Of a DNA stretch of 64,000 nt, positions 1 through 64,000 are shown piece after piece. Made by a program: the position numbers and the translations under genes. The notes under the pieces are model-generated. The model was not told the origin of the DNA. It made no database searches and worked only from the letters and a program-made list of their open reading frames with translations. Position 1 is the first letter of the stretch. Every line of letters begins with the position of its first letter. This DNA comes from Pyrococcus kukulkanii (GTDB lineage: Archaea > Methanobacteriota_B > Thermococci > Thermococcales > Thermococcaceae): assembly GCF_001577775.1 (NCBI RefSeq), contig NZ_CP010835.1:930001-994000 (forward strand), given 5' to 3'.

Positions 1-382
1 CCTTTACACGGGAGGCACGGTCTATAGAATACTTCTTGAGGAGGCCTACACCTACTATGGAGTACTTCCTCGGAGGCTCAAAGAAGCGGAGGAGATCCTT
101 CATCGTGATGAAGCCAAGGAGATGACCCTTCTCATCCACGACCACCGCTGAACTCTCTTCGCCGCGGAGGCTCTGGACAAGTAGCGATATTGGATCTTCA
201 GGCTGAAGGGTTAAGAACTCCCTATCCATGACGAGCTTCACAGGAACCTTGGAGATGTAGCGGATGTTATAGCTTAGTTCCTCCTTTCTCTTGAGCTGGA
301 GCATCCTGCGTTTATTGCGAATTATTTTGAGTTTCTTCGCCTTCAAGTTCTTGGAGCCTTCCTTGGGGTTTAATGTGTCCAT
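1..382 (-). CDS. CBS-domain protein, 3' part cut off by the window start
   Basis: Reading leftwards from an ATG at 382, the frame stays open to the window edge (127 codons). The first 35 residues are very rich in Lys and Arg. A CBS-like segment follows with the pattern SAVVVDEKGHLLGFITMKDLL, typical of a CBS beta-beta-alpha unit. CBS pairs usually bind adenine nucleotides and regulate a partner protein. The basic N-terminus could contact nucleic acid, but that is inference. The C-terminus is outside the window, so partner domains cannot be seen. Found by translating the reverse strand directly. Confidence 0.7.
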   Translation of the reverse strand, partial: MDTLNPKEGSKNLKAKKLKIIRNKRRMLQLKRKEELSYNIRYISKVPVKLVMDREFLTLQPEDPISLLVQSLRGEESSAVVVDEKGHLLGFITMKDLLRFFEPPRKYSIVGVGLLKKYSIDRASRVK

Positions 383-640
383 TTTCTTCACTAGTAGACA
401 CTAATGTGCTAAAGCGTTTAAAGATTTTGGAACTCATGTTAAGGAATAAATGTCAAAATTTAAGTTTATATGCAAAATAAATTGACAAATATTAGCTAAA
501 GCTTTTTGAATGGGTTTCATTTTTCTGAGGGTTTCTTGGGGATGTAGTAATTAAGGCTGTTCTTTCAGTGGTTTCTTTTGTTGTGTTTGTGTATTTTTGT
601 TACTGTAAGGTTTTTTAAGTTCTGGGTGTGTGTTTTATTG

Positions 641-764
641 GGGTCGTTTCCGTTCGGCCCGGAGGTTGATGACCTCCCGTCTGAGGTGACCGGTGATCCC
701 GATGTGGACGGGAGTGCGAAACCAACCGCACCAGTTGCACTACAACCAGTAGCGGAAACGGTTC
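641..764 (+). ncRNA. GC-rich structured RNA candidate, possibly a TnpB-type omega-RNA relic
   Basis: A GC-rich island inside an otherwise AT-rich spacer. An 8-bp perfect stem (CGTTTCCG 645-652 with CGGAAACG 753-760) encloses three further helices: GGAGGT/ACCTCC (661-666/672-677, loop TGATG), CGTC/GACG (678-681/707-710) and GTGCG/CGCAC (714-718/727-731, 8-nt loop). Such folding is expected of non-coding RNA in hyperthermophiles. One frame through it stays open to a stop at 791-793 and ends in a Pro/Val/Glu-rich tail, which resembles the C-termini of some archaeal TnpB proteins whose genes overlap the guide RNA. No TnpB catalytic part is present. The structure is seen directly; the TnpB link and the strand are inference. 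Confidence 0.45.
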
Positions 765-860
765 AACTTTACCCTCATCAACTAGCAGGCTAATCTCTTT
801 GCCTTATTCCCTCATTATTTTCGGTTGGGCTTATAAACCCACTCTTTCTAATTCAAACTT

Positions 861-917
861 CAGATGGAACATGGCTGATTGAAATTCTCCTCGTTGCCTC
901 GGAGAATCCTCCATCTG
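861..917. repeat. Nested imperfect inverted repeat
   Basis: CAGATGGA (861-868) pairs with TCCATCTG (910-917), and inside it ATTCTCC (884-890) pairs with GGAGAAT (901-907) around a 10-nt loop, leaving an asymmetric 15-nt bulge. It sits about 70 bp after the end of the open frame at 793. A hairpin in this position resembles the right-end palindrome of IS200/IS605-type elements, but no left end or transposase remains. The rest of 383-1200 is AT-rich with no credible gene; the last 60 bp hold the leader of the helicase gene. Confidence 0.35.
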
Positions 918-1200
918 TCTGTAATTCTTACACATAGCTTTAATTGGCTCATCTATTGTTTTCGCTCTAAAGATCCTCATTCTTCATTGCATCGACATCA
1001 TACGGAAAACAAGCCAAGTCCAAAAATAAGAGGTTCAGAAAAGGAGACAAGATATTAAAAAATAAAAACTTTTTAATCTATGTTCACTTGCGACTAAATA
1101 TTCACATCTGGGCTCTTATTTGTGTCTTAGCGAATGTTATGTAGTCTATATAGTCTCGGTAGATTTTTGAGGAGTTTCGCCTAGAGAAAAGGCGATAGCG

Positions 1201-3123
1201 ATGCTGGAGTACTTCCCCTACCAGAGCCTTCGACCGCATCAGGAGGAGTTCATAAACTTGGTTAGAGAAGCCGTTAAAAGCGGAAATAACTTAATAGTGG
1301 AGGCTCCCACGGGGTTCGGGAAGACGATAAGTGTTCTGGCAGGAGTGTTGCCATATGCAATCTCCCTGGGGTACAAGGTGATCTACCTAGCGAGGACTCA
1401 TAAGCAGATGGATAGGGTTATAGAAGAGCTCAAGGCAATAAGAAAGGTGGGAAAAGTTAGTGGAGTTGAGTTCAGGAGCAGGAAGGATCTGTGCCTACAC
1501 AAGTATATTCAAACGTTCGCCCCAGACGCTTACACGAGCATGGTCGTCTGTAAAAGTCTTAGGAAGCTTGGGAAGTGCAAGTTCTATGAGAACCTAAGGG
1601 AGAAGAAAGATAGGGTTAAGGAGATAGTTGAATTCTTTCTGGAGAGACCCTCTTTTCCCTGGGAAGTCCTTGAGTACTCGGAATTGCTGGAGCTATGTCC
1701 TTATGAGGTAACTAGGAAGGTGGGGGAGAAGGCCAACGTAATAGTAGCGAGTTATCTATATATGTTAAACCCATGGATCAGGCAGGCCTTTATGGACAGC
1801 CTTGGAGTTGATTACTCTGATCTGATAGTAATATTCGATGAGGCTCACAACGTTCCAGATCAGGCAATCTCAACGTTAAGCGACAGACTAAGCGTGAGGA
1901 CTATAGAGAGGGCCATTAAAGAGGCCCACGAGTATGGAGAGGATGACGTTGAAAACTTTCTTTCCATATTCCTGAAGGGGCTAGAGATACTGTACAGGAA
2001 GAGATTTGAGAACTACGAATCCTTTGAGGTTCCCATAAGGCCCCAGGAAGTCTTTGAGCATCCAATGCTTGTCCTCTCCTACTCCCCCAGAGATCTGACT
2101 GAGATCATAAATTACATGGTCGAAATTGGAGATGCAATAAGAGAGGATAAGATCGAGAGGAACCTTCCTCCAAGGAGCTACGTTGGAAGGGTAGGAGAAT
2201 TTTTATGGAACTGGCTTTCCGTTGGCGACAGGGAGGATTATATCCACCTCTTCAGCAAGGAAAGGGGACTCGCTCTAGAGCTCGTAGCCCTTGATCCTTC
2301 AGTGGCCTTAGACTTCGTCAACGAGGTTCACTCGGCAATCTTCATGTCAGGAACGCTCAGCCCCTTAGAGGCATTTAGGGATATCGTGGGTGTAAAGGCC
2401 GAGCTAAAGAAGTTCCCCAGAATGGTAAAAAGGGAAAACGCAATAGTTTTAGTTGCGAGGGATGTTTCGACGAGGGGGGAAGAAAGAAGCCCTAACCTGT
2501 ACAGGAAGATCGCTGAATACATTTTTGAGGCTGTAAAAATAATTCCCAAGAATGTGGGCGTTTTCACGGCTTCATACGAAGTATTAGAGGGGATAATAAG
2601 CACTAACATTCATATAAAGATTGAGGAAGAAGTAGGAAAGAAGGTATTCATAGAAAAGAAGGATGCAAGCTCAAGTGAAAATGATGCCATGGTGGCAGAG
2701 TTCAAGTCACATGCAAAGAAAAATGGGGCGGTTCTCTTTGGCGTTATGGGCGGAAGGAACAGCGAAGGTCAGGACTACTCGGGGGATGAAATGAACGGAG
2801 TAGTTTTGGTGGGCATTCCCTACGCTCGGCCAACCCCAAGGGTTCAAGCCCAAATAAGGTACTTCGAGAAGAAGTTTCCTGGGAAGGGGAGGTACTATGG
2901 CTACGTTCTACCTGCCCACAGGAAGCTCGCTCAAGCCGCTGGAAGGGTTCATCGCTCAGCGGAGGAAAAAGGAAGCATAGTAATCCTTGACTACAGGGTT
3001 CTGTGGAGTAACGTTAAAAAGGATCTCCCCGACTGGATGATTGAGACTATGAAATCAGTGACTTTGCCCCTCATGAAGATCAAGCTTAGGAGGTTCTGGA
3101 GGTCTGGTGAGAGTGGAAGGTGA
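1201..3123 (+). CDS. XPD/Rad3-family Fe-S DNA helicase (SF2)
   Basis: A 5'-3' DNA helicase of the XPD/Rad3/DinG group, acting on bubbles or damaged DNA. Walker A is EAPTGFGKT near residue 36 and motif II is the DEAH box in IVIFDEAHNV near residue 215. Between them are the four cysteines expected to hold a [4Fe-4S] cluster (DLCLHKY, VVCKSLRKLGKCKF and LELCPYEV). C-terminal motifs include QAAGRVHRS, equivalent to motif VI. The 640-residue length fits archaeal XPD. The ATG at 1201 is adopted, as the first residues (YFPYQSLRPHQ) match the usual Q-motif start. It overlaps the next gene by 17 bp, suggesting co-transcription with a small membrane protein and ndk. Confidence 0.93.
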   Translation: MLEYFPYQSLRPHQEEFINLVREAVKSGNNLIVEAPTGFGKTISVLAGVLPYAISLGYKVIYLARTHKQMDRVIEELKAIRKVGKVSGVEFRSRKDLCLHKYIQTFAPDAYTSMVVCKSLRKLGKCKFYENLREKKDRVKEIVEFFLERPSFPWEVLEYSELLELCPYEVTRKVGEKANVIVASYLYMLNPWIRQAFMDSLGVDYSDLIVIFDEAHNVPDQAISTLSDRLSVRTIERAIKEAHEYGEDDVENFLSIFLKGLEILYRKRFENYESFEVPIRPQEVFEHPMLVLSYSPRDLTEIINYMVEIGDAIREDKIERNLPPRSYVGRVGEFLWNWLSVGDREDYIHLFSKERGLALELVALDPSVALDFVNEVHSAIFMSGTLSPLEAFRDIVGVKAELKKFPRMVKRENAIVLVARDVSTRGEERSPNLYRKIAEYIFEAVKIIPKNVGVFTASYEVLEGIISTNIHIKIEEEVGKKVFIEKKDASSSENDAMVAEFKSHAKKNGAVLFGVMGGRNSEGQDYSGDEMNGVVLVGIPYARPTPRVQAQIRYFEKKFPGKGRYYGYVLPAHRKLAQAAGRVHRSAEEKGSIVILDYRVLWSNVKKDLPDWMIETMKSVTLPLMKIKLRRFWRSGESGR

Positions 3124-3403
3124 TATATTAACGAAAAGGTGGGGGGATGTTTTAATAACAACTATTGAAAGCTTAATCCTAATGTGGTTTACCTATGCTT
3201 TTCTTTACCAGAATTACCTCCTATACAGGTGGCATAGGGGACTGCCACTTCCCTCAAAAGCACCATTCATATTAGTAGGAGTTGCGAGTGGCTTGGTATT
3301 CTTCGTTTTCAAGATAGATAAGTTAATTAAATCCTCTCAGGAAGATATTAGTGGTGTCGCTGATGGAAGAAGTGGAGAGGACTCTTGTAATAATAAAACC
3401 TGA
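3107..3403 (+). CDS. Small membrane protein of unknown function
   Basis: 98 residues from a GTG at 3107 (GTG 3113 is also possible). Two hydrophobic segments, about residues 14-36 ([19 protein letters not shown]) and 50-67 ([17 protein letters not shown]), suggest a hairpin membrane protein. No family is recognised. The gene overlaps the helicase end by 17 bp and the ndk start by about 41 bp, so it is translationally embedded between them. The overlap and a hydrophobicity pattern unlike random sequence argue that it is real, but the C-terminal 20 residues lie in the ndk overlap and may not be conserved. Confidence 0.55.
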
Positions 3404-3848
3404 TGCTGTTGTTAGGGGACTTATTGGTGAAATAATAAGCAGGTTTGAGAAAAGAGGACTAAAAATCGTTGGGATGAAGATGATTTGGATAGACAGGGAA
3501 TTGGCAGAGAAGCACTACGAAGAGCACAAGGGTAAGCCCTTCTTCAATGCCCTTATAGAGTACATTACAAAGGCTCCCGTAGTTGTAATGGTGGTTGAGG
3601 GTAGGTACGCAATCGAGGTTGTAAGGAGGATGGCTGGAGCAACGGATCCCAAGGATGCGGCCCCAGGAACCATTAGGGGGGACTACGGCCTCGATATTGG
3701 AGATGCAATATACAATGTAATTCACGCAAGTGACTCAAAAGAGAGTGCTGAAAGGGAGATCAGCCTGTACTTCAAGCCAGAAGAGCTGTTTGAGTACTGC
3801 AAGGCAGCTGACTGGTTCTACAAGGAAAAGAGAAAAGCTAAATGCTAG
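3363..3848 (+). CDS. ndk: Nucleoside diphosphate kinase
   Basis: Transfers the gamma-phosphate of ATP to NDPs through a phospho-histidine and keeps NTP pools balanced in the cytosol. The family start ([16 protein letters not shown]) and the catalytic histidine in NVIHASDS are both present. The ATG at 3363 is chosen because it gives the usual short N-terminus MEEVERTL; a GTG at 3351 would add four residues. Length of about 161 residues is normal for thermococcal NDK, slightly longer at the C-terminus than bacterial forms. It converges on the 3845-4492 gene, overlapping by 4 bp. Confidence 0.97.
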
Positions 3849-4492
3849 CCTTTCATTCCTTTTGGAAAGCTTCTCACAAACCTCACGATATTCCTCACAT
3901 CTTTTTCTATTGTGTCGGGCTCTGGTTTCATAAAAACGTAGATTACATTAGTCTTTGGAACTATCGCGACATGTTTGACGTTCTCCACGTTAGAAAATCC
4001 TTCAATGAACCCTTTCACCTCCTTAATGTCCTCGTAGTTGTCAAAAAGCGTCTCAAACTTTACGCCATTAACCTCTTCCTCCCCCTTAAGTAGCTCGATC
4101 TCCCTATCAATCCCTGGTCTCATTCTGAAGTATCCCTTCTGGAGGAAGTGAACCTCCCTCTCTATTTCGAACGTTGGCCTGACAACGATGTAAAGCTTGT
4201 CGTGCCTGTTTATTAGGAGAGAGACTGGAAAGTAGAGAATGCTGTGTCTTGGGAGGAGGGTAAGGGTGTATTCAAACTTTAGTATATCTGGATCGTCAAG
4301 CTTGTAATGGGCCCTGAAACCTACGTATCCCCCAAGCCACACGTAATCCTTGTCCTTGGGCTTTACTATATCTTCTATGCTCCTTAGATAGTGTTGCATA
4401 AGCATTAGGTTAAGCTTCCTTCCCTTGTAGAACTGCAGAGAGGAAACAGCGGCAAGAACCATTATTATAAGAATTAGCATCGAGGCCTCCAT
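3845..4492 (-). CDS. Membrane-anchored conserved protein, unknown function
   Basis: 215 residues. The first 20 ([20 protein letters not shown]) form one hydrophobic segment, probably an N-terminal anchor, and the rest is a mixed alpha/beta soluble domain with no motif I recognise. It starts 3 bp inside the end of the MIP18-like gene and probably forms the third gene of an operon with that gene and the ArsA-like ATPase. The ArsA neighbour might suggest a role in handling membrane or Fe-S proteins, but the sequence does not show this. Function unknown. Confidence 0.8.
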
Positions 4493-4770
4493 TATCCCTC
4501 CTCCACCGGATAGTACCTTTGGAGTGTTAGATCATCCAAAATCTCAATCTCGTAATCTTTTAGAACATTAACTATCTCCTTCACTATCTTAGCCTGAATT
4601 GGCCATACCATTGCCATTGCTGCGGGCTTTCTTGGCGTATTCCTTGCAAAGGCCACGTAAATAATTACCTTGTTGTCCTCCTTAGCAACCTTAGTTACGA
4701 GGCCCTCACTAACTATATCTTGGCCCGTGAATGGGTTCTTGACTTCCTTCAGTTTCTCAAGAACTTCCAA
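4492..4770 (-). CDS. MIP18/DUF59-like Fe-S assembly factor
   Basis: 92 residues with the small MIP18-family fold pattern: N-terminal helix (VLEKLKEVKNPFTGQDIVSEGLV), beta-strands (KVIIYVAF) and an Arg-Pro turn. MIP18/SufT-like proteins help deliver Fe-S clusters. The conserved Cys seen in many DUF59 members is absent here. The start is a TTG at 4770, 14 bp inside the end of the ArsA-like gene; no ATG fits the family start. Pairing with an ArsA/Mrp-type ATPase is a common arrangement for this family and supports a shared job. Confidence 0.75.
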   Translation of the reverse strand: MEVLEKLKEVKNPFTGQDIVSEGLVTKVAKEDNKVIIYVAFARNTPRKPAAMAMVWPIQAKIVKEIVNVLKDYEIEILDDLTLQRYYPVEEG

Positions 4771-5752
4771 CTATCATACCCCCCACCTTCCTCAACCATT
4801 CAATTCCCCTGGGCTCTTCTTGGAACATTGGGATTTCAACTATATCAACCCCATTAAATTCCCTTTTAACTTCCTCCATAACCCTCTTCTGGGCCTCAAT
4901 TTTTACCTTTATCTCTGGAACCTCACGCTCAAGTTTGATCACCTTGTTCATGACTATTAGATTGAAAGGAACCTTGAACTTCCTGAGGCTTTCATAAGCC
5001 CTCTTGGTTTCGTAGAAGGGAAGCATCTCTGGATTCATAACGGCAACAACTGAAGTCTTTTTGGGGTTGGTTATAGTCTTGTACACGAATTCAATCTCGC
5101 TCCTGTAGGCCTTCAGCTCCTTCATTACTCCGTCCTCTTCCTCTTCTGTTGGGAGCTTTATCTCTTCTCCATCAACTACGAACTTCTGCTCTCCCTGAAT
5201 CTTAGCTATCGCCCTCCTCCTCTCGAGTATCTTTTTCCTGATCTCTATTAGCTTGTTCGCCCATATCAAAGAGATCCTCGGCAGGGCAAGAACCCTCAGT
5301 GTAAGGCCCGTTGGGGGAGTGTCGAACACTATGACGTCCCACTTATCCCCCTCGCTAAGTATCTCCCTTATAGCCTCAAGGGTTGCGTACTCCTCTATTC
5401 CTGGGGAGTACCTTAGGACTTCGAAGTATCTTTCGAGGTTTATCACGGTCAGATACCTATACATGTTCTTCAGGTTCTTCTCAAGGTGCTCCAAGTACTC
5501 CCTGATCATTCCCTCCATGTCAAGCTCGCTCGCGTAGAGGTTCCCCATTATTTCCCTGGGCTCATCTGAAAGCTTCTCCATTAAAACGTCGCCAAGATTG
5601 TGGGCTGGATCAAGGGAAACTATAAGGGTTTTATGGCCTGCCTCCGCTAAGGCAACTGCCAAGGAGGCTGAGGTAGTCGTCTTTCCAACCCCTCCCTTTC
5701 CAATAACAAATATTATCCTGAATCCATCTTGGGGTAAGAGATATTCTCTCAT
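4757..5752 (-). CDS. ArsA/Get3-family ATPase
   Basis: 331 residues with the deviant Walker A of the ArsA/Get3/MinD superclass (IGKGGVGKTTTSA near residue 17), switch I DPAHNLGDVL and switch II FDTPPTGLTLRVL. Eukaryotic Get3 inserts tail-anchored membrane proteins and bacterial ArsA drives arsenite export. No arsB or ars regulator is nearby and the Get3 CxxC zinc site is not visible, so the substrate is unknown. A long charged helical insert (about residues 165-215, many Glu/Lys/Arg) occupies the region that forms the client-binding subdomain in Get3. First gene of a three-gene minus-strand operon. Confidence 0.88.
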   Translation of the reverse strand: MREYLLPQDGFRIIFVIGKGGVGKTTTSASLAVALAEAGHKTLIVSLDPAHNLGDVLMEKLSDEPREIMGNLYASELDMEGMIREYLEHLEKNLKNMYRYLTVINLERYFEVLRYSPGIEEYATLEAIREILSEGDKWDVIVFDTPPTGLTLRVLALPRISLIWANKLIEIRKKILERRRAIAKIQGEQKFVVDGEEIKLPTEEEEDGVMKELKAYRSEIEFVYKTITNPKKTSVVAVMNPEMLPFYETKRAYESLRKFKVPFNLIVMNKVIKLEREVPEIKVKIEAQKRVMEEVKREFNGVDIVEIPMFQEEPRGIEWLRKVGGMIVGSS

Positions 5753-5813
5753 GCTCTCAACCTCCTTTACGGGGCTGAAGCCTAATTTCTCATTTTTTCC
5801 TTCCCCATTTCTC

Positions 5814-5892
5814 TGGCCGTGTCCGATGACGCTAACCTGCCCGGTGAACCATGGGCGACCGTGCGGAGTTGTGGGATCCCCGTTCAGGGGAA
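5814..5892. other. GC-rich structured spacer, possible ncRNA
   Basis: The spacer between the 5902 gene and the ArsA-like gene contains about 80 unusually GC-rich bases. Two clear hairpins are visible: GCCCGG-TGAA-CC-AT-GGGC (5839-5856) and TCCCC-GTTCA-GGGGA (5877-5891). No reading frame of note crosses it. In AT-rich hyperthermophile genomes such islands are often non-coding RNAs. I could not fit C/D boxes (CTGA is absent on the plus strand) or a convincing H/ACA fold with an ACA tail on either strand, so class and strand are undecided. Confidence 0.35.
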
Positions 5893-5901
5893 GAGATAAG
5901 C

Positions 5902-6168
5902 TTAGTCTATGTCAAACATTCCCGCGACCTCAGCAAACACATCATCTAGATCAACAGCTCTCTGTTGCATCACCTTTATCTCCTTCACCATGTGTGGCAT
6001 GAGCCTCAATACGAGAGTGGTTGGTGGAGAAGGGATGCCTATAAAGGAGGCCATCAAAATTAGGGCGAACACATTCTCAAGCTCCCTCAGTTCAAATTCA
6101 ATATATTCGGTTGAGCTCTGCTTAAAGTATTCAAAGAACCCCTTAAGAAAGTTCTTTATAGGCTCCAT
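5902..6168 (-). CDS. Small conserved protein next to CstA, unknown function
   Basis: 88 residues from an ATG at 6168 with a good ribosome site (AGGAGG, 8 nt upstream). The N-terminus is amphipathic (FLKGFFEYFKQSSTEYIEFELRE), the middle is hydrophobic (FALILMASFIGIPSPPTTLVL) and the C-terminus is acidic. It lies 36 bp downstream of cstA on the same strand and is probably co-transcribed. A membrane-associated accessory subunit of the CstA transporter is plausible from position and hydrophobicity but is not demonstrated. Confidence 0.72.
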   Translation of the reverse strand: MEPIKNFLKGFFEYFKQSSTEYIEFELRELENVFALILMASFIGIPSPPTTLVLRLMPHMVKEIKVMQQRAVDLDDVFAEVAGMFDID

Positions 6169-6204
6169 TTTAGCGCCTCCTAAATGTAAAAGAAAAGAAG
6201 GAAG

Positions 6205-7989
6205 TCAGGCGGCAGCAGCCTGATATTCTTCTGCTGGCTTCTTCCAGGCGTGGTACCAGTCAATTACCAGCAGGAAGTTAAGTGCGAGGCCAACGATTGT
6301 TATGATGCTAACCCATATGTTGGCTTTACCAACGTAAATCAGGAACCATATTAGGGCCGCCGTGACTGTCACCCAGAGGAACAATGCCGGAATTAAAACG
6401 GCCCACTTCCATATTCCTGCAGGTCTTTGGATCTTTGCTACCCAGAGGGAAGCTGTCATCATGGCTATGCTTGCAAGCATTTGGTTCATTCCGCTGAAGG
6501 CTGGCCATATAACGAGCCACTTTCCGATCCACGCTAGATAAATTCCTAGGAACACTAAGACGAAAGATGCAACCCACTTGTTCTTGAGTATCTCTGGCCC
6601 CTTGATCATCTCCATGACCTCTTGCCATGCGAACCTTCCAAGCCTTGTCGCCGTGTCTAAGGATGTTAGTGCAAACGCTGAAACCCAAAGGCTAGCAAAC
6701 AGTGTTCCTAGCTTTATATCAATGCCAAATGCATCATGTAAACCGTAGGCGTAACTCTTTGCAAATATGCCAACTTTCCCTATTGCTCCAATACTCTTTG
6801 TGGAATCAAGGGCCGATATTCCGAGAGCTTCCATAATAGCCTTTACTTTATCTGGGTTTGTAGGGCTCACTAGAGGAGCATATGCTTTTGCCCAATTTTC
6901 TAGTGTGATTCCTATATTTGCATCATGAAACACTTTAAATCCATACACTGCTATTGATGAGATAACGATCGTTGAGAGAAATCCTTCTGTGAACATTCCA
7001 CCGTACCCTACAAGTAGGCCATGGAGTTCGTTATCAAGCTGTTTTGATGAGGTTCCCGAACCAACCAAGGAGTGGAAACCGCTCAGTGCACCACATGCTA
7101 TGACTAGTGGAATTGTTGGCCAGAACGGTGAGGGCTTTCCACCAACAACATGGGCGCTCCAAGTGGTGTACGCTGGAGCAGTGAACGTTCCTAAGCCCTT
7201 AAGACCAACCACAAGAAATGCTATGCCTCCAAGTGCCAGACCAAACCACAGAATGTAGGCGTTTAGGTAGTCCCTAGGTTGCAGGAGGATCCAGACTGGC
7301 AGTGAAGATGCAACTATTATGTATGCCCCTAAGAATACGTACCATGCCTGCTTGCTTGCCACTATTGGGAACTTAAATCCTACATATATCGATAGAGCCA
7401 GAAGGATTATCCCTATAATTGTTCCAATCTTAAAGTCTATCTGCACTTTGTAGAGCAACCATCCCAAGAGGACTGCAATCAGTAGGAATAATATTGATGC
7501 CGTTGCAGCTCCCGGCGTATTGACGAATATCCCTGCTATAACGTTAGCAAATGCTGCTATCACAAGTAGCAATGCAAACCAGACGTAGAGCTCAAAGGCC
7601 ATGCTGGTTCTCTTGCTCATGAGCTTTCCGGCAATCCACTGGATTGACCTACCATCATAGCGTACAGATGACATCAATGCTAAGTAGTCGTGAACAGCTC
7701 CAATGAACACGTTTCCGAACCAGACCCACAGCAATCCTGGTAACCAACCCCACGCCATTGCCACGGCTGGACCTACAATTGGCCCTGCACCAGCTATTGA
7801 AGCAAAGTGGTGGCCGTAGAGGACTAATGGGTGCGCTGGAACGTAGTCAACGCCATCGTAGAGCCTGTGTGCTGGTGTTGGCCTGTTTGGATCTGCCTTT
7901 ACTACCTTATTCTGGAGAGCCTTACCATAGGTGTGATATAAGGTAACATAAATGAGACCCGCAAGAAAGATGACAACGGCGGAATTCAT
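6205..7989 (-). CDS. cstA: CstA-family peptide/pyruvate transporter
   Basis: 594 residues, strongly hydrophobic with about 15-16 predicted membrane helices. It matches carbon starvation protein A throughout, including YDGVDYVPAHPLVLYGHHF, GPAVAMAWGWLPGLLW and SGFHSLVGSGTSSKQLDNE. CstA proteins import peptides (and pyruvate in enterobacteria), fitting a peptide-fermenting archaeon. ATG at 7989 with GAGGTGATT upstream. The C-terminus ends in a poly-Ala stretch. Transcribed alone or with the 88-residue gene downstream. Confidence 0.95.
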   Translation of the reverse strand: MNSAVVIFLAGLIYVTLYHTYGKALQNKVVKADPNRPTPAHRLYDGVDYVPAHPLVLYGHHFASIAGAGPIVGPAVAMAWGWLPGLLWVWFGNVFIGAVHDYLALMSSVRYDGRSIQWIAGKLMSKRTSMAFELYVWFALLLVIAAFANVIAGIFVNTPGAATASILFLLIAVLLGWLLYKVQIDFKIGTIIGIILLALSIYVGFKFPIVASKQAWYVFLGAYIIVASSLPVWILLQPRDYLNAYILWFGLALGGIAFLVVGLKGLGTFTAPAYTTWSAHVVGGKPSPFWPTIPLVIACGALSGFHSLVGSGTSSKQLDNELHGLLVGYGGMFTEGFLSTIVISSIAVYGFKVFHDANIGITLENWAKAYAPLVSPTNPDKVKAIMEALGISALDSTKSIGAIGKVGIFAKSYAYGLHDAFGIDIKLGTLFASLWVSAFALTSLDTATRLGRFAWQEVMEMIKGPEILKNKWVASFVLVFLGIYLAWIGKWLVIWPAFSGMNQMLASIAMMTASLWVAKIQRPAGIWKWAVLIPALFLWVTVTAALIWFLIYVGKANIWVSIITIVGLALNFLLVIDWYHAWKKPAEEYQAAAA

Positions 7990-7991
7990 GG

Positions 7992-8029
7992 AATCACCTC
8001 GGCATTTTAAAAGTCACATCTAATATAAA
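7992..8029 (-). promoter_or_regulatory. Promoter and ribosome site of cstA
   Basis: On the minus strand an archaeal TATA element TTTATATTAG (8020-8029) lies about 30 bp upstream of the expected start site, followed by GAGGTGATT (7992-8000) and the ATG at 7989. Read by eye from consensus. Confidence 0.55.
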
Positions 8030-8062
8030 TCATTTTTGGACAAAAATTTGAACTATTTACAA

Positions 8063-8752
8063 CTAAAGAAAAGTTATTTTTGCCTTACCATTGTCTTTAA
8101 GCCATTGTAAAAGTTCTCTTGCGAAACTCAACTTCTTCCTTTTTTCCTCCCATGCAGTTGTATGTTGCCTTAACCAGGGCTTGCTCCACTTTCCAACTAA
8201 GCCCGAGAAGTCGAAACCTACAAGGATTATCTCCCTAGCTCCAAGCTCCTCTGCCAGAAATGCAGCTCTATCCCCATCCGTAAAGCCCCCAAAGTTGTAT
8301 ATTATGTCAAGGGGCTCAGTTTGGCAAGTTCCCAGAACTACGGGGAAGTTCGTCACGAGAGGGAGCTTGTCCATATTATCACCGTGGGCATGAACCACCA
8401 TAATTGCCCTTCCTGATGCTCTTATCAAATCTTGAATTCTCCCGTCAAGGTCTGTAACTACGATATCGGGGATTATTTGATGCTCCAGAAGGGCAGTAGT
8501 CGCTCCATCTGCTGCTATCTTTGTACCATCTGAGAAATCGTATTCCTTTAGGGCATCTTCGAGGTTGGGGCCGGCACCGAACACGTAAACTTTTTCCATA
8601 ATTACAGCTTTAAGTTCTTCTTTAATTATGTAATTATCGTTTTCAATGAGAATTGCCCTTAACAGCTCGGTCGATCTTCGGTCTGCTTCAACTGAATACC
8701 CCATCTCCCTGACTATCCGCTCGTAAAACTGTTTCCACTCTTCCCACTTCAT
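8063..8752 (-). CDS. mptE: 6-hydroxymethyl-7,8-dihydropterin pyrophosphokinase MptE (DUF115)
   Basis: Transfers pyrophosphate from ATP to 6-hydroxymethyl-dihydropterin in archaeal folate/methanopterin-type cofactor synthesis; unrelated to bacterial FolK. Diagnostic DUF115 motifs are VFGAGPNLEDAL, AADGATTALL, PDIVVTDLDG and VVHAHGDN, followed by the C-terminal GFDFSGLVGKWSKPWL. Length of 229 residues fits the family. Together with beta-RFAP synthase at 26.7 kb this suggests the organism makes a modified pterin. Single gene, divergent from the tRNA-binding-domain protein. Confidence 0.92.
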   Translation of the reverse strand: MKWEEWKQFYERIVREMGYSVEADRRSTELLRAILIENDNYIIKEELKAVIMEKVYVFGAGPNLEDALKEYDFSDGTKIAADGATTALLEHQIIPDIVVTDLDGRIQDLIRASGRAIMVVHAHGDNMDKLPLVTNFPVVLGTCQTEPLDIIYNFGGFTDGDRAAFLAEELGAREIILVGFDFSGLVGKWSKPWLRQHTTAWEEKRKKLSFARELLQWLKDNGKAKITFL

Positions 8753-8795
8753 GTCGATATAATTTGGAGAAATGGGGTATATAAGTTAATGTAAC

Positions 8796-9137
8796 ATGAG
8801 CTTGGTGATCTTAATGTACGACGTTGAAGAATTCTGGAAGTTCGATATGAGAGTTGGCCTAGTGAAAGATGCCGAGAAAATTCCAAGGACGAGAAAACTG
8901 ATAAAGCTTGTCGTTGACTTTGGGAAGGAAGAGAGAACGATAGTCACCGGAATAGCTGACCAGTACTCTCCGGAGGATCTAAAGGGGAAGAAATTTATAT
9001 TCGTGTTGAACCTAAAACCAAAGAAATTTTCTGGAGTTGAGAGTCAGGGAATGCTCATAGTTGCCGAAACTGAAGAAGGGAGAGTCTTTTTAATCTCAGT
9101 TCCCGATGAGGTTCCCGTTGGAACAAAAGTTTGGTAA
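8796..9137 (+). CDS. tRNA-binding (EMAP II/CsaA-like) domain protein
   Basis: 113 residues forming one OB-fold of the tRNA-binding type found at the C-terminus of MetRS and in CsaA/Trbp111. Family signatures are FDMRVGLVKDAEKIP, RTIVTGIADQYSPEDLKGK and GVESQGMLIVAE. Stand-alone copies serve in archaea as trans-acting tRNA-binding factors for MetRS. ATG at 8796 is used; ATG 8814 would give a start closer to many homologues. The 43-bp spacer to mptE must hold both promoters. Confidence 0.88.
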   Translation: MSLVILMYDVEEFWKFDMRVGLVKDAEKIPRTRKLIKLVVDFGKEERTIVTGIADQYSPEDLKGKKFIFVLNLKPKKFSGVESQGMLIVAETEEGRVFLISVPDEVPVGTKVW

Positions 9138-9197
9138 GGGCCCGATGAGGAGCGAGCCCGGCACTGAAGGATGATGAAAGCTACCACTACTGAGGGC
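9138..9197 (+). ncRNA. C/D box sRNA (2'-O-methylation guide)
   Basis: A near-ideal archaeal C/D sRNA. Terminal stem GCCC (9140-9143) pairs with GGGC (9194-9197). C box GATGA (9144-9148), D' box CTGA (9164-9167), C' box ATGATGA (9171-9177) and D box CTGA (9190-9193) follow in order. The D' guide is 9149-9163 and the D guide 9178-9189. By the 'fifth base before D' rule the predicted targets are UGCC-Gm-GGCUCGCU (D') and UAGU-Gm-GUAGCUU (D). The gene fits exactly into the 59-bp gap between two convergent genes and touches the last base of the 9197 stop codon. Targets are inferred. Confidence 0.88.
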
Positions 9198-9667
9198 TAT
9201 CCAAAGAAGGCCCCCATCCCTTCCATTTCTTCCTCGCTGTAGCTCTTAACCTTGAATTCTGGCATCCTATCCTTAAGTTCCTCGTACTCCTCTTTGCTTA
9301 TTTCCCTAGCCTCCCCACCCTTCACGTGGAAGTAAACTCCGGTGTTCTCAGCCGTATAGGCGAGCACGAATTCCTCCGCCTCGATGTTGTCATAGTCTAC
9401 AAAGATCAAGTTACCTCCAGTGAAGGGCTTCTTGCACTTAAACGGAACGCTTGAAGCGTTGAGCATTGCATCTCCTAATGCCATGTTCGCCTTTAGACCG
9501 TTGATTTCGGTGTAAAACTGCTTCCCTTCAAAGTCCCCCTCTACTATAACGAGCTTCTTCATGCCCTCGAGATCCATAACCGGAGCGCCCTTCTTTTTAA
9601 GGATGGAGAACAACTCTTCAATTGTTTCCGCGTTCCTGAGACTCGAAACCAAACCCTCAACCTTCAT
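9197..9667 (-). CDS. Conserved protein of unknown function
   Basis: About 156 residues from ATG 9667, which has GGTGA five bases upstream; an upstream start at 9679 is less likely. Acidic protein with alternating strands (KLVIVEGDFEGKQFYTEING; NLIFVDYDNIEAEEFVLAYT) and a Glu-rich, Gly-ending tail. No family recognised. Its stop codon abuts the C/D sRNA. Confidence 0.78.
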   Translation of the reverse strand: MKVEGLVSSLRNAETIEELFSILKKKGAPVMDLEGMKKLVIVEGDFEGKQFYTEINGLKANMALGDAMLNASSVPFKCKKPFTGGNLIFVDYDNIEAEEFVLAYTAENTGVYFHVKGGEAREISKEEYEELKDRMPEFKVKSYSEEEMEGMGAFFG

Positions 9668-9699
9668 GCTTTCACCCACTGGGCTTGATGTAAGGCCCT

Positions 9700-10488
9700 T
9701 TAAACTTTTATCATATCTAGGGTTAAATAAGAGAGCATCATCCTGGCCTTCGCCCTCTCCTCGACTTCCTTCCTGAATTTTTTCAGGGATCTCTCGTCGA
9801 GTGGGAAGGTAATTGCCTCATACTTAACCTCCACGAGCAATAAGCCCTCCGGGGGAGCTGGAGGTACCTTCCTGCTTCTCTCGTACGTTCCTTGTAGCAT
9901 CTCCTTTATATCCTGGGATCCAAGTTTACCTGAGCCGCAGAGCTCGAGGGCCTTGACTATTCTCCTCACCATCTCCCAAAGGAAGCTCTTCGCCTCAACC
10001 TCAACCACTAAAATTGGCCCGCTCTCCCAAACTTCAATCCTATCTATGCTCCTAAACGTGTCCCTTCCATCAACCCTTGCAAATGCCGAGAAGTCGTGAA
10101 CCCCCAGGAAAAGCTTGGAGCATTCCTTAACCTTCTCAACGTCCAGACCCCAGGATGGAAGGTAGTATCTGTACACCTTCGATTTGGCCCAAAACCTGGG
10201 GTGGAAATCCTGGGGAACCTTCACAGCTGAAAGAACCCAGATGTCTTCAAGCCTGCCGTTTAGAACCATTGGATTGAGAATCCTCTCATCGTCTGTTGTC
10301 AGGGCAACAACGTTCCCTAAGGCACTCACGCCTCTATCAGTCCTTGAAGCGCTCTTGAAATCTGTGAACTCTATGCCTGCATCGTTTAATGCTTTAATGA
10401 TCCCACCCTCGACGGTTCTAACGTTTGGTTGCCTCTGAAAGCCATGGAACCTTGTACCATCGTAGGCTATTTTAAGGGCGACCCTCAT
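9700..10488 (-). CDS. truA: tRNA pseudouridine synthase TruA
   Basis: Converts uridines 38-40 of tRNA anticodon arms to pseudouridine. The TruA start (LKIAYDGTRFHGFQRQP) and the catalytic-Asp motif ASRTDRGVSALGN are present, plus SFLWEMVRRIVKAL near the C-terminus. 262 residues, normal for archaeal TruA. ATG at 10488; the 49-bp spacer to the divergent 10538 gene holds both promoters. Confidence 0.95.
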   Translation of the reverse strand: MRVALKIAYDGTRFHGFQRQPNVRTVEGGIIKALNDAGIEFTDFKSASRTDRGVSALGNVVALTTDDERILNPMVLNGRLEDIWVLSAVKVPQDFHPRFWAKSKVYRYYLPSWGLDVEKVKECSKLFLGVHDFSAFARVDGRDTFRSIDRIEVWESGPILVVEVEAKSFLWEMVRRIVKALELCGSGKLGSQDIKEMLQGTYERSRKVPPAPPEGLLLVEVKYEAITFPLDERSLKKFRKEVEERAKARMMLSYLTLDMIKV

Positions 10489-10537
10489 ATTTAAAAATCA
10501 AGGTGTCTGCTTTAATAATCCCACGGGAGGTTGCGAG

Positions 10538-11041
10538 ATGAGGGGTAGCGTGAGCAAGGTCGTGAGCTTTGTAGATGAGGAAGAGTTTATAGAGGAGATG
10601 CAGGCTATATTTGACGTATTCAGCGAGCTCTCTCAGAGGTATGGTGGGGGAAACGTGATAGAGGGAGTTATACTCTGGGATACCGTTGGAATTAGGGATA
10701 ATGATGACGTTAAGGTATTCAGGGTTGGCGAGTTCCAGTTCATAAAGGGAACCCTCAACCTGCCGGTCGAGAAGATATTCACCTTGGAGAGGTTCTTCGA
10801 CGAGCTCGAGAGCAAGTGGGATGAGATCAGCGTTGAGGACATAAAGTACTTCGTTGACCTGATGAATGAAGCCTTAGGAGAGGAAAGGGTTTACTACGAT
10901 GCCTACGACCTCGGCCTTAAGAGGGGAGAAGCCTACCTTGTTATCAACCTTAGGGCCCTCCAGTACTTGGATCACGTTATAGATGTTGATGATAGGGACG
11001 CCTTTGAGTGGGCCCTAAATACGCTTATGAAATATATTTAG
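10538..11041 (+). CDS. Acidic conserved protein of unknown function
   Basis: 167 residues with many Asp and Glu, mixed helix/strand pattern and no membrane segment, catalytic motif or metal-binding cluster that I recognise. ATG 10538 has GGAGGTTGCG just upstream. The next gene starts 12 bp after the stop, so the two form an operon. Function unknown. Confidence 0.75.
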   Translation: MRGSVSKVVSFVDEEEFIEEMQAIFDVFSELSQRYGGGNVIEGVILWDTVGIRDNDDVKVFRVGEFQFIKGTLNLPVEKIFTLERFFDELESKWDEISVEDIKYFVDLMNEALGEERVYYDAYDLGLKRGEAYLVINLRALQYLDHVIDVDDRDAFEWALNTLMKYI

Positions 11042-11053
11042 GGGGGAACAAAA

Positions 11054-11443
11054 ATGGACATCAGGAAAATGCTCGAAGAGCAGTACGGTTACGCTCCAGA
11101 GGATTTAGTTCTTGAAGTTAGGGGAAGGAGAATATATGCTTACAAGAGGTGCGAGTTCCCGGAGAAGGGTCATGAGGGAGTGTACTTTGGAAAGATAGAG
11201 GCTGATGGCATAAGGCTGACAATTGAGGGGGCGTTCATAATAGGGCCCAAAGCCACGAAAAATGTCATAGAGGTCGACGATGAGAAGGCGAAGGCATGGC
11301 TTAGGGGGGAGGACATAAAGGTTGATGAAGAGGGGAACAGGTGGGTTATCCTAAAGTGGAGGAACTACTGGCTCGGCGGCGGAAAGCTGATCAATGGCGT
11401 TGTTAAGAACTATGTTCCCAAGGAAAGGAGGCTTGTGCTCTAG
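11054..11443 (+). CDS. Small protein resembling the C-terminal RNA-binding domain of RsmF-type methylases
   Basis: 129 residues, preceded by GGGGGG at 11041-11046. The pattern (RIYAYKRCEFPEKGHEGVYF, IRLTIEGAFIIG, KNVIEVDDEKAKAWLRGED and the C-terminal LINGVVKNYVPKERRL) resembles the PUA-like tail of NOL1/NOP2/RsmF RNA m5C methylases, without the methylase domain. If so it binds RNA. The similarity is judged from memory of the family and not computed. Second gene of the 10538 operon. Confidence 0.65.
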   Translation: MDIRKMLEEQYGYAPEDLVLEVRGRRIYAYKRCEFPEKGHEGVYFGKIEADGIRLTIEGAFIIGPKATKNVIEVDDEKAKAWLRGEDIKVDEEGNRWVILKWRNYWLGGGKLINGVVKNYVPKERRLVL

Positions 11444-11468
11444 TGCTTTCCTCACTTACCCCGATCAT

Positions 11469-11803
11469 TTAGCTAGCAATTTTCTGGAGATGAAGTCTTG
11501 CAATTTCTACAGCTCTTTTTGCTTCCTCCAACATGGGCTCAAAGAGTGTTGGATACCTCGATTCTTGAATAAGTACGCCAAAAGTTCTGTCAATATTTAA
11601 GCACAATCTAATCAAGATTTTAATGTCATGGGTTCTTGGAACCTCTACTTTGAGACAAGAAATGCCTTAAGCATCTTTTCAACTGATTGTTGAGCATGAA
11701 AACATATAACTAAGGAAATTGGTTTGGGTAATTCCAAGGTAATAATCGCAGTTTCTAAATCATCCTCAGCCTATTTTAACCATGCCTTAACGTCTTCCCT
11801 CAT
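11469..11803 (-). pseudogene. Decayed HEPN-domain protein
   Basis: Translating the reverse strand from an ATG at 11803 gives MREDVKAWLK, a TAG stop, then AEDDLETAIITLELPKP, FHAQQSVEKMLKAFLV, another stop with a frame change, and VPRTHDIKILI through to a stop at 11469. FHAQQSVEKMLKAFL and THDIxxL are hallmarks of HEPN (minimal nucleotidyltransferase partner) proteins. The in-frame stop at codon 11 and the later frameshift make this non-functional. It overlapped the MNT gene by ATGA, as living HEPN/MNT pairs do. Confidence 0.72.
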
Positions 11804-12095
11804 ATCTTAACTCCATCTCTTGCAGCATAGTAATAGATGAATCCCGGGAGATCCTTGTACTTCTCCAAGATTTCCCTTGGCACTATTATTAGGTCAAGCG
11901 GAATATCAGCCCTCCTATAAACACTGTACCAGAGCTCATTATGTTTCCCTTAGCCCTAGATCCAAATGGGATAATTTCACGAACTTTAATCTCCCTCCTT
12001 TCAAACTCTTCAATTGTTATTGCTTTCAGATCCCTGAGGATCTTTCCCATGGTCTTCGCCCTCTTATAGTTGTATTCTTTTAAGTATTCCCGAAC
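11800..12095 (-). pseudogene. Decayed MNT nucleotidyltransferase, partner of the HEPN relic
   Basis: The reverse strand encodes REYLKEYNYKRAKTMGKIL, IIPFGSRAKG (the GSxxxG signature of minimal nucleotidyltransferases) and, after a frameshift near 11930, VYRRADIPLDLIIVPREI and GFIYYYAARDGVKI before a stop at 11800-11802. The start codon also seems lost. In intact systems the MNT protein inactivates the HEPN RNase by AMPylation. Both halves are broken here. Confidence 0.7.
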
Positions 12096-12149
12096 ATAAA
12101 CATGACTAGTTCAATTAACACAACCCAAGCTTACTTTGCGGGGAGCGTG

Positions 12150-12202
12150 GTTAACTGATTAACAACAAAGACACAACAGCGGATGTAAGTTAACACGTTA
12201 AC
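12150..12202. promoter_or_regulatory. Two GTTAAC-type palindromic boxes before the ABC exporter
   Basis: Box 1 is GTTAAC-TG-ATTAAC (12150-12163) and box 2 is GTTAAC-AC-GTTAAC (12189-12202), 39 bp apart. A TATA-like stretch (CTTTTAAATTCTTAAAT, about 12227-12243) follows, so the boxes sit just upstream of the core promoter. The same hexamer is repeated before the convergent AlbA_2 regulator gene (15918-15963). Confidence 0.5.
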
Positions 12203-12255
12203 AGGAAACCTTTGGTTTAGGAAGTCCTTTTAAATTCTTAAATCTACCCGGAACC

Positions 12256-13086
12256 ATGACAATTGAGCTAAAAGAGGTCTGGAAGGGCTTCAATGATACT
12301 CACGTTCTCAAGGATGTGAACCTCAAAATAAGGGAGGGTGAGTTCGTAGTAATTGCTGGGGAAAACGGTTCAGGTAAGAGCACCCTTCTCAAGATTATTT
12401 CTGGCCTTCTAATTCCGGATAAGGGGGAAGTTAGAGTCTTTGACTACGAGATGGTGAGGGAGTGGAAGAAGGCTTCAAAAATTCTAGGTGTGGTGCTTGC
12501 AAACGAGAGAAGTATATACTGGAAGCTCACGGGGATGGAGAACCTCGAGGTGTTTGCGGGCCTCTACGGGGTTAAAAACTGGAGGGAAAAAGCCGAGTAC
12601 CTCCTCAAAAGGCTTGGCCTTGAGGATGCTAAGGACAAGCTCGTCGAAGAGTACTCAACGGGAATGAGGAAGAAGCTACTCTTAGCAAAGGCCTTAATTC
12701 ACGACCCAAAGGTTCTCCTCCTCGATGAGGTTCTAAACGGTCTAGATCCAAGGGCCGTAACCGAGGTTATCTCCTTCCTTCGGGAGCTCAACTCCCGGGG
12801 AGTTACGATTGTGTTGGTGAGCCACATCCTCCACGGCCTTCCCGAGAATGCGAGGCTAGTCGTTATGAGGGAGGGGAGGATAATAGCCGATGATAGGCTT
12901 TCAAGGTTCTCGTTCGACACCCTAAAGATAACTGCAACAATCAACGGGAAGGAAGTTGAGGTAATAGCTAGGGAAGGGGAGCTCGACGAGAAGCTTAGGG
13001 AGCTCATAAAGAGGAATGCCCAGAATATAAGGGTTGAGAGAGATGATCTATACTCCGTTTTGAGGAGGCTCCTCAATGAGCCTTAG
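12256..13086 (+). CDS. ABC transporter ATP-binding protein (ABC-2 export type)
   Basis: 276 residues. Walker A GENGSGKST (near residue 38), signature YSTGMRKKLLLAKAL and Walker B VLLLDEVLNGLDP, then a D-loop and H-loop (VSHIL). The signature STGMRKK and the C-terminal 60-residue extension are typical of DrrA/NatA-type exporters. It overlaps the first permease by 11 bp. Substrate unknown; drugs, lipids or sodium are usual for the group. Confidence 0.93.
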   Translation: MTIELKEVWKGFNDTHVLKDVNLKIREGEFVVIAGENGSGKSTLLKIISGLLIPDKGEVRVFDYEMVREWKKASKILGVVLANERSIYWKLTGMENLEVFAGLYGVKNWREKAEYLLKRLGLEDAKDKLVEEYSTGMRKKLLLAKALIHDPKVLLLDEVLNGLDPRAVTEVISFLRELNSRGVTIVLVSHILHGLPENARLVVMREGRIIADDRLSRFSFDTLKITATINGKEVEVIAREGELDEKLRELIKRNAQNIRVERDDLYSVLRRLLNEP

Positions 13087-13831
13087 AGAAGTATTAACGA
13101 TAGCGAAGAAGGAGTTCAGGGTTCAGAGGAGGTACAGGGTAGTCTGGCTTAACTTCGCCCTAACCCCTTTCTTTATTCTAGCTCCCTGGGTTTTTACTGC
13201 GAAGTTCCTCTCCTCAAGCTTTGGAGAATCCGTGTTAGTGGGTTCTATAATGTGGTACTGGCTGAACCAGTACTTCTTTGGCCTTCAGGAGGCGTTTGAA
13301 GATGAGAGGGAGGAAGGAACTCTGGTGAGTGTTGCCCTATCCCCCGTAAGTCTTCTGAGTTTTTTGGTTGGCAAGGGCCTCTGGATGATTGTCGAGTGCT
13401 CCTACATCACGGTTGTTACCATAACCATCTTCAAGTTAGCCGGAGTTTCAGCTGGATTTAAGCTTATTCCCCTCTATATAGCTTCTGGCTTTTACATGTT
13501 CGCCTTCTCACTTCTGTGGGCCGGCCTCGTCCTCAGGTTCAGGAGGATAGGAGGAGTGAACCTCTTAACCCAGGAAGCACTCGCAGTTACCTCGGGTGTT
13601 ACCGCCGACATTAGGGCTTACCCCAGGATCGTTAGAGGAGTAGCATACCTGATACCGCTAACGTACACCATAATAGTGGGCAGGAAGATCCTCCATGGAG
13701 ACCTCTCCGGCTTATCCTACTACCTCCTGGGCTTAAACTTAGTTACACTTGCATACCTTCTTGTTGGGATATGGATGATAAAGAGGGGAGAAGAGTTCCT
13801 CAGAATTAGCGGGGAGTGGGAGGCTTGGTGA
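13076..13831 (+). CDS. ABC-2 type permease, first subunit
   Basis: 251 residues with about six hydrophobic segments and the ABC-2 membrane pattern, including the EDEREEGTLVSVALSPVSLLSFLVGK segment typical of the loop contacting the ATPase. It starts inside the ATPase gene and ends by a GTGA overlap with the second permease, so the three genes form one exporter operon. Confidence 0.87.
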   Translation: MSLREVLTIAKKEFRVQRRYRVVWLNFALTPFFILAPWVFTAKFLSSSFGESVLVGSIMWYWLNQYFFGLQEAFEDEREEGTLVSVALSPVSLLSFLVGKGLWMIVECSYITVVTITIFKLAGVSAGFKLIPLYIASGFYMFAFSLLWAGLVLRFRRIGGVNLLTQEALAVTSGVTADIRAYPRIVRGVAYLIPLTYTIIVGRKILHGDLSGLSYYLLGLNLVTLAYLLVGIWMIKRGEEFLRISGEWEAW

Positions 13832-14619
13832 GGTTTTTGGCACTTGCCAAAGCATCCATGCTGACAGCGAGAAGGTACAAAATTGACTGGTACGGGAATG
13901 TTCTGGTTCCAGTGCTCACGGTAGTTCCAGTTATAATTGCCCTCTGGTACGGGAAAAAGATTGGCTTAGGCGATATTTTGGGAACAGAGAAATACTTCGA
14001 GTACTACATCCTCGGAATAGCGTACTGGAACTACGTGGAGGCCGCGTGGTCATCTATCTTTGCCCTAAGGTACTACATGAGGACGGGTCAGCTTGAGGAT
14101 ACGTTGCTAACTCCTTTAACTCCTCTTGAATACATCCTGGGCTGGTCTCTCCTTGGGATTGCGGTAACAACTATTACTTCCCTACCCCTGGTTGCCTTGG
14201 CAGTTATTATGGGGGTTATTGGGGCAACGGTTTCTGGAGTTGCCGTTTCAGTTGTAGTGTTTCTCCTGTCTATAACTGCCTCCTTCGGTCTCGCCTACCT
14301 CATATTTGGACTGACCCTAGTGATAAGGGAAGGAGACGAGATTGTATCTTTGATTGGAAACATGGCCCCCCTCATAGGAGGTCTTTACTTCCCCATAATC
14401 CTCCTTCCGGGGCCCTTAAGGTACCTCTCGTATGTGTTCCCCTTTACGTGGGGAGTTGACGTTCTAAGGGCCCTTCTCACTGGGTCAAGACCCATATTTG
14501 GGGTAAGAGAGGAATTGTTGATACTCTTCGTGTTAACGTTGCTGTACCTAATGCTGGGCGGTCTCTCATACAAGTTCCTTGAGAGAACCATGAGGAGGAA
14601 GGGAATTCAAGGATTCTAA
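13828..14619 (+). CDS. ABC-2 type permease, second subunit
   Basis: A paralogue of the preceding permease with six predicted helices and the matching coupling segment (YYMRTGQLEDTLLTPLTPLEYILG). The GTG at 13828 is preferred because it overlaps the previous stop as GTGA; a GTG at 13816 is also possible. Two different permeases plus one ATPase form a heterodimeric exporter. It ends 2 bp before the stop codon of the convergent AlbA_2 gene. Confidence 0.86.
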   Translation: MRFLALAKASMLTARRYKIDWYGNVLVPVLTVVPVIIALWYGKKIGLGDILGTEKYFEYYILGIAYWNYVEAAWSSIFALRYYMRTGQLEDTLLTPLTPLEYILGWSLLGIAVTTITSLPLVALAVIMGVIGATVSGVAVSVVVFLLSITASFGLAYLIFGLTLVIREGDEIVSLIGNMAPLIGGLYFPIILLPGPLRYLSYVFPFTWGVDVLRALLTGSRPIFGVREELLILFVLTLLYLMLGGLSYKFLERTMRRKGIQGF

Positions 14620-14621
14620 GG

Positions 14622-15914
14622 CTATTCACCTGCAACGTACTTCCTGTGCGCACCTCTTCCAACAGCCCTCACGAGTCCTAAGGCCTCAAGCCTCTCTAAC
14701 CTTTTGAGTACTGCGGGCTTTGACAAACCAACGTATTCGCTGATTTCTCCAGTTCTCCTTGGTATTGTAAGAAACTCTAATATTCTCTTGTCAATATCAT
14801 CAAGCAATTCTTGACCTTTTTTCCTAAATATTACCTCGAACTTATTTGCGGAGCTTTTGAACTCGACCTCAACGAGGCCATGTTTCTTACACTCCTCTCT
14901 TATTAACTTTAACCCATAACCGTACTTTTCTATGTATCCAGTGTCATACAGGAGCGTGCAGAGGTTTGGATTTCTCGGCACGTGCTCAGGATCTTCCAGA
15001 TCGACCCCAGGCATTAGACCCCCAGGATTCCGAACTATCAGCTTATCCGAATGGATAAAAATCTTCACGTCGGAGGGAATAGCATAATTCCTGTGAGCGA
15101 AAGCGTTCACAATAGCCTCTCTAATGGCCCTCGGCGGATATTCAGGGATCTTGACTCTTCTCGTTCCAACGATTACTTCAATGACCTTGAACTGAGACAT
15201 TAGTTCATTGTACATTTCATCTATGACCTTCCATATCGGCCCTTCGAATTCCCTGCTCCACACCGGCTCCCCTTCAGCAACCTTTATTATCCTACCCCCC
15301 GCATAAGGAATGAACTCTTTAACGTCTGTAAAGAACAAGACTCCGGCATTTGTCAACTTATTCCCCTTGATTGCCCTAACACTCCTTAAATACCGATTCC
15401 AGTTTTCTCTGTGGATCTCCCTACCTCTCGCGCGCTTTATTGAATTGAAAAACCATTCTACATATTCTTCCTTGATTTCTGAAATTTCAGCAACTGGAAA
15501 TTCATCCCATGTTATAGTTCCAAGCTCCGAGGAGAGCATAACTATCTCTTGGATTGAAAGGGGCCTTATTCCTGTTCCTACCCTTATGTATGCGACCCCT
15601 CCAATGGAACATAAAACACTCGATTTGGGAACCTCAACCACTAGGATACCCCTTCCCTCAAGATTAACCACGTGCATTTTTACCTTTAGAGGAGGTGTAA
15701 CATTTTGTAGAGCAGATGTTATGGTCTCTTTTGCTTTTTTAACGTTACACCCCGCGATCTTTCCTTCGTCTGTGACCCCAATTAAGATGTATCCTCCCTC
15801 AGCATTTGCCATTGCGCATATTTCCCTCGCTATGTCAGGTGTTGCCGTCTTCTTGAACTCTATCCGCTCATTTTCACCTTCCCTAATTACCTCGAGAAGC
15901 TTATTTATGTCCAT
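14622..15914 (-). CDS. AlbA_2 (Schlafen-like) regulator with winged helix
   Basis: 430 residues in three parts. Residues 10-115 form the AlbA_2 domain (ENERIEFKKTAT, CAMANAEGGYILIGV). Residues 255-385 form the ATPase-like HATPase_c_4 region with PPRAIREAIVNAFAHRNY and NPGGLMPGV. The last 60 residues form a winged helix (RRTGEISEYVGLSKPAVLKRLERL). Such proteins are annotated as transcriptional regulators or ATP-dependent RecG-like proteins. Three copies of TACCGTTAAC lie directly upstream of the ATG at 15914, suggesting self-regulation. It faces the ABC exporter operon tail to tail. Confidence 0.85.
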   Translation of the reverse strand: MDINKLLEVIREGENERIEFKKTATPDIAREICAMANAEGGYILIGVTDEGKIAGCNVKKAKETITSALQNVTPPLKVKMHVVNLEGRGILVVEVPKSSVLCSIGGVAYIRVGTGIRPLSIQEIVMLSSELGTITWDEFPVAEISEIKEEYVEWFFNSIKRARGREIHRENWNRYLRSVRAIKGNKLTNAGVLFFTDVKEFIPYAGGRIIKVAEGEPVWSREFEGPIWKVIDEMYNELMSQFKVIEVIVGTRRVKIPEYPPRAIREAIVNAFAHRNYAIPSDVKIFIHSDKLIVRNPGGLMPGVDLEDPEHVPRNPNLCTLLYDTGYIEKYGYGLKLIREECKKHGLVEVEFKSSANKFEVIFRKKGQELLDDIDKRILEFLTIPRRTGEISEYVGLSKPAVLKRLERLEALGLVRAVGRGAHRKYVAGE

Positions 15915-15917
15915 ATT

Positions 15918-15963
15918 TACCGTTAACTACCGTTAACCTCAAAAACTTTACGCTACCGTTAAC
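15918..15963. promoter_or_regulatory. Three TACCGTTAAC boxes upstream of the AlbA_2 gene
   Basis: The decamer TACCGTTAAC occurs at 15918-15927, immediately again at 15928-15937 (one helical turn apart), and at 15954-15963. The array begins 4 bp upstream of the ATG, covering where the transcript of this gene must begin. This placement fits autorepression. Confidence 0.6.
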
Positions 15964-16044
15964 TTTCCCCAGGGTTTACGCAACTTAACGATAACCAAGT
16001 TATAGAGACTTGAGACGATCCTCCTGCCTCCTGATAGATTATCA

Positions 16045-17424
16045 CTAGGCTTGAGAAATTAACTCCATGATATCCTCCTCCCCTATAACCTCAACATCTC
16101 CAGGGACGTTCTTAAATTTCCTACCGACTAAAACAAACTTCTTCTCTCCCTTCCATCCGCTCATTTCCGCCTTCCACTTCAGTTCCTCAACTAGTTTCTC
16201 TGCATCAATGGCCTTTTTCCGCCACTTAAACTCAGCGAATATGGCCCTCCTACCATCTATTCCCACAAAGTCTATCCCGTATACCTTCCTCTTCCCCTCC
16301 TCCCTGTAAAAGCCAAAGTGCTTTCCAAATTTAGAAACTTGATACTTTAAAGTTAAGATTTCTGCCCCAATTAAGTCAAACCTATTCCCAACGTAGCCCT
16401 CTAAGTCCTTCTTAACCTTCCTCCAAAGCTTTTCCCTGTTGATTTCATACTCCGATTGATTAGGGTAAATGAACCTAAACCAGAACGCTAGGTACGGGTG
16501 AGCAACATAGAGAAGGCATCTCTCATTTATTGGGGAACACGTCTTCCCAACAAGTTCAAAGTACTCCCTGAGCTCATTTAACTGCCTCGTTATACTGGTT
16601 TCCTTTCTCCTCAAATGGCTGGCTATTTGAGAAATCGTTGACTTTCCCTCCGCTATTGCTTGGAGTATTGAGTAGTAAGTAGATGACCTACCTCCAAGCT
16701 CAAGCGAGAGTATGATCTCAGCCTCGTTCTCAAGGGGAGGAAATTCGGAAAATATAAGTTCCTTCAGGATTTTTTCTGCGCTTTCACCTATTAGTCCCTC
16801 GTCCTCAATCGCAACCCAGTACTTGGGGTAACCTCCAAATACCGAGTACAGGGTTATGAAATCCGCTATGTTCTCTATTCCAAGCTCTAAGGAAAATCTA
16901 TATGCCTCTCTAATTCCCAACGGTTTAAGCTTCATAAACTTCTTTACTCTTCCATAAAGAGGTTCTCTTCCATCTTGGAACGTTCTTTTTATTAGCCCCA
17001 ACGTTGATCCGGTAAGGATTAGAAGGACTTTGGCTTTATCCTCAAACTCGTCAATTTTCTTTTGCAATGTTGAAAACACCGATCTATCCACGAAGGTAAA
17101 GTCCTGAAATTCATCGAAGGCCACTACACCCTCACACCTAGATAACAGAACGTCAAAGAATTGATCCCATGTTTCAATAACCTCATATTTTCCCAGGAAT
17201 TGCTTTTCTCTCAGGATCTCGGTAAATTCTTTGAGCAACCTTTCGGAGTTTTTGCTCCTATTCACGAAAAAGTAGAGATCATTTTTACCTAGAAATTCCG
17301 CAAGTAATCTTGTTTTGCCCACTCTCCTATGCCCATAAATAACGAGAACGTACAATCCCCTCCTTGCCCTCTCTTTGGCTTTATTTAGCTCATTGATTTC
17401 ACGTTCCCTATCTATGAATCTCAC
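16045..17424 (-). CDS. Archaeal AAA ATPase with C-terminal DUF234/nuclease-like region
   Basis: About 459 residues. The N-terminus FIDREREINELNKA and Walker A YGHRRVGKTRLL are typical of the archaeal ATPase family (PF01637-like). Walker B is VVAFDEFQDF and sensor 1 is LLILTGSTLGL. A winged-helix part (STISQIASHLRRKETSITRQLNEL) and a C-terminal segment with GIDFVGIDGRRAIFAEFKWRKK follow. The D...E-x-K pattern in the latter resembles the PD-(D/E)xK nuclease-like fold of DUF234. GTG 17424 gives the usual start MRFIDRE; TTG 17436 is possible. Members often lie near mobile or decaying DNA, as here. Cellular role unknown. Confidence 0.8.
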   Translation of the reverse strand: MRFIDREREINELNKAKERARRGLYVLVIYGHRRVGKTRLLAEFLGKNDLYFFVNRSKNSERLLKEFTEILREKQFLGKYEVIETWDQFFDVLLSRCEGVVAFDEFQDFTFVDRSVFSTLQKKIDEFEDKAKVLLILTGSTLGLIKRTFQDGREPLYGRVKKFMKLKPLGIREAYRFSLELGIENIADFITLYSVFGGYPKYWVAIEDEGLIGESAEKILKELIFSEFPPLENEAEIILSLELGGRSSTYYSILQAIAEGKSTISQIASHLRRKETSITRQLNELREYFELVGKTCSPINERCLLYVAHPYLAFWFRFIYPNQSEYEINREKLWRKVKKDLEGYVGNRFDLIGAEILTLKYQVSKFGKHFGFYREEGKRKVYGIDFVGIDGRRAIFAEFKWRKKAIDAEKLVEELKWKAEMSGWKGEKKFVLVGRKFKNVPGDVEVIGEEDIMELISQA

Positions 17425-17427
17425 TAT

Positions 17428-17458
17428 ATTCACCAACTGAATTATTCACCAGCTGAAT
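17428..17458. promoter_or_regulatory. Tandem palindromic operator before the archaeal ATPase
   Basis: ATTCA-CCAAC-TGAAT (17428-17442) and ATTCA-CCAGC-TGAAT (17444-17458) are near-identical palindromes with a 16-bp repeat distance, lying directly at the start codon of the minus-strand ATPase. The arrangement suggests autoregulation. Confidence 0.55.
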
Positions 17459-17540
17459 ATATAAGTGTTTTTTGAGACACTTTTAGTTTTCAACCAAAAA
17501 TTTTAGAAAGGCCTAAAAACTTTGAAGGCTCTCAATAATT

Positions 17541-18269
17541 GTGCCCAGGATGAAAACTGAGTTCAAGTACCTCCTCCTCATAATTCTCCTGTCCTTTGGC
17601 CTAAGTTCAATAACGCTGAGCTTAATTCACCTTCAAAGCTTCATTCCTCAGTTCTTCACCCTCGCAATAGTTGATTCAGTTAACCCCTGCACCTTTGTGG
17701 TCTACACTATATTTCTCATAGCACTCTCGGTCAAAGGCCTTCCCAAGAGGGCTTTATACACCGTGGGCCTCGCCTTCATATTCGCAGTCTATGCTTCATA
17801 TTACACCCTTGGAATAGGTCTCATGATCCTAACTGGAAAGATCCCGACAACGTGGGCAGGCTATTTAGCTATTGGATTTGGAACTTATGAGATAATAACG
17901 GGACTCCTCGAGAAGTCTAGGACGGTTGGCAAGGGGAAGTTGAGGAAGCTTGCTTTTTCAAGTGAAGCCACAATAGTTGGGGGCTTAATTTTAGGTTTTG
18001 CAGTCTCAACAACCCTTCTCCCCTGCTCTATGGGGCCCTACATAGTTTTCAATACGATAATATCTAAGATGAAGGCCCTAGCTTACCTACTCTTGGCCTT
18101 ATACAACTTGATATTCGTCTTGCCCCTCTTCATAATCCTCTTTGCAATGGGAAGCTTAAGCGAGAGTAAGGAGTTCTCGAGGGCTATGGTCAGACACTCT
18201 AGAGAGCTTTCAATAATTGCTGGAATTCTCCTAATAGGTATTGGAGTATGGGTCTTGTTCAAGTTCTGA
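17541..18269 (+). CDS. CcdA/DsbD-like thiol-disulfide membrane protein
   Basis: 242 residues, about six helices. The two conserved cysteines of the CcdA fold are seen in VDSVNPCTFVVYT and TTLLPCSMGPY, in equivalent positions of the two halves. CcdA proteins carry reducing equivalents across the membrane to extracytoplasmic disulfides. No thioredoxin-like partner is adjacent. The start is GTG 17541 or ATG 17550. A SurR-like element with one mismatch (GTT-TTC-AAC-N5-ATT at 17486-17502) precedes it, which would suit a redox gene but may be chance. Confidence 0.85.
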   Translation: MPRMKTEFKYLLLIILLSFGLSSITLSLIHLQSFIPQFFTLAIVDSVNPCTFVVYTIFLIALSVKGLPKRALYTVGLAFIFAVYASYYTLGIGLMILTGKIPTTWAGYLAIGFGTYEIITGLLEKSRTVGKGKLRKLAFSSEATIVGGLILGFAVSTTLLPCSMGPYIVFNTIISKMKALAYLLLALYNLIFVLPLFIILFAMGSLSESKEFSRAMVRHSRELSIIAGILLIGIGVWVLFKF

Positions 18270-18309
18270 ATTTAAAAGTCCTTAATGCCATCAATATCCT
18301 GGTGATCTG

Positions 18310-18879
18310 ATGGGAATTAGAGAATGGTGGGATGAAAGGAAAAGGAGAAAGAGAATCCAGCAAGAGGTTAAGGCTGCAAGAGAGATACTGCAGAACTATG
18401 TTATTCAGCATAAAGACGAACTTATTAGGGGGATAATTAATAAGTACGTGGGTTCTCGCGTCTATTTCTACTACCCCTATCCAGAAAATATCGGATTCAA
18501 GTGGAGGAATGAAGTTGAAATCTTGGGTGATGGAATTTACAGGATAAAGGCTACTGTTAAAATTAAAACATGGCTCGAACTTGAGATCCTATTTCCTGGT
18601 TTTGACAGAGATAGGGTTAGAATTGGCACTGATATCAATTTTATATTCGGGATTAGGGGGGACGTGAATGTGTATACTGGGGAAGTCTCAAACTTTGGCA
18701 AAACAAAGTACATAAGGTATAAAACTTACGGCCAATCCTATGTTCGACTCTATGATAAGGATGGGAAAATTGTCTGGGAAAAGACTTGGTCTGATTGGTA
18801 CGATGAGGGTTATTCTGACGGATATCACGATGGAGAAAACGATGGATATTCCCGCGGTTTAGCTTCCTGTCCCTGCTAG
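18310..18879 (+). CDS. Uncharacterised protein with a Tyr/Gly/Asp-rich tail
   Basis: 189 residues. The N-terminus is a basic helix (WWDERKRRKRIQQEVKAAREIL), the middle is beta-rich, and the C-terminus carries a short repeat of the form (Y/H)xDGY: DEGYSDGYHDGENDGYSRG, ending CPC. No signal peptide. No family recognised. The acidic Gly/Tyr tail could bind calcium, but that is speculation. Possibly co-transcribed with the CcdA-like gene 40 bp upstream. Confidence 0.7.
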   Translation: MGIREWWDERKRRKRIQQEVKAAREILQNYVIQHKDELIRGIINKYVGSRVYFYYPYPENIGFKWRNEVEILGDGIYRIKATVKIKTWLELEILFPGFDRDRVRIGTDINFIFGIRGDVNVYTGEVSNFGKTKYIRYKTYGQSYVRLYDKDGKIVWEKTWSDWYDEGYSDGYHDGENDGYSRGLASCPC

Positions 18880-18893
18880 TTTCAAATTTTTAC

Positions 18894-18970
18894 GTTAATA
18901 ACCTTTGGTTGGTAACACTCTTATCTAAAAAGTGTTAAAAATGTGGCACAAAATTTAATCTTGGTGTTAC
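18894..18970 (+). promoter_or_regulatory. SurR-type site plus inverted repeat before the fmdE/ABC operon
   Basis: GTT-AAT-AAC-CTTTG-GTT at 18894-18910 matches exactly the published Pyrococcus SurR consensus GTTn3AACn5GTT, and its last GTT begins a second GTT-GGT-AAC half (18908-18916). A perfect 7-bp inverted repeat TAACACT-N11-AGTGTTA (18913-18937) overlaps it, and GTGTTAC recurs at 18964-18970. SurR is the redox-sensing sulfur-response regulator of Thermococcales. The motif match is seen; binding is inference. Confidence 0.6.
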
Positions 18971-18974
18971 AAAA

Positions 18975-19667
18975 ATGCCCAAGCTAAATGAGCTCGTTGA
19001 AAAGAGAGATGCAGAGGGGATTCTCGAGTACGCGAGGGAGTTCCACGGTCACATCTGTCCTTTCCTTGCCCTCGGAATTAGGGCCTCGCTGATAGCCATG
19101 GATGAATTGGGAGTTGGAAGGCTCGACTATTCGGGGAGCGTTGATGAATCAATTCTCGCTATAGTTGAGACGAATAGTTGCTTTACCGACGGAGTGCAGG
19201 TGACAACTGGTTGTACTCTTGGAAACAACTCCCTAATATACATTGACACCGGAAAGACGGCTTTAACCCTAGTTAAGAGGAGAACTTGGGACGGTGTGAG
19301 GGTTTATGTAGATTCTGAAAAGCTTGGGGAACTTTACCCTCCCAGGGTAACTGAACTCTTCAACAAAGTAGTGAAGGAAAGAAGGGGAACCCCCGAGGAG
19401 AAGAAGGGACTGTGGAAGTACTGGGAGGAGATAGCAAGAAAGTTTTTGCACCTCCCAAAAGATTACTTCAAGATTGAAAGGGTAAAAGTCCCGCCAATAG
19501 AACAGGCTCCAATTTTTGAGAGTATTCGTTGTTCTAAGTGCGGTGAGCTTGTAATGGCTCCCAAGGTGGTCTACATAAACGAAAAGCCCTACTGCAGGGC
19601 CTGTGCTGGTGAGGAGATTCCTGCAATCATTGGAAGGGGGATAACCAGCTGGAGGTGTAATAGATGA
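18975..19667 (+). CDS. FmdE-domain protein with C-terminal zinc ribbon
   Basis: 230 residues. The N-terminal FmdE domain carries [39 protein letters not shown] and Cys/His residues for a metal. The C-terminal zinc ribbon is CSKCGELV...YCRACAG. FmdE was named from the formylmethanofuran dehydrogenase operon, but stand-alone copies occur widely in archaea without the methanogenic pathway. It overlaps by ATGA with a lipoprotein of an iron-complex-type ABC importer, so a metal or metal-cofactor role is likely. Metal identity unknown. Confidence 0.88.
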
Positions 19668-20770
19668 AGAAGCTGTTGGTTTTCACCTTAATCTTTCTCG
19701 TTCTTGGATGTCTTGATTCCTCAACTCCAATACAGACTTCCAATACGGTAAAGGTTATGGACATGCTTGGAAGAACGGTTGAGGTTCCCAAAGAAGTTCA
19801 CAGGATAGTTGCCGCGGGCCCTGGCTGTTTAAGGCTGATAGTTTACCTTAACGCAAGTGATATGGTCGTTGGAGTCGAAGACTTCGAAAAGAGGTTCAAT
19901 TTCGGCAGGCCTTACATCTTAGCTCACCCCGAGCTTAAAAATCTGCCAACGATAGGCCCGGGAGGCCCGGGCAAGTTGCCAAACTTGGAGGAGATAATGA
20001 AGCTCAAGCCCGATGTAATATTCATGACGTACGTTGATAAGAAGACCGCTGATGAAATTCAGGAAAAGACGGGAATTCCAGTTGTTGTTCTGAGCTATGG
20101 GGAGTTAGCAACTTTCAGAGATGAAGAATTGTTCAAATCACTTGAGCTCGCCGGCAAAATCCTGGGTAAAGAGGAGAGGGCCAAGGAAGTAATTAATTTC
20201 ATAAAGTCAATTCAGAAGGATTTGGAGGAGAGGACAAGGGACGTAACTCCCAAGACCGTGTACGTTGGTGGGATAGGTTATAAGGGAGCCCATGGAATAG
20301 AGAGCACCGAGGCCGATTATCCACCATTCAAGGCTGTACATGCAGAGAACGTTGCCAGTGTTCTTGGAAAGGGTCACAAGTTTATAGACAAGGAGAAGTT
20401 GCTCGAGTGGCAACCTGAGTACCTCTTCATAGACGAAGGAGGGTTAAAGCTTATCCTCGAGGACTACAAGAAGAACCCAGGATTTTATAATTCCCTAAAG
20501 GCAGTTCAAGAAGGTAAAGTGTATGGTCTACTACCATACAACTTCTACGCCACCAACATTGGGACGGCAATGGCCGATGCCTACTTCATAGGCAAGGTTC
20601 TGTATCCAGAGAAATTCAAGGATATTGACCCGGCGAAAAGGGCGGATGAGATCTATGAGTTCCTAGTGGGTAAGCCGGTCTATTCAATCATGGCGAAGCA
20701 GTTCGGTGGATTTGGGAAGATAGATCTCGAGAATGGGAAAGTTACATACTCCCTGCCGGTGAATCCATGA
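19664..20770 (+). CDS. ABC transporter substrate-binding lipoprotein (iron complex/cobalamin type)
   Basis: 368 residues. The signal peptide has lipobox VLGC (Cys near residue 17). The mature start [19 protein letters not shown] is the standard entry to class III periplasmic-binding folds (BtuF/FhuD), followed by [23 protein letters not shown]. The family binds siderophores, haem, cobalamin or sometimes molybdate/tungstate. Substrate cannot be read from the sequence. Overlaps the permease start by ATGA. Confidence 0.9.
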
Positions 20771-21777
20771 TGTACGAAGGATACGTTAGAAAGAGGATCC
20801 TCACAGCTCTGGGCCTTCTCTTCCTAATTTTCTTGGTTAGCTTATTTTCCCTCATGAAAGGAGCTTACCTCCTCTCTCCACAAGAGGTTTTGAGTGCCCT
20901 GGCGGGTAAAGGTTCGAGGGCGGCAATCTACACAATATGGAACATAAGGCTTCCAAGGATAATTGCGGCAATCCTGGTTGGAGCTTCTCTGGCATTAAGC
21001 GGTGCAGTTCTACAGGGGATACTGAGAAATCCCTTGGCAACCCCCTTTACCATGGGAGTTTCTCACGGGGCAATGTTTGGAGCCTCTTTGGCGATAATCC
21101 TCGGAGCGGGCTATGCTGAGAGCTCTGGGAGGGTAATAATTGACAACCCTTATGCAATAGTCTTATTTGCATTCATGGGAGCGATGTTGTCAACGATAAT
21201 CATCGTATCTTTGGCGAAGCTTAAGGGGCTGAGCCCCCAGGCGATGATACTTGCCGGAGTTGCCATGAGTTCACTTTTCATGGCCCTAACAACATTAATT
21301 CAGTACTTTGCCAACGAGCTTCAGCTCGCGGCCATGGTTTATTGGAGCTTTGGTGATCTGGGAAGACCCTACTGGAGGGAAGATTTAATCATGCTGGTTT
21401 CGTTTATACCTGCAATCGGCTATTTCCTAGCGAGAAGATGGGATCTTAATGCTACATCCATAGGGGATGAAGTTGCGCTTTCCGTGGGTGTTGAGGTTGA
21501 CAAGTTCAGGATGATCTCTGCTGTCTTATCAGCTTACATTACAGCCGTTAGCGTTGCATTCGTTGGTGTCATAGGCTTCATAGGGCTAATCGCTCCACAC
21601 GCGATAAGATTGGTATTTGGAGGGGACTACAGGTTCTTAATCCCCCTTTCAACGCTACTTGGCTCCTTAATACTCCTGACAGCAGATACATTCGCGAGGC
21701 TTGCGTTCTCCCCAATGATCCTACCCGTTGGAGTTGTAACTTCATTTTTAGGGCCCCAATGTTCCTGTACCTCCTAA
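20767..21777 (+). CDS. ABC transporter permease (BtuC/FecCD family), frameshifted at its end
   Basis: 336 residues as read, with about ten helices and FecCD signatures ([38 protein letters not shown]). The reading ends oddly as [11 protein letters not shown]. Inserting one base at GGGCCCC (21751-21757) restores the family end, [19 protein letters not shown], with the stop at 21798-21800 overlapping the ATPase start by ATGA. The gene is therefore either recently frameshifted at a G/C run or carries a sequencing error. Only the last dozen residues are affected. Confidence 0.9.
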
Positions 21778-21796
21778 TAAAGATGGAGGGGGTAAG

Positions 21797-22546
21797 ATGA
21801 AGGCTTTAGTCCTAGAGGACGTCTCCTTCTCGTACAATGGCCGTTCAATACTCAAGGGGGTAAGCTTTGATGTTGAGAAAGGGGAGTTCTTGGTAATCCT
21901 GGGGCCGAATGGGGCAGGAAAAAGCACCCTCCTAAGGTGTATCCTGGGCATGCTGAAGTGCTCAGGATCGATAGATATCATGGGCAGGAATTTGAAAACG
22001 TTAAGGAGGGATGAGCTAGCTAGACTTATATCATATGTCCCTCAGAGGGTTGAACCGAACTTTTTGAGGGTGTTTGACTTTGTTCTCTTAGGCAGGAAGC
22101 CATATATGAGCCTAAGACCGAGTAATGAAGATATAAAGTTAGTAATAAATGTCCTAGAAACTGTGGGCATTGAAAAGCTTGCAGAGAGGCCAACTAAGAT
22201 GCTCAGCGGAGGAGAACTTCAGAAAGTTGCGATAGCTAGGGCTCTAGCCCAGGAAACCCCTATACTTGTGCTGGACGAACCAACAAACAACTTAGATCCG
22301 AAAAGTCAGATTGAAATCATGAGGCTATTGAGGGAGCTCTCATTGGCTGGTAAAACTGTTATTGCCGTTATGCATGACGTTAACTTAGCTCTAAGATTTG
22401 GAGAGAGGTTTATATTCATGAAAAAGGGGGAGATACTTGGGGATTATAGAAAGAACACCATACGGAAAGAAGTTTTTGAGAAAACATTTGATGCAAAAGT
22501 TGAGCTCATTGAAACTAAGCATGGGCCGTTATGTTACTTCCTCTAG
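21797..22546 (+). CDS. ABC transporter ATP-binding protein (FecE/BtuD type)
   Basis: 249 residues. Walker A GPNGAGKST, signature LSGGELQKVAIARAL, Walker B ILVLDEPTNNLDP and H-loop AVMHDVNLAL. YVPQR and FDFVLLGRKPYM are typical of iron-complex importers. Fourth gene of the FmdE-binding protein-permease-ATPase operon; it converges on the TatD-like gene with an 18-bp overlap. Confidence 0.94.
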   Translation: MKALVLEDVSFSYNGRSILKGVSFDVEKGEFLVILGPNGAGKSTLLRCILGMLKCSGSIDIMGRNLKTLRRDELARLISYVPQRVEPNFLRVFDFVLLGRKPYMSLRPSNEDIKLVINVLETVGIEKLAERPTKMLSGGELQKVAIARALAQETPILVLDEPTNNLDPKSQIEIMRLLRELSLAGKTVIAVMHDVNLALRFGERFIFMKKGEILGDYRKNTIRKEVFEKTFDAKVELIETKHGPLCYFL

Positions 22547-23380
22547 ATCTATGTCGTAAACCTTCTTGGGATTCTCTACGTGTATCATGTAAACGTCCTC
22601 CTCTGTAAATAAGCCCTTTTGCAGGAATTCTTTTGTCCTTCTAGGAACTGTTTTTGGCCCCAAAACTGCCCCCGGCCTCTTCTTGTCATCTATGTAATCT
22701 GTTTCCATGAGAAATCTGTTCCCCTGCTTTATCGCCTCCTCTATGTTCTTCCTGCTGGCTATTATGCTTGGAAACACTCCTACTTCTTCAGCTACCCTCA
22801 CAAGGGGAGGCGAGAAGTGCTTAACTACCCTATAGGGCTTAATTCTAACTTCCTTAATGTACTCACCTAACTCTTTAAACTTCTCCTCGTTGAAGCTCTC
22901 AGTATGAAGCTGAACGGCACAGTCGGCATCTCTGGCTAGGGCCATCGAGTACTTCATGAGCTCTATGCTTGCATCCCATATATCCTGGGGAACCTCGTAG
23001 TGGGGTCTTCCCACCTCTCCAATTCCGATGGCCTTTCCCTCTAGGCACAGCTTTTGAGCGTATTCTAGGGCTTTCATAACCTCATTCTTAGCGTGCTCCA
23101 ATCCTTTATTTCTAGCAAGATGATCGAATTCCGCTGGATGAACTCCGACGACAGCGAAGGCCCTAACTTTGGTCTCCCGGTTTATTCTCTCCACTAACTT
23201 AACGTGAAAGTCCATGGCCTTCATGAAGTCCTCCGCTCTAATCCCAGGAAACCCATAATCGTGAGCGCTCTTATAGACCACGATTAAGTGAGTACCTCCT
23301 GCTCTGTAGAACTGCTTGACAGCCTCAAGGAATATCCCGTTATTAGGATCTACGTGAAAGTGATTGTCGAGAATTATCAT
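22529..23380 (-). CDS. TatD-like metal-dependent hydrolase
   Basis: About 283 residues of the amidohydrolase TIM-barrel type: ILDNHFHVDP (metal HxH), GVHPAEFDHL, GIGEVGRPHYEVP, VQLHTESF, VKHFSPP and FLMETDYIDD. This fits archaeal TatD-related deoxyribonucleases. ATG 23380 is preferred, since GGAGGTGAT lies 7 nt upstream; the GTG inside that ribosome site (23392) would give four more residues. Upstream lies the 111-residue protein gene on the same strand. Confidence 0.88.
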   Translation of the reverse strand: MIILDNHFHVDPNNGIFLEAVKQFYRAGGTHLIVVYKSAHDYGFPGIRAEDFMKAMDFHVKLVERINRETKVRAFAVVGVHPAEFDHLARNKGLEHAKNEVMKALEYAQKLCLEGKAIGIGEVGRPHYEVPQDIWDASIELMKYSMALARDADCAVQLHTESFNEEKFKELGEYIKEVRIKPYRVVKHFSPPLVRVAEEVGVFPSIIASRKNIEEAIKQGNRFLMETDYIDDKKRPGAVLGPKTVPRRTKEFLQKGLFTEEDVYMIHVENPKKVYDIDLEEVT

Positions 23381-23400
23381 TCCTCTTATCACCTCCCTCT

Positions 23401-23736
23401 CTAGACCGAGTATACTTCAAGCATTTCCCCTTTTTCAACTTCTATTGAGCCATCGAGTACCAGTGCAACTTTGTCCCCAGGAATTGCGAACTCTATCTCC
23501 TTCCTTTCTTTTTGGATCTTCATTATTGGAACTTTTTTCCTGCCCTTCTTGAGCTTGTACCCAACCCTCACTATTCCATCCTCAACCCTACAGATCACAG
23601 CGTCCCATGAACCAACCTTGAGTTTTCTCTCTACTTTAACTTTACCAACTAAGTACTTTTCTGCTCCCCTCTCATGAAAGTCAAGTTCCTCGCTTTTACT
23701 CTTCTTGAATATCTTCTTTAAGATTTTCTTCAGCAT
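23401..23736 (-). CDS. Basic protein with an EF-Tu domain II-like barrel
   Basis: 111 residues. A Lys-rich start (MLKKILKKIFKKSKS) is followed by a beta-barrel pattern (GKVKVERKLKVGSWDAVICRV, VGYKLKKG, IEFAIPGDKVALVLDGS) that resembles domain II of translation GTPases such as EF-Tu/SelB without the GTPase domain. RNA binding is possible. Lies between the ABC permease and the TatD-like gene on the same strand with 1-20 bp gaps. Confidence 0.65.
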   Translation of the reverse strand: MLKKILKKIFKKSKSEELDFHERGAEKYLVGKVKVERKLKVGSWDAVICRVEDGIVRVGYKLKKGRKKVPIMKIQKERKEIEFAIPGDKVALVLDGSIEVEKGEMLEVYSV

Positions 23737-23737
23737 A

Positions 23738-25195
23738 TCAAACCCTCCATAGGACTGTTAAAGCTACCACGATGTATACAACTCCCAAGCCAAGGTACAC
23801 ATAAGGGGATCCAGCGAAGAAGAGTATTATACCGGCTAAGGCTATGGGCACTGCCATTAAGAGGATAAGCAATAGGCTATCAGTAACTCCAAAGTTTGGC
23901 ATTTCAACTTCCCTGATCTTCATGCTAGTGTATCCAACGCCGATGGCAGCTCCTAATAAGGGTGAAAATACGTAAGGAGTTAGATAAAAAGCCTCTTTTC
24001 CCTTAAGGATAAGTACAACTACGAGCATTATGACTTCAAGTACCAGAGGGAGGAAGGCCATTGTAAGAGCTTTCGACTTAAGGTACTGGCGTTTAGTTAT
24101 AGGAAGAGACCTTAGGACTTCAAATGCTTCCATGTCGACTTTAAATGATGCATCTAAGGATATCATGCTGAGCATTCCTATTGATAGCATAAGAAGGGCT
24201 CCTTGAAGGAGGGGAAAACCAGATTTAAACGCCATATATATAAACCATATAGTCATCGTCACGGGAGCAAGGAAACTACCCAATAGCTGAGTTTTTCTGA
24301 ATATTATTTTGTAGTCCTTCTCAAATAGGGCCAAGCTTGGCATCCTCGTTAGTAGTTTGTACTTGGTTTTAGCTTTTCCATAAACTTTGACTCCCTCGAT
24401 GCTCTCCCAAAGCTTCCTCATTGAGTACAGGTACAGTAGTCCAAAGGGGACTCCATAAGCTAGTAACATTATGAAAGATTTCAATGGATCGTAAACCGTT
24501 GAAGTCACCATGGGGAATGCAATGTAGTACTTCCTGAAGAGTGGGGCAATCACCCTTATATTTTCCTCTATAAACCGGGCGAGGAGTTGGACAATTAAGT
24601 AGATTCCCACCATAAACAAGAGGCCGAACACCTTAGCCAAGTTCCTGATTATACTTCCCCTCCCGACGTGAACACCTCCGAACTTAACTTGGATGAACAA
24701 GCCTATAGCGTGCCCCATTATGAGGGTCACGAAAACCCATGCAATTCCCATAACTGTGGCAATAACATCATCCAGGAAGAATGCCGAGGGAAGCATTAAG
24801 AATAAAGCTGGAAGCACTTCAATAAAGATTGCTAGCGAAACGAGCAGGTTCAAGTTCTTTATTGGCAGGGGTTTTAATGGCTCGAACACCCTTCCCGACT
24901 GAAGGTAGGAGGCGGTTAGACCAGTTGAGTAGATTGAATATATTAGGGGTACTGGAAGGAGTGATGCAAAAGCTATTCCCTTAACATCCTTGGGAGCAAG
25001 TGCAACACTTATGCCAAGGAGGATTCCCATTATAAGCATCCAGAGGGCCTGAAGACCTAAGCCGAGTTTTATGTTGGCTTGCCACCTTAGTGAGTCCTCA
25101 AACTTCTTTTTATTGGAGGATACAGTGACGTTCTCTTTTAGCATTCTGTAGTGAACCTCCCTGTAGATCACCTTTATCATTTCCCACAGCATCAT
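23738..25195 (-). CDS. ABC transporter permease, large multi-span
   Basis: 485 residues with about 12 hydrophobic segments. The N-terminal half is interrupted by a basic cytoplasmic loop (YGKAKTKYKLLTRMPSLALF) before a second set of helices. This layout matches archaeal ABC-2 permeases in which two membrane halves are fused. The stop of the ATPase gene overlaps its start. Substrate unknown. Confidence 0.82.
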   Translation of the reverse strand: MMLWEMIKVIYREVHYRMLKENVTVSSNKKKFEDSLRWQANIKLGLGLQALWMLIMGILLGISVALAPKDVKGIAFASLLPVPLIYSIYSTGLTASYLQSGRVFEPLKPLPIKNLNLLVSLAIFIEVLPALFLMLPSAFFLDDVIATVMGIAWVFVTLIMGHAIGLFIQVKFGGVHVGRGSIIRNLAKVFGLLFMVGIYLIVQLLARFIEENIRVIAPLFRKYYIAFPMVTSTVYDPLKSFIMLLAYGVPFGLLYLYSMRKLWESIEGVKVYGKAKTKYKLLTRMPSLALFEKDYKIIFRKTQLLGSFLAPVTMTIWFIYMAFKSGFPLLQGALLMLSIGMLSMISLDASFKVDMEAFEVLRSLPITKRQYLKSKALTMAFLPLVLEVIMLVVVLILKGKEAFYLTPYVFSPLLGAAIGVGYTSMKIREVEMPNFGVTDSLLLILLMAVPIALAGIILFFAGSPYVYLGLGVVYIVVALTVLWRV

Positions 25196-25953
25196 AGCGC
25201 CTCCTTTAGTGCTGAAACCAGCAGTACCACTTCCTCCTTTGCTTGGGTGAGCTTTAGGAACACATCCTCTAAGCTCTCTTCTTTTGCCAGCTTTTTGAGA
25301 TCATCAACGGTTCCTTCTGCGATTATCCTCCCCTGATAAAGCAAACCTATTCTATCACAGATTATCTCCGCTAATGCGAGAACGTGGGTGGAGAATACTA
25401 TAACTTTTCCTTCCTTTTTGAATTCCATTAAAAGCTCCCTAAATATCCTAGCACTTTTAGGATCAAGCCCATTCATGGCTTCATCAAGTATGAGAACCTT
25501 TGGATCATGCAACAACGCGGAAATTAGGGACACTTTCTGCCTAGTTCCAAAGCTTAGAGTTCCTATGAGCTGGTTCATATACTCCTCAATGCCGAAGGCT
25601 TCCACGAGTTTGTCAACCCTTTCTCTGAGAATATCCTGTGGAATTCTTCTTATGCTCCCTATGAGGCTGAAGAATTCTGCGGGGGTTAGACTTTCATACA
25701 AAGCTGGAGTCTCGGGGACATATCCTGTGATCTCTCTAACTTTGAGCTGATCTTTACTTACATCAATCCCCTCAACGATGACCCTTCCGCTTGTGGGAGT
25801 AATTATTCCAGCCAAAATTTTCATTGTAGTTGATTTCCCGCTCCCGTTCGGTCCAAGCAGACCATAGATTTCACCATTGTCAACCTTAAAGCTTATCCCC
25901 CTTACCGCTTCATTTGAACCGAAAACCTTCCTAAGGTTCTCAACTACTATCAT
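25192..25953 (-). CDS. ABC transporter ATP-binding protein (ABC-2 export type)
   Basis: About 253 residues from ATG 25953 (GGGGAG upstream). Walker A GPNGSGKST, signature LSFGTRQKVSLISAL, Walker B VLILDEAMNGLDP and H-loop FSTHVL. The FGTRQK signature is characteristic of the CcmA/NatA-like group that pairs with fused ABC-2 permeases. Forms an exporter with the 23738 permease. Confidence 0.92.
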   Translation of the reverse strand: MIVVENLRKVFGSNEAVRGISFKVDNGEIYGLLGPNGSGKSTTMKILAGIITPTSGRVIVEGIDVSKDQLKVREITGYVPETPALYESLTPAEFFSLIGSIRRIPQDILRERVDKLVEAFGIEEYMNQLIGTLSFGTRQKVSLISALLHDPKVLILDEAMNGLDPKSARIFRELLMEFKKEGKVIVFSTHVLALAEIICDRIGLLYQGRIIAEGTVDDLKKLAKEESLEDVFLKLTQAKEEVVLLVSALKEAL

Positions 25954-25996
25954 GCAACTCCCCAAGAATAATTCCGATTGAGGTTAATAAGTTTAA

Positions 25997-26716
25997 TTAT
26001 TTAATGAGCTTGTAAAGCTTGAGAAGCTTAAGGCGGAGAGGTTCTGGAGCTTTGTGGACATCAGCACCCCCAAGTACCGGCCAGATTATCGAGTCTATGT
26101 GTAGGGGAGGCACACCTGTCTGCCTTGCAATCTTTCCCCAGAACTTCCTGGGGCTTTCCTGGGTTAGCCTTTTGGTGACCTTGATTATCCTAACGTCCTC
26201 CGGAATTGGTATCTCCATTGGGTAGGGGATGAACTCTGAGAACACAATCCTCGAGGCATATCCAAACATTTTCACGGCAAAGACCATTGTCTTCTTCTCT
26301 CTTTCAGATCCTACAGCTTTTGCAAGGGCAAGCCAGAAGCTCCTCATATTTTCATAATATCTACTAAGTTCCTCCAAGGAGAGGGAATTCAAAAAGCCCT
26401 CCACCCTTTTTATCCGCCTCAGCTTCTGCTCTACTAGCCTCCTGTTGTATCTCGAAGTAGGTAGGAAAGTTGAATAGGCCTCATAAAGGGAGGTAACTTC
26501 AACGTTCGAGAAGTGCCTAGCAAACTCCCACCACCACTGCTCTCCCCTTCCGGTGAGCTGATAACTAATTAATGCGTTGGCTACTACGAGCTTTATGAAG
26601 ACTTCACCATCTTGACGTTCGCTTAAGTATTTTAAGGCTTGAAATTGCTCGTCAAGGTTCTCCTCTATGTACCTAGCCCCTCCTATTCCGATTTCCCTTA
26701 TCAGCTCAGCTATCAT
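25997..26716 (-). CDS. AGOG-type 8-oxoguanine DNA glycosylase
   Basis: 239 residues aligning along its length with archaeal [70 protein letters not shown] and the C-terminal [22 protein letters not shown] removes 8-oxoguanine and cleaves the strand through a Lys in its helix-hairpin-helix region. Normal length. ATG at 26716 overlaps the upstream beta-RFAP synthase stop by ATGA. Confidence 0.93.
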
Positions 26717-27678
26717 CTCACACCACTTATCAGCCTCTCTAGGAACAAGTTCTCTCCTAGGACTTCAGCCCCCTTGTTTCTTGGAACCCCAAGCTCAACC
26801 TCAGCTTTTATTCCCTGATCTTTAAGGAAGTCCAAAAGCTTCGCCTTAACTTTGGTGAACTCCTCCCTTCTTATGAGGCCATAAACCGTTGGCCCCCAGC
26901 TACTTTGACCCGCTCCATATGTTATCCGATTTAACTCGTCAACTATCATTCTTATATCCTCCCTGAACGTTCCTCCCTGAAAGGCGCTGAAGTGCTTCCC
27001 TACGAGCATTTGGATTTCGCTGAGATTTCTTCCAAACTCCTCTATGTCCCTCTCCACGAGGGCTGGGAGAAGGCCAAAGATAATCTTGTATGCTATCTCC
27101 CTTCCAGCTTGTGGATCCCCAAACTTCTCGCTGAGTATTTCATTCTCCTCCTCTTCACTTAAGCCCCTCTTTATCCTGGGAATCACAAGGATGAAGGCCC
27201 AATCTTCAGGGAACTCGTGCCTTATAATTAGGGGGGAAATTGAGTCCCTAACGCCTCCATCTATTACCAGTCCTCCATATTTGAAGGTATACAGCCCAGC
27301 TCCGCTCTCCTTAGCTCTTCCCAAAACCTTTGCAACTTCCTCTATTGGAACATCCTTTTTTGCAAGCTTTAAAATCCCAGAAGCAATGCCTAGAGCAAGC
27401 TGTGTGGTTGAGCCGAGGCCAACATGCCTTGGAATGCTTCTCCTTACCTCTATGTGGAAGTCTACACCGGTCTCATAGTGGAGGTTAATCTCTTCTACGA
27501 CCTTTTCTATTATTTTTCTGTCTTCTTCATTAGCCTCGATGCTTAGGCCACCAGCGGGAGTTATCTTTATTTCATATCCCTCGTCCAAAGCCAAGCCTAT
27601 ACTCCCAAATCTCCTTCCTAAATCGCCACTCGGATCTATAATTCCAAGATGAAGTCTTTTTGGTGTCCTAACTATCAT
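26713..27678 (-). CDS. Beta-ribofuranosylaminobenzene 5'-phosphate synthase
   Basis: 321 residues of the GHMP-kinase-like family that condenses PRPP with 4-aminobenzoate (or 4-hydroxybenzoate) in methanopterin-type pterin synthesis. Signatures are [44 protein letters not shown] and [14 protein letters not shown]. With mptE at 8.1 kb this supports a tetrahydromethanopterin-like cofactor. Operon with AGOG; the ATG at 27678 leaves about 60 bp to the divergent tRNA promoter. Confidence 0.93.
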
Positions 27679-27738
27679 TTTTATCCCTAGGGGATCTAAA
27701 AGGAATATCTCTTAATGCTTTCGTTAAAGTGCGAAAAG

Positions 27739-27746
27739 TTTATAAG
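27739..27746 (+). promoter_or_regulatory. TATA box of tRNA-Leu
   Basis: TTTATAAG preceded by purine-rich GCGAAAAG (BRE-like), 31 bp before the mature tRNA 5' end at 27777, the normal archaeal spacing allowing a short leader. Confidence 0.65.
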
Positions 27747-27776
27747 ATCCATCTTAAGGAGTATTGACGGGACGGA

Positions 27777-27864
27777 GCGGGGGTTGCCGAGCCTGGTCAA
27801 AGGCGCGGGATTGAGGGTCCCGTCCCGTAGGGGTTCCGGGGTTCAAATCCCCGCCCCCGCACCA
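27777..27864 (+). tRNA. tRNA-Leu (anticodon GAG)
   Basis: 88 nt including the encoded CCA. The acceptor GCGGGGG pairs with CCCCCGC, discriminator A27861, CCA 27862-27864. The anticodon arm is CGGGA-TTGAGGG-TCCCG, placing GAG at positions 34-36. The long variable arm (about TCCCGTAGGGGTT) marks a class II tRNA as expected for leucine. T arm CCGGG-GTTCAAAT-CCCCG contains TTC. No intron. Confidence 0.96.
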
Positions 27865-27916
27865 ACTCTTCTCGAAAAGTTAAAGGCTTGGGTTAATATC
27901 TTGATAGCATGAACTA

Positions 27917-27968
27917 TGTGAATAGCAATCACAAAGTTTTTAGTGAAATATGTGGTTAATAATCACAT
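27917..27968. promoter_or_regulatory. Two palindromes before the AAA/DUF4143 ATPase
   Basis: TGTGA-ATAGCAA-TCACA (27917-27933) and ATGTG-GTTAATAAT-CACAT (27950-27968) are imperfect relatives of each other. The second one ends on the proposed ATG (27967). The site would overlap the promoter or 5' end of the ATPase mRNA and suggests autoregulation. Confidence 0.45.
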
Positions 27969-29238
27969 GTTTGATGTTGAGTCATTGAAGAGGATAGTCA
28001 TTACCCAGAGGGAAGAAATTGAAGAGTTTATAGAGAGGGAGAATATCATTGAAAGGGAGATCGACAAGGAGGCTTTGTTGAGCTTCCTCTCTTATCCAAA
28101 TATACTTGCAATTCTCGGGGTGAGAAGATCGGGAAAATCTGTTCTTACGTGGCTACTTATGAGGGATAAGAAATTTGCTTACATAAACTTCTTTGATGAA
28201 AGATTACTTTCCTTTTCTCCTAATGATTATGAAAAGCTGATGCAGGCATTCTATGAGCTGTATGGGGATGTTGAGTATTTTGTTTTCGACGAGATCCAGA
28301 GCGTAAAAGGTTGGGAGAGATTTCTTTCAAGGATAAGAACCACAAAGAAGATCATAGTTACTGGAAGTAGCTCCTCTTTACTTTCAGGCGAGCTTTCAAC
28401 TTCCCTAACTGGGAGATATGTAGGCTTCACGCTGTATCCCTTCAGCTTTAGGGAGTTTTTGAAATTCAAGGGAGTTAAACTGGAAAAAAACTGGATGTAT
28501 TCAACAAAAAGCATCGCGAAAATAAAGCGGCTTTTAGAAGAATACATAAAAATTGGAGGTTTTCCTGAAGCACTAAAGTTTGGTCGGGTTTACCTGCAGA
28601 CTATATACAGGGATATAGTTGAACGGGACGTTATCATGAGACATAATATAAGGGAAGTTCAAGCTATTAAGGAACTTGCCCTCTATTTACTTTCCAACTT
28701 TTCAAGGGAAATCACCTATAGTAAGTTAAAGAATGTGATTGGGCTGAAGGATGTTCACACGATTAGAAACTTCGTTGGCTATTTAGAGGACGCTTATCTG
28801 ATTTTCCAGCTAAAAAGGTTCTCTCCCAAGCTGAAAAGCCAAATATTATCTCCTAGGAAAGTTTATGCCATTGATAGCGGAATTATAAACTCCGTTGCAT
28901 TTAGGCCTACTAGGAACATGGGCAGGCTTTTAGAGAACATAGTTTTTGTGGAGATCTTAAGAAGAATTAGTTATTCCTTCTCAAACAGGGAAGTATACTA
29001 CTGGAAGGATAGGGAAGGTGAAGTCGATTTTGTTATTAAAGAAGGCAACAAGGTCATTCAACTTATTCAGGTAACATATGAACTGAATGATGAGAATTAT
29101 AGGAGGGAAGTTGATGCCCTTCTTAGGGCGTCGAAGGAACTCAAGTGTAACAACCTCTTGATAATAACCTGGGATCAGGATGAAACTCTCGAAGGCAACA
29201 TTAGGGTCGTTCCCCTATGGAAGTGGCTCCTTATTTAA
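27967..29238 (+). CDS. AAA ATPase with C-terminal DUF4143
   Basis: About 423 residues. Walker A LGVRRSGKSVLTW, Walker B YFVFDEIQSVKGWE and sensor IIVTGSSSSLL belong to the AAA_14 group. The C-terminal part has SYFSNREVYYWKDREGEVDFV-type DUF4143 residues followed by an E-V-D-F-V...Q-V nuclease-like pattern. ATG 27967 is preferred because a palindrome occupies the bases before it; a GTG at 27943 would add eight residues. Lies just after a tRNA, a common site for accessory genes. Role unknown. Confidence 0.82.
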   Translation: MFDVESLKRIVITQREEIEEFIERENIIEREIDKEALLSFLSYPNILAILGVRRSGKSVLTWLLMRDKKFAYINFFDERLLSFSPNDYEKLMQAFYELYGDVEYFVFDEIQSVKGWERFLSRIRTTKKIIVTGSSSSLLSGELSTSLTGRYVGFTLYPFSFREFLKFKGVKLEKNWMYSTKSIAKIKRLLEEYIKIGGFPEALKFGRVYLQTIYRDIVERDVIMRHNIREVQAIKELALYLLSNFSREITYSKLKNVIGLKDVHTIRNFVGYLEDAYLIFQLKRFSPKLKSQILSPRKVYAIDSGIINSVAFRPTRNMGRLLENIVFVEILRRISYSFSNREVYYWKDREGEVDFVIKEGNKVIQLIQVTYELNDENYRREVDALLRASKELKCNNLLIITWDQDETLEGNIRVVPLWKWLLI

Positions 29239-29307
29239 TTCTTTAATTATTTAATTATGCAATTTAACGTTAAGAACTCTTTGCCTTAACTTTCCTTGGG
29301 GATTCCC

Positions 29308-30081
29308 ATGAAAGTAGATCTAAACTCCGACCTTGGTGAAAGTTTCGGGAGGTACAAGCTCGGTTTAGATGAGAAAGTTATGAAATACATCACTTCGGCA
29401 AACGTTGCCTGCGGATGGCACGCTGGAGATCCAATAGTCATGAGAAGGACTGTAAGGTTAGCAAAGGAAAACGGGGTTGAGGTAGGTGCCCACCCAGGAT
29501 ATCCCGATCTAATGGGCTTCGGCAGGAGGTACATGAAGCTGACCCCTGAAGAGGCTAGAAACTACATCCTGTATCAGATAGGTGCATTATATGCATTCGT
29601 TAAGGCCGAGGGGCTTGAACTTCAGCATGTAAAGCCTCACGGGGCTTTGTACAATGCCATGGTTAAGGAGGAAGACCTAGCGAGAGCAGTTATCGAGGGA
29701 ATCCTCGACTTTGATAAAAACCTAATTCTGGTCACGCTCTCTAACTCAAGGGTTGCAGAGATAGCGGAGGAGATGGGTCTTAAGGTTGCACATGAGGTCT
29801 TTGCTGACAGAGCCTACAATCCTGACGGAACCCTTGTTCCAAGAGGTCGACCTGGAGCAGTGATCCACGACAAGGAGGAAATAGCGGAGAGGGTAATTTC
29901 GATGGTCAGGGATGGAGGAGTTAAGGCAATAAACGGGGAGTGGGTCGAGCTAAAGGTTGACACGATATGCGTTCACGGAGATAATCCAAAGGCCGTGGAG
30001 ATAACAGCGTACATAAGGAAGAAGCTCGAAGAGGAAGGTGTAAAAATAGTTCCCCTTATAGATATCATTAGAGGGGTCTAG
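29308..30081 (+). CDS. pxpA: 5-oxoprolinase subunit A (LamB/YcsF)
   Basis: ATP-dependent ring opening of 5-oxoproline to glutamate needs PxpA, PxpB and PxpC. The start [14 protein letters not shown] and the motifs [30 protein letters not shown] and VKPHGALYN are diagnostic. 257 residues. ATG 29308 gives the family N-terminus. Pyroglutamate forms spontaneously from glutamine at high temperature, so the pathway suits a hyperthermophile. The operon is interrupted after this gene by a toxin-antitoxin pair. Confidence 0.95.
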
Positions 30082-30082
30082 T

Positions 30083-30280
30083 ATGATCACACTCAAAGCA
30101 ATTTATGAGAAAGGGGTCCTAAAACTTGAAAAAAAGCTCAACATCCCGGATAAGAGAACTGTTAAGGTCATAATCATTGACGAATTCGCCAAGGATCTTG
30201 AAGATGTCTTTGGACTTTTTAAAGAAGAAATAGACCTGGAGGAACTTCGAAAGGAGTGGGATAGAGATGTATCTAATTGA
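30083..30280 (+). CDS. Antitoxin of the AF2212/DUF104 type
   Basis: 65 residues. The N-terminus ITLKAIYEKGVLKLEKKLNIPDKRTVKVII matches the small beta-barrel of AF2212-like antitoxins (which contain a 'xYExGVLxPLexv' pattern). The C-terminus is a charged helix likely to wrap the toxin. It starts 1 bp after the pxpA stop and overlaps the toxin gene by 14 bp. Confidence 0.85.
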   Translation: MITLKAIYEKGVLKLEKKLNIPDKRTVKVIIIDEFAKDLEDVFGLFKEEIDLEELRKEWDRDVSN

Positions 30281-30647
30281 TACGGATGTACTAATTGACG
30301 TCCTAAGAGGTATGAAAGAGGCTAAGGAATTTTTGTTAGAAATAGCTGATGAAGGACTTTTTATTTCAGTTATAACACTTTCGGAACTGTTATCTGGAAA
30401 AGAGACTAGAGATCCCGTGAAAAAGGAAAAGCTCCTCAGATTTTTGAGGAAGCACTTTCAGATACTCCCCATTGATGAAGAAATAGGAATTCTTGGCGGA
30501 GAAATCAGGCGAGATTACAATATAGGGCTTGGTGATGCCATTATTGCAGCAACCGCTATTGTGCATGGCTTATCCGTAGTTACGGGAAATATTAGGCACT
30601 TCTCAAAGGTTGAAGGTCTGCGCGTGATAAAACCACCCTACAGGTGA
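30267..30647 (+). CDS. PIN-domain toxin, VapC family
   Basis: 126 residues with the four PIN acidic positions visible: D in LIDTDVLIDVLRG, E in VITLSELLSG, D in GLGDAIIAATAI and a C-terminal Asn/His region (VTGNIRHFSKVEGLRVI). VapC toxins are RNases, usually cutting tRNA or rRNA. All catalytic residues are present, so the toxin appears intact. Ends 7 bp before pxpB. Confidence 0.92.
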   Translation: MYLIDTDVLIDVLRGMKEAKEFLLEIADEGLFISVITLSELLSGKETRDPVKKEKLLRFLRKHFQILPIDEEIGILGGEIRRDYNIGLGDAIIAATAIVHGLSVVTGNIRHFSKVEGLRVIKPPYR

Positions 30648-30654
30648 CATTGTA

Positions 30655-31338
30655 ATGTTAACTATAAGGTTACTCGGTAACTCTGGCGTTCTAATATCCT
30701 TTGGGGAGGTGATAGATGAAGAGATCAATAAGAGGATTCATGCAATCGCTCAGGCGATAGAAAAGGATAAACCGGGGTGGCTCATAGAAGTTGTTCCAGC
30801 GTACTCCTCCCTCGCAATCTACTACGACCCAACCCTGATAACGCACAAAGAAGTTATCTCCTACGTTTCCGGTTTAAAGTTCAACGTGGAGGATGTAAAG
30901 GGCAGGAAGATTGAGATTCCAGTGGCTTATGGAGGAGAATTCGGCCCCGATATAGAGTTCGTGGCAGAGCATAACGGCCTCACGGTTGATGATGTCATTG
31001 AGATTCATTCCAAACCCCTTTACAGGGTCTACTTCCTGGGCTTCCTCCCTGGGTTCGCATACTTGGGGGGCATGGACGAGAGGATAGCTACCCCAAGGCT
31101 CGAGAAGCCCAGGACTAAGGTTCCTGCGGGAAGCGTTGGGATAGCAGGAAAGCAGACCGGATGGTACGCAATAGAGAGCCCGGGGGGATGGCGGATAATT
31201 GGAAGGACACCCTTGAGGACATTCAACCCTGAGAGAGTTCCGCCCAGTATAGTTCTCCCTGGAGACTATGTCAAGTTCGTTCCCATAGACGAGAAGGAGT
31301 TCTGGGAGATCTACAGGGAGGAGTGGGGAAATGATTGA
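30655..31338 (+). CDS. pxpB: 5-oxoprolinase subunit B (KipI-like)
   Basis: 227 residues with GDSGVLISFG-like start (LLGNSGVLISFGEVID), VVPAYSSLAIYYDP, YRVYFLGFLPGFAYLGGM and RTKVPAGSVGIAGKQTGWY, all of the KipI/carboxyltransferase C/D family. Overlaps pxpC by 8 bp. Confidence 0.94.
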   Translation: MLTIRLLGNSGVLISFGEVIDEEINKRIHAIAQAIEKDKPGWLIEVVPAYSSLAIYYDPTLITHKEVISYVSGLKFNVEDVKGRKIEIPVAYGGEFGPDIEFVAEHNGLTVDDVIEIHSKPLYRVYFLGFLPGFAYLGGMDERIATPRLEKPRTKVPAGSVGIAGKQTGWYAIESPGGWRIIGRTPLRTFNPERVPPSIVLPGDYVKFVPIDEKEFWEIYREEWGND

Positions 31339-32326
31339 GATAGTTGCAACCCCAAGTCCTGCGATGATTCAAGATCTTGGGAGAGTTGGCTACCAGAAGT
31401 TTGGAGTTCCAGTGAGCGGTGTCATGGATGAAGTGTCCGCGAGGTTAGCGAACTACCTTGTCGGCAATCCCGATAATTACCCAGTAATAGAGTTCACGGT
31501 CGGTGGGCTTATCCTGAAGTTTCACTCTTCCTCGGTGTTTGCGGTAACTGGAGAGGCCGAAGTCATTCTCAATGATTATCCCCTCGAGCCGTGGAAGAGC
31601 TACTGGGCGAAGAGGGGCGATGTATTAAAGGTTAGGCTCAGGAAGGGGATGTATGGATACATAGCCTTTGCGGGAGGGATAGAGTGCCCTAGGATCCTGG
31701 GTAGTTGCTCAACTTACATGAGGGCTAAGTTTGGAAGGCCACTGAAACCTGGGGACAGGCTTTCCTTAGGGTATGCAATACTAACAGGCAAAGCCGGTAA
31801 GTCCATACCGAGGGAATTCATTCCCAATCTGTGGGGTGACAAAACCGTTAGGGTGGTTTTGGGACCAAATATAGAGCACTTCACAGCCCAGGGAATCAGG
31901 ACTTTTCTTTCATCTGAATATGAGGTTACCCCAGAATCGGACAGAATGGGGTACAGACTTGAAGGACCCAAAATTGAGCACTCTGAGAGGGGAGCTGGGA
32001 TAGTCACTGAGCCGATTCCTCTCGGTGCGGTTCAGGTGCCGGCGAACGGAAAACCCATAATAATGCTCGCCGATAGGCAGACAACTGGAGGCTACTCTAA
32101 GATCGCCACCATCATAAGGGCTGACATTCCAAAGGTCGCACAAACGAGGCCCGGAGAAAAGCTGAAGTTTAGGCCTATCAGCATTCAAAAGGCTATAGAG
32201 GATCTGAGAAGGAGAGAGATAACTATGAAAGCCCTAAGAAAGGCACTCAACGATGAATGGTTTCTCTACAGGATAAAGGTTGTAGGGAAGGAATTCCTAG
32301 CTTTCTCTGGAGGATGTAGACCCTAG
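31331..32326 (+). CDS. pxpC: 5-oxoprolinase subunit C (KipA-like)
   Basis: 331 residues of the biotin-dependent carboxylase-like KipA family: TPSPAMIQDLGRVGYQKFGVPVSGVMD, FAGGIECPRILGSCSTYMRAKFGG-like segment, VLGPNIEHFT and MLADRQTTGGYSKIATI. The start overlaps pxpB. With PxpA and PxpB it forms the 5-oxoprolinase complex. Confidence 0.94.
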   Translation: MIEIVATPSPAMIQDLGRVGYQKFGVPVSGVMDEVSARLANYLVGNPDNYPVIEFTVGGLILKFHSSSVFAVTGEAEVILNDYPLEPWKSYWAKRGDVLKVRLRKGMYGYIAFAGGIECPRILGSCSTYMRAKFGRPLKPGDRLSLGYAILTGKAGKSIPREFIPNLWGDKTVRVVLGPNIEHFTAQGIRTFLSSEYEVTPESDRMGYRLEGPKIEHSERGAGIVTEPIPLGAVQVPANGKPIIMLADRQTTGGYSKIATIIRADIPKVAQTRPGEKLKFRPISIQKAIEDLRRREITMKALRKALNDEWFLYRIKVVGKEFLAFSGGCRP

Positions 32327-32404
32327 GTCTTGGAAGAGACATTAAAACTATCTTTGATTAGCGGCCATTGGGCATACCCCTTTGGGGCTACATGGTGGTA
32401 GTGG

Positions 32405-32698
32405 TTATTTTCCGTCTGTTATGATGCCGAAGATCAGTGGGACAATGACCTTCCTGCTCTCATTCTTCAACTCCACATCAAAAACACTGTACATTGCATA
32501 ACAATTCCTCCTCGGCAAAATATCTACAATGTATGTTGCTGAAGAGGATTCACCTCCATACTTGTGGAATCCAGTGGTTATGGAGAGAGTATTGGCAAGT
32601 CCTAGTCTTATCCTGCTTGAGGTTATGCTTTTTACTCCTAGTTTTCCGTCTTTGGTGATGTTGAGGATTAGTGGGTGGGGGGAGCGTAAAGAACTTTT
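32405..32698 (-). pseudogene. Gene remnant of an unknown protein
   Basis: The reverse strand is open from just after a TGA at 32699-32701 to a stop at 32405 and encodes LILNITKDGKLGVKSITSS, GFHKYGGESSSATYIVDIL and DVELKNESRKVIVPLIFGII. This looks like real protein sequence from a beta-rich, possibly exported protein, but there is no start codon. It is probably the 3' end of a larger lost gene. The remainder of 32699-32960 is very AT-rich with nothing recognisable. Confidence 0.5.
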
Positions 32699-32959
32699 TC
32701 ACTTGTTGAGAGCCTCCTAACCCACTCGTATCTGGGCACTTGATATTACTACTAAAAATACTACTATTAATTTTGCTTATAAATTTATTACATTAGAGTA
32801 GATTTATTTTTAAATTTTATTTAATTATAGATACGACATAAAAACTGAACAATATAACAGCATCACAACATTATTAAGAAATCTTTATCCAAAGGTTTAA
32901 TAAAATGAAATAGAAGGGACTTCGACTATCCTTGTTATTATATCTGAGAGGAGCTCTCT

Positions 32960-33089
32960 ATCAACGCCAACGCTCTCAAGCTCTACCTCGTGGATTATCA
33001 CGCTGGGGCTCTGGTGTGAAAACGTGCACCAGTTCTACCAGGTTGTTGGAGCCCTTATAACCGCCCTCGGGATTTTAGTGGCCCTTTGA
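32960..33089 (+). pseudogene. C-terminal fragment of a membrane protein
   Basis: One frame encodes STSWIITLGLWCENVHQFY followed by QVVGALITALGILVAL and a stop at 33087-33089. The last part is a typical transmembrane helix. There is no upstream start or promoter, so this is a fragment left by deletion. It immediately precedes the transferred-looking GNAT gene. Confidence 0.45.
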
Positions 33090-33130
33090 GTCATTTGGTG
33101 ATAGGATTTGCCTTATGTGAGGTGGTGAAG

Positions 33131-33748
33131 GTGGGCGAGATAAACATAAGGAACTTCCGGCCCAGCGATTTAGAGCGTGTGGCCGAGATAATGGCGCTCG
33201 CCTTTGAAGGGAAGTTTCAGAGCCTTGCACCGATGCCGCGCGAGGAGATGCCCCGGTTTTTGACTGAGACCGGTGCGGTATACAGATCACCATTCCCGGG
33301 TTATGTAGTCGCCGAGGTGGGCGGCGAAGTTGTGGGTGTTCTGGCCCTAAAGTGGGCAGGCCAAAAACGCCCACCGGGGGAGTATCCCATAAGAAGGGCT
33401 GCCTCCAAATACGGCTGGAGGAAAGTTCTTAAACTGTTCCTCGGTCTCTGGCTTCTCGAATACAAGCCAAAGCCCGGAGAATGCTACATTGAGCACATAG
33501 CTGTAATGCCGGGATTCCAGGGAATGGGCATAGGCACGAGGCTACTTGAGTTTGGGGAGGAGTTCGCCCGCAACAATAAATTTGAAAGGCTCACACTCCA
33601 CGTAGCTTCATCAAACGAAAGGGCTATTAGGCTCTATATGAAGAGGGGATTCAAGACCGAGAAAGTGACGAGGAGCCGCATAACGCAGCGCCTTTTTGGC
33701 ATTCCTGAGTGGCGTTACATGGTTAAGTATCTCACACTCCGCATGTAA
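33131..33748 (+). CDS. GNAT-family N-acetyltransferase
   Basis: About 205 residues. Motif A is IEHIAVMPGFQGMGIGTRLLEF, the acetyl-CoA-binding RxxGxG/A variant. The N-terminal INIRNFRPSDLERVAEIM and C-terminal ASSNERAIRLYMKRGF are also standard. GTG 33131 has GAGGTG seven bases upstream; GTG 33125 is possible. Substrate unknown. GC content and codon choice (many GCC, CTC, GGC) are higher than in neighbours, matching the next gene and suggesting joint transfer, perhaps from a Thermococcus. Confidence 0.88.
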   Translation: MGEINIRNFRPSDLERVAEIMALAFEGKFQSLAPMPREEMPRFLTETGAVYRSPFPGYVVAEVGGEVVGVLALKWAGQKRPPGEYPIRRAASKYGWRKVLKLFLGLWLLEYKPKPGECYIEHIAVMPGFQGMGIGTRLLEFGEEFARNNKFERLTLHVASSNERAIRLYMKRGFKTEKVTRSRITQRLFGIPEWRYMVKYLTLRM

Positions 33749-33812
33749 AAGGCCCAAAGAAGCGCCGTTAAGGTTATATCACGCAGAAACGTTGTCCAAG
33801 CAGGTGGTTGGA

Positions 33813-34424
33813 ATGGAGCCTACGAAAAAATGTTCGATAATATCGTGGCTTGAAGAGTACTGGCATGTCTCGACGCCATTTCTTGCCGTTTACGTGACGG
33901 TTCTGCTGGTTCTGTTCGTCCTCAAGGAGAACTTCGCCCTCTTCCTCATCTGGCTGCAGACGCCGGTCTACTGGGTGCACCAGTTCGAGGAGTACGTCTA
34001 CCCCGGCGGCTTCGTGGAGTTCTTCAACAGGAAAGTCCTGGGCTCAAAGCGGGAGGACTGGCCTCTCACAAAAACACACGCCCTTTGGATTAACGTTCCA
34101 ATAATCTTCGTCGCGTTTCCGCTCTCGGCCATACTTGCGGGCCTTGTTGATGTCTCAATCGGAGTATGGACGGCCTATTTCTCAATCCTAAACGCCCTCT
34201 CGCACGTGGGCATGTTCTTCAAGCACGGCTACAACCCGGGCCTCGTGGCGAGTGCACTGCTTAACATACCCGTTGGCGCTTACACGGTTTACTACTTTGC
34301 TACCAGTTATCCGTTGTCACTGGGTGCGCATGTTGCCAGCTTTCTCGTTGCTCTGGCGATTCAAGGTACGCTAATGGTTTGGGGATTAAAGTTCATGAAA
34401 GCAAAGGCAGAGCAGTCCTTCTGA
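33813..34424 (+). CDS. HXXEE-domain membrane protein
   Basis: 203 residues with about five helices. VHQFEEYVYPGGF carries the His-x-x-Glu-Glu motif that names the family, and further conserved residues lie in NALSHVGMFFKHGYNPG. The family is predicted to be a membrane enzyme but has no known reaction. ATG 33813 follows GGTGGTTG. Strongly GC-rich codons compared with the surrounding region. Pairs with the GNAT gene 64 bp upstream. Confidence 0.82.
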   Translation: MEPTKKCSIISWLEEYWHVSTPFLAVYVTVLLVLFVLKENFALFLIWLQTPVYWVHQFEEYVYPGGFVEFFNRKVLGSKREDWPLTKTHALWINVPIIFVAFPLSAILAGLVDVSIGVWTAYFSILNALSHVGMFFKHGYNPGLVASALLNIPVGAYTVYYFATSYPLSLGAHVASFLVALAIQGTLMVWGLKFMKAKAEQSF

Positions 34425-34619
34425 ATGCCCCCTGGAGTCGTTGATTTCTTAAGCCCCAGAGAGCTTGATTTTTCCTTTATTTAATGGCGTTGCGGCTCTA
34501 GCAAAGTGGCTTTTAAAGGGGAAAGGCTTATTTCCAATGAAGCTGAAGTTTGAAATTAATGTTCAAGTCTCAGTTAGTATTTTAAATAGTTTATTCCCTT
34601 TCTTTTCTTGGGAGAAGAA

Positions 34620-35687
34620 ATGAGGAGTATAGGTGTTGACCCAGGAACGAAAAGCTTTGATGTTATTGGACTTGAAGACGGAAAAGTAAAGCTCGACCTC
34701 AGCTTTCCTAGTGAAGTTGTTGCGGAAGAGCCGAGCAGAATAGTCAAGGCGATAGAAGATTTCAACGCGGACATTATCATTGGACCCTCCGGATATGGCG
34801 TTCCCCTCAAGCACATAAAAGACCTCACTGAGAGAGACCGCTTTGAAATGACGCTTGTCAGAGAAGATGAGATGAAAGAAATACCTGTCCTCATTGGACT
34901 TCAAAAAATGATTAATGAGATGGCAGAAAAGAACATGAACGTGTGGTTCATTCCCGGCATTATTCACCTTCCCACGGTTCCTGAGTGGAGGAAGTACAAC
35001 AAGATTGACATGGGGACGGCAGATAAAATGGCAATCACGGTTCTTGGCATCTATGATCAAGCAAGAAGGTTAGGGATAGAGTACAGTGAAGTGTCCTTCG
35101 TTCTGTTGGAGGTTGGGTTCGGGTACAACTATGCCGGAGCCGTTAAGAACGGGAAGATAGTGGATGGAATTGGGGGAACAATATTCCCTGGGCCCGCTTA
35201 TGTCAATAGCGGAGCGTTAGATGGTGAAGTTGCTTATCTAATGAAGAGTGTCAAAAAGAAACACTTATTCTGGGGAGGGGCTTCCATAATAGCCACTGGG
35301 AAAATTTTACCGCCAGAAGAGTTTGCGAAGCGTTTGGACGAAGAGCCTTTCGCAAAAGCATGGGAAGCAATGAAAGACGGGTTTCTTAAGGCAGTTGCGA
35401 GTGAGCTTGCAGTTGTAAGTGATGCAAGGGAAATAATCCTTTCTGGCAGGCTTATGCGCATCGAAGAGCTTAGGAAAGATGTTAAAGACCTCTTCGAGGA
35501 CAAGTTTGGCCTTCCAGTGGTTAAACTCAAGGGATTAGAAGGAAAAGCAAAGGAAGCAGCCCAGGGAAGTGCAATAATCGGCGACGGACTTGCCGGTGGA
35601 GAATTCAGGGAACTTGTCGAGCATGTGGAGATAAAGAAGAGTTATGGAAGCATTCTCGACTACGTGAAGCTTCCCTTGAATGTTTAA
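34620..35687 (+). CDS. DUF1464 family protein (ASKHA-fold kinase-like)
   Basis: 355 residues. It starts RSIGVDPGTKSFDVIGLEDG, a phosphate-1-like loop of the actin/sugar-kinase fold, with a later adenosine-like segment (EIILSGRLMRIEELRKDV) and EAAQGSAIIGDGLAGG near the end. DUF1464 is an archaeal family of predicted butyrate- or sugar-kinase relatives of unknown substrate. ATG 34620 gives the usual N-terminus. The spacer 34425-34619 before it is AT-rich with a possible TATA (TATTTTAAATAG, about 34578-34589). Confidence 0.88.
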   Translation: MRSIGVDPGTKSFDVIGLEDGKVKLDLSFPSEVVAEEPSRIVKAIEDFNADIIIGPSGYGVPLKHIKDLTERDRFEMTLVREDEMKEIPVLIGLQKMINEMAEKNMNVWFIPGIIHLPTVPEWRKYNKIDMGTADKMAITVLGIYDQARRLGIEYSEVSFVLLEVGFGYNYAGAVKNGKIVDGIGGTIFPGPAYVNSGALDGEVAYLMKSVKKKHLFWGGASIIATGKILPPEEFAKRLDEEPFAKAWEAMKDGFLKAVASELAVVSDAREIILSGRLMRIEELRKDVKDLFEDKFGLPVVKLKGLEGKAKEAAQGSAIIGDGLAGGEFRELVEHVEIKKSYGSILDYVKLPLNV

Positions 35688-35697
35688 CTTCTCCCTT

Positions 35698-36800
35698 TTA
35701 TGTTCTAGCAAGCTTTAGCGCATCCCTACAGTCAAGAACTTCCGCATTTTCTGGAGCTCTCGGCAATACTCCCTTATTTGGAACTATAAGAAGCTTCTTT
35801 TTAGCACTGATGCTTTCAAATTTCTCTTCAGCCTTTCTGACATCCTTCTCTTTAACTTTCTCCTTCCACTTATTTTTACTAGAGCAATGCCTATCTCTAA
35901 ATCAGGCATTTCAATCCTTACTGGCTGACTTTGCCAGCAGTCTTTCAAAGAACTTCTCAACGTAGTGCGATATTCTCTCCCTAAGTACCCTTTTCACCGC
36001 TTCATCTGGAGGTTCTATTCAAAGAACCCATATTTAGCATTCAGGTAATGTGCAAAATCTATCACTGGAGATAGATGTCTGTACCCGAATATCCTTTTCC
36101 TCTTTCCAAAGAGTTGTATCCGCTTAAGAATCCCCATGTTTACAAGTGTTTTAAGAAGGAGCAACTGCACTACTGGTTTCCTTTTCTATGAGTCCCCTTG
36201 AGTAGAGTTTATTAGTTATTTCTCCTGAAGTTGACTTTCCATCCGCAACGGCCTCAAGTATCGCGGAATATCTCATTGTTAACTCCCTACCCTCCTCTGT
36301 GAATGTTTCACCAATTAAACTGGGAACATTGCCCTTCAAGGTTGTCCTAAATGTTAAAAAACTCTCATCCCCAAGCTTTCAAGGGCTGGAGCCAACCAAG
36401 GCTCTTGGACAAGGACGGCAAGCTCTATTGTAGTTTTTCCACTATACCCTAAACTCACTAACGAAATTAATGGCATCCCTTGGATCAACCAAACCTAACT
36501 CCCTTAGATAGAACAACCCGAGCAGTGGACTGTTACTTCCTACAACCTCCCTGAAATAGTATCTTGTTGAAGTTATTAGAATAAGCAGGGGTCACCGAGT
36601 CTGTGGAATTCATCGATAACGATCCTTCCTCGCTCTAGGAGAAGATCCCTACCACTTGTTAATAAAATAATGAGAGTACTTAGCCCTTATCTCTGATGTA
36701 GAATGTTTCCCTGTTTTTCTTCTCCACAAACTAACAACCATCTTGCATACAAAACATCTTTAAGCTCGTATTCCTTAATTTTAAGTCTAAGTTAAAGTAT
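35698..36800 (-). pseudogene. Heavily decayed archaeal AAA ATPase
   Basis: In-frame fragments on the reverse strand, in order, read RGRIVIDEFHRLGDP (Walker B region), STRYYFREVVGSNSPLLGLFYLRELGLVDPRDAINFVS, GKTTIELAV, TEEGRELTMRYSAILEAVADGKSTSGEITN (winged helix), GILKRIQLFGKRKRIFGYRHLSPVIDFAHYLN and a C-terminal KKLLIVPNKGVLPRAPENAEVLDCRDALKLAR. They are separated by stops and frameshifts. The domain order matches the living ATPase at 16.0-17.4 kb. The 5' end is ill-defined. Confidence 0.72.
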
Positions 36801-36870
36801 CTAAGACTTAGTTTGTGCTATGCCGTCAAGAAGGACTAAAGTTATAATATAATCTTGGAAGGGATTGTCG

Positions 36871-37179
36871 ATGTCAGGGAAAATGTACGTTAAGGTGTAT
36901 AGAGTTCAAGGTGAAATCTTGGTGGCAGCATGTGATGAGGAGTTATTGGGTAAAACATTTAGAGAGGGTGAACTCAAGCTTGAGGTAAAAGAAAGATTCT
37001 ACAAAGGGGAGCTTATGGACGTTGAAGAGCTAGGCAGATTATTGGAGGAAGCCACAATAGCCAACCTAACTGGCGAAAGGGTTGTTAGCAAAGCAATTGA
37101 GCTCGGTTATATAGATGAGACCAGGGTTCTCAGAATTCAGGGGGTTCCACATGCTCAGATGGCTAAAATGCTGTTCTAA
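36871..37179 (+). CDS. DUF424 family protein
   Basis: 102 residues. MYVKVYRVQGEILVAACDEELLGKTFREGELKLEV, YKGELMDVEELGRLLEEATIANLTGERVV and AIELGYIDETRVLRIQGVPHAQ are the hallmarks of this small universal archaeal family. Function unknown; in several archaea the gene lies near translation genes. ATG 36871; a TTG at 36865 is less likely. Confidence 0.9.
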   Translation: MSGKMYVKVYRVQGEILVAACDEELLGKTFREGELKLEVKERFYKGELMDVEELGRLLEEATIANLTGERVVSKAIELGYIDETRVLRIQGVPHAQMAKMLF

Positions 37180-37198
37180 ATAGGGTAAAAGTAAAAAC

Positions 37199-37501
37199 CT
37201 AAAGCTTAGCTTTTATCCCGGTCTCTTCCTCTACTTCCCTAAATCCTTTCTTTATGTACTCTGCAAGCTCAGGATCAATTTCCAGCAGTAGGGCGAGAAA
37301 CTCTCCAACGTGCTCCTTCTCTTCATTAGCTACATCGTAGAAAACGTGCCTGATCTTCTCATCCTCTATTAGTTCTGCAAGCTGCTCATAGAAGCTTATA
37401 GCATCAAGCTCGGCCTCTATTGCCCAGCGCAGGGCTTGAGCTATCTCCCTCTTTGAAAGCGGCTTGTTCCTACTCAGCAGGAATGGCTTTTCGGCTAACA
37501 T
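37199..37501 (-). CDS. Encapsulin-type ferritin-like protein, stand-alone
   Basis: 100 residues. The sequence closely resembles the N-terminal ferritin-like domain that in Pyrococcus furiosus is fused to the encapsulin shell protein: LSKREIAQALRWAIEAELDAISFYEQLA and VANEEKEHVGEFLALLLEIDPE, with the iron ligands Glu, Glu and ExxH (EKEH). Here it ends after the ferritin domain with no shell domain. Such proteins oxidise and store Fe(II) in decameric rings. Next to another ferritin-like gene on the same strand. Confidence 0.85.
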   Translation of the reverse strand: MLAEKPFLLSRNKPLSKREIAQALRWAIEAELDAISFYEQLAELIEDEKIRHVFYDVANEEKEHVGEFLALLLEIDPELAEYIKKGFREVEEETGIKAKL

Positions 37502-37543
37502 GGGATCACCCCCTACTACTTGAACCTTTGGCCTAATAACCCT

Positions 37544-38029
37544 TCACTCAACTTCTAAGTTGAAGTCCTGATAATCCATCCATATCCCAGTTTTCATCAC
37601 GGAATCATATTGAGCCTTCAGCAACTCGTAGTGCTCCTCTTCTGCCTTCGCTAGTTCCTCAAATACCCTTCTAACGCTTTCTTTTTCTGCGGATTTAGCG
37701 GCATTCTCGTAGAATTCCCAAGTTAGCTTTTCCTGTTCCATTGCTATCTTGAGAGCCTCAACCTCGCTTTCTACTCCCTTAACGTTAATTATCAGTTTCT
37801 TGAGCAACTCTTTATCTACCGCCGGGAGCTTGCACTCCTCTATGGCAAATTCCAAGAATTTTTCCTCAAATGACTTTAGATGTTCAAATTCTTGGCCCGC
37901 TAGGAAGAGAAACATGTTCTTTGCTTTCTTATCCTTAACTTTTCTTGCTAGGTTTAGATAGAGTTCGAGTTCATTTTTCTCTACCTCAAGGGCAAGACCC
38001 AAAGCTTCAAGCTCGTTCATAATACTCAT
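37544..38029 (-). CDS. Rubrerythrin/ferritin-like di-iron protein
   Basis: 161 residues in two similar helical halves. The diiron ligands are in ALEVEKNELELYLNLA and GQEFEHLKSF (ExxH), then ALKIAMEQEKLTWEFYENAA and KAEEEHYELL (ExxH). There is no rubredoxin domain, so electrons must come from a partner. Likely function is peroxide detoxification or iron storage. ATG 38029 lies right behind GAGGAGG. Confidence 0.87.
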   Translation of the reverse strand: MSIMNELEALGLALEVEKNELELYLNLARKVKDKKAKNMFLFLAGQEFEHLKSFEEKFLEFAIEECKLPAVDKELLKKLIINVKGVESEVEALKIAMEQEKLTWEFYENAAKSAEKESVRRVFEELAKAEEEHYELLKAQYDSVMKTGIWMDYQDFNLEVE

Positions 38030-38071
38030 TCCCTCCTCAAAGCTTATTAACGTTTCAATGAAACTTCCTAC

Positions 38072-38539
38072 ATGGAAGATCTGAGAGAGGCTATTAAAAA
38101 GGCGGAGAGAATCGTCATTTGTGGGATTGGGAATGAATTGAGGAGCGATGATGCTTTTGGAGTTTTATTCGCGGAGAGACTGAAGGAAAAGGTGAGGAAT
38201 GAAAATGTTTTAATCCTAAACTGTGGCGCGGTTCCGGAGAGCTTCCTGGGAAAGATAATTGAGTTTAATCCTGATTTGATAATATTCGTTGATGCAGTAC
38301 ACTTTAATGGAAAGCCCGGGGAATTGATTATCGCTGATCCCGAGGGAACGCTTGGAGATGCAATTTCAACCCATGGAATGCCCCTAAAAATTTTGATGAA
38401 GTTCATAAAGGAGCACATAAATGCCAAGGCAATTCTGATTGGCTGTCAGCCAAAAAGCCTGGAAATATTTGGGAAGGTTAGTAAGGAGGTTGGAGAAGCA
38501 TTAGAAAAATTGCTATCCCTATTTTGCGAGGTTCTTTAA
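38072..38539 (+). CDS. hycI: Hydrogenase maturation endopeptidase (HycI/HyaD family)
   Basis: 155 residues. Cleaves the C-terminal tail of the [NiFe]-hydrogenase large subunit after nickel insertion. [20 protein letters not shown] (Asp as Ni ligand), [11 protein letters not shown] and [13 protein letters not shown] (conserved His) are the family's metal-binding positions. The large subunit at 44.9 kb carries about 35 residues after its DPCxxC motif, a plausible substrate. It converges on mobA with a 21-bp overlap. Confidence 0.92.
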
Positions 38540-39091
38540 ATCCTCCTTTTTATTGACGTTGAAGAAACTAACCTGCCATTCCTGGGGCAGGGCCTCTATG
38601 TTGATGTAACATACATTTGAGGAAGTTATTGCATCGTACAGCTTGTACCTACCCTCATTTATCCTCTTCCCCAGGATATCCCGGAATTCCTGGGCGTAAG
38701 CTGAGTGAAGAGGCTCAAGGTAGCCGTTGCTCCACCTGGGAACGCACGCAATTTTTCCAGAATTATTGAATTGTTCAATTATGTAATCAATGAATTCTGG
38801 AATTAAAGAAGGCATGTCCCCGCCCACAACGAAAGCATCTCCCAATGAGAGTGCAGTGAAGATCCCACTTATCGGACCCACCATCAGCTCATCAACCACG
38901 ACGCTGTATCCAAGGGTTCTGAGCTTCTCGGCGTTGAACTTAGATGCAACGATCACAATTTCATCGATCAGTCTGCTCTCCTCTAACCTCTCTATAGCGT
39001 AGAGGATCAAGGGCTTTCCGTTGATCTTGAAGAGTAGCTTATCCTCCCCAAATCTTCTTGCCCTTCCTCCGGCTAGCACTGCCCCTATCAT
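38519..39091 (-). CDS. mobA: Molybdenum cofactor guanylyltransferase MobA
   Basis: 190 residues with the nucleotidyltransferase signature [27 protein letters not shown] and the Asp motif VVGGDMPSL. MobA attaches GMP to molybdopterin to make the bis-MGD cofactor needed by the oxidoreductase at 51.0-53.1 kb. It overlaps the upstream nucleotidyltransferase by ATGA and is the last gene of the same minus-strand run. Confidence 0.9.
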
Positions 39092-39489
39092 CCCCTAACT
39101 ACCTCTATAGTTGTTAGGTACTTCATCCTTTTCAGGTTTTTATAGGGATCCCTTACCTCCTCGGCAAGTCTCCTGAAGTATCCCTCGGGATCGTAGGCAA
39201 CCTCATGGCACTTCAAAATATCTAAGAGGGACGCATGGAAGTTCTCCATCTCTTCCAGCGTGTAGAGCTCAAAGGCAAGCTTTATGCCGAGCTCGCGCTC
39301 CACGGGATCCTTCACCTTGGTTATAAACTCTGCAAGCCTGTTTACCTTTACGGGATCCTCATGCTCCCTTAGTATCACCAGGACATCTATCTCATCGATT
39401 AGCCCCTTTAAGTGGCCTCCGTAAAAAACTATTGAGAGGACGTTGTCTCCATATACCTCGAGTATCCTCTTAACTATCTCCTCTTTCAT
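39088..39489 (-). CDS. Nucleotidyltransferase-fold protein
   Basis: 133 residues from ATG 39489, overlapping the MnhD stop by ATGA. The core has [24 protein letters not shown]: the pol-beta/MNT 'G-G/S ... D-x-D' hairpin, but the first motif is GGHLKG in place of GSxxxG. A helical C-terminus follows. Likely a nucleotidyltransferase of unknown target, perhaps linked to MobA or the hydrogenase operon by position. Confidence 0.72.
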
Positions 39490-40946
39490 CCTCCCAGCCC
39501 TCCTGCGACGTAGCTCTCCCATCCCTGGGCAACGGCTGGGAGTGCTATGCCCTTGAATATCCACGGGCCGACTAGTCCCAGGACTATGACCGCTATTGAA
39601 ATAGCCACGACCACACCAGTCATTACCGGCATCCCTACGCTCTCCTTCTTTCCGCATCCAAGCCACAGCACCCTCATCATCTTGACATAAGCTACCAGGC
39701 TCATTATCGACGTCACAACGAGAACCCCTGCAAGTGCTGGATTCCAATCTAGGAAGGCCGTGAACAGCATGACTTTACTTGAGAACACGTTCAATGGGGG
39801 TATTCCAGCTAAACTCAGGGCTGCAACTGCGAAGGAAAACATTGCAAGCGGATTTGTCCTCCCAATTCCCGCCAAATCTCTGAGGTCTCTAGATCCGCCG
39901 ATTTGGATCATTATTCCAGCGGAGAGGAATAGCAGGGATTTCGCAATGGCATGATTGAAGGTGTGGAACACTGCGGATGCCAAGGCTAAGCTACTCCCAA
40001 TCCCGAGGGCCATTGACAAGTAACCCATGTGCATTATCGTCGAGTACGCTATGATCCTCTTGATGTCTGAGTGGACGTTCATCATGATCGCACCTAGGAA
40101 TGCCGAAATTGCCCCCAGGATAATTAGCAGGGTTCCCAAGGACTTAACCTCGGGAAGGCCTGAGTACAGCGTGAAGTAGAGCCTCGCTATTGAGTAAATT
40201 CCCACGTTGACGACTAAACCAGAGAGAACCGCTGAAATTGGACTTGGGGCCGCTGGGTGTGCGTCTGGAAGCCAGAAGTGGTTGGGGAATATTGCCGCCT
40301 TTATCAGAAAGGCCCAAGTGGCTAGAAGGAGGATGGCAAGGGAAGCGTTGACTACATCGGAGGAGTGGACTATCTCAGCCAGCTGAGCCATGTTCAGCGT
40401 CCCGTACGTTCTATAGAGGAGGCCCATTGCGATGAAGTAGAGGGTAGTTCCGATGGCCCCTATGAAGGCGTACTTTAAGCCGGCCCTTAGGGATTGAGGA
40501 TCCCTGTTGAACATTACAAGAGCATAGGCAGCGACGCTCGTTACCTCAAGCATTACGAAGAGGTTGAAGAGGTCTCCAGTATAGAGGACGCCGATCAGCC
40601 CGGCCTCGAGGCCGAGATAGAGAGTGAAGTACCAAACTTCCCCACTCTTAATGTACTCGAGGCTATAGATGGCTATGAGGAAGAGTAGTGTGGAGGTTAC
40701 AAGGCCAAGGAACGCGCTCATTGTATCTACTTCATAAACTATCCCAATTGGAGCCCTCCATCCTCCGAAGGTGTACGTTAGTGGACCACCCTCGGATGAT
40801 TTGAATACCTCAAACGTGAAGAGCATCGTAAGGAAGGTTCCAAGTACGGCGTACGCCTTAGCAACACTTTTTGAGAGCTTTCCAATGAGGGGCAGGGTGA
40901 ACGCGAAGGCTATTGGGGTTAAAACTGCCAGGGGAATCGGGTTCAT
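39486..40946 (-). CDS. mnhD: Mrp-type antiporter subunit D (MnhD/NuoN-like)
   Basis: 486 residues and about 14 helices. The proton-channel residues are present: Glu in FVMLEVTSVAAYAL, Lys in FLIKAAIFPNHFWLPDAHPAAPSP, Lys in HSDIKRIIAYSTIMHMGYL and Lys in FNHAIAKSLLFLSAG. ATG 40946 has GAGGTGG upstream; the frame extends further upstream without family similarity. It pumps ions in the Na+/H+ module of the hydrogenase complex. Confidence 0.93.
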   Translation of the reverse strand: MNPIPLAVLTPIAFAFTLPLIGKLSKSVAKAYAVLGTFLTMLFTFEVFKSSEGGPLTYTFGGWRAPIGIVYEVDTMSAFLGLVTSTLLFLIAIYSLEYIKSGEVWYFTLYLGLEAGLIGVLYTGDLFNLFVMLEVTSVAAYALVMFNRDPQSLRAGLKYAFIGAIGTTLYFIAMGLLYRTYGTLNMAQLAEIVHSSDVVNASLAILLLATWAFLIKAAIFPNHFWLPDAHPAAPSPISAVLSGLVVNVGIYSIARLYFTLYSGLPEVKSLGTLLIILGAISAFLGAIMMNVHSDIKRIIAYSTIMHMGYLSMALGIGSSLALASAVFHTFNHAIAKSLLFLSAGIMIQIGGSRDLRDLAGIGRTNPLAMFSFAVAALSLAGIPPLNVFSSKVMLFTAFLDWNPALAGVLVVTSIMSLVAYVKMMRVLWLGCGKKESVGMPVMTGVVVAISIAVIVLGLVGPWIFKGIALPAVAQGWESYVAGGLGG

Positions 40947-40956
40947 TTCCACCACC

Positions 40957-41439
40957 TCACTCAAAAATCTTCGAGGCGAACTTCTCAAATTCCTTGGAAA
41001 TTCTTTCCCTGACCTCTTCCGGTCTGTCCGTAGTTGCATATATCCAATTCACGTAGAGGTATTCCCCATCAACGTCAACGACGACCGTTCCTGGGGTGTT
41101 TGTTATGGAGTTTGCAACGAGCATTTTTGAGTAGTCGGAGGATAAATTAACGGGAACCTTGACTATCGCAGGCTTGACGTTTCCGGTGAATATCCTAACT
41201 ATCACGTTAATGTGAGCCTTAACCTCGGCAACAATCATGTACCATAGGAAGTAAATCAAAGCCCAGAGCCACCTTAACGGGTTCAGGGCCTTTCCCGGTC
41301 TCTCAACTAGGTATTTAGATGTAAGAACTGATATCACCAGGGCCACGAGGGCCCCGGTAACTAAATCGTACGGTTTTGCAGAGCCGGTGAATATTAGGTA
41401 AGTCCCCAGGACTAAGAGAAACACGGGCAGCTCTCTCAT
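40957..41439 (-). CDS. mnhE: Mrp antiporter subunit E
   Basis: 160 residues. Two N-terminal helices and the family's soluble part with PAIVKVPVNLSSDYSKMLVANSITNTPGTVVVDVDGEYLYVNWI. The NSITxTPGT segment is diagnostic of MnhE/MbhA. Overlaps the mnhC end by ATGA. Confidence 0.93.
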   Translation of the reverse strand: MRELPVFLLVLGTYLIFTGSAKPYDLVTGALVALVISVLTSKYLVERPGKALNPLRWLWALIYFLWYMIVAEVKAHINVIVRIFTGNVKPAIVKVPVNLSSDYSKMLVANSITNTPGTVVVDVDGEYLYVNWIYATTDRPEEVRERISKEFEKFASKIFE

Positions 41440-41765
41440 GCTTCAACCCTCCTTAACTGGATTATCGCGAATGCCAAGAGCACGTTTATCGCCATCCCGA
41501 TTACGACGGCCGTTATCACTAAGGCCTGAGGTAATGGATCTACAGCGGTCTTCGCGAACGTTGCTACGGATTCTCCAGATGGAAGAATAGGTGGCTTGCC
41601 GTTGATTCTATATCCCAAAGCCACGACGAAGGCGTTTGCTGAATCTCCAAGTATCGTTAGGGAGATCAACTTCTTCACGAGATCTTTCCTCGCGGTAACG
41701 CCATAAATACCCACTATCATCGTGAGCACTAGAGAAACTATCGCCACTCCCCAGAGGTCAATCAT
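41436..41765 (-). CDS. mnhC: Mrp antiporter subunit C (NuoK-like)
   Basis: About 109 residues, three helices, with DSANAFVVALGYR and DPLPQALVITAVVIGMAINVLLAFA typical of MnhC/MbhG. ATG 41765 has GGAGGTGG five bases upstream and overlaps the MnhB stop by 8 bp; a GTG at 41774 is also open. Confidence 0.91.
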   Translation of the reverse strand: MIDLWGVAIVSLVLTMIVGIYGVTARKDLVKKLISLTILGDSANAFVVALGYRINGKPPILPSGESVATFAKTAVDPLPQALVITAVVIGMAINVLLAFAIIQLRRVEA

Positions 41766-42465
41766 TCCTACCACCTCCTGCCACCGCTAGAATCAAGAAC
41801 ACTGCCGTGAATCCAGCCCCTACGGCCAAGAACTCGAATATGTTGTACCATAGAAGGGATCCTCCAAGGAGCGTTCCCAGGAACTCGCTCGGAAAGTACG
41901 GCTGGTTTTGAACTGCGTAGCCTCCAAAGGTGAGTGGAATAAGTGCGAGGATTACAATTCCCGTGAGGCCGAGGATTCTAACTAGCACGGCCCTCTCCAA
42001 AGTTATCCCAATTTTCCTGAGGGATGCTAGCGAGACAGCTCCGATAACTAGGAGTGGAGCAACTGCTAACGTTGACCCTCCTTGGAAGCCTCCTCCTGGG
42101 GTGAGCTGTCCGTGGAGTGCGAGTGAGGCTGCGACGGTTACTATCAAGACTGCCGTAACCTTGGTGACAACTTTAACGGGCAGTGGAAACTCTTCCCAGG
42201 AGGGATATTTAAGCTTCAGCTCCCTAAATATTGCCAAGCCCCCCATTATCGCCAAGAAGAACACCGCTGTCTCAAATATAGTGTCCAGACCACGGTAGTC
42301 CCATAAGATCGAAGTAACGACCTCCGGGCTCCTAACTGAAGTCAGGCTGTCCTTAAGGTAGAACTCACCAAGGGAGTGGATGGAGCTCGGGGCCGAGATG
42401 GGATTGAGGTAGGTAACGATGAATGGAATTAAGATGAGTATAATCCCGAATATCAGCCTCTTCAT
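41758..42465 (-). CDS. mnhB: MbhE-MnhB fusion, Mrp antiporter subunit
   Basis: 235 residues. The first 95 residues (with SILWDYRGLDTIFETAVFFLAIMG) match the MbhE part that in other Mrp systems is the C-terminal piece of MnhA. The rest is MnhB with LHGQLTPGGGFQGGSTLAVAP. The large MnhA subunit of bacterial Mrp is therefore represented here by this fusion and the 80-residue DUF4040 protein next to it. Confidence 0.9.
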   Translation of the reverse strand: MKRLIFGIILILIPFIVTYLNPISAPSSIHSLGEFYLKDSLTSVRSPEVVTSILWDYRGLDTIFETAVFFLAIMGGLAIFRELKLKYPSWEEFPLPVKVVTKVTAVLIVTVAASLALHGQLTPGGGFQGGSTLAVAPLLVIGAVSLASLRKIGITLERAVLVRILGLTGIVILALIPLTFGGYAVQNQPYFPSEFLGTLLGGSLLWYNIFEFLAVGAGFTAVFLILAVAGGGRND

Positions 42466-42466
42466 T

Positions 42467-42709
42467 TCAGCTCACCTCGTACCTTCCAGTTTTCATGATC
42501 ACGAATACCAAGAGGGCCGTGTATATTCCTACCGAGATGGCAACGTAGGCTAGAACTATGTCAGGGGCCATCAGGAGGTAGAATATTCCGGCATAGGCTA
42601 TGGCCTGGAGAGCAGAGAAGCCCACGGCCTTTATGAGATCCCTCTCCGTTACGGCAAGGTATGCCATAATGAGACCAACTAGGGAGAAGAAAGCCAAAAG
42701 CGGTATCAT
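42467..42709 (-). CDS. DUF4040/MbhD-like Mrp subunit
   Basis: 80 residues, three helices: LIMAYLAVTERDLIKAVGFSALQAIAYAGIFYLLMAPDIVLAYVAISVGI. The DIVLAYVAISVG segment (usually 'PDVALTEAAVG') identifies DUF4040, corresponding to part of MnhA. Overlaps mnhG by ATGA. Confidence 0.9.
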   Translation of the reverse strand: MIPLLAFFSLVGLIMAYLAVTERDLIKAVGFSALQAIAYAGIFYLLMAPDIVLAYVAISVGIYTALLVFVIMKTGRYEVS

Positions 42710-43050
42710 TTCTCCTCACCCCTTAGATGGTCAAAGTGAAAGTTCCCTTCGACTCCTGAGCGGTGGGCGGCATAGGCTAGTGCTGTACTGCCTGCAGGTG
42801 CAACTAACAAGATTATTAAGGCCGTTATGAAGCTCGCCCCAGCTATAGCGAACCTCCCGGGTAGGCTAGGCATGTCTAAGGCCGCCAATGCAACGCCGAT
42901 TAGCGGGACGACCGCGCCGCCCACTGTGCCCACAGTGGCGGCGTGTAACCTTAGGTAGAAGTTCTTGAATCTCAGCATGCCTATTCCCGCTAAGAGGTCG
43001 CAGAGAGCACCGATGATCATGAGGGCCGCACCAATGTAGAGCAGGATCAT
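42706..43050 (-). CDS. mnhG: Mrp antiporter subunit G
   Basis: 114 residues, three helices: GIGMLRFKNFYLRLHAATVGTVGGAVVPLIG and ITALIILLVAPAGSTALAYAAHRSG are MnhG/MbhC signatures. ATGA overlaps on both sides. Confidence 0.94.
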   Translation of the reverse strand: MILLYIGAALMIIGALCDLLAGIGMLRFKNFYLRLHAATVGTVGGAVVPLIGVALAALDMPSLPGRFAIAGASFITALIILLVAPAGSTALAYAAHRSGVEGNFHFDHLRGEEK

Positions 43051-43313
43051 ACTCTCACCTCCCTCAGGAGGTACCTCGAGACGTAGATATCAAGGAGGTA
43101 GGACCAGAGGGCTAAGACGATAGCCCCAGAAATCAGGTAGGGAGACTTGAAGTATAAGGAGAGTATTCCCATGAACGCCGCCAGATCGTAACCTATGCAG
43201 TCTATTGCGAGAACTATATCCGGAATTGTGGGCCCCTTAACGGCCCTTACTAGGTACATAACTATCGCAAGGGAGAATATCGGGACTATCAGTTTTACAA
43301 CGCTCTCAATCAT
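43047..43313 (-). CDS. mnhF: Mrp antiporter subunit F
   Basis: 88 residues, three helices: VRAVKGPTIPDIVLAIDCIGYDLAAFMGILSLYFKSPYLI is typical of MnhF/MbhB. It overlaps the upstream small gene by 8 bp and mnhG by ATGA. First gene of the antiporter block. Confidence 0.93.
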   Translation of the reverse strand: MIESVVKLIVPIFSLAIVMYLVRAVKGPTIPDIVLAIDCIGYDLAAFMGILSLYFKSPYLISGAIVLALWSYLLDIYVSRYLLREVRV

Positions 43314-43569
43314 TTTTCTCCCTCCTAACGACCTTTAAGGCCTTCCACTCTCCCGATATGGCTCTCTCGATTACCTTCCTGTCTTTATCAGGTAGTTCGT
43401 TAAGGTTTAGGGCCGGGAGTGTTTCGGGAGTAACTTCTCCCATCTCGAGGATTTTCCTTGCAGTGGGCTCGCTTACTTCCCCAATTTCCTCCATGACAAG
43501 CATGTCCCCCGCGAAGTGGGAGGTTACCTTTGAGAGGTAGATGTCGCTAAGGTACCTCAACCTTAACAA
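43306..43569 (-). CDS. Small soluble protein between hydrogenase and Mrp genes
   Basis: About 87 residues; start uncertain (TTG 43569 behind GGAGG, TTG 43560, or ATG 43596). It contains DIYLSKVTSHFAGDMLVMEEIGEVSEPTARKILEMGEVTPETLPALNLNELPDKDRKVIERAI, a helical pattern without cysteines or membrane helices. It overlaps both neighbours, so it is translated with the hydrogenase. An assembly or peripheral subunit is likely from position only. Confidence 0.65.
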   Translation of the reverse strand: MLRLRYLSDIYLSKVTSHFAGDMLVMEEIGEVSEPTARKILEMGEVTPETLPALNLNELPDKDRKVIERAISGEWKALKVVRREKND

Positions 43570-44362
43570 GACCCACGTGCCTCCTTTCGTACTCATCCCT
43601 AATCCTCCAGTACTCTTTTTCTAAGAACTGCATCGCGAATCTGATCCTACAATCCCTCTCCTTTTTCAGGAACCCCTGAATTAGAGAGTGCAGAGTTTCC
43701 CTCGGATTTTCACTTTTCTCGGCCTCTTCCACCATCCTCAGAAATTCTTCGAGGACTAGTTTCCTGTCGAAGTAGCCAATAACTCTCCTGAGCTCCTCCC
43801 TTAATGTCAGGTATATCCTCTCGTTCACGGGCCTGACGGGGAGCCTGAAGGGAACTCCCTCTTCTCTCCCGGGTGGAGAAGCTGTCCATCTTTCCCCTTT
43901 CATCTTCTTCTCCTTGATTCCTAGAAGGAGAGAGAGACCGTAGAGTATCTCCTCCGGGCTTGGAGGACATCCAGGGATATACAAGTCTGGCTTCGTTCCA
44001 TATTCCTGCAGGAGAACTTCAATTCCACCAGTTCTCAGCCTGTCCCTTCCTCTATCCTTGGTGGGATTGTATATCGGGTAGCCGTTGTAGAATATTCCCC
44101 CGCTTGAGGCGCAGGTTCCTATGGCGACCACTATCCTGGGCTTTGGAGGCATTGCCTCGTACACTGCTTTGACTGCATAGTACGTCTGCCTGGTGAGGGG
44201 GCCAGAGACTAATAAGGCATCTGCATGCCTTGGACTCCCAACGAGCTTTATTCCAAACCTCTCGACGTCATAGTAAGGTGTCAAAACATCAAGTATCTCT
44301 ATATCGCACCCGTTACAACTACCGCTGTCCACGTGAAATACCCATACCGACTTATACTTCAT
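43547..44362 (-). CDS. Hydrogenase small subunit (NuoB/HycG-like)
   Basis: About 271 residues. The proximal [4Fe-4S] ligands are in DSGSCNGCDIEI, GTCASSGGIFY and PGCPPSPEEILYG, the standard group 4 pattern. After about residue 160 an extra 110-residue helical tail follows, with many Arg and Glu, that is longer than in HycG. ATG 44362 has GGTGG just upstream; GTG 44371 is open too. Transfers electrons from the ferredoxin-like subunit to the NiFe site. Confidence 0.93.
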   Translation of the reverse strand: MKYKSVWVFHVDSGSCNGCDIEILDVLTPYYDVERFGIKLVGSPRHADALLVSGPLTRQTYYAVKAVYEAMPPKPRIVVAIGTCASSGGIFYNGYPIYNPTKDRGRDRLRTGGIEVLLQEYGTKPDLYIPGCPPSPEEILYGLSLLLGIKEKKMKGERWTASPPGREEGVPFRLPVRPVNERIYLTLREELRRVIGYFDRKLVLEEFLRMVEEAEKSENPRETLHSLIQGFLKKERDCRIRFAMQFLEKEYWRIRDEYERRHVGLVKVEVP

Positions 44363-44885
44363 TCCCACCACCCCTCACCCTATCAACTTCCTCCCTCATC
44401 CTGCACTCCCTGCAGAGTAGAACCCTCTCGAGAAGAGATGATTCGTCGAATATTTCCTTGGGTAAAATCTGAAGCATTTTGTAAATCTGCCTCTCGGTGA
44501 ACTCCTCGTACCTTCCACAGCGAGGACATCTGTATAGGTCGTGCTCTACAACCTCTATCAAGTCTTCCTTGTTGTCCGTGGCTATCTCGAACCTTGTAGT
44601 TTCCTCCATGGCCTCGGTTGGACAGACCTCAACGCAACGATGACACCTTATGCACCTCGCGGCGTTGAAGACTATCCTCTTCTTTCCGTTCTCAAAGTCC
44701 CACTCTATACTGAGAGCATCTGGAGGACAAGCTCGGACGCAAGCACCGCATCCTATGCACAGTTCGGGATTTATGTGTGGAATTCCCCTGTACTCAGGTG
44801 GCTTTTCTGTGTCCGTGAACGGGTAAGTTACCGTTACAGGAACTCCCTGCCTGAGATCTTTCCTCTTCCAAGAAGAGAATATCAA
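44352..44885 (-). CDS. Ferredoxin-like hydrogenase subunit (HycF/NuoI-like)
   Basis: 177 residues. Two [4Fe-4S] motifs CIGCGACVRACP and CIRCHRCVEVCP, then two CxxC pairs (CPRCGRYEEF and CRECRM) that may hold a zinc or rubredoxin-like site. Corresponds to NuoI. ATGA overlaps with the large subunit upstream. Confidence 0.93.
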   Translation of the reverse strand: MIFSSWKRKDLRQGVPVTVTYPFTDTEKPPEYRGIPHINPELCIGCGACVRACPPDALSIEWDFENGKKRIVFNAARCIRCHRCVEVCPTEAMEETTRFEIATDNKEDLIEVVEHDLYRCPRCGRYEEFTERQIYKMLQILPKEIFDESSLLERVLLCRECRMREEVDRVRGGGNEV

Positions 44886-46570
44886 CTCATTTCCCTCCCC
44901 TTCTTTATGGAAAGCTCGTTAAACTCGCTCTCCGTGAGAACCCTAACCTTGCCCGTCTCAGCATCAACTATCTGAACCCTCTCCGTGCATGAGTAGCATG
45001 GATCTATGCTGGCTATTATCAGCGGGGCATCTGCAACACTGTAGCCCTTTAGCATCTCCGGGACAGCCGGTAGGTTGTTGTACGTCGGCGCCCTAACCTT
45101 CCACCTGTAGACCTTGTTCTTCTCTCCCGTCATGACGTAGTGAACGACTTCACCGCGGTGAGCCTCGGTGTATCCAAGGCCCTCCTCATATTCTGGTATC
45201 TTGCCCACGGGCGTGAAAATATCTCCTCCTGGAAGCTGATCCACAGCCTGTTCGATTATCCAGATGCTCTCTAAAACCTCGTCAAGCCTAACGAGGATTC
45301 TTGCTAGGACATCACCCTCCTTATAAACGGGAACCTTCCAGTCAAGCTCATTGTAAACGAGAACGTTGTGATCCCTTCTCGTATCTATATTCCTCCCGGA
45401 AGCCCTCGCCGTAGGCCCCAGAACTGAATAGGCCTTTGCCACCTTGTAGGGTAGAATGCCAACTCCTTCTGCTCTCTTAAGGAGAGTTCTCGTGTTCGTT
45501 ACAATCTCGTAGAACTTCTCGACATCCTTCCTGAGCTCTTTGACTGTTTCAAGTATCAGCTCCTTTCTGTACTCAAGGATGTCCCTCCTCACACCACCAA
45601 CGATGTTCATTCCGTAGGTCTTCCTGTTTCCGGTAAGCCTCTCTGCCAGCCACATTACCCTCTCCCTTATCCTCCACGCGTACATGAAGCCCGTGTCGAA
45701 GCCAGCTAAGTGCGCAGCAACACCAGCCCACAGGAGGTGGCTGTGAATCCTCTCGATCTCGAGCAGGATGACCCTTATGTACTGGGCCCTCTCAGGAACC
45801 TCAACTCCAGCAAGGTTTTCTATCGCCATCGCATAGCTTACCGAGTGCTGGAAGCCGCAGATGCCACAGATCCTTTCCGCTATGAAGAATATCTGGTTGT
45901 AAGTTAGCCTACCTTCTCCTATCTTCTCTATCCCCCTGTGGGAGTAGAAGCCCCTATAGTCAACGTCCACTATCTCCTCTCCCCTGACGAAGAGCCTAAA
46001 GTGGGCCGGCTCGTCGAGGGCCATATGATATGGGCCTATAGGAACTAAGCTCGTATCTGGTGGACCTTCCCTATAGGCGCACTTCGGAGCTCCCATGGGG
46101 GAGTAGGAGTAATCCATGTCCTTTCTCAAGGGATATACTCCTTCAGGCCAGTCTTCGGGGAGTATTAGCCTCCTTAAATCGGGATGACCCCTCGGCTTTA
46201 GGCCAAGAAGATCGTGAACCTCCCTCTCGGCCCATAAAGCGGCTGGAACCTTTGAGGCTACTGATGGAAATTCAGGGTTTTCAGGGTCGAGGTAGGCCTT
46301 GAGCATTATCCAGAACTCCTCGCCCGTCTCATGATTAACAACGCTTATCACGGGCATGTAGACAAAACCACCGCTTATTGGCCTCTCATCGGTTCCAACA
46401 CCCATGGAGTAGTGAGCCTCTTTAGCCTGGGGATGCCACTGCCAGTACTTAACCATCTCGGGAAGGGCCTCCTTTTTAACCACGTAAAGGATCTGATTCT
46501 TTGCCGGCGTTTTCTTCTCTAAGATGTGATCTTTGAACTTCGTCTCAAACTCTTCAATCACGCGAACCAC
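44882..46570 (-). CDS. [NiFe]-hydrogenase large subunit, NuoC-NuoD fusion (HycE-like)
   Basis: 562 residues. About residues 1-170 are NuoC-like (WAEREVHDLLGLKPRGHPDLRRLILPEDW). The rest is NuoD-like with both nickel motifs intact: ERICGICGFQHSVSYAMAIE near residue 235 and SIDPCYSCTERVQIVD near 523. Four Cys ligands mean a true H2-reacting site, unlike the Mbx sulfur-reducing homologues. About 35 residues follow DPCxxC, a potential substrate for the HycI protease at 38.1 kb. The fused form is characteristic of HycE in formate hydrogenlyase. Confidence 0.96.
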   Translation of the reverse strand: MVRVIEEFETKFKDHILEKKTPAKNQILYVVKKEALPEMVKYWQWHPQAKEAHYSMGVGTDERPISGGFVYMPVISVVNHETGEEFWIMLKAYLDPENPEFPSVASKVPAALWAEREVHDLLGLKPRGHPDLRRLILPEDWPEGVYPLRKDMDYSYSPMGAPKCAYREGPPDTSLVPIGPYHMALDEPAHFRLFVRGEEIVDVDYRGFYSHRGIEKIGEGRLTYNQIFFIAERICGICGFQHSVSYAMAIENLAGVEVPERAQYIRVILLEIERIHSHLLWAGVAAHLAGFDTGFMYAWRIRERVMWLAERLTGNRKTYGMNIVGGVRRDILEYRKELILETVKELRKDVEKFYEIVTNTRTLLKRAEGVGILPYKVAKAYSVLGPTARASGRNIDTRRDHNVLVYNELDWKVPVYKEGDVLARILVRLDEVLESIWIIEQAVDQLPGGDIFTPVGKIPEYEEGLGYTEAHRGEVVHYVMTGEKNKVYRWKVRAPTYNNLPAVPEMLKGYSVADAPLIIASIDPCYSCTERVQIVDAETGKVRVLTESEFNELSIKKGREMS

Positions 46571-47424
46571 CCCACTATGAACGCAATGATTGCCAGGAAG
46601 AACACGCGAACGTTCATCGAGACTATCTGGTCGATCCTAAGCCTAGCACTCGTCGCTTCAATGAGGGCAAACACCGAGTATATTACCGCAGAAACTACGA
46701 ACTGAACAAGGAGCACAACTGGCCAGCTCACACCAAGGAGGAACCTGTAGGTTAGGATTGATGCCAAAAGCCACGTTAAGGCGAACCTCTTAATTAGGAG
46801 GGCATAAAGTGAGACCCCAAGAAGCTTTCCGCTGTACTCGACGAATATCCCTCCGGCTATCTCGGTTTCGGCCTCGGCGACGTCAAACGGGACGAACGAG
46901 CCCTCAACGTACACTGAGTACAGCAAGAAGAGCACCCCTAGAAGCGAGAGTGGACTCAATGGAGATGACAATATATCGCTCATCTTCAGGCTTCCGGCGC
47001 TGGCGGAGAGCATGGCGAGGGCCACTGCAAGTATCGGTTCCGTACTGAGGATGAGCATCATCTCCCTATGAGCTCCTATATGAGAGAAGGCGCTCCTAAC
47101 TGAGAACGCCCCAAGCATGAAGAACACGCTGACCATCGCGAGGGCGTAGATAAAAGCTACTACGTCCCAGCTGAAGCTCACCCAGAACTTGCCGAAGGGT
47201 AGGACGCTGACTGAAGCTAGGGCAGAAGCTAAGGCCAAGTAAGGGGCAATTACAAAGAGCTTATTCTTCGTTGGAATCCTGGGCTGGAGGGAGAGTAGCT
47301 TAGCTATGTCGTAGTACGTCTGAACTATTGGGGGACCAACCCTAAACTGAACCCTCGCCTTTATCTTCCTCGCTATGCCGTCGAATAGGGGAGAGATAAG
47401 GAGGGAGAGCGCTACGCCCAGCAT
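46558..47424 (-). CDS. Hydrogenase membrane anchor (NuoH/HycD-like)
   Basis: About 288 residues, eight helices. NuoH motifs are KARVQFRVGPPIVQTYYDIAKLL and FVPFDVAEAETEIAGGIFVEYSG. ATG 47424 has GGTGGTGAA upstream and gives a sensible first helix. Connects the hydrogenase arm with the ion-pumping subunits. Confidence 0.92.
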   Translation of the reverse strand: MLGVALSLLISPLFDGIARKIKARVQFRVGPPIVQTYYDIAKLLSLQPRIPTKNKLFVIAPYLALASALASVSVLPFGKFWVSFSWDVVAFIYALAMVSVFFMLGAFSVRSAFSHIGAHREMMLILSTEPILAVALAMLSASAGSLKMSDILSSPLSPLSLLGVLFLLYSVYVEGSFVPFDVAEAETEIAGGIFVEYSGKLLGVSLYALLIKRFALTWLLASILTYRFLLGVSWPVVLLVQFVVSAVIYSVFALIEATSARLRIDQIVSMNVRVFFLAIIAFIVGWFA

Positions 47425-47425
47425 T

Positions 47426-49126
47426 TCACCACCCCACAAGCAGTACAATAACTCCAGCAAGGATGATCATGCCCAAAACCATCGTAACTTCCATAGTCAC
47501 GCTGAAGTCCCTGAGAACTATCGTCAGGGAGGTGAGGAACCTGACGACGGGCATTATAATTGCTTCATCAATGTACTCCTCAAAGTACTTGGAGATCCAC
47601 CAATATGCCGATGCCATAGCATCAATTAAGGCAGAGCCAGCCTTCCTAAGGTAGCTCGAGAGCGAGTAGAGGGCACCAATCTTCTCCTCGTACTGGTGGT
47701 AATAGGAAGAGGCCTTCAGCCTAAACCTTTCCTCGGGGAAACCTGAGGCCCCACAGTTCCAGGGCTTGGCTTCAACCCCATTGAAGGGAACCGCCACTAA
47801 AACACCGACCGCAAGCACCGCAAGCATTAGCAGGAACATGGGAGAGGAGAAGTACGAGTAGGGGTTTACCCCTGGGGTCAAGGGGAAGAGTCCCAAGAGC
47901 AGACAGAGGATCGAAGGTATACCCTGACCAACCACCATCGAGACTGGAACTTCGCTTCCCTCAGATTCCCCTCCCAGGAACGCTGAGGAGTAGAACTTAA
48001 TGAAGGATGCCAGCGTTGCGGCGCTTATGAAGAACGCAAAGGCGGTCGCCAACTGTAGCACCGGATCGCCCGAAGAGTAGCCGGCCTCATAGAGAAGTAA
48101 CTTGCTTAAGAAGCCGTTAAACGGGGGAACGCCTGAAATCGCTAGTGAGGATAGGAGGGCGAATGTTCCCGTGTATGGCATCGCCTTAAACAGACCACCA
48201 AGCTTGTCTAGATCTACAGTCCCCTTTGAGTACTCGAAGGCCCCAGCCGTAAGGAACAGGGAGCCTTTGAAGAGGGAGTGATTCAGGGCATGGAAGAGGC
48301 CAGCGGCCAATGCCAAGTAGCCAACTTTACTGGGAATTAGGTAGATGCCAATTCCTATGCCGAGCCACATGTAGCCCATCTGGCCAATGCTGTGGTAAGC
48401 AAGTAGCCTCTTCGCGTTTTTCTGCTTCAGAGCGAAAAGGGTTCCAATGGTTAGGCTTAATGCCCCCAGGATTGCAACGACTAGCCCCAGCTCCCTGCTT
48501 GGATTAAACGTTAGGTAAGCCTTAACGAGAGCAAAGAGGGCAACTTTTTCCATGGCTCCCGCAAAGAGTGAGGAAACATTACTTGGGGCACTGTCGTAGG
48601 TTTCCGCAACCCAAAAGTGCAGTGGGACTATTCCTGACTTAGCCATGGCCGCTATCATTACAAGCAGGAAGGGAAGATTGCCCCTAAGCGAGCTGAGGGA
48701 GAGTGTGGGGGCGAGTGCGATTAGAAGGAGGAGAGGAATTGTTGTGAAGATGTGCATGGTTATGAAGTACTTCGCTCCAACGTCTCTGTCCCTTATGAAG
48801 AGGTAAGAGAGCAACGTCATAAGCTCCCAAGAGAACACGAAGAGAAGGATATTCTCGCTAACTAAAACCCCGTACATCGAGAGCACAAATAAGGGAAGGA
48901 GTGCTGACTGAAGCTTGTCTTTAGTGTATGCCATTGAGTACACAAAGACCGCCAGTGAAGAAACCCCCAGGATTAGGAGGAAATAGTTCTCAACGCTACT
49001 TAAATCCCTAACTGCCAAGCCTATCATGATGAGCGAGGAGATTGAGGCTATCCCAAGCCCCACCCTTGCAAATCCCATAAATCCAACGAGCGAGGCTAGG
49101 GCTAAGAGGTAAGGGACGACTTCCAT
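47426..49126 (-). CDS. Antiporter-like membrane subunit (HycC/NuoL-like)
   Basis: 566 residues, about 15 helices. Channel residues are Glu in VFSWELMTLLSYLFI, Lys in AMAKSGIVPLHFWVAETYDSAP, Lys in KQKNAKRLLAYHSIGQMGYMWLG and Lys in LNHSLFKGSLFLTAG. The C-terminal 140 residues extend beyond MnhD. Second of three MrpD-type subunits in the operon. Confidence 0.93.
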   Translation of the reverse strand: MEVVPYLLALASLVGFMGFARVGLGIASISSLIMIGLAVRDLSSVENYFLLILGVSSLAVFVYSMAYTKDKLQSALLPLFVLSMYGVLVSENILLFVFSWELMTLLSYLFIRDRDVGAKYFITMHIFTTIPLLLLIALAPTLSLSSLRGNLPFLLVMIAAMAKSGIVPLHFWVAETYDSAPSNVSSLFAGAMEKVALFALVKAYLTFNPSRELGLVVAILGALSLTIGTLFALKQKNAKRLLAYHSIGQMGYMWLGIGIGIYLIPSKVGYLALAAGLFHALNHSLFKGSLFLTAGAFEYSKGTVDLDKLGGLFKAMPYTGTFALLSSLAISGVPPFNGFLSKLLLYEAGYSSGDPVLQLATAFAFFISAATLASFIKFYSSAFLGGESEGSEVPVSMVVGQGIPSILCLLLGLFPLTPGVNPYSYFSSPMFLLMLAVLAVGVLVAVPFNGVEAKPWNCGASGFPEERFRLKASSYYHQYEEKIGALYSLSSYLRKAGSALIDAMASAYWWISKYFEEYIDEAIIMPVVRFLTSLTIVLRDFSVTMEVTMVLGMIILAGVIVLLVGW

Positions 49127-49127
49127 T

Positions 49128-50522
49128 TTACCACCCCACTATGAGCTTGTAACCTAACGCTGGAGCAATAACGGCCAAGACAGCAAGGATCGCAATTACT
49201 CCCCTCATGAGGCCGGTAACCTTCAAGTCCTCGCCTCCCAGCATGTCCCTAACCCTCAGCGCCGATACAACGAAGAACACCGTTGAATCCAGAAGGATTA
49301 GAAGGACGATCGCCCAGCATAGCCCCCCTATCTGAACCCCGGATCTGAGGAGGAGAGCCTTACTGAAGAATATCCCAAATGGAGGAGCTCCGGCTAGGCC
49401 AAAGAGGGAGAGCATCCAAACTGTTCCTACTAAACCACCCACCTTTATCTTGCTCATGTTTAGGGTTCCCAGGGAGTAGCTGAACGTTCCCGCGGTTAAG
49501 AACCCCAATCCCTTAACGAAGGCATGGGTGAATATCTGGAACATCGCAAGCTTTATTCCAAGCCCGGAACCGAAGACGGCAAAGAGAACTCCACTGTACA
49601 TCACCGCCGCTTCGGCCATCGTTGAATATGCAAGCAACCTCTTGGCATCTTTCTGCATTGGGTAGGCTATCGTGGTTATCAGGAGAGTTATCGCAAGTAG
49701 GAAAAGCATTATAAAGCCGCCAGCTTTTGGAATTGGGTTCATGAACTGAACCACCCTCGCTAGGAGGAAAACACCCATCTCTATCATCGCCGCCCCATGG
49801 AGAAATGCGCTGGCTGGTGTTGGAGCCTCCATGGCATCGGGAAGCCATGAGTATAGTGGGAATTGGGCGCTCTTCGTGAAGGCTGCTATCATGGCTCCCA
49901 AGAAGACAAGGAGCTTAACATCCTGGGGCAAGCTTGAAAGAGAGAGTAGGGAGAGGTCATGTGTTTTTAAGTATGCGAGGGCAAAAGCCGAGTAAAGACC
50001 GACGAGCGCTCCAAAGTTTGGCATTAAAAGGGCTTTATAAGCTGCTCTTATCGCCTCCTTCGTTCCATAGAAGCTGACAACACCCCAGCAGGCAAGGCTC
50101 ATGAGCTCAAAGAACACGAGCATCTGTAGCATCGAAGATGAGAACAGGAAACCCAGGGTTGAGCCCAAGAATATAAGCATCCACCCATGAAACCTTCCCT
50201 TCCCCTCCCTCACGGGCCTCTCCCTGTTTTGAGGTGAGAGATAGTCGATGGAGTACAGCATGAAGAGGAAGCCCACGAGGGAAACCACAAACGCTATCGG
50301 GAGGGAGATATCATCAACTATTAGGCCGTAAACTTCACCGAAGTTATTAACTTCCGCAAGAACAACGTGCCTGGGCGTAAAGGTTATGAGTGAATAAGTT
50401 ATCGTGAGGAGGGAGAAGCCCGAAGCTCCTACCAACAGGGCATCGGCTCTCTTACCGTCTAGCCTAAACGCAAAAATTCCCGCGAGTATGGGGACTAAAA
50501 AGGAAAAAATAATGAGGTCCAT
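49128..50522 (-). CDS. Antiporter-like membrane subunit (HyfB/MrpD-like)
   Basis: 464 residues, about 14 helices. Channel residues are Glu in LVFFELMSLACWGVVSFYG, Lys in FTKSAQFPLYSWLPDAMEAPTPASAFLHGAAM, Lys in MQKDAKRLLAYSTMAEAAVM and Lys in THAFVKGLGFLTAG. Lies 1 bp from the next subunit and 9 bp after the ferredoxin gene. Confidence 0.93.
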   Translation of the reverse strand: MDLIIFSFLVPILAGIFAFRLDGKRADALLVGASGFSLLTITYSLITFTPRHVVLAEVNNFGEVYGLIVDDISLPIAFVVSLVGFLFMLYSIDYLSPQNRERPVREGKGRFHGWMLIFLGSTLGFLFSSSMLQMLVFFELMSLACWGVVSFYGTKEAIRAAYKALLMPNFGALVGLYSAFALAYLKTHDLSLLSLSSLPQDVKLLVFLGAMIAAFTKSAQFPLYSWLPDAMEAPTPASAFLHGAAMIEMGVFLLARVVQFMNPIPKAGGFIMLFLLAITLLITTIAYPMQKDAKRLLAYSTMAEAAVMYSGVLFAVFGSGLGIKLAMFQIFTHAFVKGLGFLTAGTFSYSLGTLNMSKIKVGGLVGTVWMLSLFGLAGAPPFGIFFSKALLLRSGVQIGGLCWAIVLLILLDSTVFFVVSALRVRDMLGGEDLKVTGLMRGVIAILAVLAVIAPALGYKLIVGW

Positions 50523-50531
50523 GCTTCCACC

Positions 50532-51026
50532 TCACAGCAGGTATATCGGCTCCTTCTCTCCTCTCTCCCTCGCCTCTTTGAGGCGAGAAACGAAGCTTCC
50601 CTCCCTGTCCCAAAGTACCTCGTTTATCTCGCCGAACTTCAATGCTTCAGTTGGGCATGAAGAAACGCAGGCTGGAAGCTTTCCTTCCGCTCTTCTCTCC
50701 GAGCATAGGTCGCACTTGTCCATGATCTTGTTTACCTCATCTATCTTCGGAACACCGAACGGGCAGGCAACGGCACACATCAGACAGCCAATGCACTTGA
50801 GGGGATCGAAGGCTACTGCCCCATCCTGATCCCTGTACAGTGCACCCGTTGGACAGACCTCCAGACAGGGGGCTTTTTCACAGTGCCTGCAGTTGAAGGG
50901 TATCGTCGTTAAGTCTGGGAACTCAAAGACCCTTATTCTCGCTTCCCCGTGCTCCATCTCGCAGGCCACTTCACAGGCCCTGCAGCCAATGCAACGCTTG
51001 AAGTCTATGAAGATCTTCTTGCTCAT
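50532..51026 (-). CDS. Electron-transfer subunit with four [4Fe-4S] clusters (HycB/FdhB-like)
   Basis: 164 residues. Sixteen cysteines fall in four motifs: CIGCRACEVACE, CRHCEKAPCLEVCP, CIGCLMCAVACP and CDLCSE with CVSSCP. This is the DMSO reductase/HydN-type ferredoxin subunit that carries electrons from the molybdopterin site to the hydrogenase. ATGA overlap with the catalytic subunit. Confidence 0.95.
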   Translation of the reverse strand: MSKKIFIDFKRCIGCRACEVACEMEHGEARIRVFEFPDLTTIPFNCRHCEKAPCLEVCPTGALYRDQDGAVAFDPLKCIGCLMCAVACPFGVPKIDEVNKIMDKCDLCSERRAEGKLPACVSSCPTEALKFGEINEVLWDREGSFVSRLKEARERGEKEPIYLL

Positions 51027-53071
51027 TCTACCACCTCCTTGGTGACCCTGCAGGCCACTGCCTTCAGCTCTGGCATCTTGGAGAACTCATCTATCGCATC
51101 ATCTTTCGTGAGGAAATTAACTCCCCAGTGCCAGGGCATCGCGACAACACCTTTCCTTATCCTATCCGTAACCATAGCCCTAACAACGAGGGAACCCCTT
51201 CTCGTCTCAACTCTAACCCTATCTCCATCCCTTATTCCAAGCGCTTTGGCATCCTCTGGGTTTATCATCAGAAAACTCTCGGGCCATCTCTTAATTAGGC
51301 TCTTGCTCCTCATGCTCATGGTTCCCGTGTGGAAGTGACCTACTTGCCTGAAGTTAGTCAGCCACAGTGGGTATTCCTCGTCCGGAACTTCTCCCGGCTG
51401 AACCCACTTGACCGGCGTAAGCTGGGCCCTCCCGGTCTTAGTCGGGAAGCCCTTCAAGAACAGCCTTGGAGTTTCTGACTCTTCATCTGGGCATGGATAG
51501 AAGCAGCCTTCCAAGTTAGAGTTCAATCTTTCAGGTGTTGCTCCTTTGAGTGCTGGAATTGCCCTGTTTATTTCCCTGAGTATGTCATCAACGCTAGAGT
51601 AGTTGAAGTACTCACCGACGCCGAGTTCTCTAGCCAGCATGACAAGTATCTCCCAGTCGGGCTTTGCCTCTCCTGGCGGTTTAATTGCCCTAAAGCTCCT
51701 CATCACTCTCCTGTTCTGAGTTATCACGGTTCCCGTCTTCTCATACCAGCTCGCCGCTGGGAGTATTACATCAGCAAACTTCGTTGTTTCTGTCGGGAAG
51801 ATGTCGCTTACAACGACGAAGGCCTTCTCGAGGGCTTCCTCAATTAGGCTCGAGTTTGCAAGAGATCTGGCTGGATTTTGACCCATTATGAATATTCCCT
51901 TCACCTTTCCCTCAGCCATGGCCTTGAATATAGCCTGATAGTGGAGACCAGGCTCTCTTGGAACCTCAAATCCCCAGAGCTCACTGAACTTCTTCGCATT
52001 TTCCTCATTCAGCGGGACAGGCCCAGGGAGCTGGGCGCAATTAACCCCAGGAACTGCGGCACAAAGGCCACAATGGGCCCCAGGAATTACTCCCGAGAAC
52101 ACACCCTCCTTCCCTATGTTTCCAGTTATCGCAATCAAGTTAGCTATTGCCAAAGCAGTCATCGTTCCATTCGCGTGCTGATTCACTCCCTCGTTGAGCA
52201 CTATAGTTGCGTTGCCACCCGTAGCTAAGAGCTCTGCTGCCCTCTTTATCATCTCCGCCGGCACTCCGCTAACCTTCTCGGCCCACTCTGGGGTGTACTC
52301 CTCCACTGACTTTGCGAGCTCCTCAAAGTTGTCCGTTCTTTCCTCAACGAACTTCTTGTCATAGAGTTCGTTCTTTATTATGTGGTTAAGCATCGCCAAG
52401 GCAACCGCAAGATCCGTTCCTGGGTAAGGCTGGAGGTGAATGTCGGCAAACTTGGCTGTCTTAGTCTTTATTGGATCAACTACTATCATCTTTGCTCCAT
52501 TGTCGAGGGCCTTCTCGAAGTACTGGCCGAAGAGAACTGGGTTAGTTTCGGCTGGATTGTACCCCCAGACTAGAATTACCTTGGATTTTACTATATCATC
52601 GAAGGGATTCGTCTGAGCAGGGCTTCCAAACACCTTGCTCCTAGCGACGAAGTTTGAGGACTGACAGAGCCTCCCGGCGAATTCCACATTGTTCGTTCCC
52701 AGGGCCCTAGCAAGCTTCTGAAGGACGTAGTTATCCTCGAGGGAACATCTCTCGCTCCCCAGGAAGGCTAGGGCCTCAGGCCCATTTTCCTCGATTATTT
52801 CCTTAAACTTCTGGGCAACGTACCTTATGGCCTCTTCCCAAGAAACCTCCTCAAACTTTCCGTTTCTCTTAATTAGGGGTTTCTTAAGCCTGTCTGGGCT
52901 TATGGTGAATTGGTAGGAGGCAACGCCCTTGGGGCATAGCTTACCCCTGTTGGGGGTGTTTGGGTGATCGTAATCCCACTCGATCTTCCTGGGATGGCCG
53001 TTTACTGAGACTATGTACAGCCTACACCCAACGGAGCACCACGGACATACAACTGGCACGAGTTCCTCCAT
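51023..53071 (-). CDS. fdhA: Molybdopterin oxidoreductase, formate dehydrogenase alpha-like
   Basis: About 682 residues from ATG 53071 (GGTGG five bases upstream; GTG 53080 adds three). The [4Fe-4S] motif CPWCSVGC...LCPKG is at residues 9-46, and the Mo/W-bisPGD folds follow, ending with the cap domain (DGDRVRVETRRGSLVV). The metal ligand is Cys136 in NNVEFAGRLCQSSN, in place of selenocysteine. The next residue is Gln where formate dehydrogenases have His. The segment that holds the second catalytic Arg (NPVRGQNNVQG in E. coli FdhF) reads SGVIPGAHCGLCAAVPG here. Genome context matches thermococcal formate hydrogenlyase operons, but these changes leave the substrate uncertain. First structural gene of a 17-gene operon. 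Confidence 0.88.
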   Translation of the reverse strand: MEELVPVVCPWCSVGCRLYIVSVNGHPRKIEWDYDHPNTPNRGKLCPKGVASYQFTISPDRLKKPLIKRNGKFEEVSWEEAIRYVAQKFKEIIEENGPEALAFLGSERCSLEDNYVLQKLARALGTNNVEFAGRLCQSSNFVARSKVFGSPAQTNPFDDIVKSKVILVWGYNPAETNPVLFGQYFEKALDNGAKMIVVDPIKTKTAKFADIHLQPYPGTDLAVALAMLNHIIKNELYDKKFVEERTDNFEELAKSVEEYTPEWAEKVSGVPAEMIKRAAELLATGGNATIVLNEGVNQHANGTMTALAIANLIAITGNIGKEGVFSGVIPGAHCGLCAAVPGVNCAQLPGPVPLNEENAKKFSELWGFEVPREPGLHYQAIFKAMAEGKVKGIFIMGQNPARSLANSSLIEEALEKAFVVVSDIFPTETTKFADVILPAASWYEKTGTVITQNRRVMRSFRAIKPPGEAKPDWEILVMLARELGVGEYFNYSSVDDILREINRAIPALKGATPERLNSNLEGCFYPCPDEESETPRLFLKGFPTKTGRAQLTPVKWVQPGEVPDEEYPLWLTNFRQVGHFHTGTMSMRSKSLIKRWPESFLMINPEDAKALGIRDGDRVRVETRRGSLVVRAMVTDRIRKGVVAMPWHWGVNFLTKDDAIDEFSKMPELKAVACRVTKEVVE

Positions 53072-53093
53072 GCTTACCACCTTGAATTTTGTG

Positions 53094-53138
53094 ACTGACT
53101 GGTCATTCAGTGTTCGATGAGCAATTTTAAATATTTTT
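53094..53138 (-). promoter_or_regulatory. Promoter and palindromic operator of the fdhA/hydrogenase operon
   Basis: The palindrome ACTGACTGGTCATTCAGT (53094-53111) matches its own reverse complement at 14 of 18 positions, with perfect ACTGA/TCAGT arms. On the minus strand an AT element AAAATATTTAAAATTG (about 53123-53138) lies upstream, so the palindrome falls at the expected start of transcription. TetR-type repressors use such sites, and a TetR gene lies directly upstream. Confidence 0.55.
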
Positions 53139-53189
53139 CGGGTTTATATGCAAGGATGAACACATTAGAACGTCAAAGGTTAATTTAGT

Positions 53190-53786
53190 TCATTTACTGT
53201 TATTGGAATTGTTAATTGAATTCGTTAAAATCTGAACGAGGTTCTCCAAGTACTCTTCATGGCCTATTGGGCTACAGTCCTCGGAGTACAGGTAGTGAAG
53301 CAGGCTCCCGAGGAAAGTCCTGAAGAGAACCTCTGCCTTTTTCTCCTCGATGTTCACAAATTCCAAAACTCTCCTTGTTCCTTCCTTGATCAGCTTAGAA
53401 CATAGCTCCCTATGAAGGTCGTTTAGTGATTGAATGCTGCTCTTTATCGAGACCGTGTGGAAGAATATGCACGCGAGCTTCCTGTCGGAGTAATGCTCGA
53501 AGAACTTCCTCCCCAGGAACATCAAATAATCCCGAAGGCTTCTGAAGTTCTCCCTATCGGCGGGCTTAAAGACGTCGCTCAAAGCCTGAAAGGGCATTGC
53601 CATAATCGCAACTTCCCTTATTATGTCTTCCTTTCTCTTGAAGTAGAGGTAGAAGGTCCCCTTTGCTACCCCTGCATCTCTAACTATCTCATCCACCGTT
53701 ACCCTGTCAAAGCCCTTCCTTGCGAAGAGTTTCTTAGCTGAGTGCAGGAGTTTTTCCCGGGTGTCCAAAGTGATCACCAGCTCCAA
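53190..53786 (-). CDS. TetR-family transcriptional regulator
   Basis: Up to 198 residues. The DNA-binding domain is standard: REKLLHSAKKLFARKGFDRVTVDEIVRDAGVAKGTFYLYFKRKEDII. The C-terminal helical ligand domain is unassigned, and the tail is Asn/Ser-rich (NSINNSNNSK). No ATG is available: TTG 53786, GTG 53777 or TTG 53768 are the candidates, the last giving the common MDTREKLL start. Same strand and immediately upstream of the fdhA promoter palindrome, so it likely represses that operon. Confidence 0.87.
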   Translation of the reverse strand: MELVITLDTREKLLHSAKKLFARKGFDRVTVDEIVRDAGVAKGTFYLYFKRKEDIIREVAIMAMPFQALSDVFKPADRENFRSLRDYLMFLGRKFFEHYSDRKLACIFFHTVSIKSSIQSLNDLHRELCSKLIKEGTRRVLEFVNIEEKKAEVLFRTFLGSLLHYLYSEDCSPIGHEEYLENLVQILTNSINNSNNSK

Positions 53787-53788
53787 AT

Positions 53789-54093
53789 ATGGATAAGGTA
53801 TTTAATAAATTATACTTAGACTTCTTTATTACTGGAATTAGCACTCTCCTCCCCCTTTTGGCCTCCTTCTTGATCATCTTTAGCACTTCTTCGGGCAATG
53901 ATACTTCAAGTGAGCTTGAGGAAGCCAGCCAAATCCAGTTGGAAAACACAACAAGACCTTCAAAGGTAGGATAGAGGAAGTTCTTGAAATGCTGGAGGTT
54001 GGAGAGTACGTTGAGGTCGTCGCAACTTATGAGGGTGGAGCCTAGAAGGCTGAGGAGATCAAGATAAATGGAACGACGTTGAGGAGGGGATAA
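53789..54093 (+). pseudogene. Decayed membrane-anchored protein gene
   Basis: Starts MDKVFNKLYLDFFITG with a membrane segment (STLLPLLASFLIIF), runs to NTTRPSK, then needs a frameshift at about 53967 to continue GRIEEVLEMLEVGEYVEVVATYEGGA, hits TAG, and resumes KAEEIKINGTTLRRG before a stop at 54091. The second half resembles a small OB-fold domain. At least two disabling changes. Confidence 0.6.
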
Positions 54094-54094
54094 A

Positions 54095-54312
54095 ATGAAA
54101 CTGGGGATGTTCGTCTCAATAGTCTTATTTTTTTCTATGGCTTATAACAGGGATAACTGGGACTATTCTGCTTTTAGGTAGGCCTGCGTCCCTAGTGAGG
54201 ATAGTGGATGCTTTGCACGTCCATCTAGGCTTCGCATTCTTCGGGCCTTTCCGTGGTTCATATCTACCTGAACTGGACCGCATTGAAGAGCTACTTTAAA
54301 AAATTGGTCTAG
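54095..54312 (+). pseudogene. Decayed DUF4405-like membrane protein
   Basis: MKLGMFVSIVLFFSMA is followed by a frameshift to ITGTILLLGRPASLVRIVDALHVHLGFAFFG, then a further shift to LSVVHIYLNWTALKSYFKKLV and a stop at 54310. The 'H-x-H-x-G ... V-V-H-I-x-L-N-W' pattern is that of DUF4405/cytochrome b-like four-helix domains, where the His residues bind haem. Two frameshifts. It directly follows the preceding pseudogene, so the two decayed as one operon. Confidence 0.6.
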
Positions 54313-55046
54313 GGAACTTCCACCACATACTTTTTATTCCCCTCCTCAAATCCTTTGAAGCTCCCCAACTTCAGACCGAGGAGAGCCTTTTCTATATCGA
54401 CAACCTTCATCGCTGCGAGGTGGGTTACTCCCGTTCCCTTAAGAAACTCTGGAAGCAGTTGGCCCGTCGGGCCAGTTAAAACAAACAGCTTGGCCTTTTT
54501 GGCTCTTTCAAGTAGCATATCTATTGTGGCATTAACCAAACAACTGGCACTTGCAATTACTACATCCATCTCTGGCAGTAGGTGGTACTCTAAGGCATCA
54601 CTGTAGGTATTCTTATCCCAGAGCTTCGCGTTTCTCTCGAAGACGTAAACCTCGTACTTATCTCTTAGTGCTTTCACGAGGGGAGGCATGTTGCCAATTA
54701 TCGCTATCTTCTCGACATTTTCCGGGATTAGCTCAAGAACATCGACCCACTCCGCGTTGCTCAGGTCTATGTGGTACTGGGAGACCGCATTTATCGCTGC
54801 AAGACCAAGTGTTCTCTCTATTACGTTTATGCTGTCTGCTTTCTCAATAAACTCTTCAAGGGAAATTTCTTTTATTGAATTCCTGTACCTCTGAACTTCC
54901 TCAGGTAAAGTCATGGCCACACCTAATGCTCTACCCTTTTCGCCCTCAATGAGAACCCATGTATAGGGAAGGCCAAAGGAAAAGTCCACTACCTCAAGGT
55001 CATCAATAAGCTTAAGGGCCTTCTTCTTTATCTTGCCCAACAACAT
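54309..55046 (-). CDS. DUF364 putative heavy-metal chelation protein
   Basis: 245 residues from ATG 55046, which has GGAGGTGAT upstream. The N-terminal DUF4213-like part (DFSFGLPYTWVLIEG) and the C-terminal Rossmann-like DUF364 part (KIAIIGNMPPLVKALRDKYEVYVFERNAKL, DVVIASASCLVNATID, VLTGPTGQLLPEFLKGTGVTHLAAMKV) are clear. The family is predicted to bind metals or cofactors and often accompanies molybdenum or tungsten genes, which fits the nearby molybdoenzyme. Confidence 0.87.
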   Translation of the reverse strand: MLLGKIKKKALKLIDDLEVVDFSFGLPYTWVLIEGEKGRALGVAMTLPEEVQRYRNSIKEISLEEFIEKADSINVIERTLGLAAINAVSQYHIDLSNAEWVDVLELIPENVEKIAIIGNMPPLVKALRDKYEVYVFERNAKLWDKNTYSDALEYHLLPEMDVVIASASCLVNATIDMLLERAKKAKLFVLTGPTGQLLPEFLKGTGVTHLAAMKVVDIEKALLGLKLGSFKGFEEGNKKYVVEVP

Positions 55047-55050
55047 CCAA

Positions 55051-55188
55051 TCACCTCCAATATCTATCGCCTTTAACCCAGACATTTATTTCAGGGATAA
55101 CGAACTTTCCATTATCAACCTTGAGAGTTAGTCCTTCCAGCTCTTTCAGGGACAGCGTGAGACCCCAAGAGAGCAGGACTTCAGTCAT
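55051..55188 (-). CDS. Short open frame upstream of the DUF364 gene
   Basis: 45 codons from ATG 55188, encoding TEVLLSWGLTLSLKELEGL and KFVIPEINVWVKGDRYWR, with its stop inside the ribosome site of the DUF364 gene. A TATA-like CTTTATAGA (minus strand, about 55217-55225) lies 30 bp upstream of the ATG. It may be a true small gene or the C-terminal remnant of a longer one. No family recognised. Confidence 0.4.
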   Translation of the reverse strand: MTEVLLSWGLTLSLKELEGLTLKVDNGKFVIPEINVWVKGDRYWR

Positions 55189-55280
55189 ATTCCTAAGGCA
55201 ACGTTCCTAGGGAGATCTATAAAGACTCAAAGTCCTTGAGCAGAAATTTTTAGCTTTATCGTGCTTTATTGTGTATAGAG

Positions 55281-55340
55281 GGCTTGGGTTTCCGTTAATG
55301 GTAGAGTGGTGAAGCCCCCGGCGACGGGGTCAATGTAGTC
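55281..55340 (+). other. Structured GC-rich remnant, possible IS200/IS605 right end
   Basis: CCCCG-GCGA-CGGGG (55316-55329) is a perfect 5-bp stem closed by a GNRA tetraloop. It is preceded by GTGGTGAAGC, and GAAGCCCCCGGC followed by a hairpin is often seen at the 3' ends of IS200/IS605-type tnpB genes. No transposase sequence remains. Other explanations are possible. Confidence 0.3.
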
Positions 55341-55361
55341 AATGTGTGCATAAGCCTTTTG

Positions 55362-55672
55362 CTAATGTACCTCATCTTTCCAAGTTACCTTGTTCAGAAC
55401 TCTCACTCCTCGTGCTTCAGCTATGAGATCTGGAGATAGGGGTTTAGACTGTGGGATTATCCTTACAAAGTACCCGTTGCAGACGAGAACTTTCGCATGG
55501 GCTCCTGCCTAGAGAAGGGTAAAGGCGCCCCAGCCTTCTTATCTATATCGTGATCCCATGGCGTCCAGCAACTACTCTTAGTGGAGCCTGCCGAAACCGG
55601 GTTCCTGATGGCAACTACTTCAACGAGAAACCCTCCTAATAGGAGGGCTCCACTAAGCTTTCTCCAGTGCAT
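55362..55672 (-). pseudogene. Frameshifted exported-protein gene
   Basis: From ATG 55672 the reverse strand encodes a signal-peptide-like start (MHWRKLSGALLLGGFLVEVVA) and continues to KKAGAPLPFSRQ. After a frameshift near 55503 it reads GAHAKVLVCNGYFVRIIPQS, SPDLIAEARGVRVLNKVTW and stops at 55362. Unknown family. The following 55673-56000 is a very AT-rich spacer with only the promoter of the next gene. Confidence 0.5.
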
Positions 55673-56000
55673 ATCGATGCCACCCCTCAGAGCAGTTATT
55701 ACTACTTGCTTGGTTATATATAATCCTTATGCTGAATAATATTATTATAACTGCAAATTGTTTGTTTTAATTAAATCTAAGTAATAATATAGACAAAATA
55801 TTGTAGTGGCGTAACATATCAAGATATTTAGATATAAATAAAGTTTTGTACTCTACACGTAGCTTTGGATGTTTTATTGTAATTAATTTGATAGTTCAAC
55901 ATGCATGTTAATATTGGGAACATTTTTTATCCTAATCTTTAACTTAAACAAAGAGAAATTTTAAAATATTTAGTAGCATAACGTATAGTGGGGTGATCTA

Positions 56001-57440
56001 ATGGAAAAGCTGAAAATAATGCTTGGAATAACTGTGGTTGTAATACTATTAGTAAGTACTACAGCTGGAGCTTATCAATACTTTAGCAAACCAGAAAAGG
56101 GCTTGCTAATTGAGCTTCCAAATCCAGATAAGATAATGGGTAGAAGTTCAATTGCCAGCTTACTGGCTCATAAGTACGAGTACTACGTTCAAGTTCAGGT
56201 AATGACGCGGAAAGGCTTCAGAACCGTTTACTTAGGAAGTTCCTCAGGTAAAATACTAATCCCCAGTTCAAAGTTCTCCGAGATTAAACGTTCTTGGAAT
56301 GATGTAAATCCAGCCGTTCTCATTGATGTATGGCTCGTTGAGCCTGAAACTGGGAAAACGTACGAAGTTGGAACGTTCAGCACAAGGCTTACTGAGAACT
56401 CAGTTAAGGGTATTCAGAGGTTCACCCTCAAGTTCTCACAGAATAACCTTCGTGCTTTTTCAGTAGAAAAATTAAAGAGAATTCCACCAATTGGTCCAAC
56501 TAGGGGATTTTTTGCAGGTTACCGCTGGATTACAAAGAAAGAGTACCTTAGTAATTTGAATGGCATGTACCTTCCCGTTTTAATACTAGATAACAGAAAA
56601 GGCCAGGCAACCATTATTGGAGCGTACAAAGTGGAAGTTCAGAAAAGTTCATCCAGCTCTTCGGGACTTTCTATAGGTTTCTCGACGACAATAATTAGGG
56701 GAGCTCGATTGAGTAGCAGGAATGAGTTAAGCATCGAGAGGGGTCTGGAAAATGGAGAGATTAGGATTGAGCTGGAAAAAGGTAACGAGTTCATGAAGTC
56801 TATCATCGATGGGGAAGTTAAAAATGTCAAACCTGGCCAGATTGGACTCATAGCCATCAAGGGGAACCCATACATAGCTCTCCAAGTCCTCCAGAAGTGT
56901 TATGTCGACGAGTTCAGGCACATGTACTGTTTCGACACTGACCAGGAGAGAGTTCTTATAACGATCTCAGATGTAGAAAGAAGATACGATACTAACAAAA
57001 AAGCTTACCTCATCAGAACTTTTTCCTTTATCGATCCACCAAGAAGTATATATCCAGCGGATAATTTTGGGAAACTTGTTGAAGAAAACACGGAGATGAA
57101 AACTTTAACAACACTCTATGGAAAGAAGCAAAGTGGAAGATCCACTTACATGGAGATTTTCCTAGACAAGTATGATACCTACTCAAATTCATACATTCCA
57201 CTGCTCGCGGTGGCCATTGCCCTCCAACCAGAGGCATGGCCAGCGTTTCTAATAGGTCTAAGTGCCGTTGGTGGAGTTTACATAACGAACGAGGAGCATG
57301 AAAATGCATTTGGAGCCTTTACGATTGTGAATACCGCGGATTATACAAAAACTACAGTTAAATACACGAGTCTTAAGTATTCGGTGACAGGTTGCAACCA
57401 TTACACGAAATTTCCCTTTGCATATTTACGATTTGAGTAG
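56001..57440 (+). CDS. Large exported or membrane-tethered protein of unknown function
   Basis: 479 residues. A signal anchor (KIMLGITVVVILLVSTTAGAYQYF) is followed by a long beta-rich extracytoplasmic region with VQVQVMTRKGFRTVYLGSSSGKI, a Ser run (QKSSSSSSGLSIGF) and two close cysteines (KCYVDEFRHMYCFD) that could form a disulfide. A hydrophobic stretch near residue 415 (LLAVAIALQPEAWPAFLIGLSAVGGVYI) could be a second membrane segment or a pore-like hairpin. No family recognised. Promoter-like TTTTAAAATATTTAG (about 55969) and GGGGTGATC precede the ATG. Flanked by decayed genes on both sides. Confidence 0.8.
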   Translation: MEKLKIMLGITVVVILLVSTTAGAYQYFSKPEKGLLIELPNPDKIMGRSSIASLLAHKYEYYVQVQVMTRKGFRTVYLGSSSGKILIPSSKFSEIKRSWNDVNPAVLIDVWLVEPETGKTYEVGTFSTRLTENSVKGIQRFTLKFSQNNLRAFSVEKLKRIPPIGPTRGFFAGYRWITKKEYLSNLNGMYLPVLILDNRKGQATIIGAYKVEVQKSSSSSSGLSIGFSTTIIRGARLSSRNELSIERGLENGEIRIELEKGNEFMKSIIDGEVKNVKPGQIGLIAIKGNPYIALQVLQKCYVDEFRHMYCFDTDQERVLITISDVERRYDTNKKAYLIRTFSFIDPPRSIYPADNFGKLVEENTEMKTLTTLYGKKQSGRSTYMEIFLDKYDTYSNSYIPLLAVAIALQPEAWPAFLIGLSAVGGVYITNEEHENAFGAFTIVNTADYTKTTVKYTSLKYSVTGCNHYTKFPFAYLRFE

Positions 57441-57531
57441 GCTCTCTTTCTTTTTCTAATTCCTTAAGGCTCTAGCGCATGTTTGTCGTATTCTTACGTA
57501 TGAATGATATTGAATATAATTAAAAAAGAAA

Positions 57532-57720
57532 TCACATATAGCTCCAGATGCCCTTGCCGCGATAGTTCCTGACTATCGTTTTCATTGTGGTGAGGGCCAC
57601 TATTGAGTAGCCAATTCCCTCCCTTCCAATTCCACTGTCCTTATTATGTCTTTGAAAACCTCTCCCCTAATGTCCAGCTTTACCATCCTCACCACCAAGG
57701 GTGATGCCAGTCTTTTCAAA
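57532..57720 (-). pseudogene. Gene fragment of unknown family
   Basis: The reverse strand reads [34 protein letters not shown] in one frame and, after a shift, [28 protein letters not shown] with a stop at 57532. Both parts look like real protein. There is no start codon or promoter, so it is a truncated, frameshifted remnant. Confidence 0.45.
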
Positions 57721-57766
57721 TTTAAACATTTAGGTTAATAAAATCGTTAAATGTAAACACAACTAC

Positions 57767-57806
57767 TTACGAAGTAAACGCTTATACGTGATTAGGCGAA
57801 CCTAAT
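57767..57806 (+). promoter_or_regulatory. Operator of the radical SAM gene (ATTAGG-N4-CCTAAT) with upstream palindrome
   Basis: A perfect 6-bp inverted repeat ATTAGG-CGAA-CCTAAT lies at 57791-57806, between a TATA-like CTTATACG (57781-57788) and the ATG at 57819, a repressor position. A second palindrome TTAC-GAA-GTAA (57767-57777) lies just upstream of the TATA. The TTAGG...CCTAA shape resembles DtxR/IdeR-family boxes. Confidence 0.65.
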
Positions 57807-57818
57807 TCTGGTGGTGGT

Positions 57819-58763
57819 ATGATAGCTTTCGGCCCCGTGCCATCAAGAAGGCTTGGGAAGAGCCTTGGAGTTAACAACATTCCGGATAAGGTCTGCAGCT
57901 ATGCCTGTGTTTATTGCCAAATTGGAAGGACGATAAAGATGCAGGTTGAGAGGCAGGAATTTTACGATCCCAAGGAGATAGTGGAGGACGTTGAAAGGAA
58001 GGTAAATGAAGCCCTGGAAAAAGGGGAAAGGATAGATTACATAACCTTCGTTCCTGATGGAGAACCAACCCTAGACATTAACCTGGGGAAAGAAGCTGAG
58101 ATGCTCAAAGATATCGGAATAAGGCTGGCCATCTTAACGAACTCATCCCTCGTGTGGAGGGAGGACGTAAGGGAAGACTTGATGAGCTTTGACTTCATCT
58201 CACTGAAGCTTGACGCGGTAACCCAGGATATGTGGAGGAAAGTTGACAGACCCCACAAATCCTTAAGCTTGGAGAGAATTTTGGAGGGAATGCTCACATT
58301 AAGGGACGAATTCTCAGGAGTCGTTGTTACGGAAACGATGCTGATAAACATAAACTACGGCGATGAGCTTGAAAGAATCGCGGAGTTTCTAAAAGATTTA
58401 AAGCCCGACAAAGCGTACATCGCAATTCCAACGAGGCCACCAGCGGAGAAGTGGGTCAGACCGGCGAGTGAGAAGGTTATTCACCTAGCATACCAGCTCT
58501 TCAGCGGAGCCATTGGGCCCGAAAACGTTGAATACCTAATAGGGTACGAGGGCAACGCCTTCGCATTCACAGGCAACGTTGAGGAGGACATACTCTCTAT
58601 AACCGCGGTTCACCCGATGAGGGAAGATGCAGTTAGGGAACTACTTAGGAAGGCCAATGCTTCCTGGGATGTAGTTGAGAGGCTAATTAGGGAGGGTAAG
58701 CTCATCGAGCTCGAGTACGACGGCGTGAAGTTCTATATGAGAAAGTTAAAGTCAAGACTTTGA
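57819..58763 (+). CDS. Radical SAM protein
   Basis: 314 residues. The cluster motif is CSYACVYC (CxxxCxxC) near residue 26, preceded by FGPVPSRRLGKSLGVNN, and DYITFVPDGEPTLDINLG is the glycine-rich SAM-binding strand. This belongs to the Wyosine-like/'GPVPSRRLG' subgroup of radical SAM enzymes of unknown substrate. The C-terminal 70 residues look like a winged helix. Part of the local ATTAGG-N4-CCTAAT regulon with Fe-S ATPases and a ferritin-like protein, suggesting an Fe or Fe-S linked role. Confidence 0.9.
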   Translation: MIAFGPVPSRRLGKSLGVNNIPDKVCSYACVYCQIGRTIKMQVERQEFYDPKEIVEDVERKVNEALEKGERIDYITFVPDGEPTLDINLGKEAEMLKDIGIRLAILTNSSLVWREDVREDLMSFDFISLKLDAVTQDMWRKVDRPHKSLSLERILEGMLTLRDEFSGVVVTETMLININYGDELERIAEFLKDLKPDKAYIAIPTRPPAEKWVRPASEKVIHLAYQLFSGAIGPENVEYLIGYEGNAFAFTGNVEEDILSITAVHPMREDAVRELLRKANASWDVVERLIREGKLIELEYDGVKFYMRKLKSRL

Positions 58764-58805
58764 TCAGATTAAACAGATTTGAGCATATGCACAAATTTTA
58801 AAAAT

Positions 58806-58821
58806 ATTAGGCTGACCTAAT
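58806..58821 (+). promoter_or_regulatory. Operator ATTAGG-CTGA-CCTAAT before the MinD-type ATPase pair
   Basis: A perfect 6-bp inverted repeat with a 4-bp centre, directly after a TATA-like TTTTAAAAAT (58797-58806) and 16 bp before the ATG at 58838. Confidence 0.68.
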
Positions 58822-58837
58822 TCTCGGAGGTGAGGAG

Positions 58838-59701
58838 ATGCAGATAGCGATAAGCGGTGGGAAGGGCGGAACGGGCAAATCAACAGTTGCCATAAACGTT
58901 GCGGTTGAATTGGCCAAGAGATTCAAGCTTATCCTAGCTGATCTGGACGTTGAGGCTCCAAATGATCACCTCCTCTTAGGGGTTGAGCTGCAGAACGAGG
59001 AGGAGGTAAACCAGTTCATGCCGAAGTTCGACTATTCAAAGTGCATAAAGTGCAGGAAGTGCGCGGAGGTCTGTGAGGAGCACGCTATAATAACCCTGAA
59101 GGACGGAACGCCCTTCCTAATGCCCACACTGTGCTCTGGCTGCAGGGCCTGTGAGATAGTCTGTCCGGTTCCCGGGGCAATACAGGAAGGCTCGAGGCTT
59201 ATTGGCCACACGTACGTTACGCCGACCCCCTACGGCTTCACCCTCGTGACAGGAAAGCTAAGGGAAGGGGAAGAGAGGTCAATGCCATTAGTAGTTGCCG
59301 CCAAGAAGAGGCTCAAAAACCTTGACTACGAGCTCTTGATAGTTGATACAGCTGCCGGAACCGGAAATACAGTTTCAAAGGCCATCGAGGGATCTCAGCT
59401 CTTAATAGCGGTCACTGAGCCAACTCCCCTAGGAATCCACGATACCGAGTTGATCTTACAGCTCGGCAAGCTTATGGGAATTGAAACCTGGGTTGTCATC
59501 AATAGGGCAGATCTAGGTGACGTTAACGAAGTCTACGAGAGAGCGGAGAGGTATAACGCCAAAGTAATAGCGGAGATACCGTACAGCGAGAACATCGTAA
59601 AAACGTACGTTTCTGGAACTCCAATTGTAACGACCGATTATCCCGAAGCTGAGATATTCAGGGGAATTGCTGAGAGGATTTACGAGTTCTTGAGGGGGTG
59701 A
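58838..59701 (+). CDS. MinD-superfamily ATPase with inserted ferredoxin domain (first)
   Basis: 287 residues. Deviant Walker A SGGKGGTGKST at the start, then an insert with two [4Fe-4S] motifs, CIKCRKCAEVCEEHAI and CSGCRACEIVCPVPGAI, near residues 68-112, then switch II LLIVDTAAGTGNTVSKAI. Such paired ATPases resemble the Mrp/NBP35 and nitrogenase-iron-protein fold and are thought to load or sense Fe-S clusters. The partner gene starts 4 bp later. Confidence 0.92.
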   Translation: MQIAISGGKGGTGKSTVAINVAVELAKRFKLILADLDVEAPNDHLLLGVELQNEEEVNQFMPKFDYSKCIKCRKCAEVCEEHAIITLKDGTPFLMPTLCSGCRACEIVCPVPGAIQEGSRLIGHTYVTPTPYGFTLVTGKLREGEERSMPLVVAAKKRLKNLDYELLIVDTAAGTGNTVSKAIEGSQLLIAVTEPTPLGIHDTELILQLGKLMGIETWVVINRADLGDVNEVYERAERYNAKVIAEIPYSENIVKTYVSGTPIVTTDYPEAEIFRGIAERIYEFLRG

Positions 59702-59705
59702 TAAA

Positions 59706-60596
59706 ATGCAGATAGTTATAGCGAGCGGTAAGGGTGGTGTTGGCAAGAGCACGGTTACAGCATCCTTACTCTACCTGCTCAAGGATGAGTACAGGCTAAT
59801 AGCGGTTGATGCAGATGCCGAAGCTCCAAACCTTGGCTTACTCCTTGGAGTAACTGAATGGGAGGAGGAAAGGGAGCACATAGGAGCGAAGATAGCTAGA
59901 ATTAACACAGAAACGTGCATCCGCTGTGGAATTTGTCAGATGAGATGTCCCTACGAGTGCATCTACGTTGACGATGAAGGAAACTATGTGGTTAACGAGC
60001 TCACATGCGAGGGTTGCAACGTTTGCGGTTTAGTGTGTCCTGTCCCAGGAACGATAACACTGGAGCAGGTTCGCTCTGGAGTGATAAGGAGGGCTATAAC
60101 CAAGTACGGCTTCCCAATAATCTCGGCCCAACTTGACGTAGGAAGGCCCGAGAGCGGTAAGCTGGTTACAGAGGAGAAGGAGTGGGCCAAGCAGATAATG
60201 AAGGAGCAAAACCTAGAGCATATGATTGTTGACTCCGCTGCTGGAATTGGGTGCCAAGTTATAGCTAGCGTTGGAGGGGCCGATGTTGCAATTTTAATTG
60301 CCGAGCCAACTCCAGCCTCACTGAGCGACGTTCAGAGGGTCTATAAAGTAGTCCAGCACTTCCACGAGCCTGCCTATCTAATAATAAACAAGGCTGACAT
60401 AAATCCTGGGTTCACGAAGCTTAGGGAATGGGCAGAGCAAGAAGGAATTCCCATCCTCGGGGAAATACCCTACGACTCTGCAATTCCAAAGAGCATGTCG
60501 ATGCTTAGGCCCTTCATTGAGGCGTTCCCAGAGTCAAAAGCCTCTCAGGCAATAAGGGAAATAGCCGAGGCCATTAAGCAGGAGATAATAAAATGA
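59706..60596 (+). CDS. MinD-superfamily ATPase with inserted ferredoxin domain (second)
   Basis: 296 residues, a paralogue of the preceding gene. Walker A SGKGGVGKST, two [4Fe-4S] motifs CIRCGICQMRCPYECI and CEGCNVCGLVCPVPG, and switch II MIVDSAAGIGCQVIAS. The presence of both paralogues suggests a heterodimer. In related archaeal loci such pairs accompany Fe-S or NifB/NifX-type proteins; none of those is present here. Confidence 0.92.
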   Translation: MQIVIASGKGGVGKSTVTASLLYLLKDEYRLIAVDADAEAPNLGLLLGVTEWEEEREHIGAKIARINTETCIRCGICQMRCPYECIYVDDEGNYVVNELTCEGCNVCGLVCPVPGTITLEQVRSGVIRRAITKYGFPIISAQLDVGRPESGKLVTEEKEWAKQIMKEQNLEHMIVDSAAGIGCQVIASVGGADVAILIAEPTPASLSDVQRVYKVVQHFHEPAYLIINKADINPGFTKLREWAEQEGIPILGEIPYDSAIPKSMSMLRPFIEAFPESKASQAIREIAEAIKQEIIK

Positions 60597-60622
60597 TTTT
60601 TAAATCCTCTTTCAAAAATCTT

Positions 60623-60638
60623 TTTAGGTGTGCCTAAT
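60623..60638 (+). promoter_or_regulatory. Operator TTTAGG-TGTG-CCTAAT before the ferritin-like gene
   Basis: Matches the 16-bp box of the two upstream units except for the first base. A TATA-like TTTTTAAAT lies at about 60597-60605. The box ends at the proposed TTG start (60638). Confidence 0.65.
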
Positions 60639-61219
60639 TGGTAAGGCCCGAGCTTAAGGAGTACATGGAGAAGGTTATTGAAGCTCTAAAAGATAAATCC
60701 CCAAAAGAGGTTTTGAGTTATGCGATATTTAATGAGGAGGATGAGGTTGAATATTATAGGAAGTTGGCCGAGCACGCGAGAAGGGAGAGCATTAGAGTTC
60801 TATTCCTTCAAATGGCCGAAGAGAGCTTAGAGCACAAGGAGAAGCTCCTGAAACTTTTCAGGAGGTTATATCCTGGGGAAGAACCTGTTAAGGTTGAAGC
60901 TCCTCCAGTTGAAGTTGCTCCTTTCTATCCCAAGTTTGAGACCGTCGATGAGTACCTAGAGGCCTTGGAATACTGCATGGAGAGCGAGCTATTTGCGAGA
61001 GAAACTTATGAGATTCTAGCTCAAAAAGCGGTTAACGAAGATTCCAGAGTTTTGTTTGTGCAATTAGCCGAGATGGAGAGAGATCATTACCTGAGGCTCA
61101 AGAAAGCATATGAGTTACTCACAGGTTTCAAAAGCAAAAAGATGATGCCTGAAGACATCGAACCTGGGGGTACATCTTCCCCGACAAGGAGAAAGCTAGG
61201 TACGTGTTCCTTGACCTAG
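60638..61219 (+). CDS. Ferritin-like (rubrerythrin) protein, N-terminal part of a frameshifted DUF835 fusion
   Basis: 193 residues as read. Two diiron half-sites are visible: FNEEDEVEYYRKLAEHA with AEESLEHKEKLL, and YCMESELFARETYEILA with AEMERDHYLRL. The start is TTG 60638 or ATG 60665 (AAGGAG close upstream). Near the end the frame changes at GGGGG (61166-61170): one inserted base would join EDIEPGG to YIFPDKEKARYVFLDLA and so to the DUF835 domain in the next frame. As read, the tail SSPTRRKLGTCSLT is out of frame. Third unit under the ATTAGG-type operator. Confidence 0.85.
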   Translation: MVRPELKEYMEKVIEALKDKSPKEVLSYAIFNEEDEVEYYRKLAEHARRESIRVLFLQMAEESLEHKEKLLKLFRRLYPGEEPVKVEAPPVEVAPFYPKFETVDEYLEALEYCMESELFARETYEILAQKAVNEDSRVLFVQLAEMERDHYLRLKKAYELLTGFKSKKMMPEDIEPGGTSSPTRRKLGTCSLT

Positions 61220-61590
61220 CTGCAACTAGGGAGGGTTACGTTTTTAGCAGGGATCCTCCCGAGAAAGTTAGAGACTGGATGAAGAGAGATGTAAACACGA
61301 TATGGATAAGCCCAGCCCCGATAAAGGGCTCAATTAGTCCCAGAACTCTCATTGAATCTAAGGAGAACCTCGTTGAGATCCTCAGAAGGGGGAATGTTGT
61401 GTTACTCTTGGAAAATTTGGAGTTCATACTTGCAAAGGAGGACTTCGGAGAAGTTTTGGACTTGATGTCGACCTTAAGGGATGCAGCAATTGCGTACGGC
61501 TCTTATTTACTTGTTCATACAATAAAAGATGCAATAGAAAAGAAGGAATGGGTGATTCTAACCTCAGAGCTAAAAATTATAGAAGATTAA
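61204..61590 (+). CDS. DUF835 domain, C-terminal part of the split ferritin-like gene
   Basis: 128 residues: MFLDLAATREGYVFSRDPPEKVRDWM, TIWISPAPIKGSISPRTLIESKENLVEIL and VVLLLENLEFILAKEDFGEVLDLMSTLRDAAIAYGSYLLVHTI are DUF835 hallmarks (a P-loop-less signalling-like domain of Thermococcales). Homology in this frame begins upstream, at about 61171, inside the ferritin-like gene. This supports a single original gene; whether this half is translated separately (GTG 61204) is unknown. Tail-to-tail with putP, overlapping by 4 bp. Confidence 0.75.
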   Translation: MFLDLAATREGYVFSRDPPEKVRDWMKRDVNTIWISPAPIKGSISPRTLIESKENLVEILRRGNVVLLLENLEFILAKEDFGEVLDLMSTLRDAAIAYGSYLLVHTIKDAIEKKEWVILTSELKIIED

Positions 61591-63068
61591 GCTTCCATGG
61601 CCTTCATTAGCTCTTCTACATTTTCTGGTGGCTTTGTAACTAAGCTTACAAGGATTGTTGCTATTAGGGCAAATATGAATGCTGGGACGAGCTCATATAA
61701 TCCTGTTACTTCCTTAAGATAAAGTTTCCAAACTATTGTAGTTATCGTTCCAACGATCATTCCTGCTACTACTCCCCACTTTGTGGTTCTCTTCCAGTAT
61801 AGGGAGAGTAGGAGTGTCGGTCCTATTGAAGCTCCCAACCCGCCCCAAGCGAAGAGAACGAACCAGAATATAATATCCTTAGCATAGTAAGCAAGAATTG
61901 CAGCCAAGAACCCTATCACTAATACAGTCACCCTGCTGATCTTGAGGGCTGTCTTTTCATCAAGCTTCTCTCCCTTTCTTATGACCTCCTGATAAAAGTC
62001 TTTGACGACTGTTGAGGATACTACAAGTAACTGAGAGTCGGCCGTTGATAAAATAGCTGCGAAAATGCCACCCATAAGTATTCCATAGAGTAGGGGACCG
62101 AAGAACTGGGCACTTAGGTAAGGATATATCATCTCCTCGCTCTCATTTGGTAGCATTCCGACTTCCGGAACTAGTGCCCTTCCAGCTAAACCCACGAATA
62201 TTGCACCCCAAGCTAGGACAACGTTCCAGAACGTTCCTATAACCGTGGACTGCCTAAGCCTATCGGGGTCGTTTATCGACATGTACCTAACTATGATGTG
62301 GGGTTGCCCTGGGGATCCTAGGCCAATCCCTAGGAAGCCTATTACAACTCCAGCTCCAAATGCCCAAGGATCAACATACTTCGGGTTTAATTGATGTAAA
62401 ACTTCAAGAACCGCGTTAACGCCACCAACCTTAGCAACGGCAACGGCTGGAAGAACTGTGAGTCCTATGATCATTATGACTGCCCTTATGACATCATTAT
62501 AAGCTACGGCTATGAATCCGCCAAGAACCATATAGACTACTATCATCAGAACTGCTATTATGAGGCCAGTGAATAAGCTTATTCCAAGTGCGGCACTTAA
62601 CGTCTTTGCTCCCGCGTTGAACTGGGCACCGACGTAGGATGTGAGGAATATAACGATAATTATCGAAACTACGAGCCTAACAATCTTGCTTGTATCCCTA
62701 AATCTTGCCTCGAAGTAGTCTGGAACAGTTATGGCATTGAACTTCTCAGAAAATCTCCTAAGCCTCATTCCCATGTAAACGAACTGGAGCATTTCCACGG
62801 TTATATAACCAACTGCTGCCCATACCGCAGTTACTCCCATTTTGTATGCCATTCCGCTCAGTCCAAGAACTAGCCAACTAGACCTTCCTGAAGAGACAGC
62901 TGATAGGGCAACTGTGATTTTGTCCATGGCCCTTCCGCCAACGAAGAAGTCTTCCTCCGTCTTTGTTCTTTTCATAACCAAGAATCCTACGAATATTGGG
63001 AGCAACAGGGTAAATAGGAACGCTGCAAATGCTACTGGATTCTTTAGCATCTCGTATGCTGAGCTCAT
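61587..63068 (-). CDS. Sodium/solute symporter (SSS family, PutP-like)
   Basis: 493 residues, 13 helices. SSS signatures are EEDFFVGGRAMDKITVALSAVSSGRSSWLVLGLSGMAY (Na+ site), GSPGQPHIIVRYMSINDPDRLRQS and MGGIFAAILSTADSQLLVVSSTVV. Closest in pattern to proline permeases, but substrate assignment by sequence alone is unsafe. The ATG at 63068 overlaps a 33-residue membrane peptide gene by ATGA. Confidence 0.92.
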   Translation of the reverse strand: MSSAYEMLKNPVAFAAFLFTLLLPIFVGFLVMKRTKTEEDFFVGGRAMDKITVALSAVSSGRSSWLVLGLSGMAYKMGVTAVWAAVGYITVEMLQFVYMGMRLRRFSEKFNAITVPDYFEARFRDTSKIVRLVVSIIIVIFLTSYVGAQFNAGAKTLSAALGISLFTGLIIAVLMIVVYMVLGGFIAVAYNDVIRAVIMIIGLTVLPAVAVAKVGGVNAVLEVLHQLNPKYVDPWAFGAGVVIGFLGIGLGSPGQPHIIVRYMSINDPDRLRQSTVIGTFWNVVLAWGAIFVGLAGRALVPEVGMLPNESEEMIYPYLSAQFFGPLLYGILMGGIFAAILSTADSQLLVVSSTVVKDFYQEVIRKGEKLDEKTALKISRVTVLVIGFLAAILAYYAKDIIFWFVLFAWGGLGASIGPTLLLSLYWKRTTKWGVVAGMIVGTITTIVWKLYLKEVTGLYELVPAFIFALIATILVSLVTKPPENVEELMKAMEA

Positions 63069-63166
63069 ACTTTCACCTCCTTGCCACTAATGTAATAAAC
63101 GAGTATTGATGCCATAATTATCAACATTGGTAGCACAAATAATACAAATTTTGCCCAACCGTACAT
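63065..63166 (-). CDS. 33-residue symporter small accessory membrane protein
   Basis: From ATG 63166 with GGAGGTGAAC upstream, the frame encodes MYGWAKFVLFVLPMLIIMAS and ILVYYISGKEVKV, a single transmembrane helix. Its stop overlaps the symporter start by ATGA. Small proteins in this position are known beside SSS-family carriers as accessory subunits. A strong ribosome site plus the overlap argue that it is real. Confidence 0.82.
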   Translation of the reverse strand: MYGWAKFVLFVLPMLIIMASILVYYISGKEVKV

Positions 63167-63205
63167 CAGTTCACCTCCATGTCCATTGAGCATCTTAATT
63201 GGGGA

Positions 63206-63267
63206 GTTTACATATATAAACTTTACGAATGTAAACGATAGACCTAAAATTATTAGAATCTCCTAAT
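63206..63267. promoter_or_regulatory. Promoter and operator region of the symporter operon
   Basis: GTTTA-CATATA-TAAAC (63206-63221) is a palindrome containing the minus-strand TATA. TTTAC-GAAT-GTAAA (63222-63235) follows, and ATTAGA-ATCT-CCTAAT (63252-63267) matches the ATTAGG-N4-CCTAAT box with one mismatch. The last two resemble, in the same plus-strand order, the elements before the radical SAM gene. No gene is credible in 63268-63375. Confidence 0.5.
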
Positions 63268-63375
63268 CAGATCGTCAAATATTTAAATGGTGAGACATAA
63301 GTCGAAATTGTGGTCTATATGAAGGCCATTAGAGCAATTTTCTTAATGAAGAAAGAGAATAAGCAGACCTTAACT

Positions 63376-64000
63376 CTAGGAGCCATAATTATGAGGAGTT
63401 GTCTTTTGTGAAATATTGGTTGAAGTTTTTAAAGCAACTCTTGCTGCAGCTTCAGCGTTACTCATAATGGGTTCTTTTAGATCAACGATATCGCCAAATA
63501 CCCTCCCTAACTTCCAAAGAAGAATTGGTTTAAGTATATCCCTAGCTCCAAAGTAAAATCCCCCTGCTATTCCGAGCTTTCCTTGAATACTTTCAAATTT
63601 TAACCTCTGCACTGCAGCTAGATAAGATGAAACAATTTCTTCAGCAGCTCGTTCCAATATTAGCCTAGCTACTTGATCTCCCTCTCTTGCAGCTTTAACA
63701 ACATAAGGAGCAAACCCAGCAATAAGTGTCTTTTTATTCTCTGATGAGTATATTGCTCTTATAATACTGTCAGGACTATCGTTTTCTATCCCGAGATATT
63801 CCTTTAAATAATTATACAGGATTGTGGGTTGCCCTCTCCCATCATAAAATTTTAACCCCGCTCTTACTCCTTCCTGACCAACCCAGTATCCACTTCCTTC
63901 GTCTCCAACTAAATGGCCCCATCCTCCAACTCTTACTCTCTCACCTTTCTCATTAACTCCATATGCAATAGAACCGGTCCCAGCAATAAATACAACCCCT
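63376..64000 (-). CDS. BadF/N-acetylglucosamine-kinase-type ATPase, 5' end outside the window
   Basis: 208 codons visible, open to the window edge. GVVFIAGTGSIAYGV (phosphate-2/adenosine loop), GGWGHLVGDEGSGYWVGQEG and GIAGGFYFGARDIL are typical of the BadF/BcrA ATPase family that includes archaeal N-acetylglucosamine and glucosamine kinases. The N-terminal phosphate-1 loop lies beyond 64000. Stop at 63376-63378. Confidence 0.88.
   Translation of the reverse strand, partial: GVVFIAGTGSIAYGVNEKGERVRVGGWGHLVGDEGSGYWVGQEGVRAGLKFYDGRGQPTILYNYLKEYLGIENDSPDSIIRAIYSSENKKTLIAGFAPYVVKAAREGDQVARLILERAAEEIVSSYLAAVQRLKFESIQGKLGIAGGFYFGARDILKPILLWKLGRVFGDIVDLKEPIMSNAEAAARVALKTSTNISQKTTPHNYGS

What the first reader, a model, noticed from the sequence alone, without database searches (positions are those of the whole stretch)
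18894..18970. Exact SurR consensus and an overlapping inverted repeat before the FmdE-ABC importer operon
GTT-AAT-AAC-CTTTG-GTT matches the known redox-controlled SurR site fully, and a 7-bp inverted repeat TAACACT-N11-AGTGTTA overlaps it. This suggests dual control of a metal-type importer by sulfur/redox state and by a second regulator. A one-mismatch SurR-like site also precedes the CcdA-like gene at 17486-17502.
Basis: partly seen in the sequence, partly recalled or inferred. Interest (0 to 1): 0.55.

Follow-up and report, generated by a model that had tools for sequence, protein, structure and literature searches.

The report
Sulfur- and nickel-controlled promoter of metal importer
In a heat-loving archaeon, the switch in front of an unnamed metal importer carries a binding site for the sulfur sensor SurR and what looks like a site for the nickel sensor NikR, and the same pair sits before other nickel-uptake genes across the family, so the importer probably feeds nickel to hydrogenases.

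Summary
The forward SurR site GTTn3AACn5GTT (18894-18910) is exact, but the conserved site is the overlapping reverse-strand copy (18900-18916): 38 of 57 Thermococcaceae orthologues against 8 of 1643 background tiles. The second conserved control element lies just downstream of the TATA box: GTGYTAC-N14-GTGATAC (window 18943-18970), resembling the published delta-proteobacterial NikR operator.

A model of this promoter, run on 94 genomes, also hit promoters of CbiM/NikM (Ni/Co transporter), the substrate-binding protein without FmdE, and a CooC-like ATPase. Of 30 CbiM promoters, 28 have a SurR-like site and 30 the N14 half-sites. nikR is in 91 of 94 genomes and directly upstream of fmdE in 9 of 57. 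The window's genome has a second FecCD-type importer operon with both sites.

Best reading: a nickel importer activated by reduced SurR when hydrogenases are needed and repressed by Ni-NikR. Binding and substrate are untested. Published sulfur-response data in Palaeococcus point partly the other way.

The parts
18894..18910 (+).
   Evidence: present in 15 of 57 orthologous promoters
18900..18916 (-). Exact long SurR consensus on the minus strand (reads AACCTTTGGTTGGTAAC on +); this is the evolutionarily conserved copy
   Evidence: 38 of 57 orthologous promoters against 8 of 1643 background tiles
18912..18938 (.).
   Evidence: best match in own genome; at least 12 of 14 consensus positions in 8 of 57 promoters
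18927..18942 (+). Predicted core promoter: BRE AAAAAGTG (18927-18934) and TATA box TTAAAAAT (18935-18942)
   Evidence: Conserved columns; general promoter spacing from PMC4247193 passages
18943..18970 (.). Candidate NikR operator GTGGCAC-N14-GTGTTAC, just downstream of the TATA box and over the predicted start site
   Evidence: GTRNYAC-N14-GTRNYAC fully matched in 39 of 57 orthologous promoters against 0 of 1643 background tiles; published NikR consensus in PMC545781
18963..18966 (+). Predicted ribosome binding site GGTG, overlapping the right half-site
   Evidence: Sequence; T. kodakarensis RBS consensus GGDGRD
18975..19667 (+). FmdE-domain protein with C-terminal C4 zinc finger, first gene of the operon
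19664..20770 (+). Substrate-binding lipoprotein, Peripla_BP_2
20767..21777 (+). FecCD-family ABC permease
21797..22546 (+). ABC ATPase of the FecE/BtuD type
17486..17502 (+). One-mismatch SurR-like site upstream of the CcdA-like gene (17541-18269); GTTn3AAC half conserved
   Evidence: 7 of 7 Pyrococcus loci encoding the gene

Best explanation
This is a two-input promoter of a nickel importer. Reduced SurR (no elemental sulfur) binds AACn5GTTn3AAC directly upstream of the BRE/TATA box and activates transcription, as it does for hydrogenase operons. Nickel-loaded NikR binds half-sites spaced by 14 bp between the TATA box and the start codon and represses when nickel is sufficient. The FmdE-SBP-FecCD-ATPase operon is therefore on when [NiFe]-hydrogenases are being made and nickel is short. 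Shown here: both elements, their conservation and positions, their recurrence before CbiM/NikM and other nickel-type genes, and the presence of both regulators. Inferred: protein binding, the direction of each effect, and nickel as the substrate.
For: (1) Reverse long SurR site in 38 of 57, at most one mismatch in 51 of 57 orthologous promoters; background 8 and 30 of 1643 tiles. (2) GTRNYAC-N14-GTRNYAC fully matched in 39 of 57 and at least 11 of 12 positions in 48 of 57; background 0 and 2 of 1643. In 32 non-redundant promoters: 27, 20 and 28. (3) PMC545781 gives the NikR consensus GTGTTAC-[N13/14]-GTAACAC and an everted form (passages). (4) In 30 CbiM promoters chosen by protein only, 28 have the SurR-like site within one mismatch and 30 the N14 pair at 10 or more of 12; there the right half-site is separate from the ribosome site. 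(5) nikR in 91 of 94 genomes; its domain ends within about 200 bp upstream of fmdE on the same strand in 9 of 57 (counted by hand). The own NikR matches P. horikoshii NikR over its full length, and the own SurR matches PF0095. (6) A methyltransferase-SBP-FecCD-ATPase operon elsewhere in the own genome also has an exact reverse long SurR site plus GTGTTAC-N14-GTAGTAC. (7) Other long SurR sites of this genome lie before hypA and near hypF/hypD, i.e. hydrogenase maturation genes.
Against: No binding, expression or transport data. In 6 of 8 Pyrococcus orthologues the right NikR half-site is degenerate (GTGTGAA). In the window the operator matches the strict inverted consensus at only 9 of 14 positions (12 of 14 as an everted site on the minus strand). 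GGTGAT is also a ribosome binding site, which inflates conservation of the right half in fmdE promoters. Outside Thermococcaceae the FmdE-ABC operon is kept but the NikR pattern is essentially absent. In Palaeococcus pacificus sulfur raised Ni/Co transport genes (PMC6981617), and in T. gammatolerans a cbiQ gene rose about 5-fold with nickel (PMC3407056); neither paper's genes were matched here to this promoter. The SBP also resembles HI_1472, which I recall as a molybdate-binding protein.
Confidence: 0.7

Rival explanations
1. The downstream element belongs to a regulator other than NikR (for example a molybdate, tungstate or iron regulator), and the importer carries that ligand.
For: FmdE is named for molybdenum formylmethanofuran dehydrogenase operons; the SBP matches HI_1472 at 5e-21 (molybdate role recalled) and an 'iron(III)' SBP 2etv at 1e-159. 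Methanothermobacter NikR homologues have been suggested to respond to other metals (PMC3087415 passage).
Against: The element equals the published NikR consensus type and spacing, lies beside nikR in 9 of 57 genomes, and recurs before CbiM in 30 of 30 examined promoters.
Confidence: 0.15
2. Only SurR acts here; the GTRNYAC pair is explained by core promoter and ribosome-site constraints.
For: The left half-site abuts the TATA box and the right half-site overlaps GGTGAT.
Against: In CbiM promoters the right half-site is 20 or more bases from the start and separate from the GGAGGTG ribosome site, yet the N14 pair persists in 30 of 30. Background tiles with 11 or more of 12 positions: 2 of 1643.
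Confidence: 0.08
3. NikR is right but the upstream AACCnnnGGTT element belongs to an activator other than SurR that is specific to nickel genes.
For: In CbiM promoters the exact long SurR site is rare (1 of 30 reverse, 8 of 30 forward) and the last consensus base is usually changed (AAT); conservation extends beyond SurR to AACAC.
Against: 38 of 57 fmdE promoters and the second own operon carry the exact reverse long site. SurR sites before hydrogenases in this genome share the AACCnnnGGTT core (by eye). Published SurR sites before hydrogenases often carry one mismatch (PMC12162507 Table 2 passage).
Confidence: 0.15

Closest known systems
SurR (PF0095) regulon of Thermococcales
   Same: Exact GTTn3AACn5GTT sites directly upstream of BRE/TATA, the reported activator position (PMC12162507, PMC10025317 passages); SurR gene present
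   Different: The target is a metal importer rather than an electron-flow operon, and the promoter carries a second, metal-type operator
NikR regulon with GTGTTAC-[N13/14]-GTAACAC operators (delta-proteobacteria, PMC545781)
   Same: Half-site sequence, 14-bp spacing, control of NikM/CbiM-type transporters, nikR next to the transporter
   Different: In fmdE promoters the right half-site is usually GTGATAC; the operator sits between an archaeal TATA box and the start codon; combined with SurR
FecCD-type metal importers (Fe-siderophore, BtuCDF, MolBCA of Haemophilus)
   Same: Peripla_BP_2 SBP, FecCD permease, FecE/BtuD-type ATPase
   Different: Led by an FmdE-domain zinc-finger protein; predicted substrate nickel

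Membership tests
SurR regulon | Consensus GTTn3AAC(n5GTT) in the promoter | tested here: met
   Exact on both strands; conserved
SurR regulon | Site upstream of BRE/TATA for activation | tested here: met
   18894-18916 against predicted BRE/TATA 18927-18942; rule from PMC12162507 passage
SurR regulon | SurR protein encoded in the genome | tested here: met
   Own ORF matches PF0095 chains 2qlz/2quf over residues 1-231
SurR regulon | Redox-dependent binding and expression change with sulfur | not testable with these tools
   Needs gel shift and transcript data
NikR regulon | Operator of two half-sites GTGTTAC/GTAACAC spaced 13-14 bp | tested here: inconclusive
   Relaxed form GTRNYAC-N14-GTRNYAC met in window and 39 of 57; strict consensus in the window 9 of 14 inverted, 12 of 14 everted on the minus strand
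NikR regulon | nikR gene in the genome, with RHH and nickel-binding domains | tested here: met
   (NCBIfam NikR 234.5 bits over cut-off 105)
NikR regulon | Shared operator with nickel genes or nikR adjacency | tested here: met
   CbiM 30 of 30 promoters; nikR directly upstream of fmdE in 9 of 57 genomes
NikR regulon | Nickel-dependent binding and repression | not testable with these tools
   Needs footprinting and nickel titration
Nickel importer | Nickel binding and uptake | not testable with these tools
   Inferred from regulation only

The most novel reading that the evidence does not exclude
Across Thermococcaceae an interlocked promoter element, in which the SurR site and NikR half-sites overlap around the BRE/TATA box, makes nickel import an 'activate by SurR unless nickel is sufficient' gate, tying nickel supply to hydrogenase synthesis; the FmdE-ABC operon is a nickel import system not described as such in what I could read, with FmdE as a cytoplasmic metal handler.
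Probability: 0.35. Interest if true: 0.65.

Novelty: new variant of a known kind. Interest (0 to 1): 0.52.

Why it matters
It gives a testable function (nickel uptake) to a widespread archaeal FmdE-ABC operon and extends the sulfur-response network from electron-flow enzymes to the metal their hydrogenases need. It also offers a natural archaeal promoter where an activator site and a metal-repressor site flank and overlap the core promoter, which can be dissected in vitro with two proteins that already have solved structures or close relatives of them.

Tried and rejected
A whole-promoter model in the own genome alone found only the fmdE promoter strongly, with weak hits after it. Strict inverted NikR consensus in the own genome: 2 places against 6 in the reversed control, so the strict pattern alone does not discriminate. 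Looking for the same operator outside Thermococcaceae: 66 contigs with FmdE, 38 with more than 35% identity printed; besides the three Thermococcales contigs only L051 reached 11 of 12. The insert gene 18310-18879 gave no family. A check of the second operon's promoter in G005 (L289) found no usable start in two attempts. Literature: ten searches listed no paper joining SurR, NikR and this operon, but the key papers (Rodionov 2006, Lipscomb 2009 and 2017) are not held, and Rodionov 2006 may already predict archaeal NikR targets; that is recalled, not read.

Rows dropped: duplicate loci L009, L033 and L034 left out of the 57; L113 and L122 left out of A1 (55); L027, L119, L121 and L126 left out of A2 (51); L117 and L122 left out before the non-redundant set of 32; 2 of 32 CbiM loci had no start found. 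The CbiM set was the 30 best-scoring loci of 65 genomes with a match, plus two further Pyrococcus loci.

Full report
What is there. The window is part of a 1.98-Mb Pyrococcus-type genome (species recalled from size only). The operon at 18975-22546 encodes an FmdE-domain protein with a zinc finger, a Peripla_BP_2 substrate-binding protein, a FecCD permease and an ABC ATPase.

The SurR site. Long SurR matches occur 30 times in this genome against 16 for the reversed control, so one match is weak evidence. I found orthologues of FmdE in 57 of 94 Thermococcaceae genomes and collected 57 upstream regions. In 1643 tiles of 150 bp from the same loci the corresponding counts are 68, 8 and 6. In the window both orientations coexist (18894-18910 and 18900-18916). 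The site lies upstream of the predicted BRE/TATA, the position at which SurR is reported to activate (PMC12162507 and PMC10025317, passages). This genome encodes SurR.

The second element. The alignment shows a further conserved block after the TATA box, CGTGYTACT, followed after 14 bases by GTGATAC. Scored as GTRNYAC-N14-GTRNYAC it is perfect in 39 of 57 and at least 11 of 12 in 48 of 57; background 0 and 2 of 1643. After removing similar promoters the counts are 20 and 28 of 32. PMC545781 (passages) reports the NikR consensus GTGTTAC-[N13/14]-GTAACAC for delta-proteobacteria, and an everted form. The window's copy is GTGGCAC-N14-GTGTTAC, 18943-18970.

Link to nickel. A sequence model of the promoter, searched in 94 genomes, hit besides fmdE promoters the promoters of CbiM/NikM, of the SBP where FmdE is missing, and of a CooC-like ATPase ('CooC-like' is my reading, as the family hits are only CbiA/MinD-type). 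To avoid circularity I then took CbiM genes by protein family alone: of 30 promoters with a start found, 28 have the SurR site within one mismatch and 30 the N14 pair at 10 or more of 12 (background 30 and 29 of 1643). There the right half-site (usually RTRRCAC) is separate from the ribosome site, which removes the main alternative reading of GGTGATAC. nikR is found in 91 of 94 genomes, and comparing coordinates by hand, its domain lies immediately upstream of fmdE on the same strand in 9 of 57 (G001, G019, G026, G041, G048, G052, G059, G063, G072). At least one of FmdE or CbiM is present in 84 of 94 genomes.

Second operon in the same genome. A methyltransferase-SBP-FecCD-ATPase operon near 1.39 Mb has an exact reverse long SurR site and GTGTTAC-N14-GTAGTAC. 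Long SurR sites also precede hypA and lie by hypF/hypD, so nickel insertion and nickel import appear together under SurR.

It is the best everted NikR-like match of the genome (GTAACAC-N13-GTGTTAA, one mismatch), but at least 12 of 14 positions are met in only 8 of 57 promoters. Its left arm is conserved (TAACAC in 46 of 55) beyond what SurR needs, which I cannot fully explain; its right arm is mostly the TATA box.

Mechanism. Shown: sites, positions, conservation, recurrence, presence of both regulators. Inferred: SurR activation without sulfur, NikR repression with nickel, nickel as substrate. The weak points are listed under evidence against: degenerate right half-site in 6 of 8 Pyrococcus, poor strict-consensus match in the window, no recognisable site outside the family, and published expression data in two relatives that do not fit simply; sulfide could lower free nickel and release NikR, but that is speculation.

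Novelty. SurR and NikR are both known. The combined promoter and the nickel assignment of the FmdE-ABC operon were not found in the papers I could search; several key papers are not held.

Noticed in passing
18310-18879: A 189-aa ORF without Pfam or NCBIfam match sits between the CcdA-like gene and the fmdE promoter; tblastn found it in none of the other 32 loci tested, and in other Pyrococcus the CcdA-like gene ends directly at the fmdE promoter.
   Followed up: partly
17486-17550: SurR half-site GTTn3AAC before the CcdA-like gene is conserved in 7 of 7 Pyrococcus loci encoding it, always with the third GTT changed to ATT, suggesting a redox-controlled thiol gene.
   Followed up: partly
L229:964-2046, L215:3385-3861: FmdE is fused to a TrmO_N domain in one Thermococcaceae genome (G034), and a TrmO_N gene follows a truncated FmdE in another (G017); PMC11237513 reports FmdE-methyltransferase fusions in other archaea.
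   Followed up: partly
L203:about 367-975: In G069 a nikR gene and the composite promoter precede an FmdE N-terminus joined to a peroxiredoxin-like C-terminus, a rearrangement or an assembly error (identity by eye).
   Followed up: no
L256:1148-4818 (G000 near 1.39 Mb): A second FecCD-type importer operon led by a SAM methyltransferase carries both site types; only one other Pyrococcus (G005) of 9 genomes has the methyltransferase, with an in-frame TGA.
   Followed up: partly
L231, L230, L234: A CbiA/MinD-type ATPase resembling CooC has the composite promoter in three Thermococcus-type genomes.
   Followed up: partly
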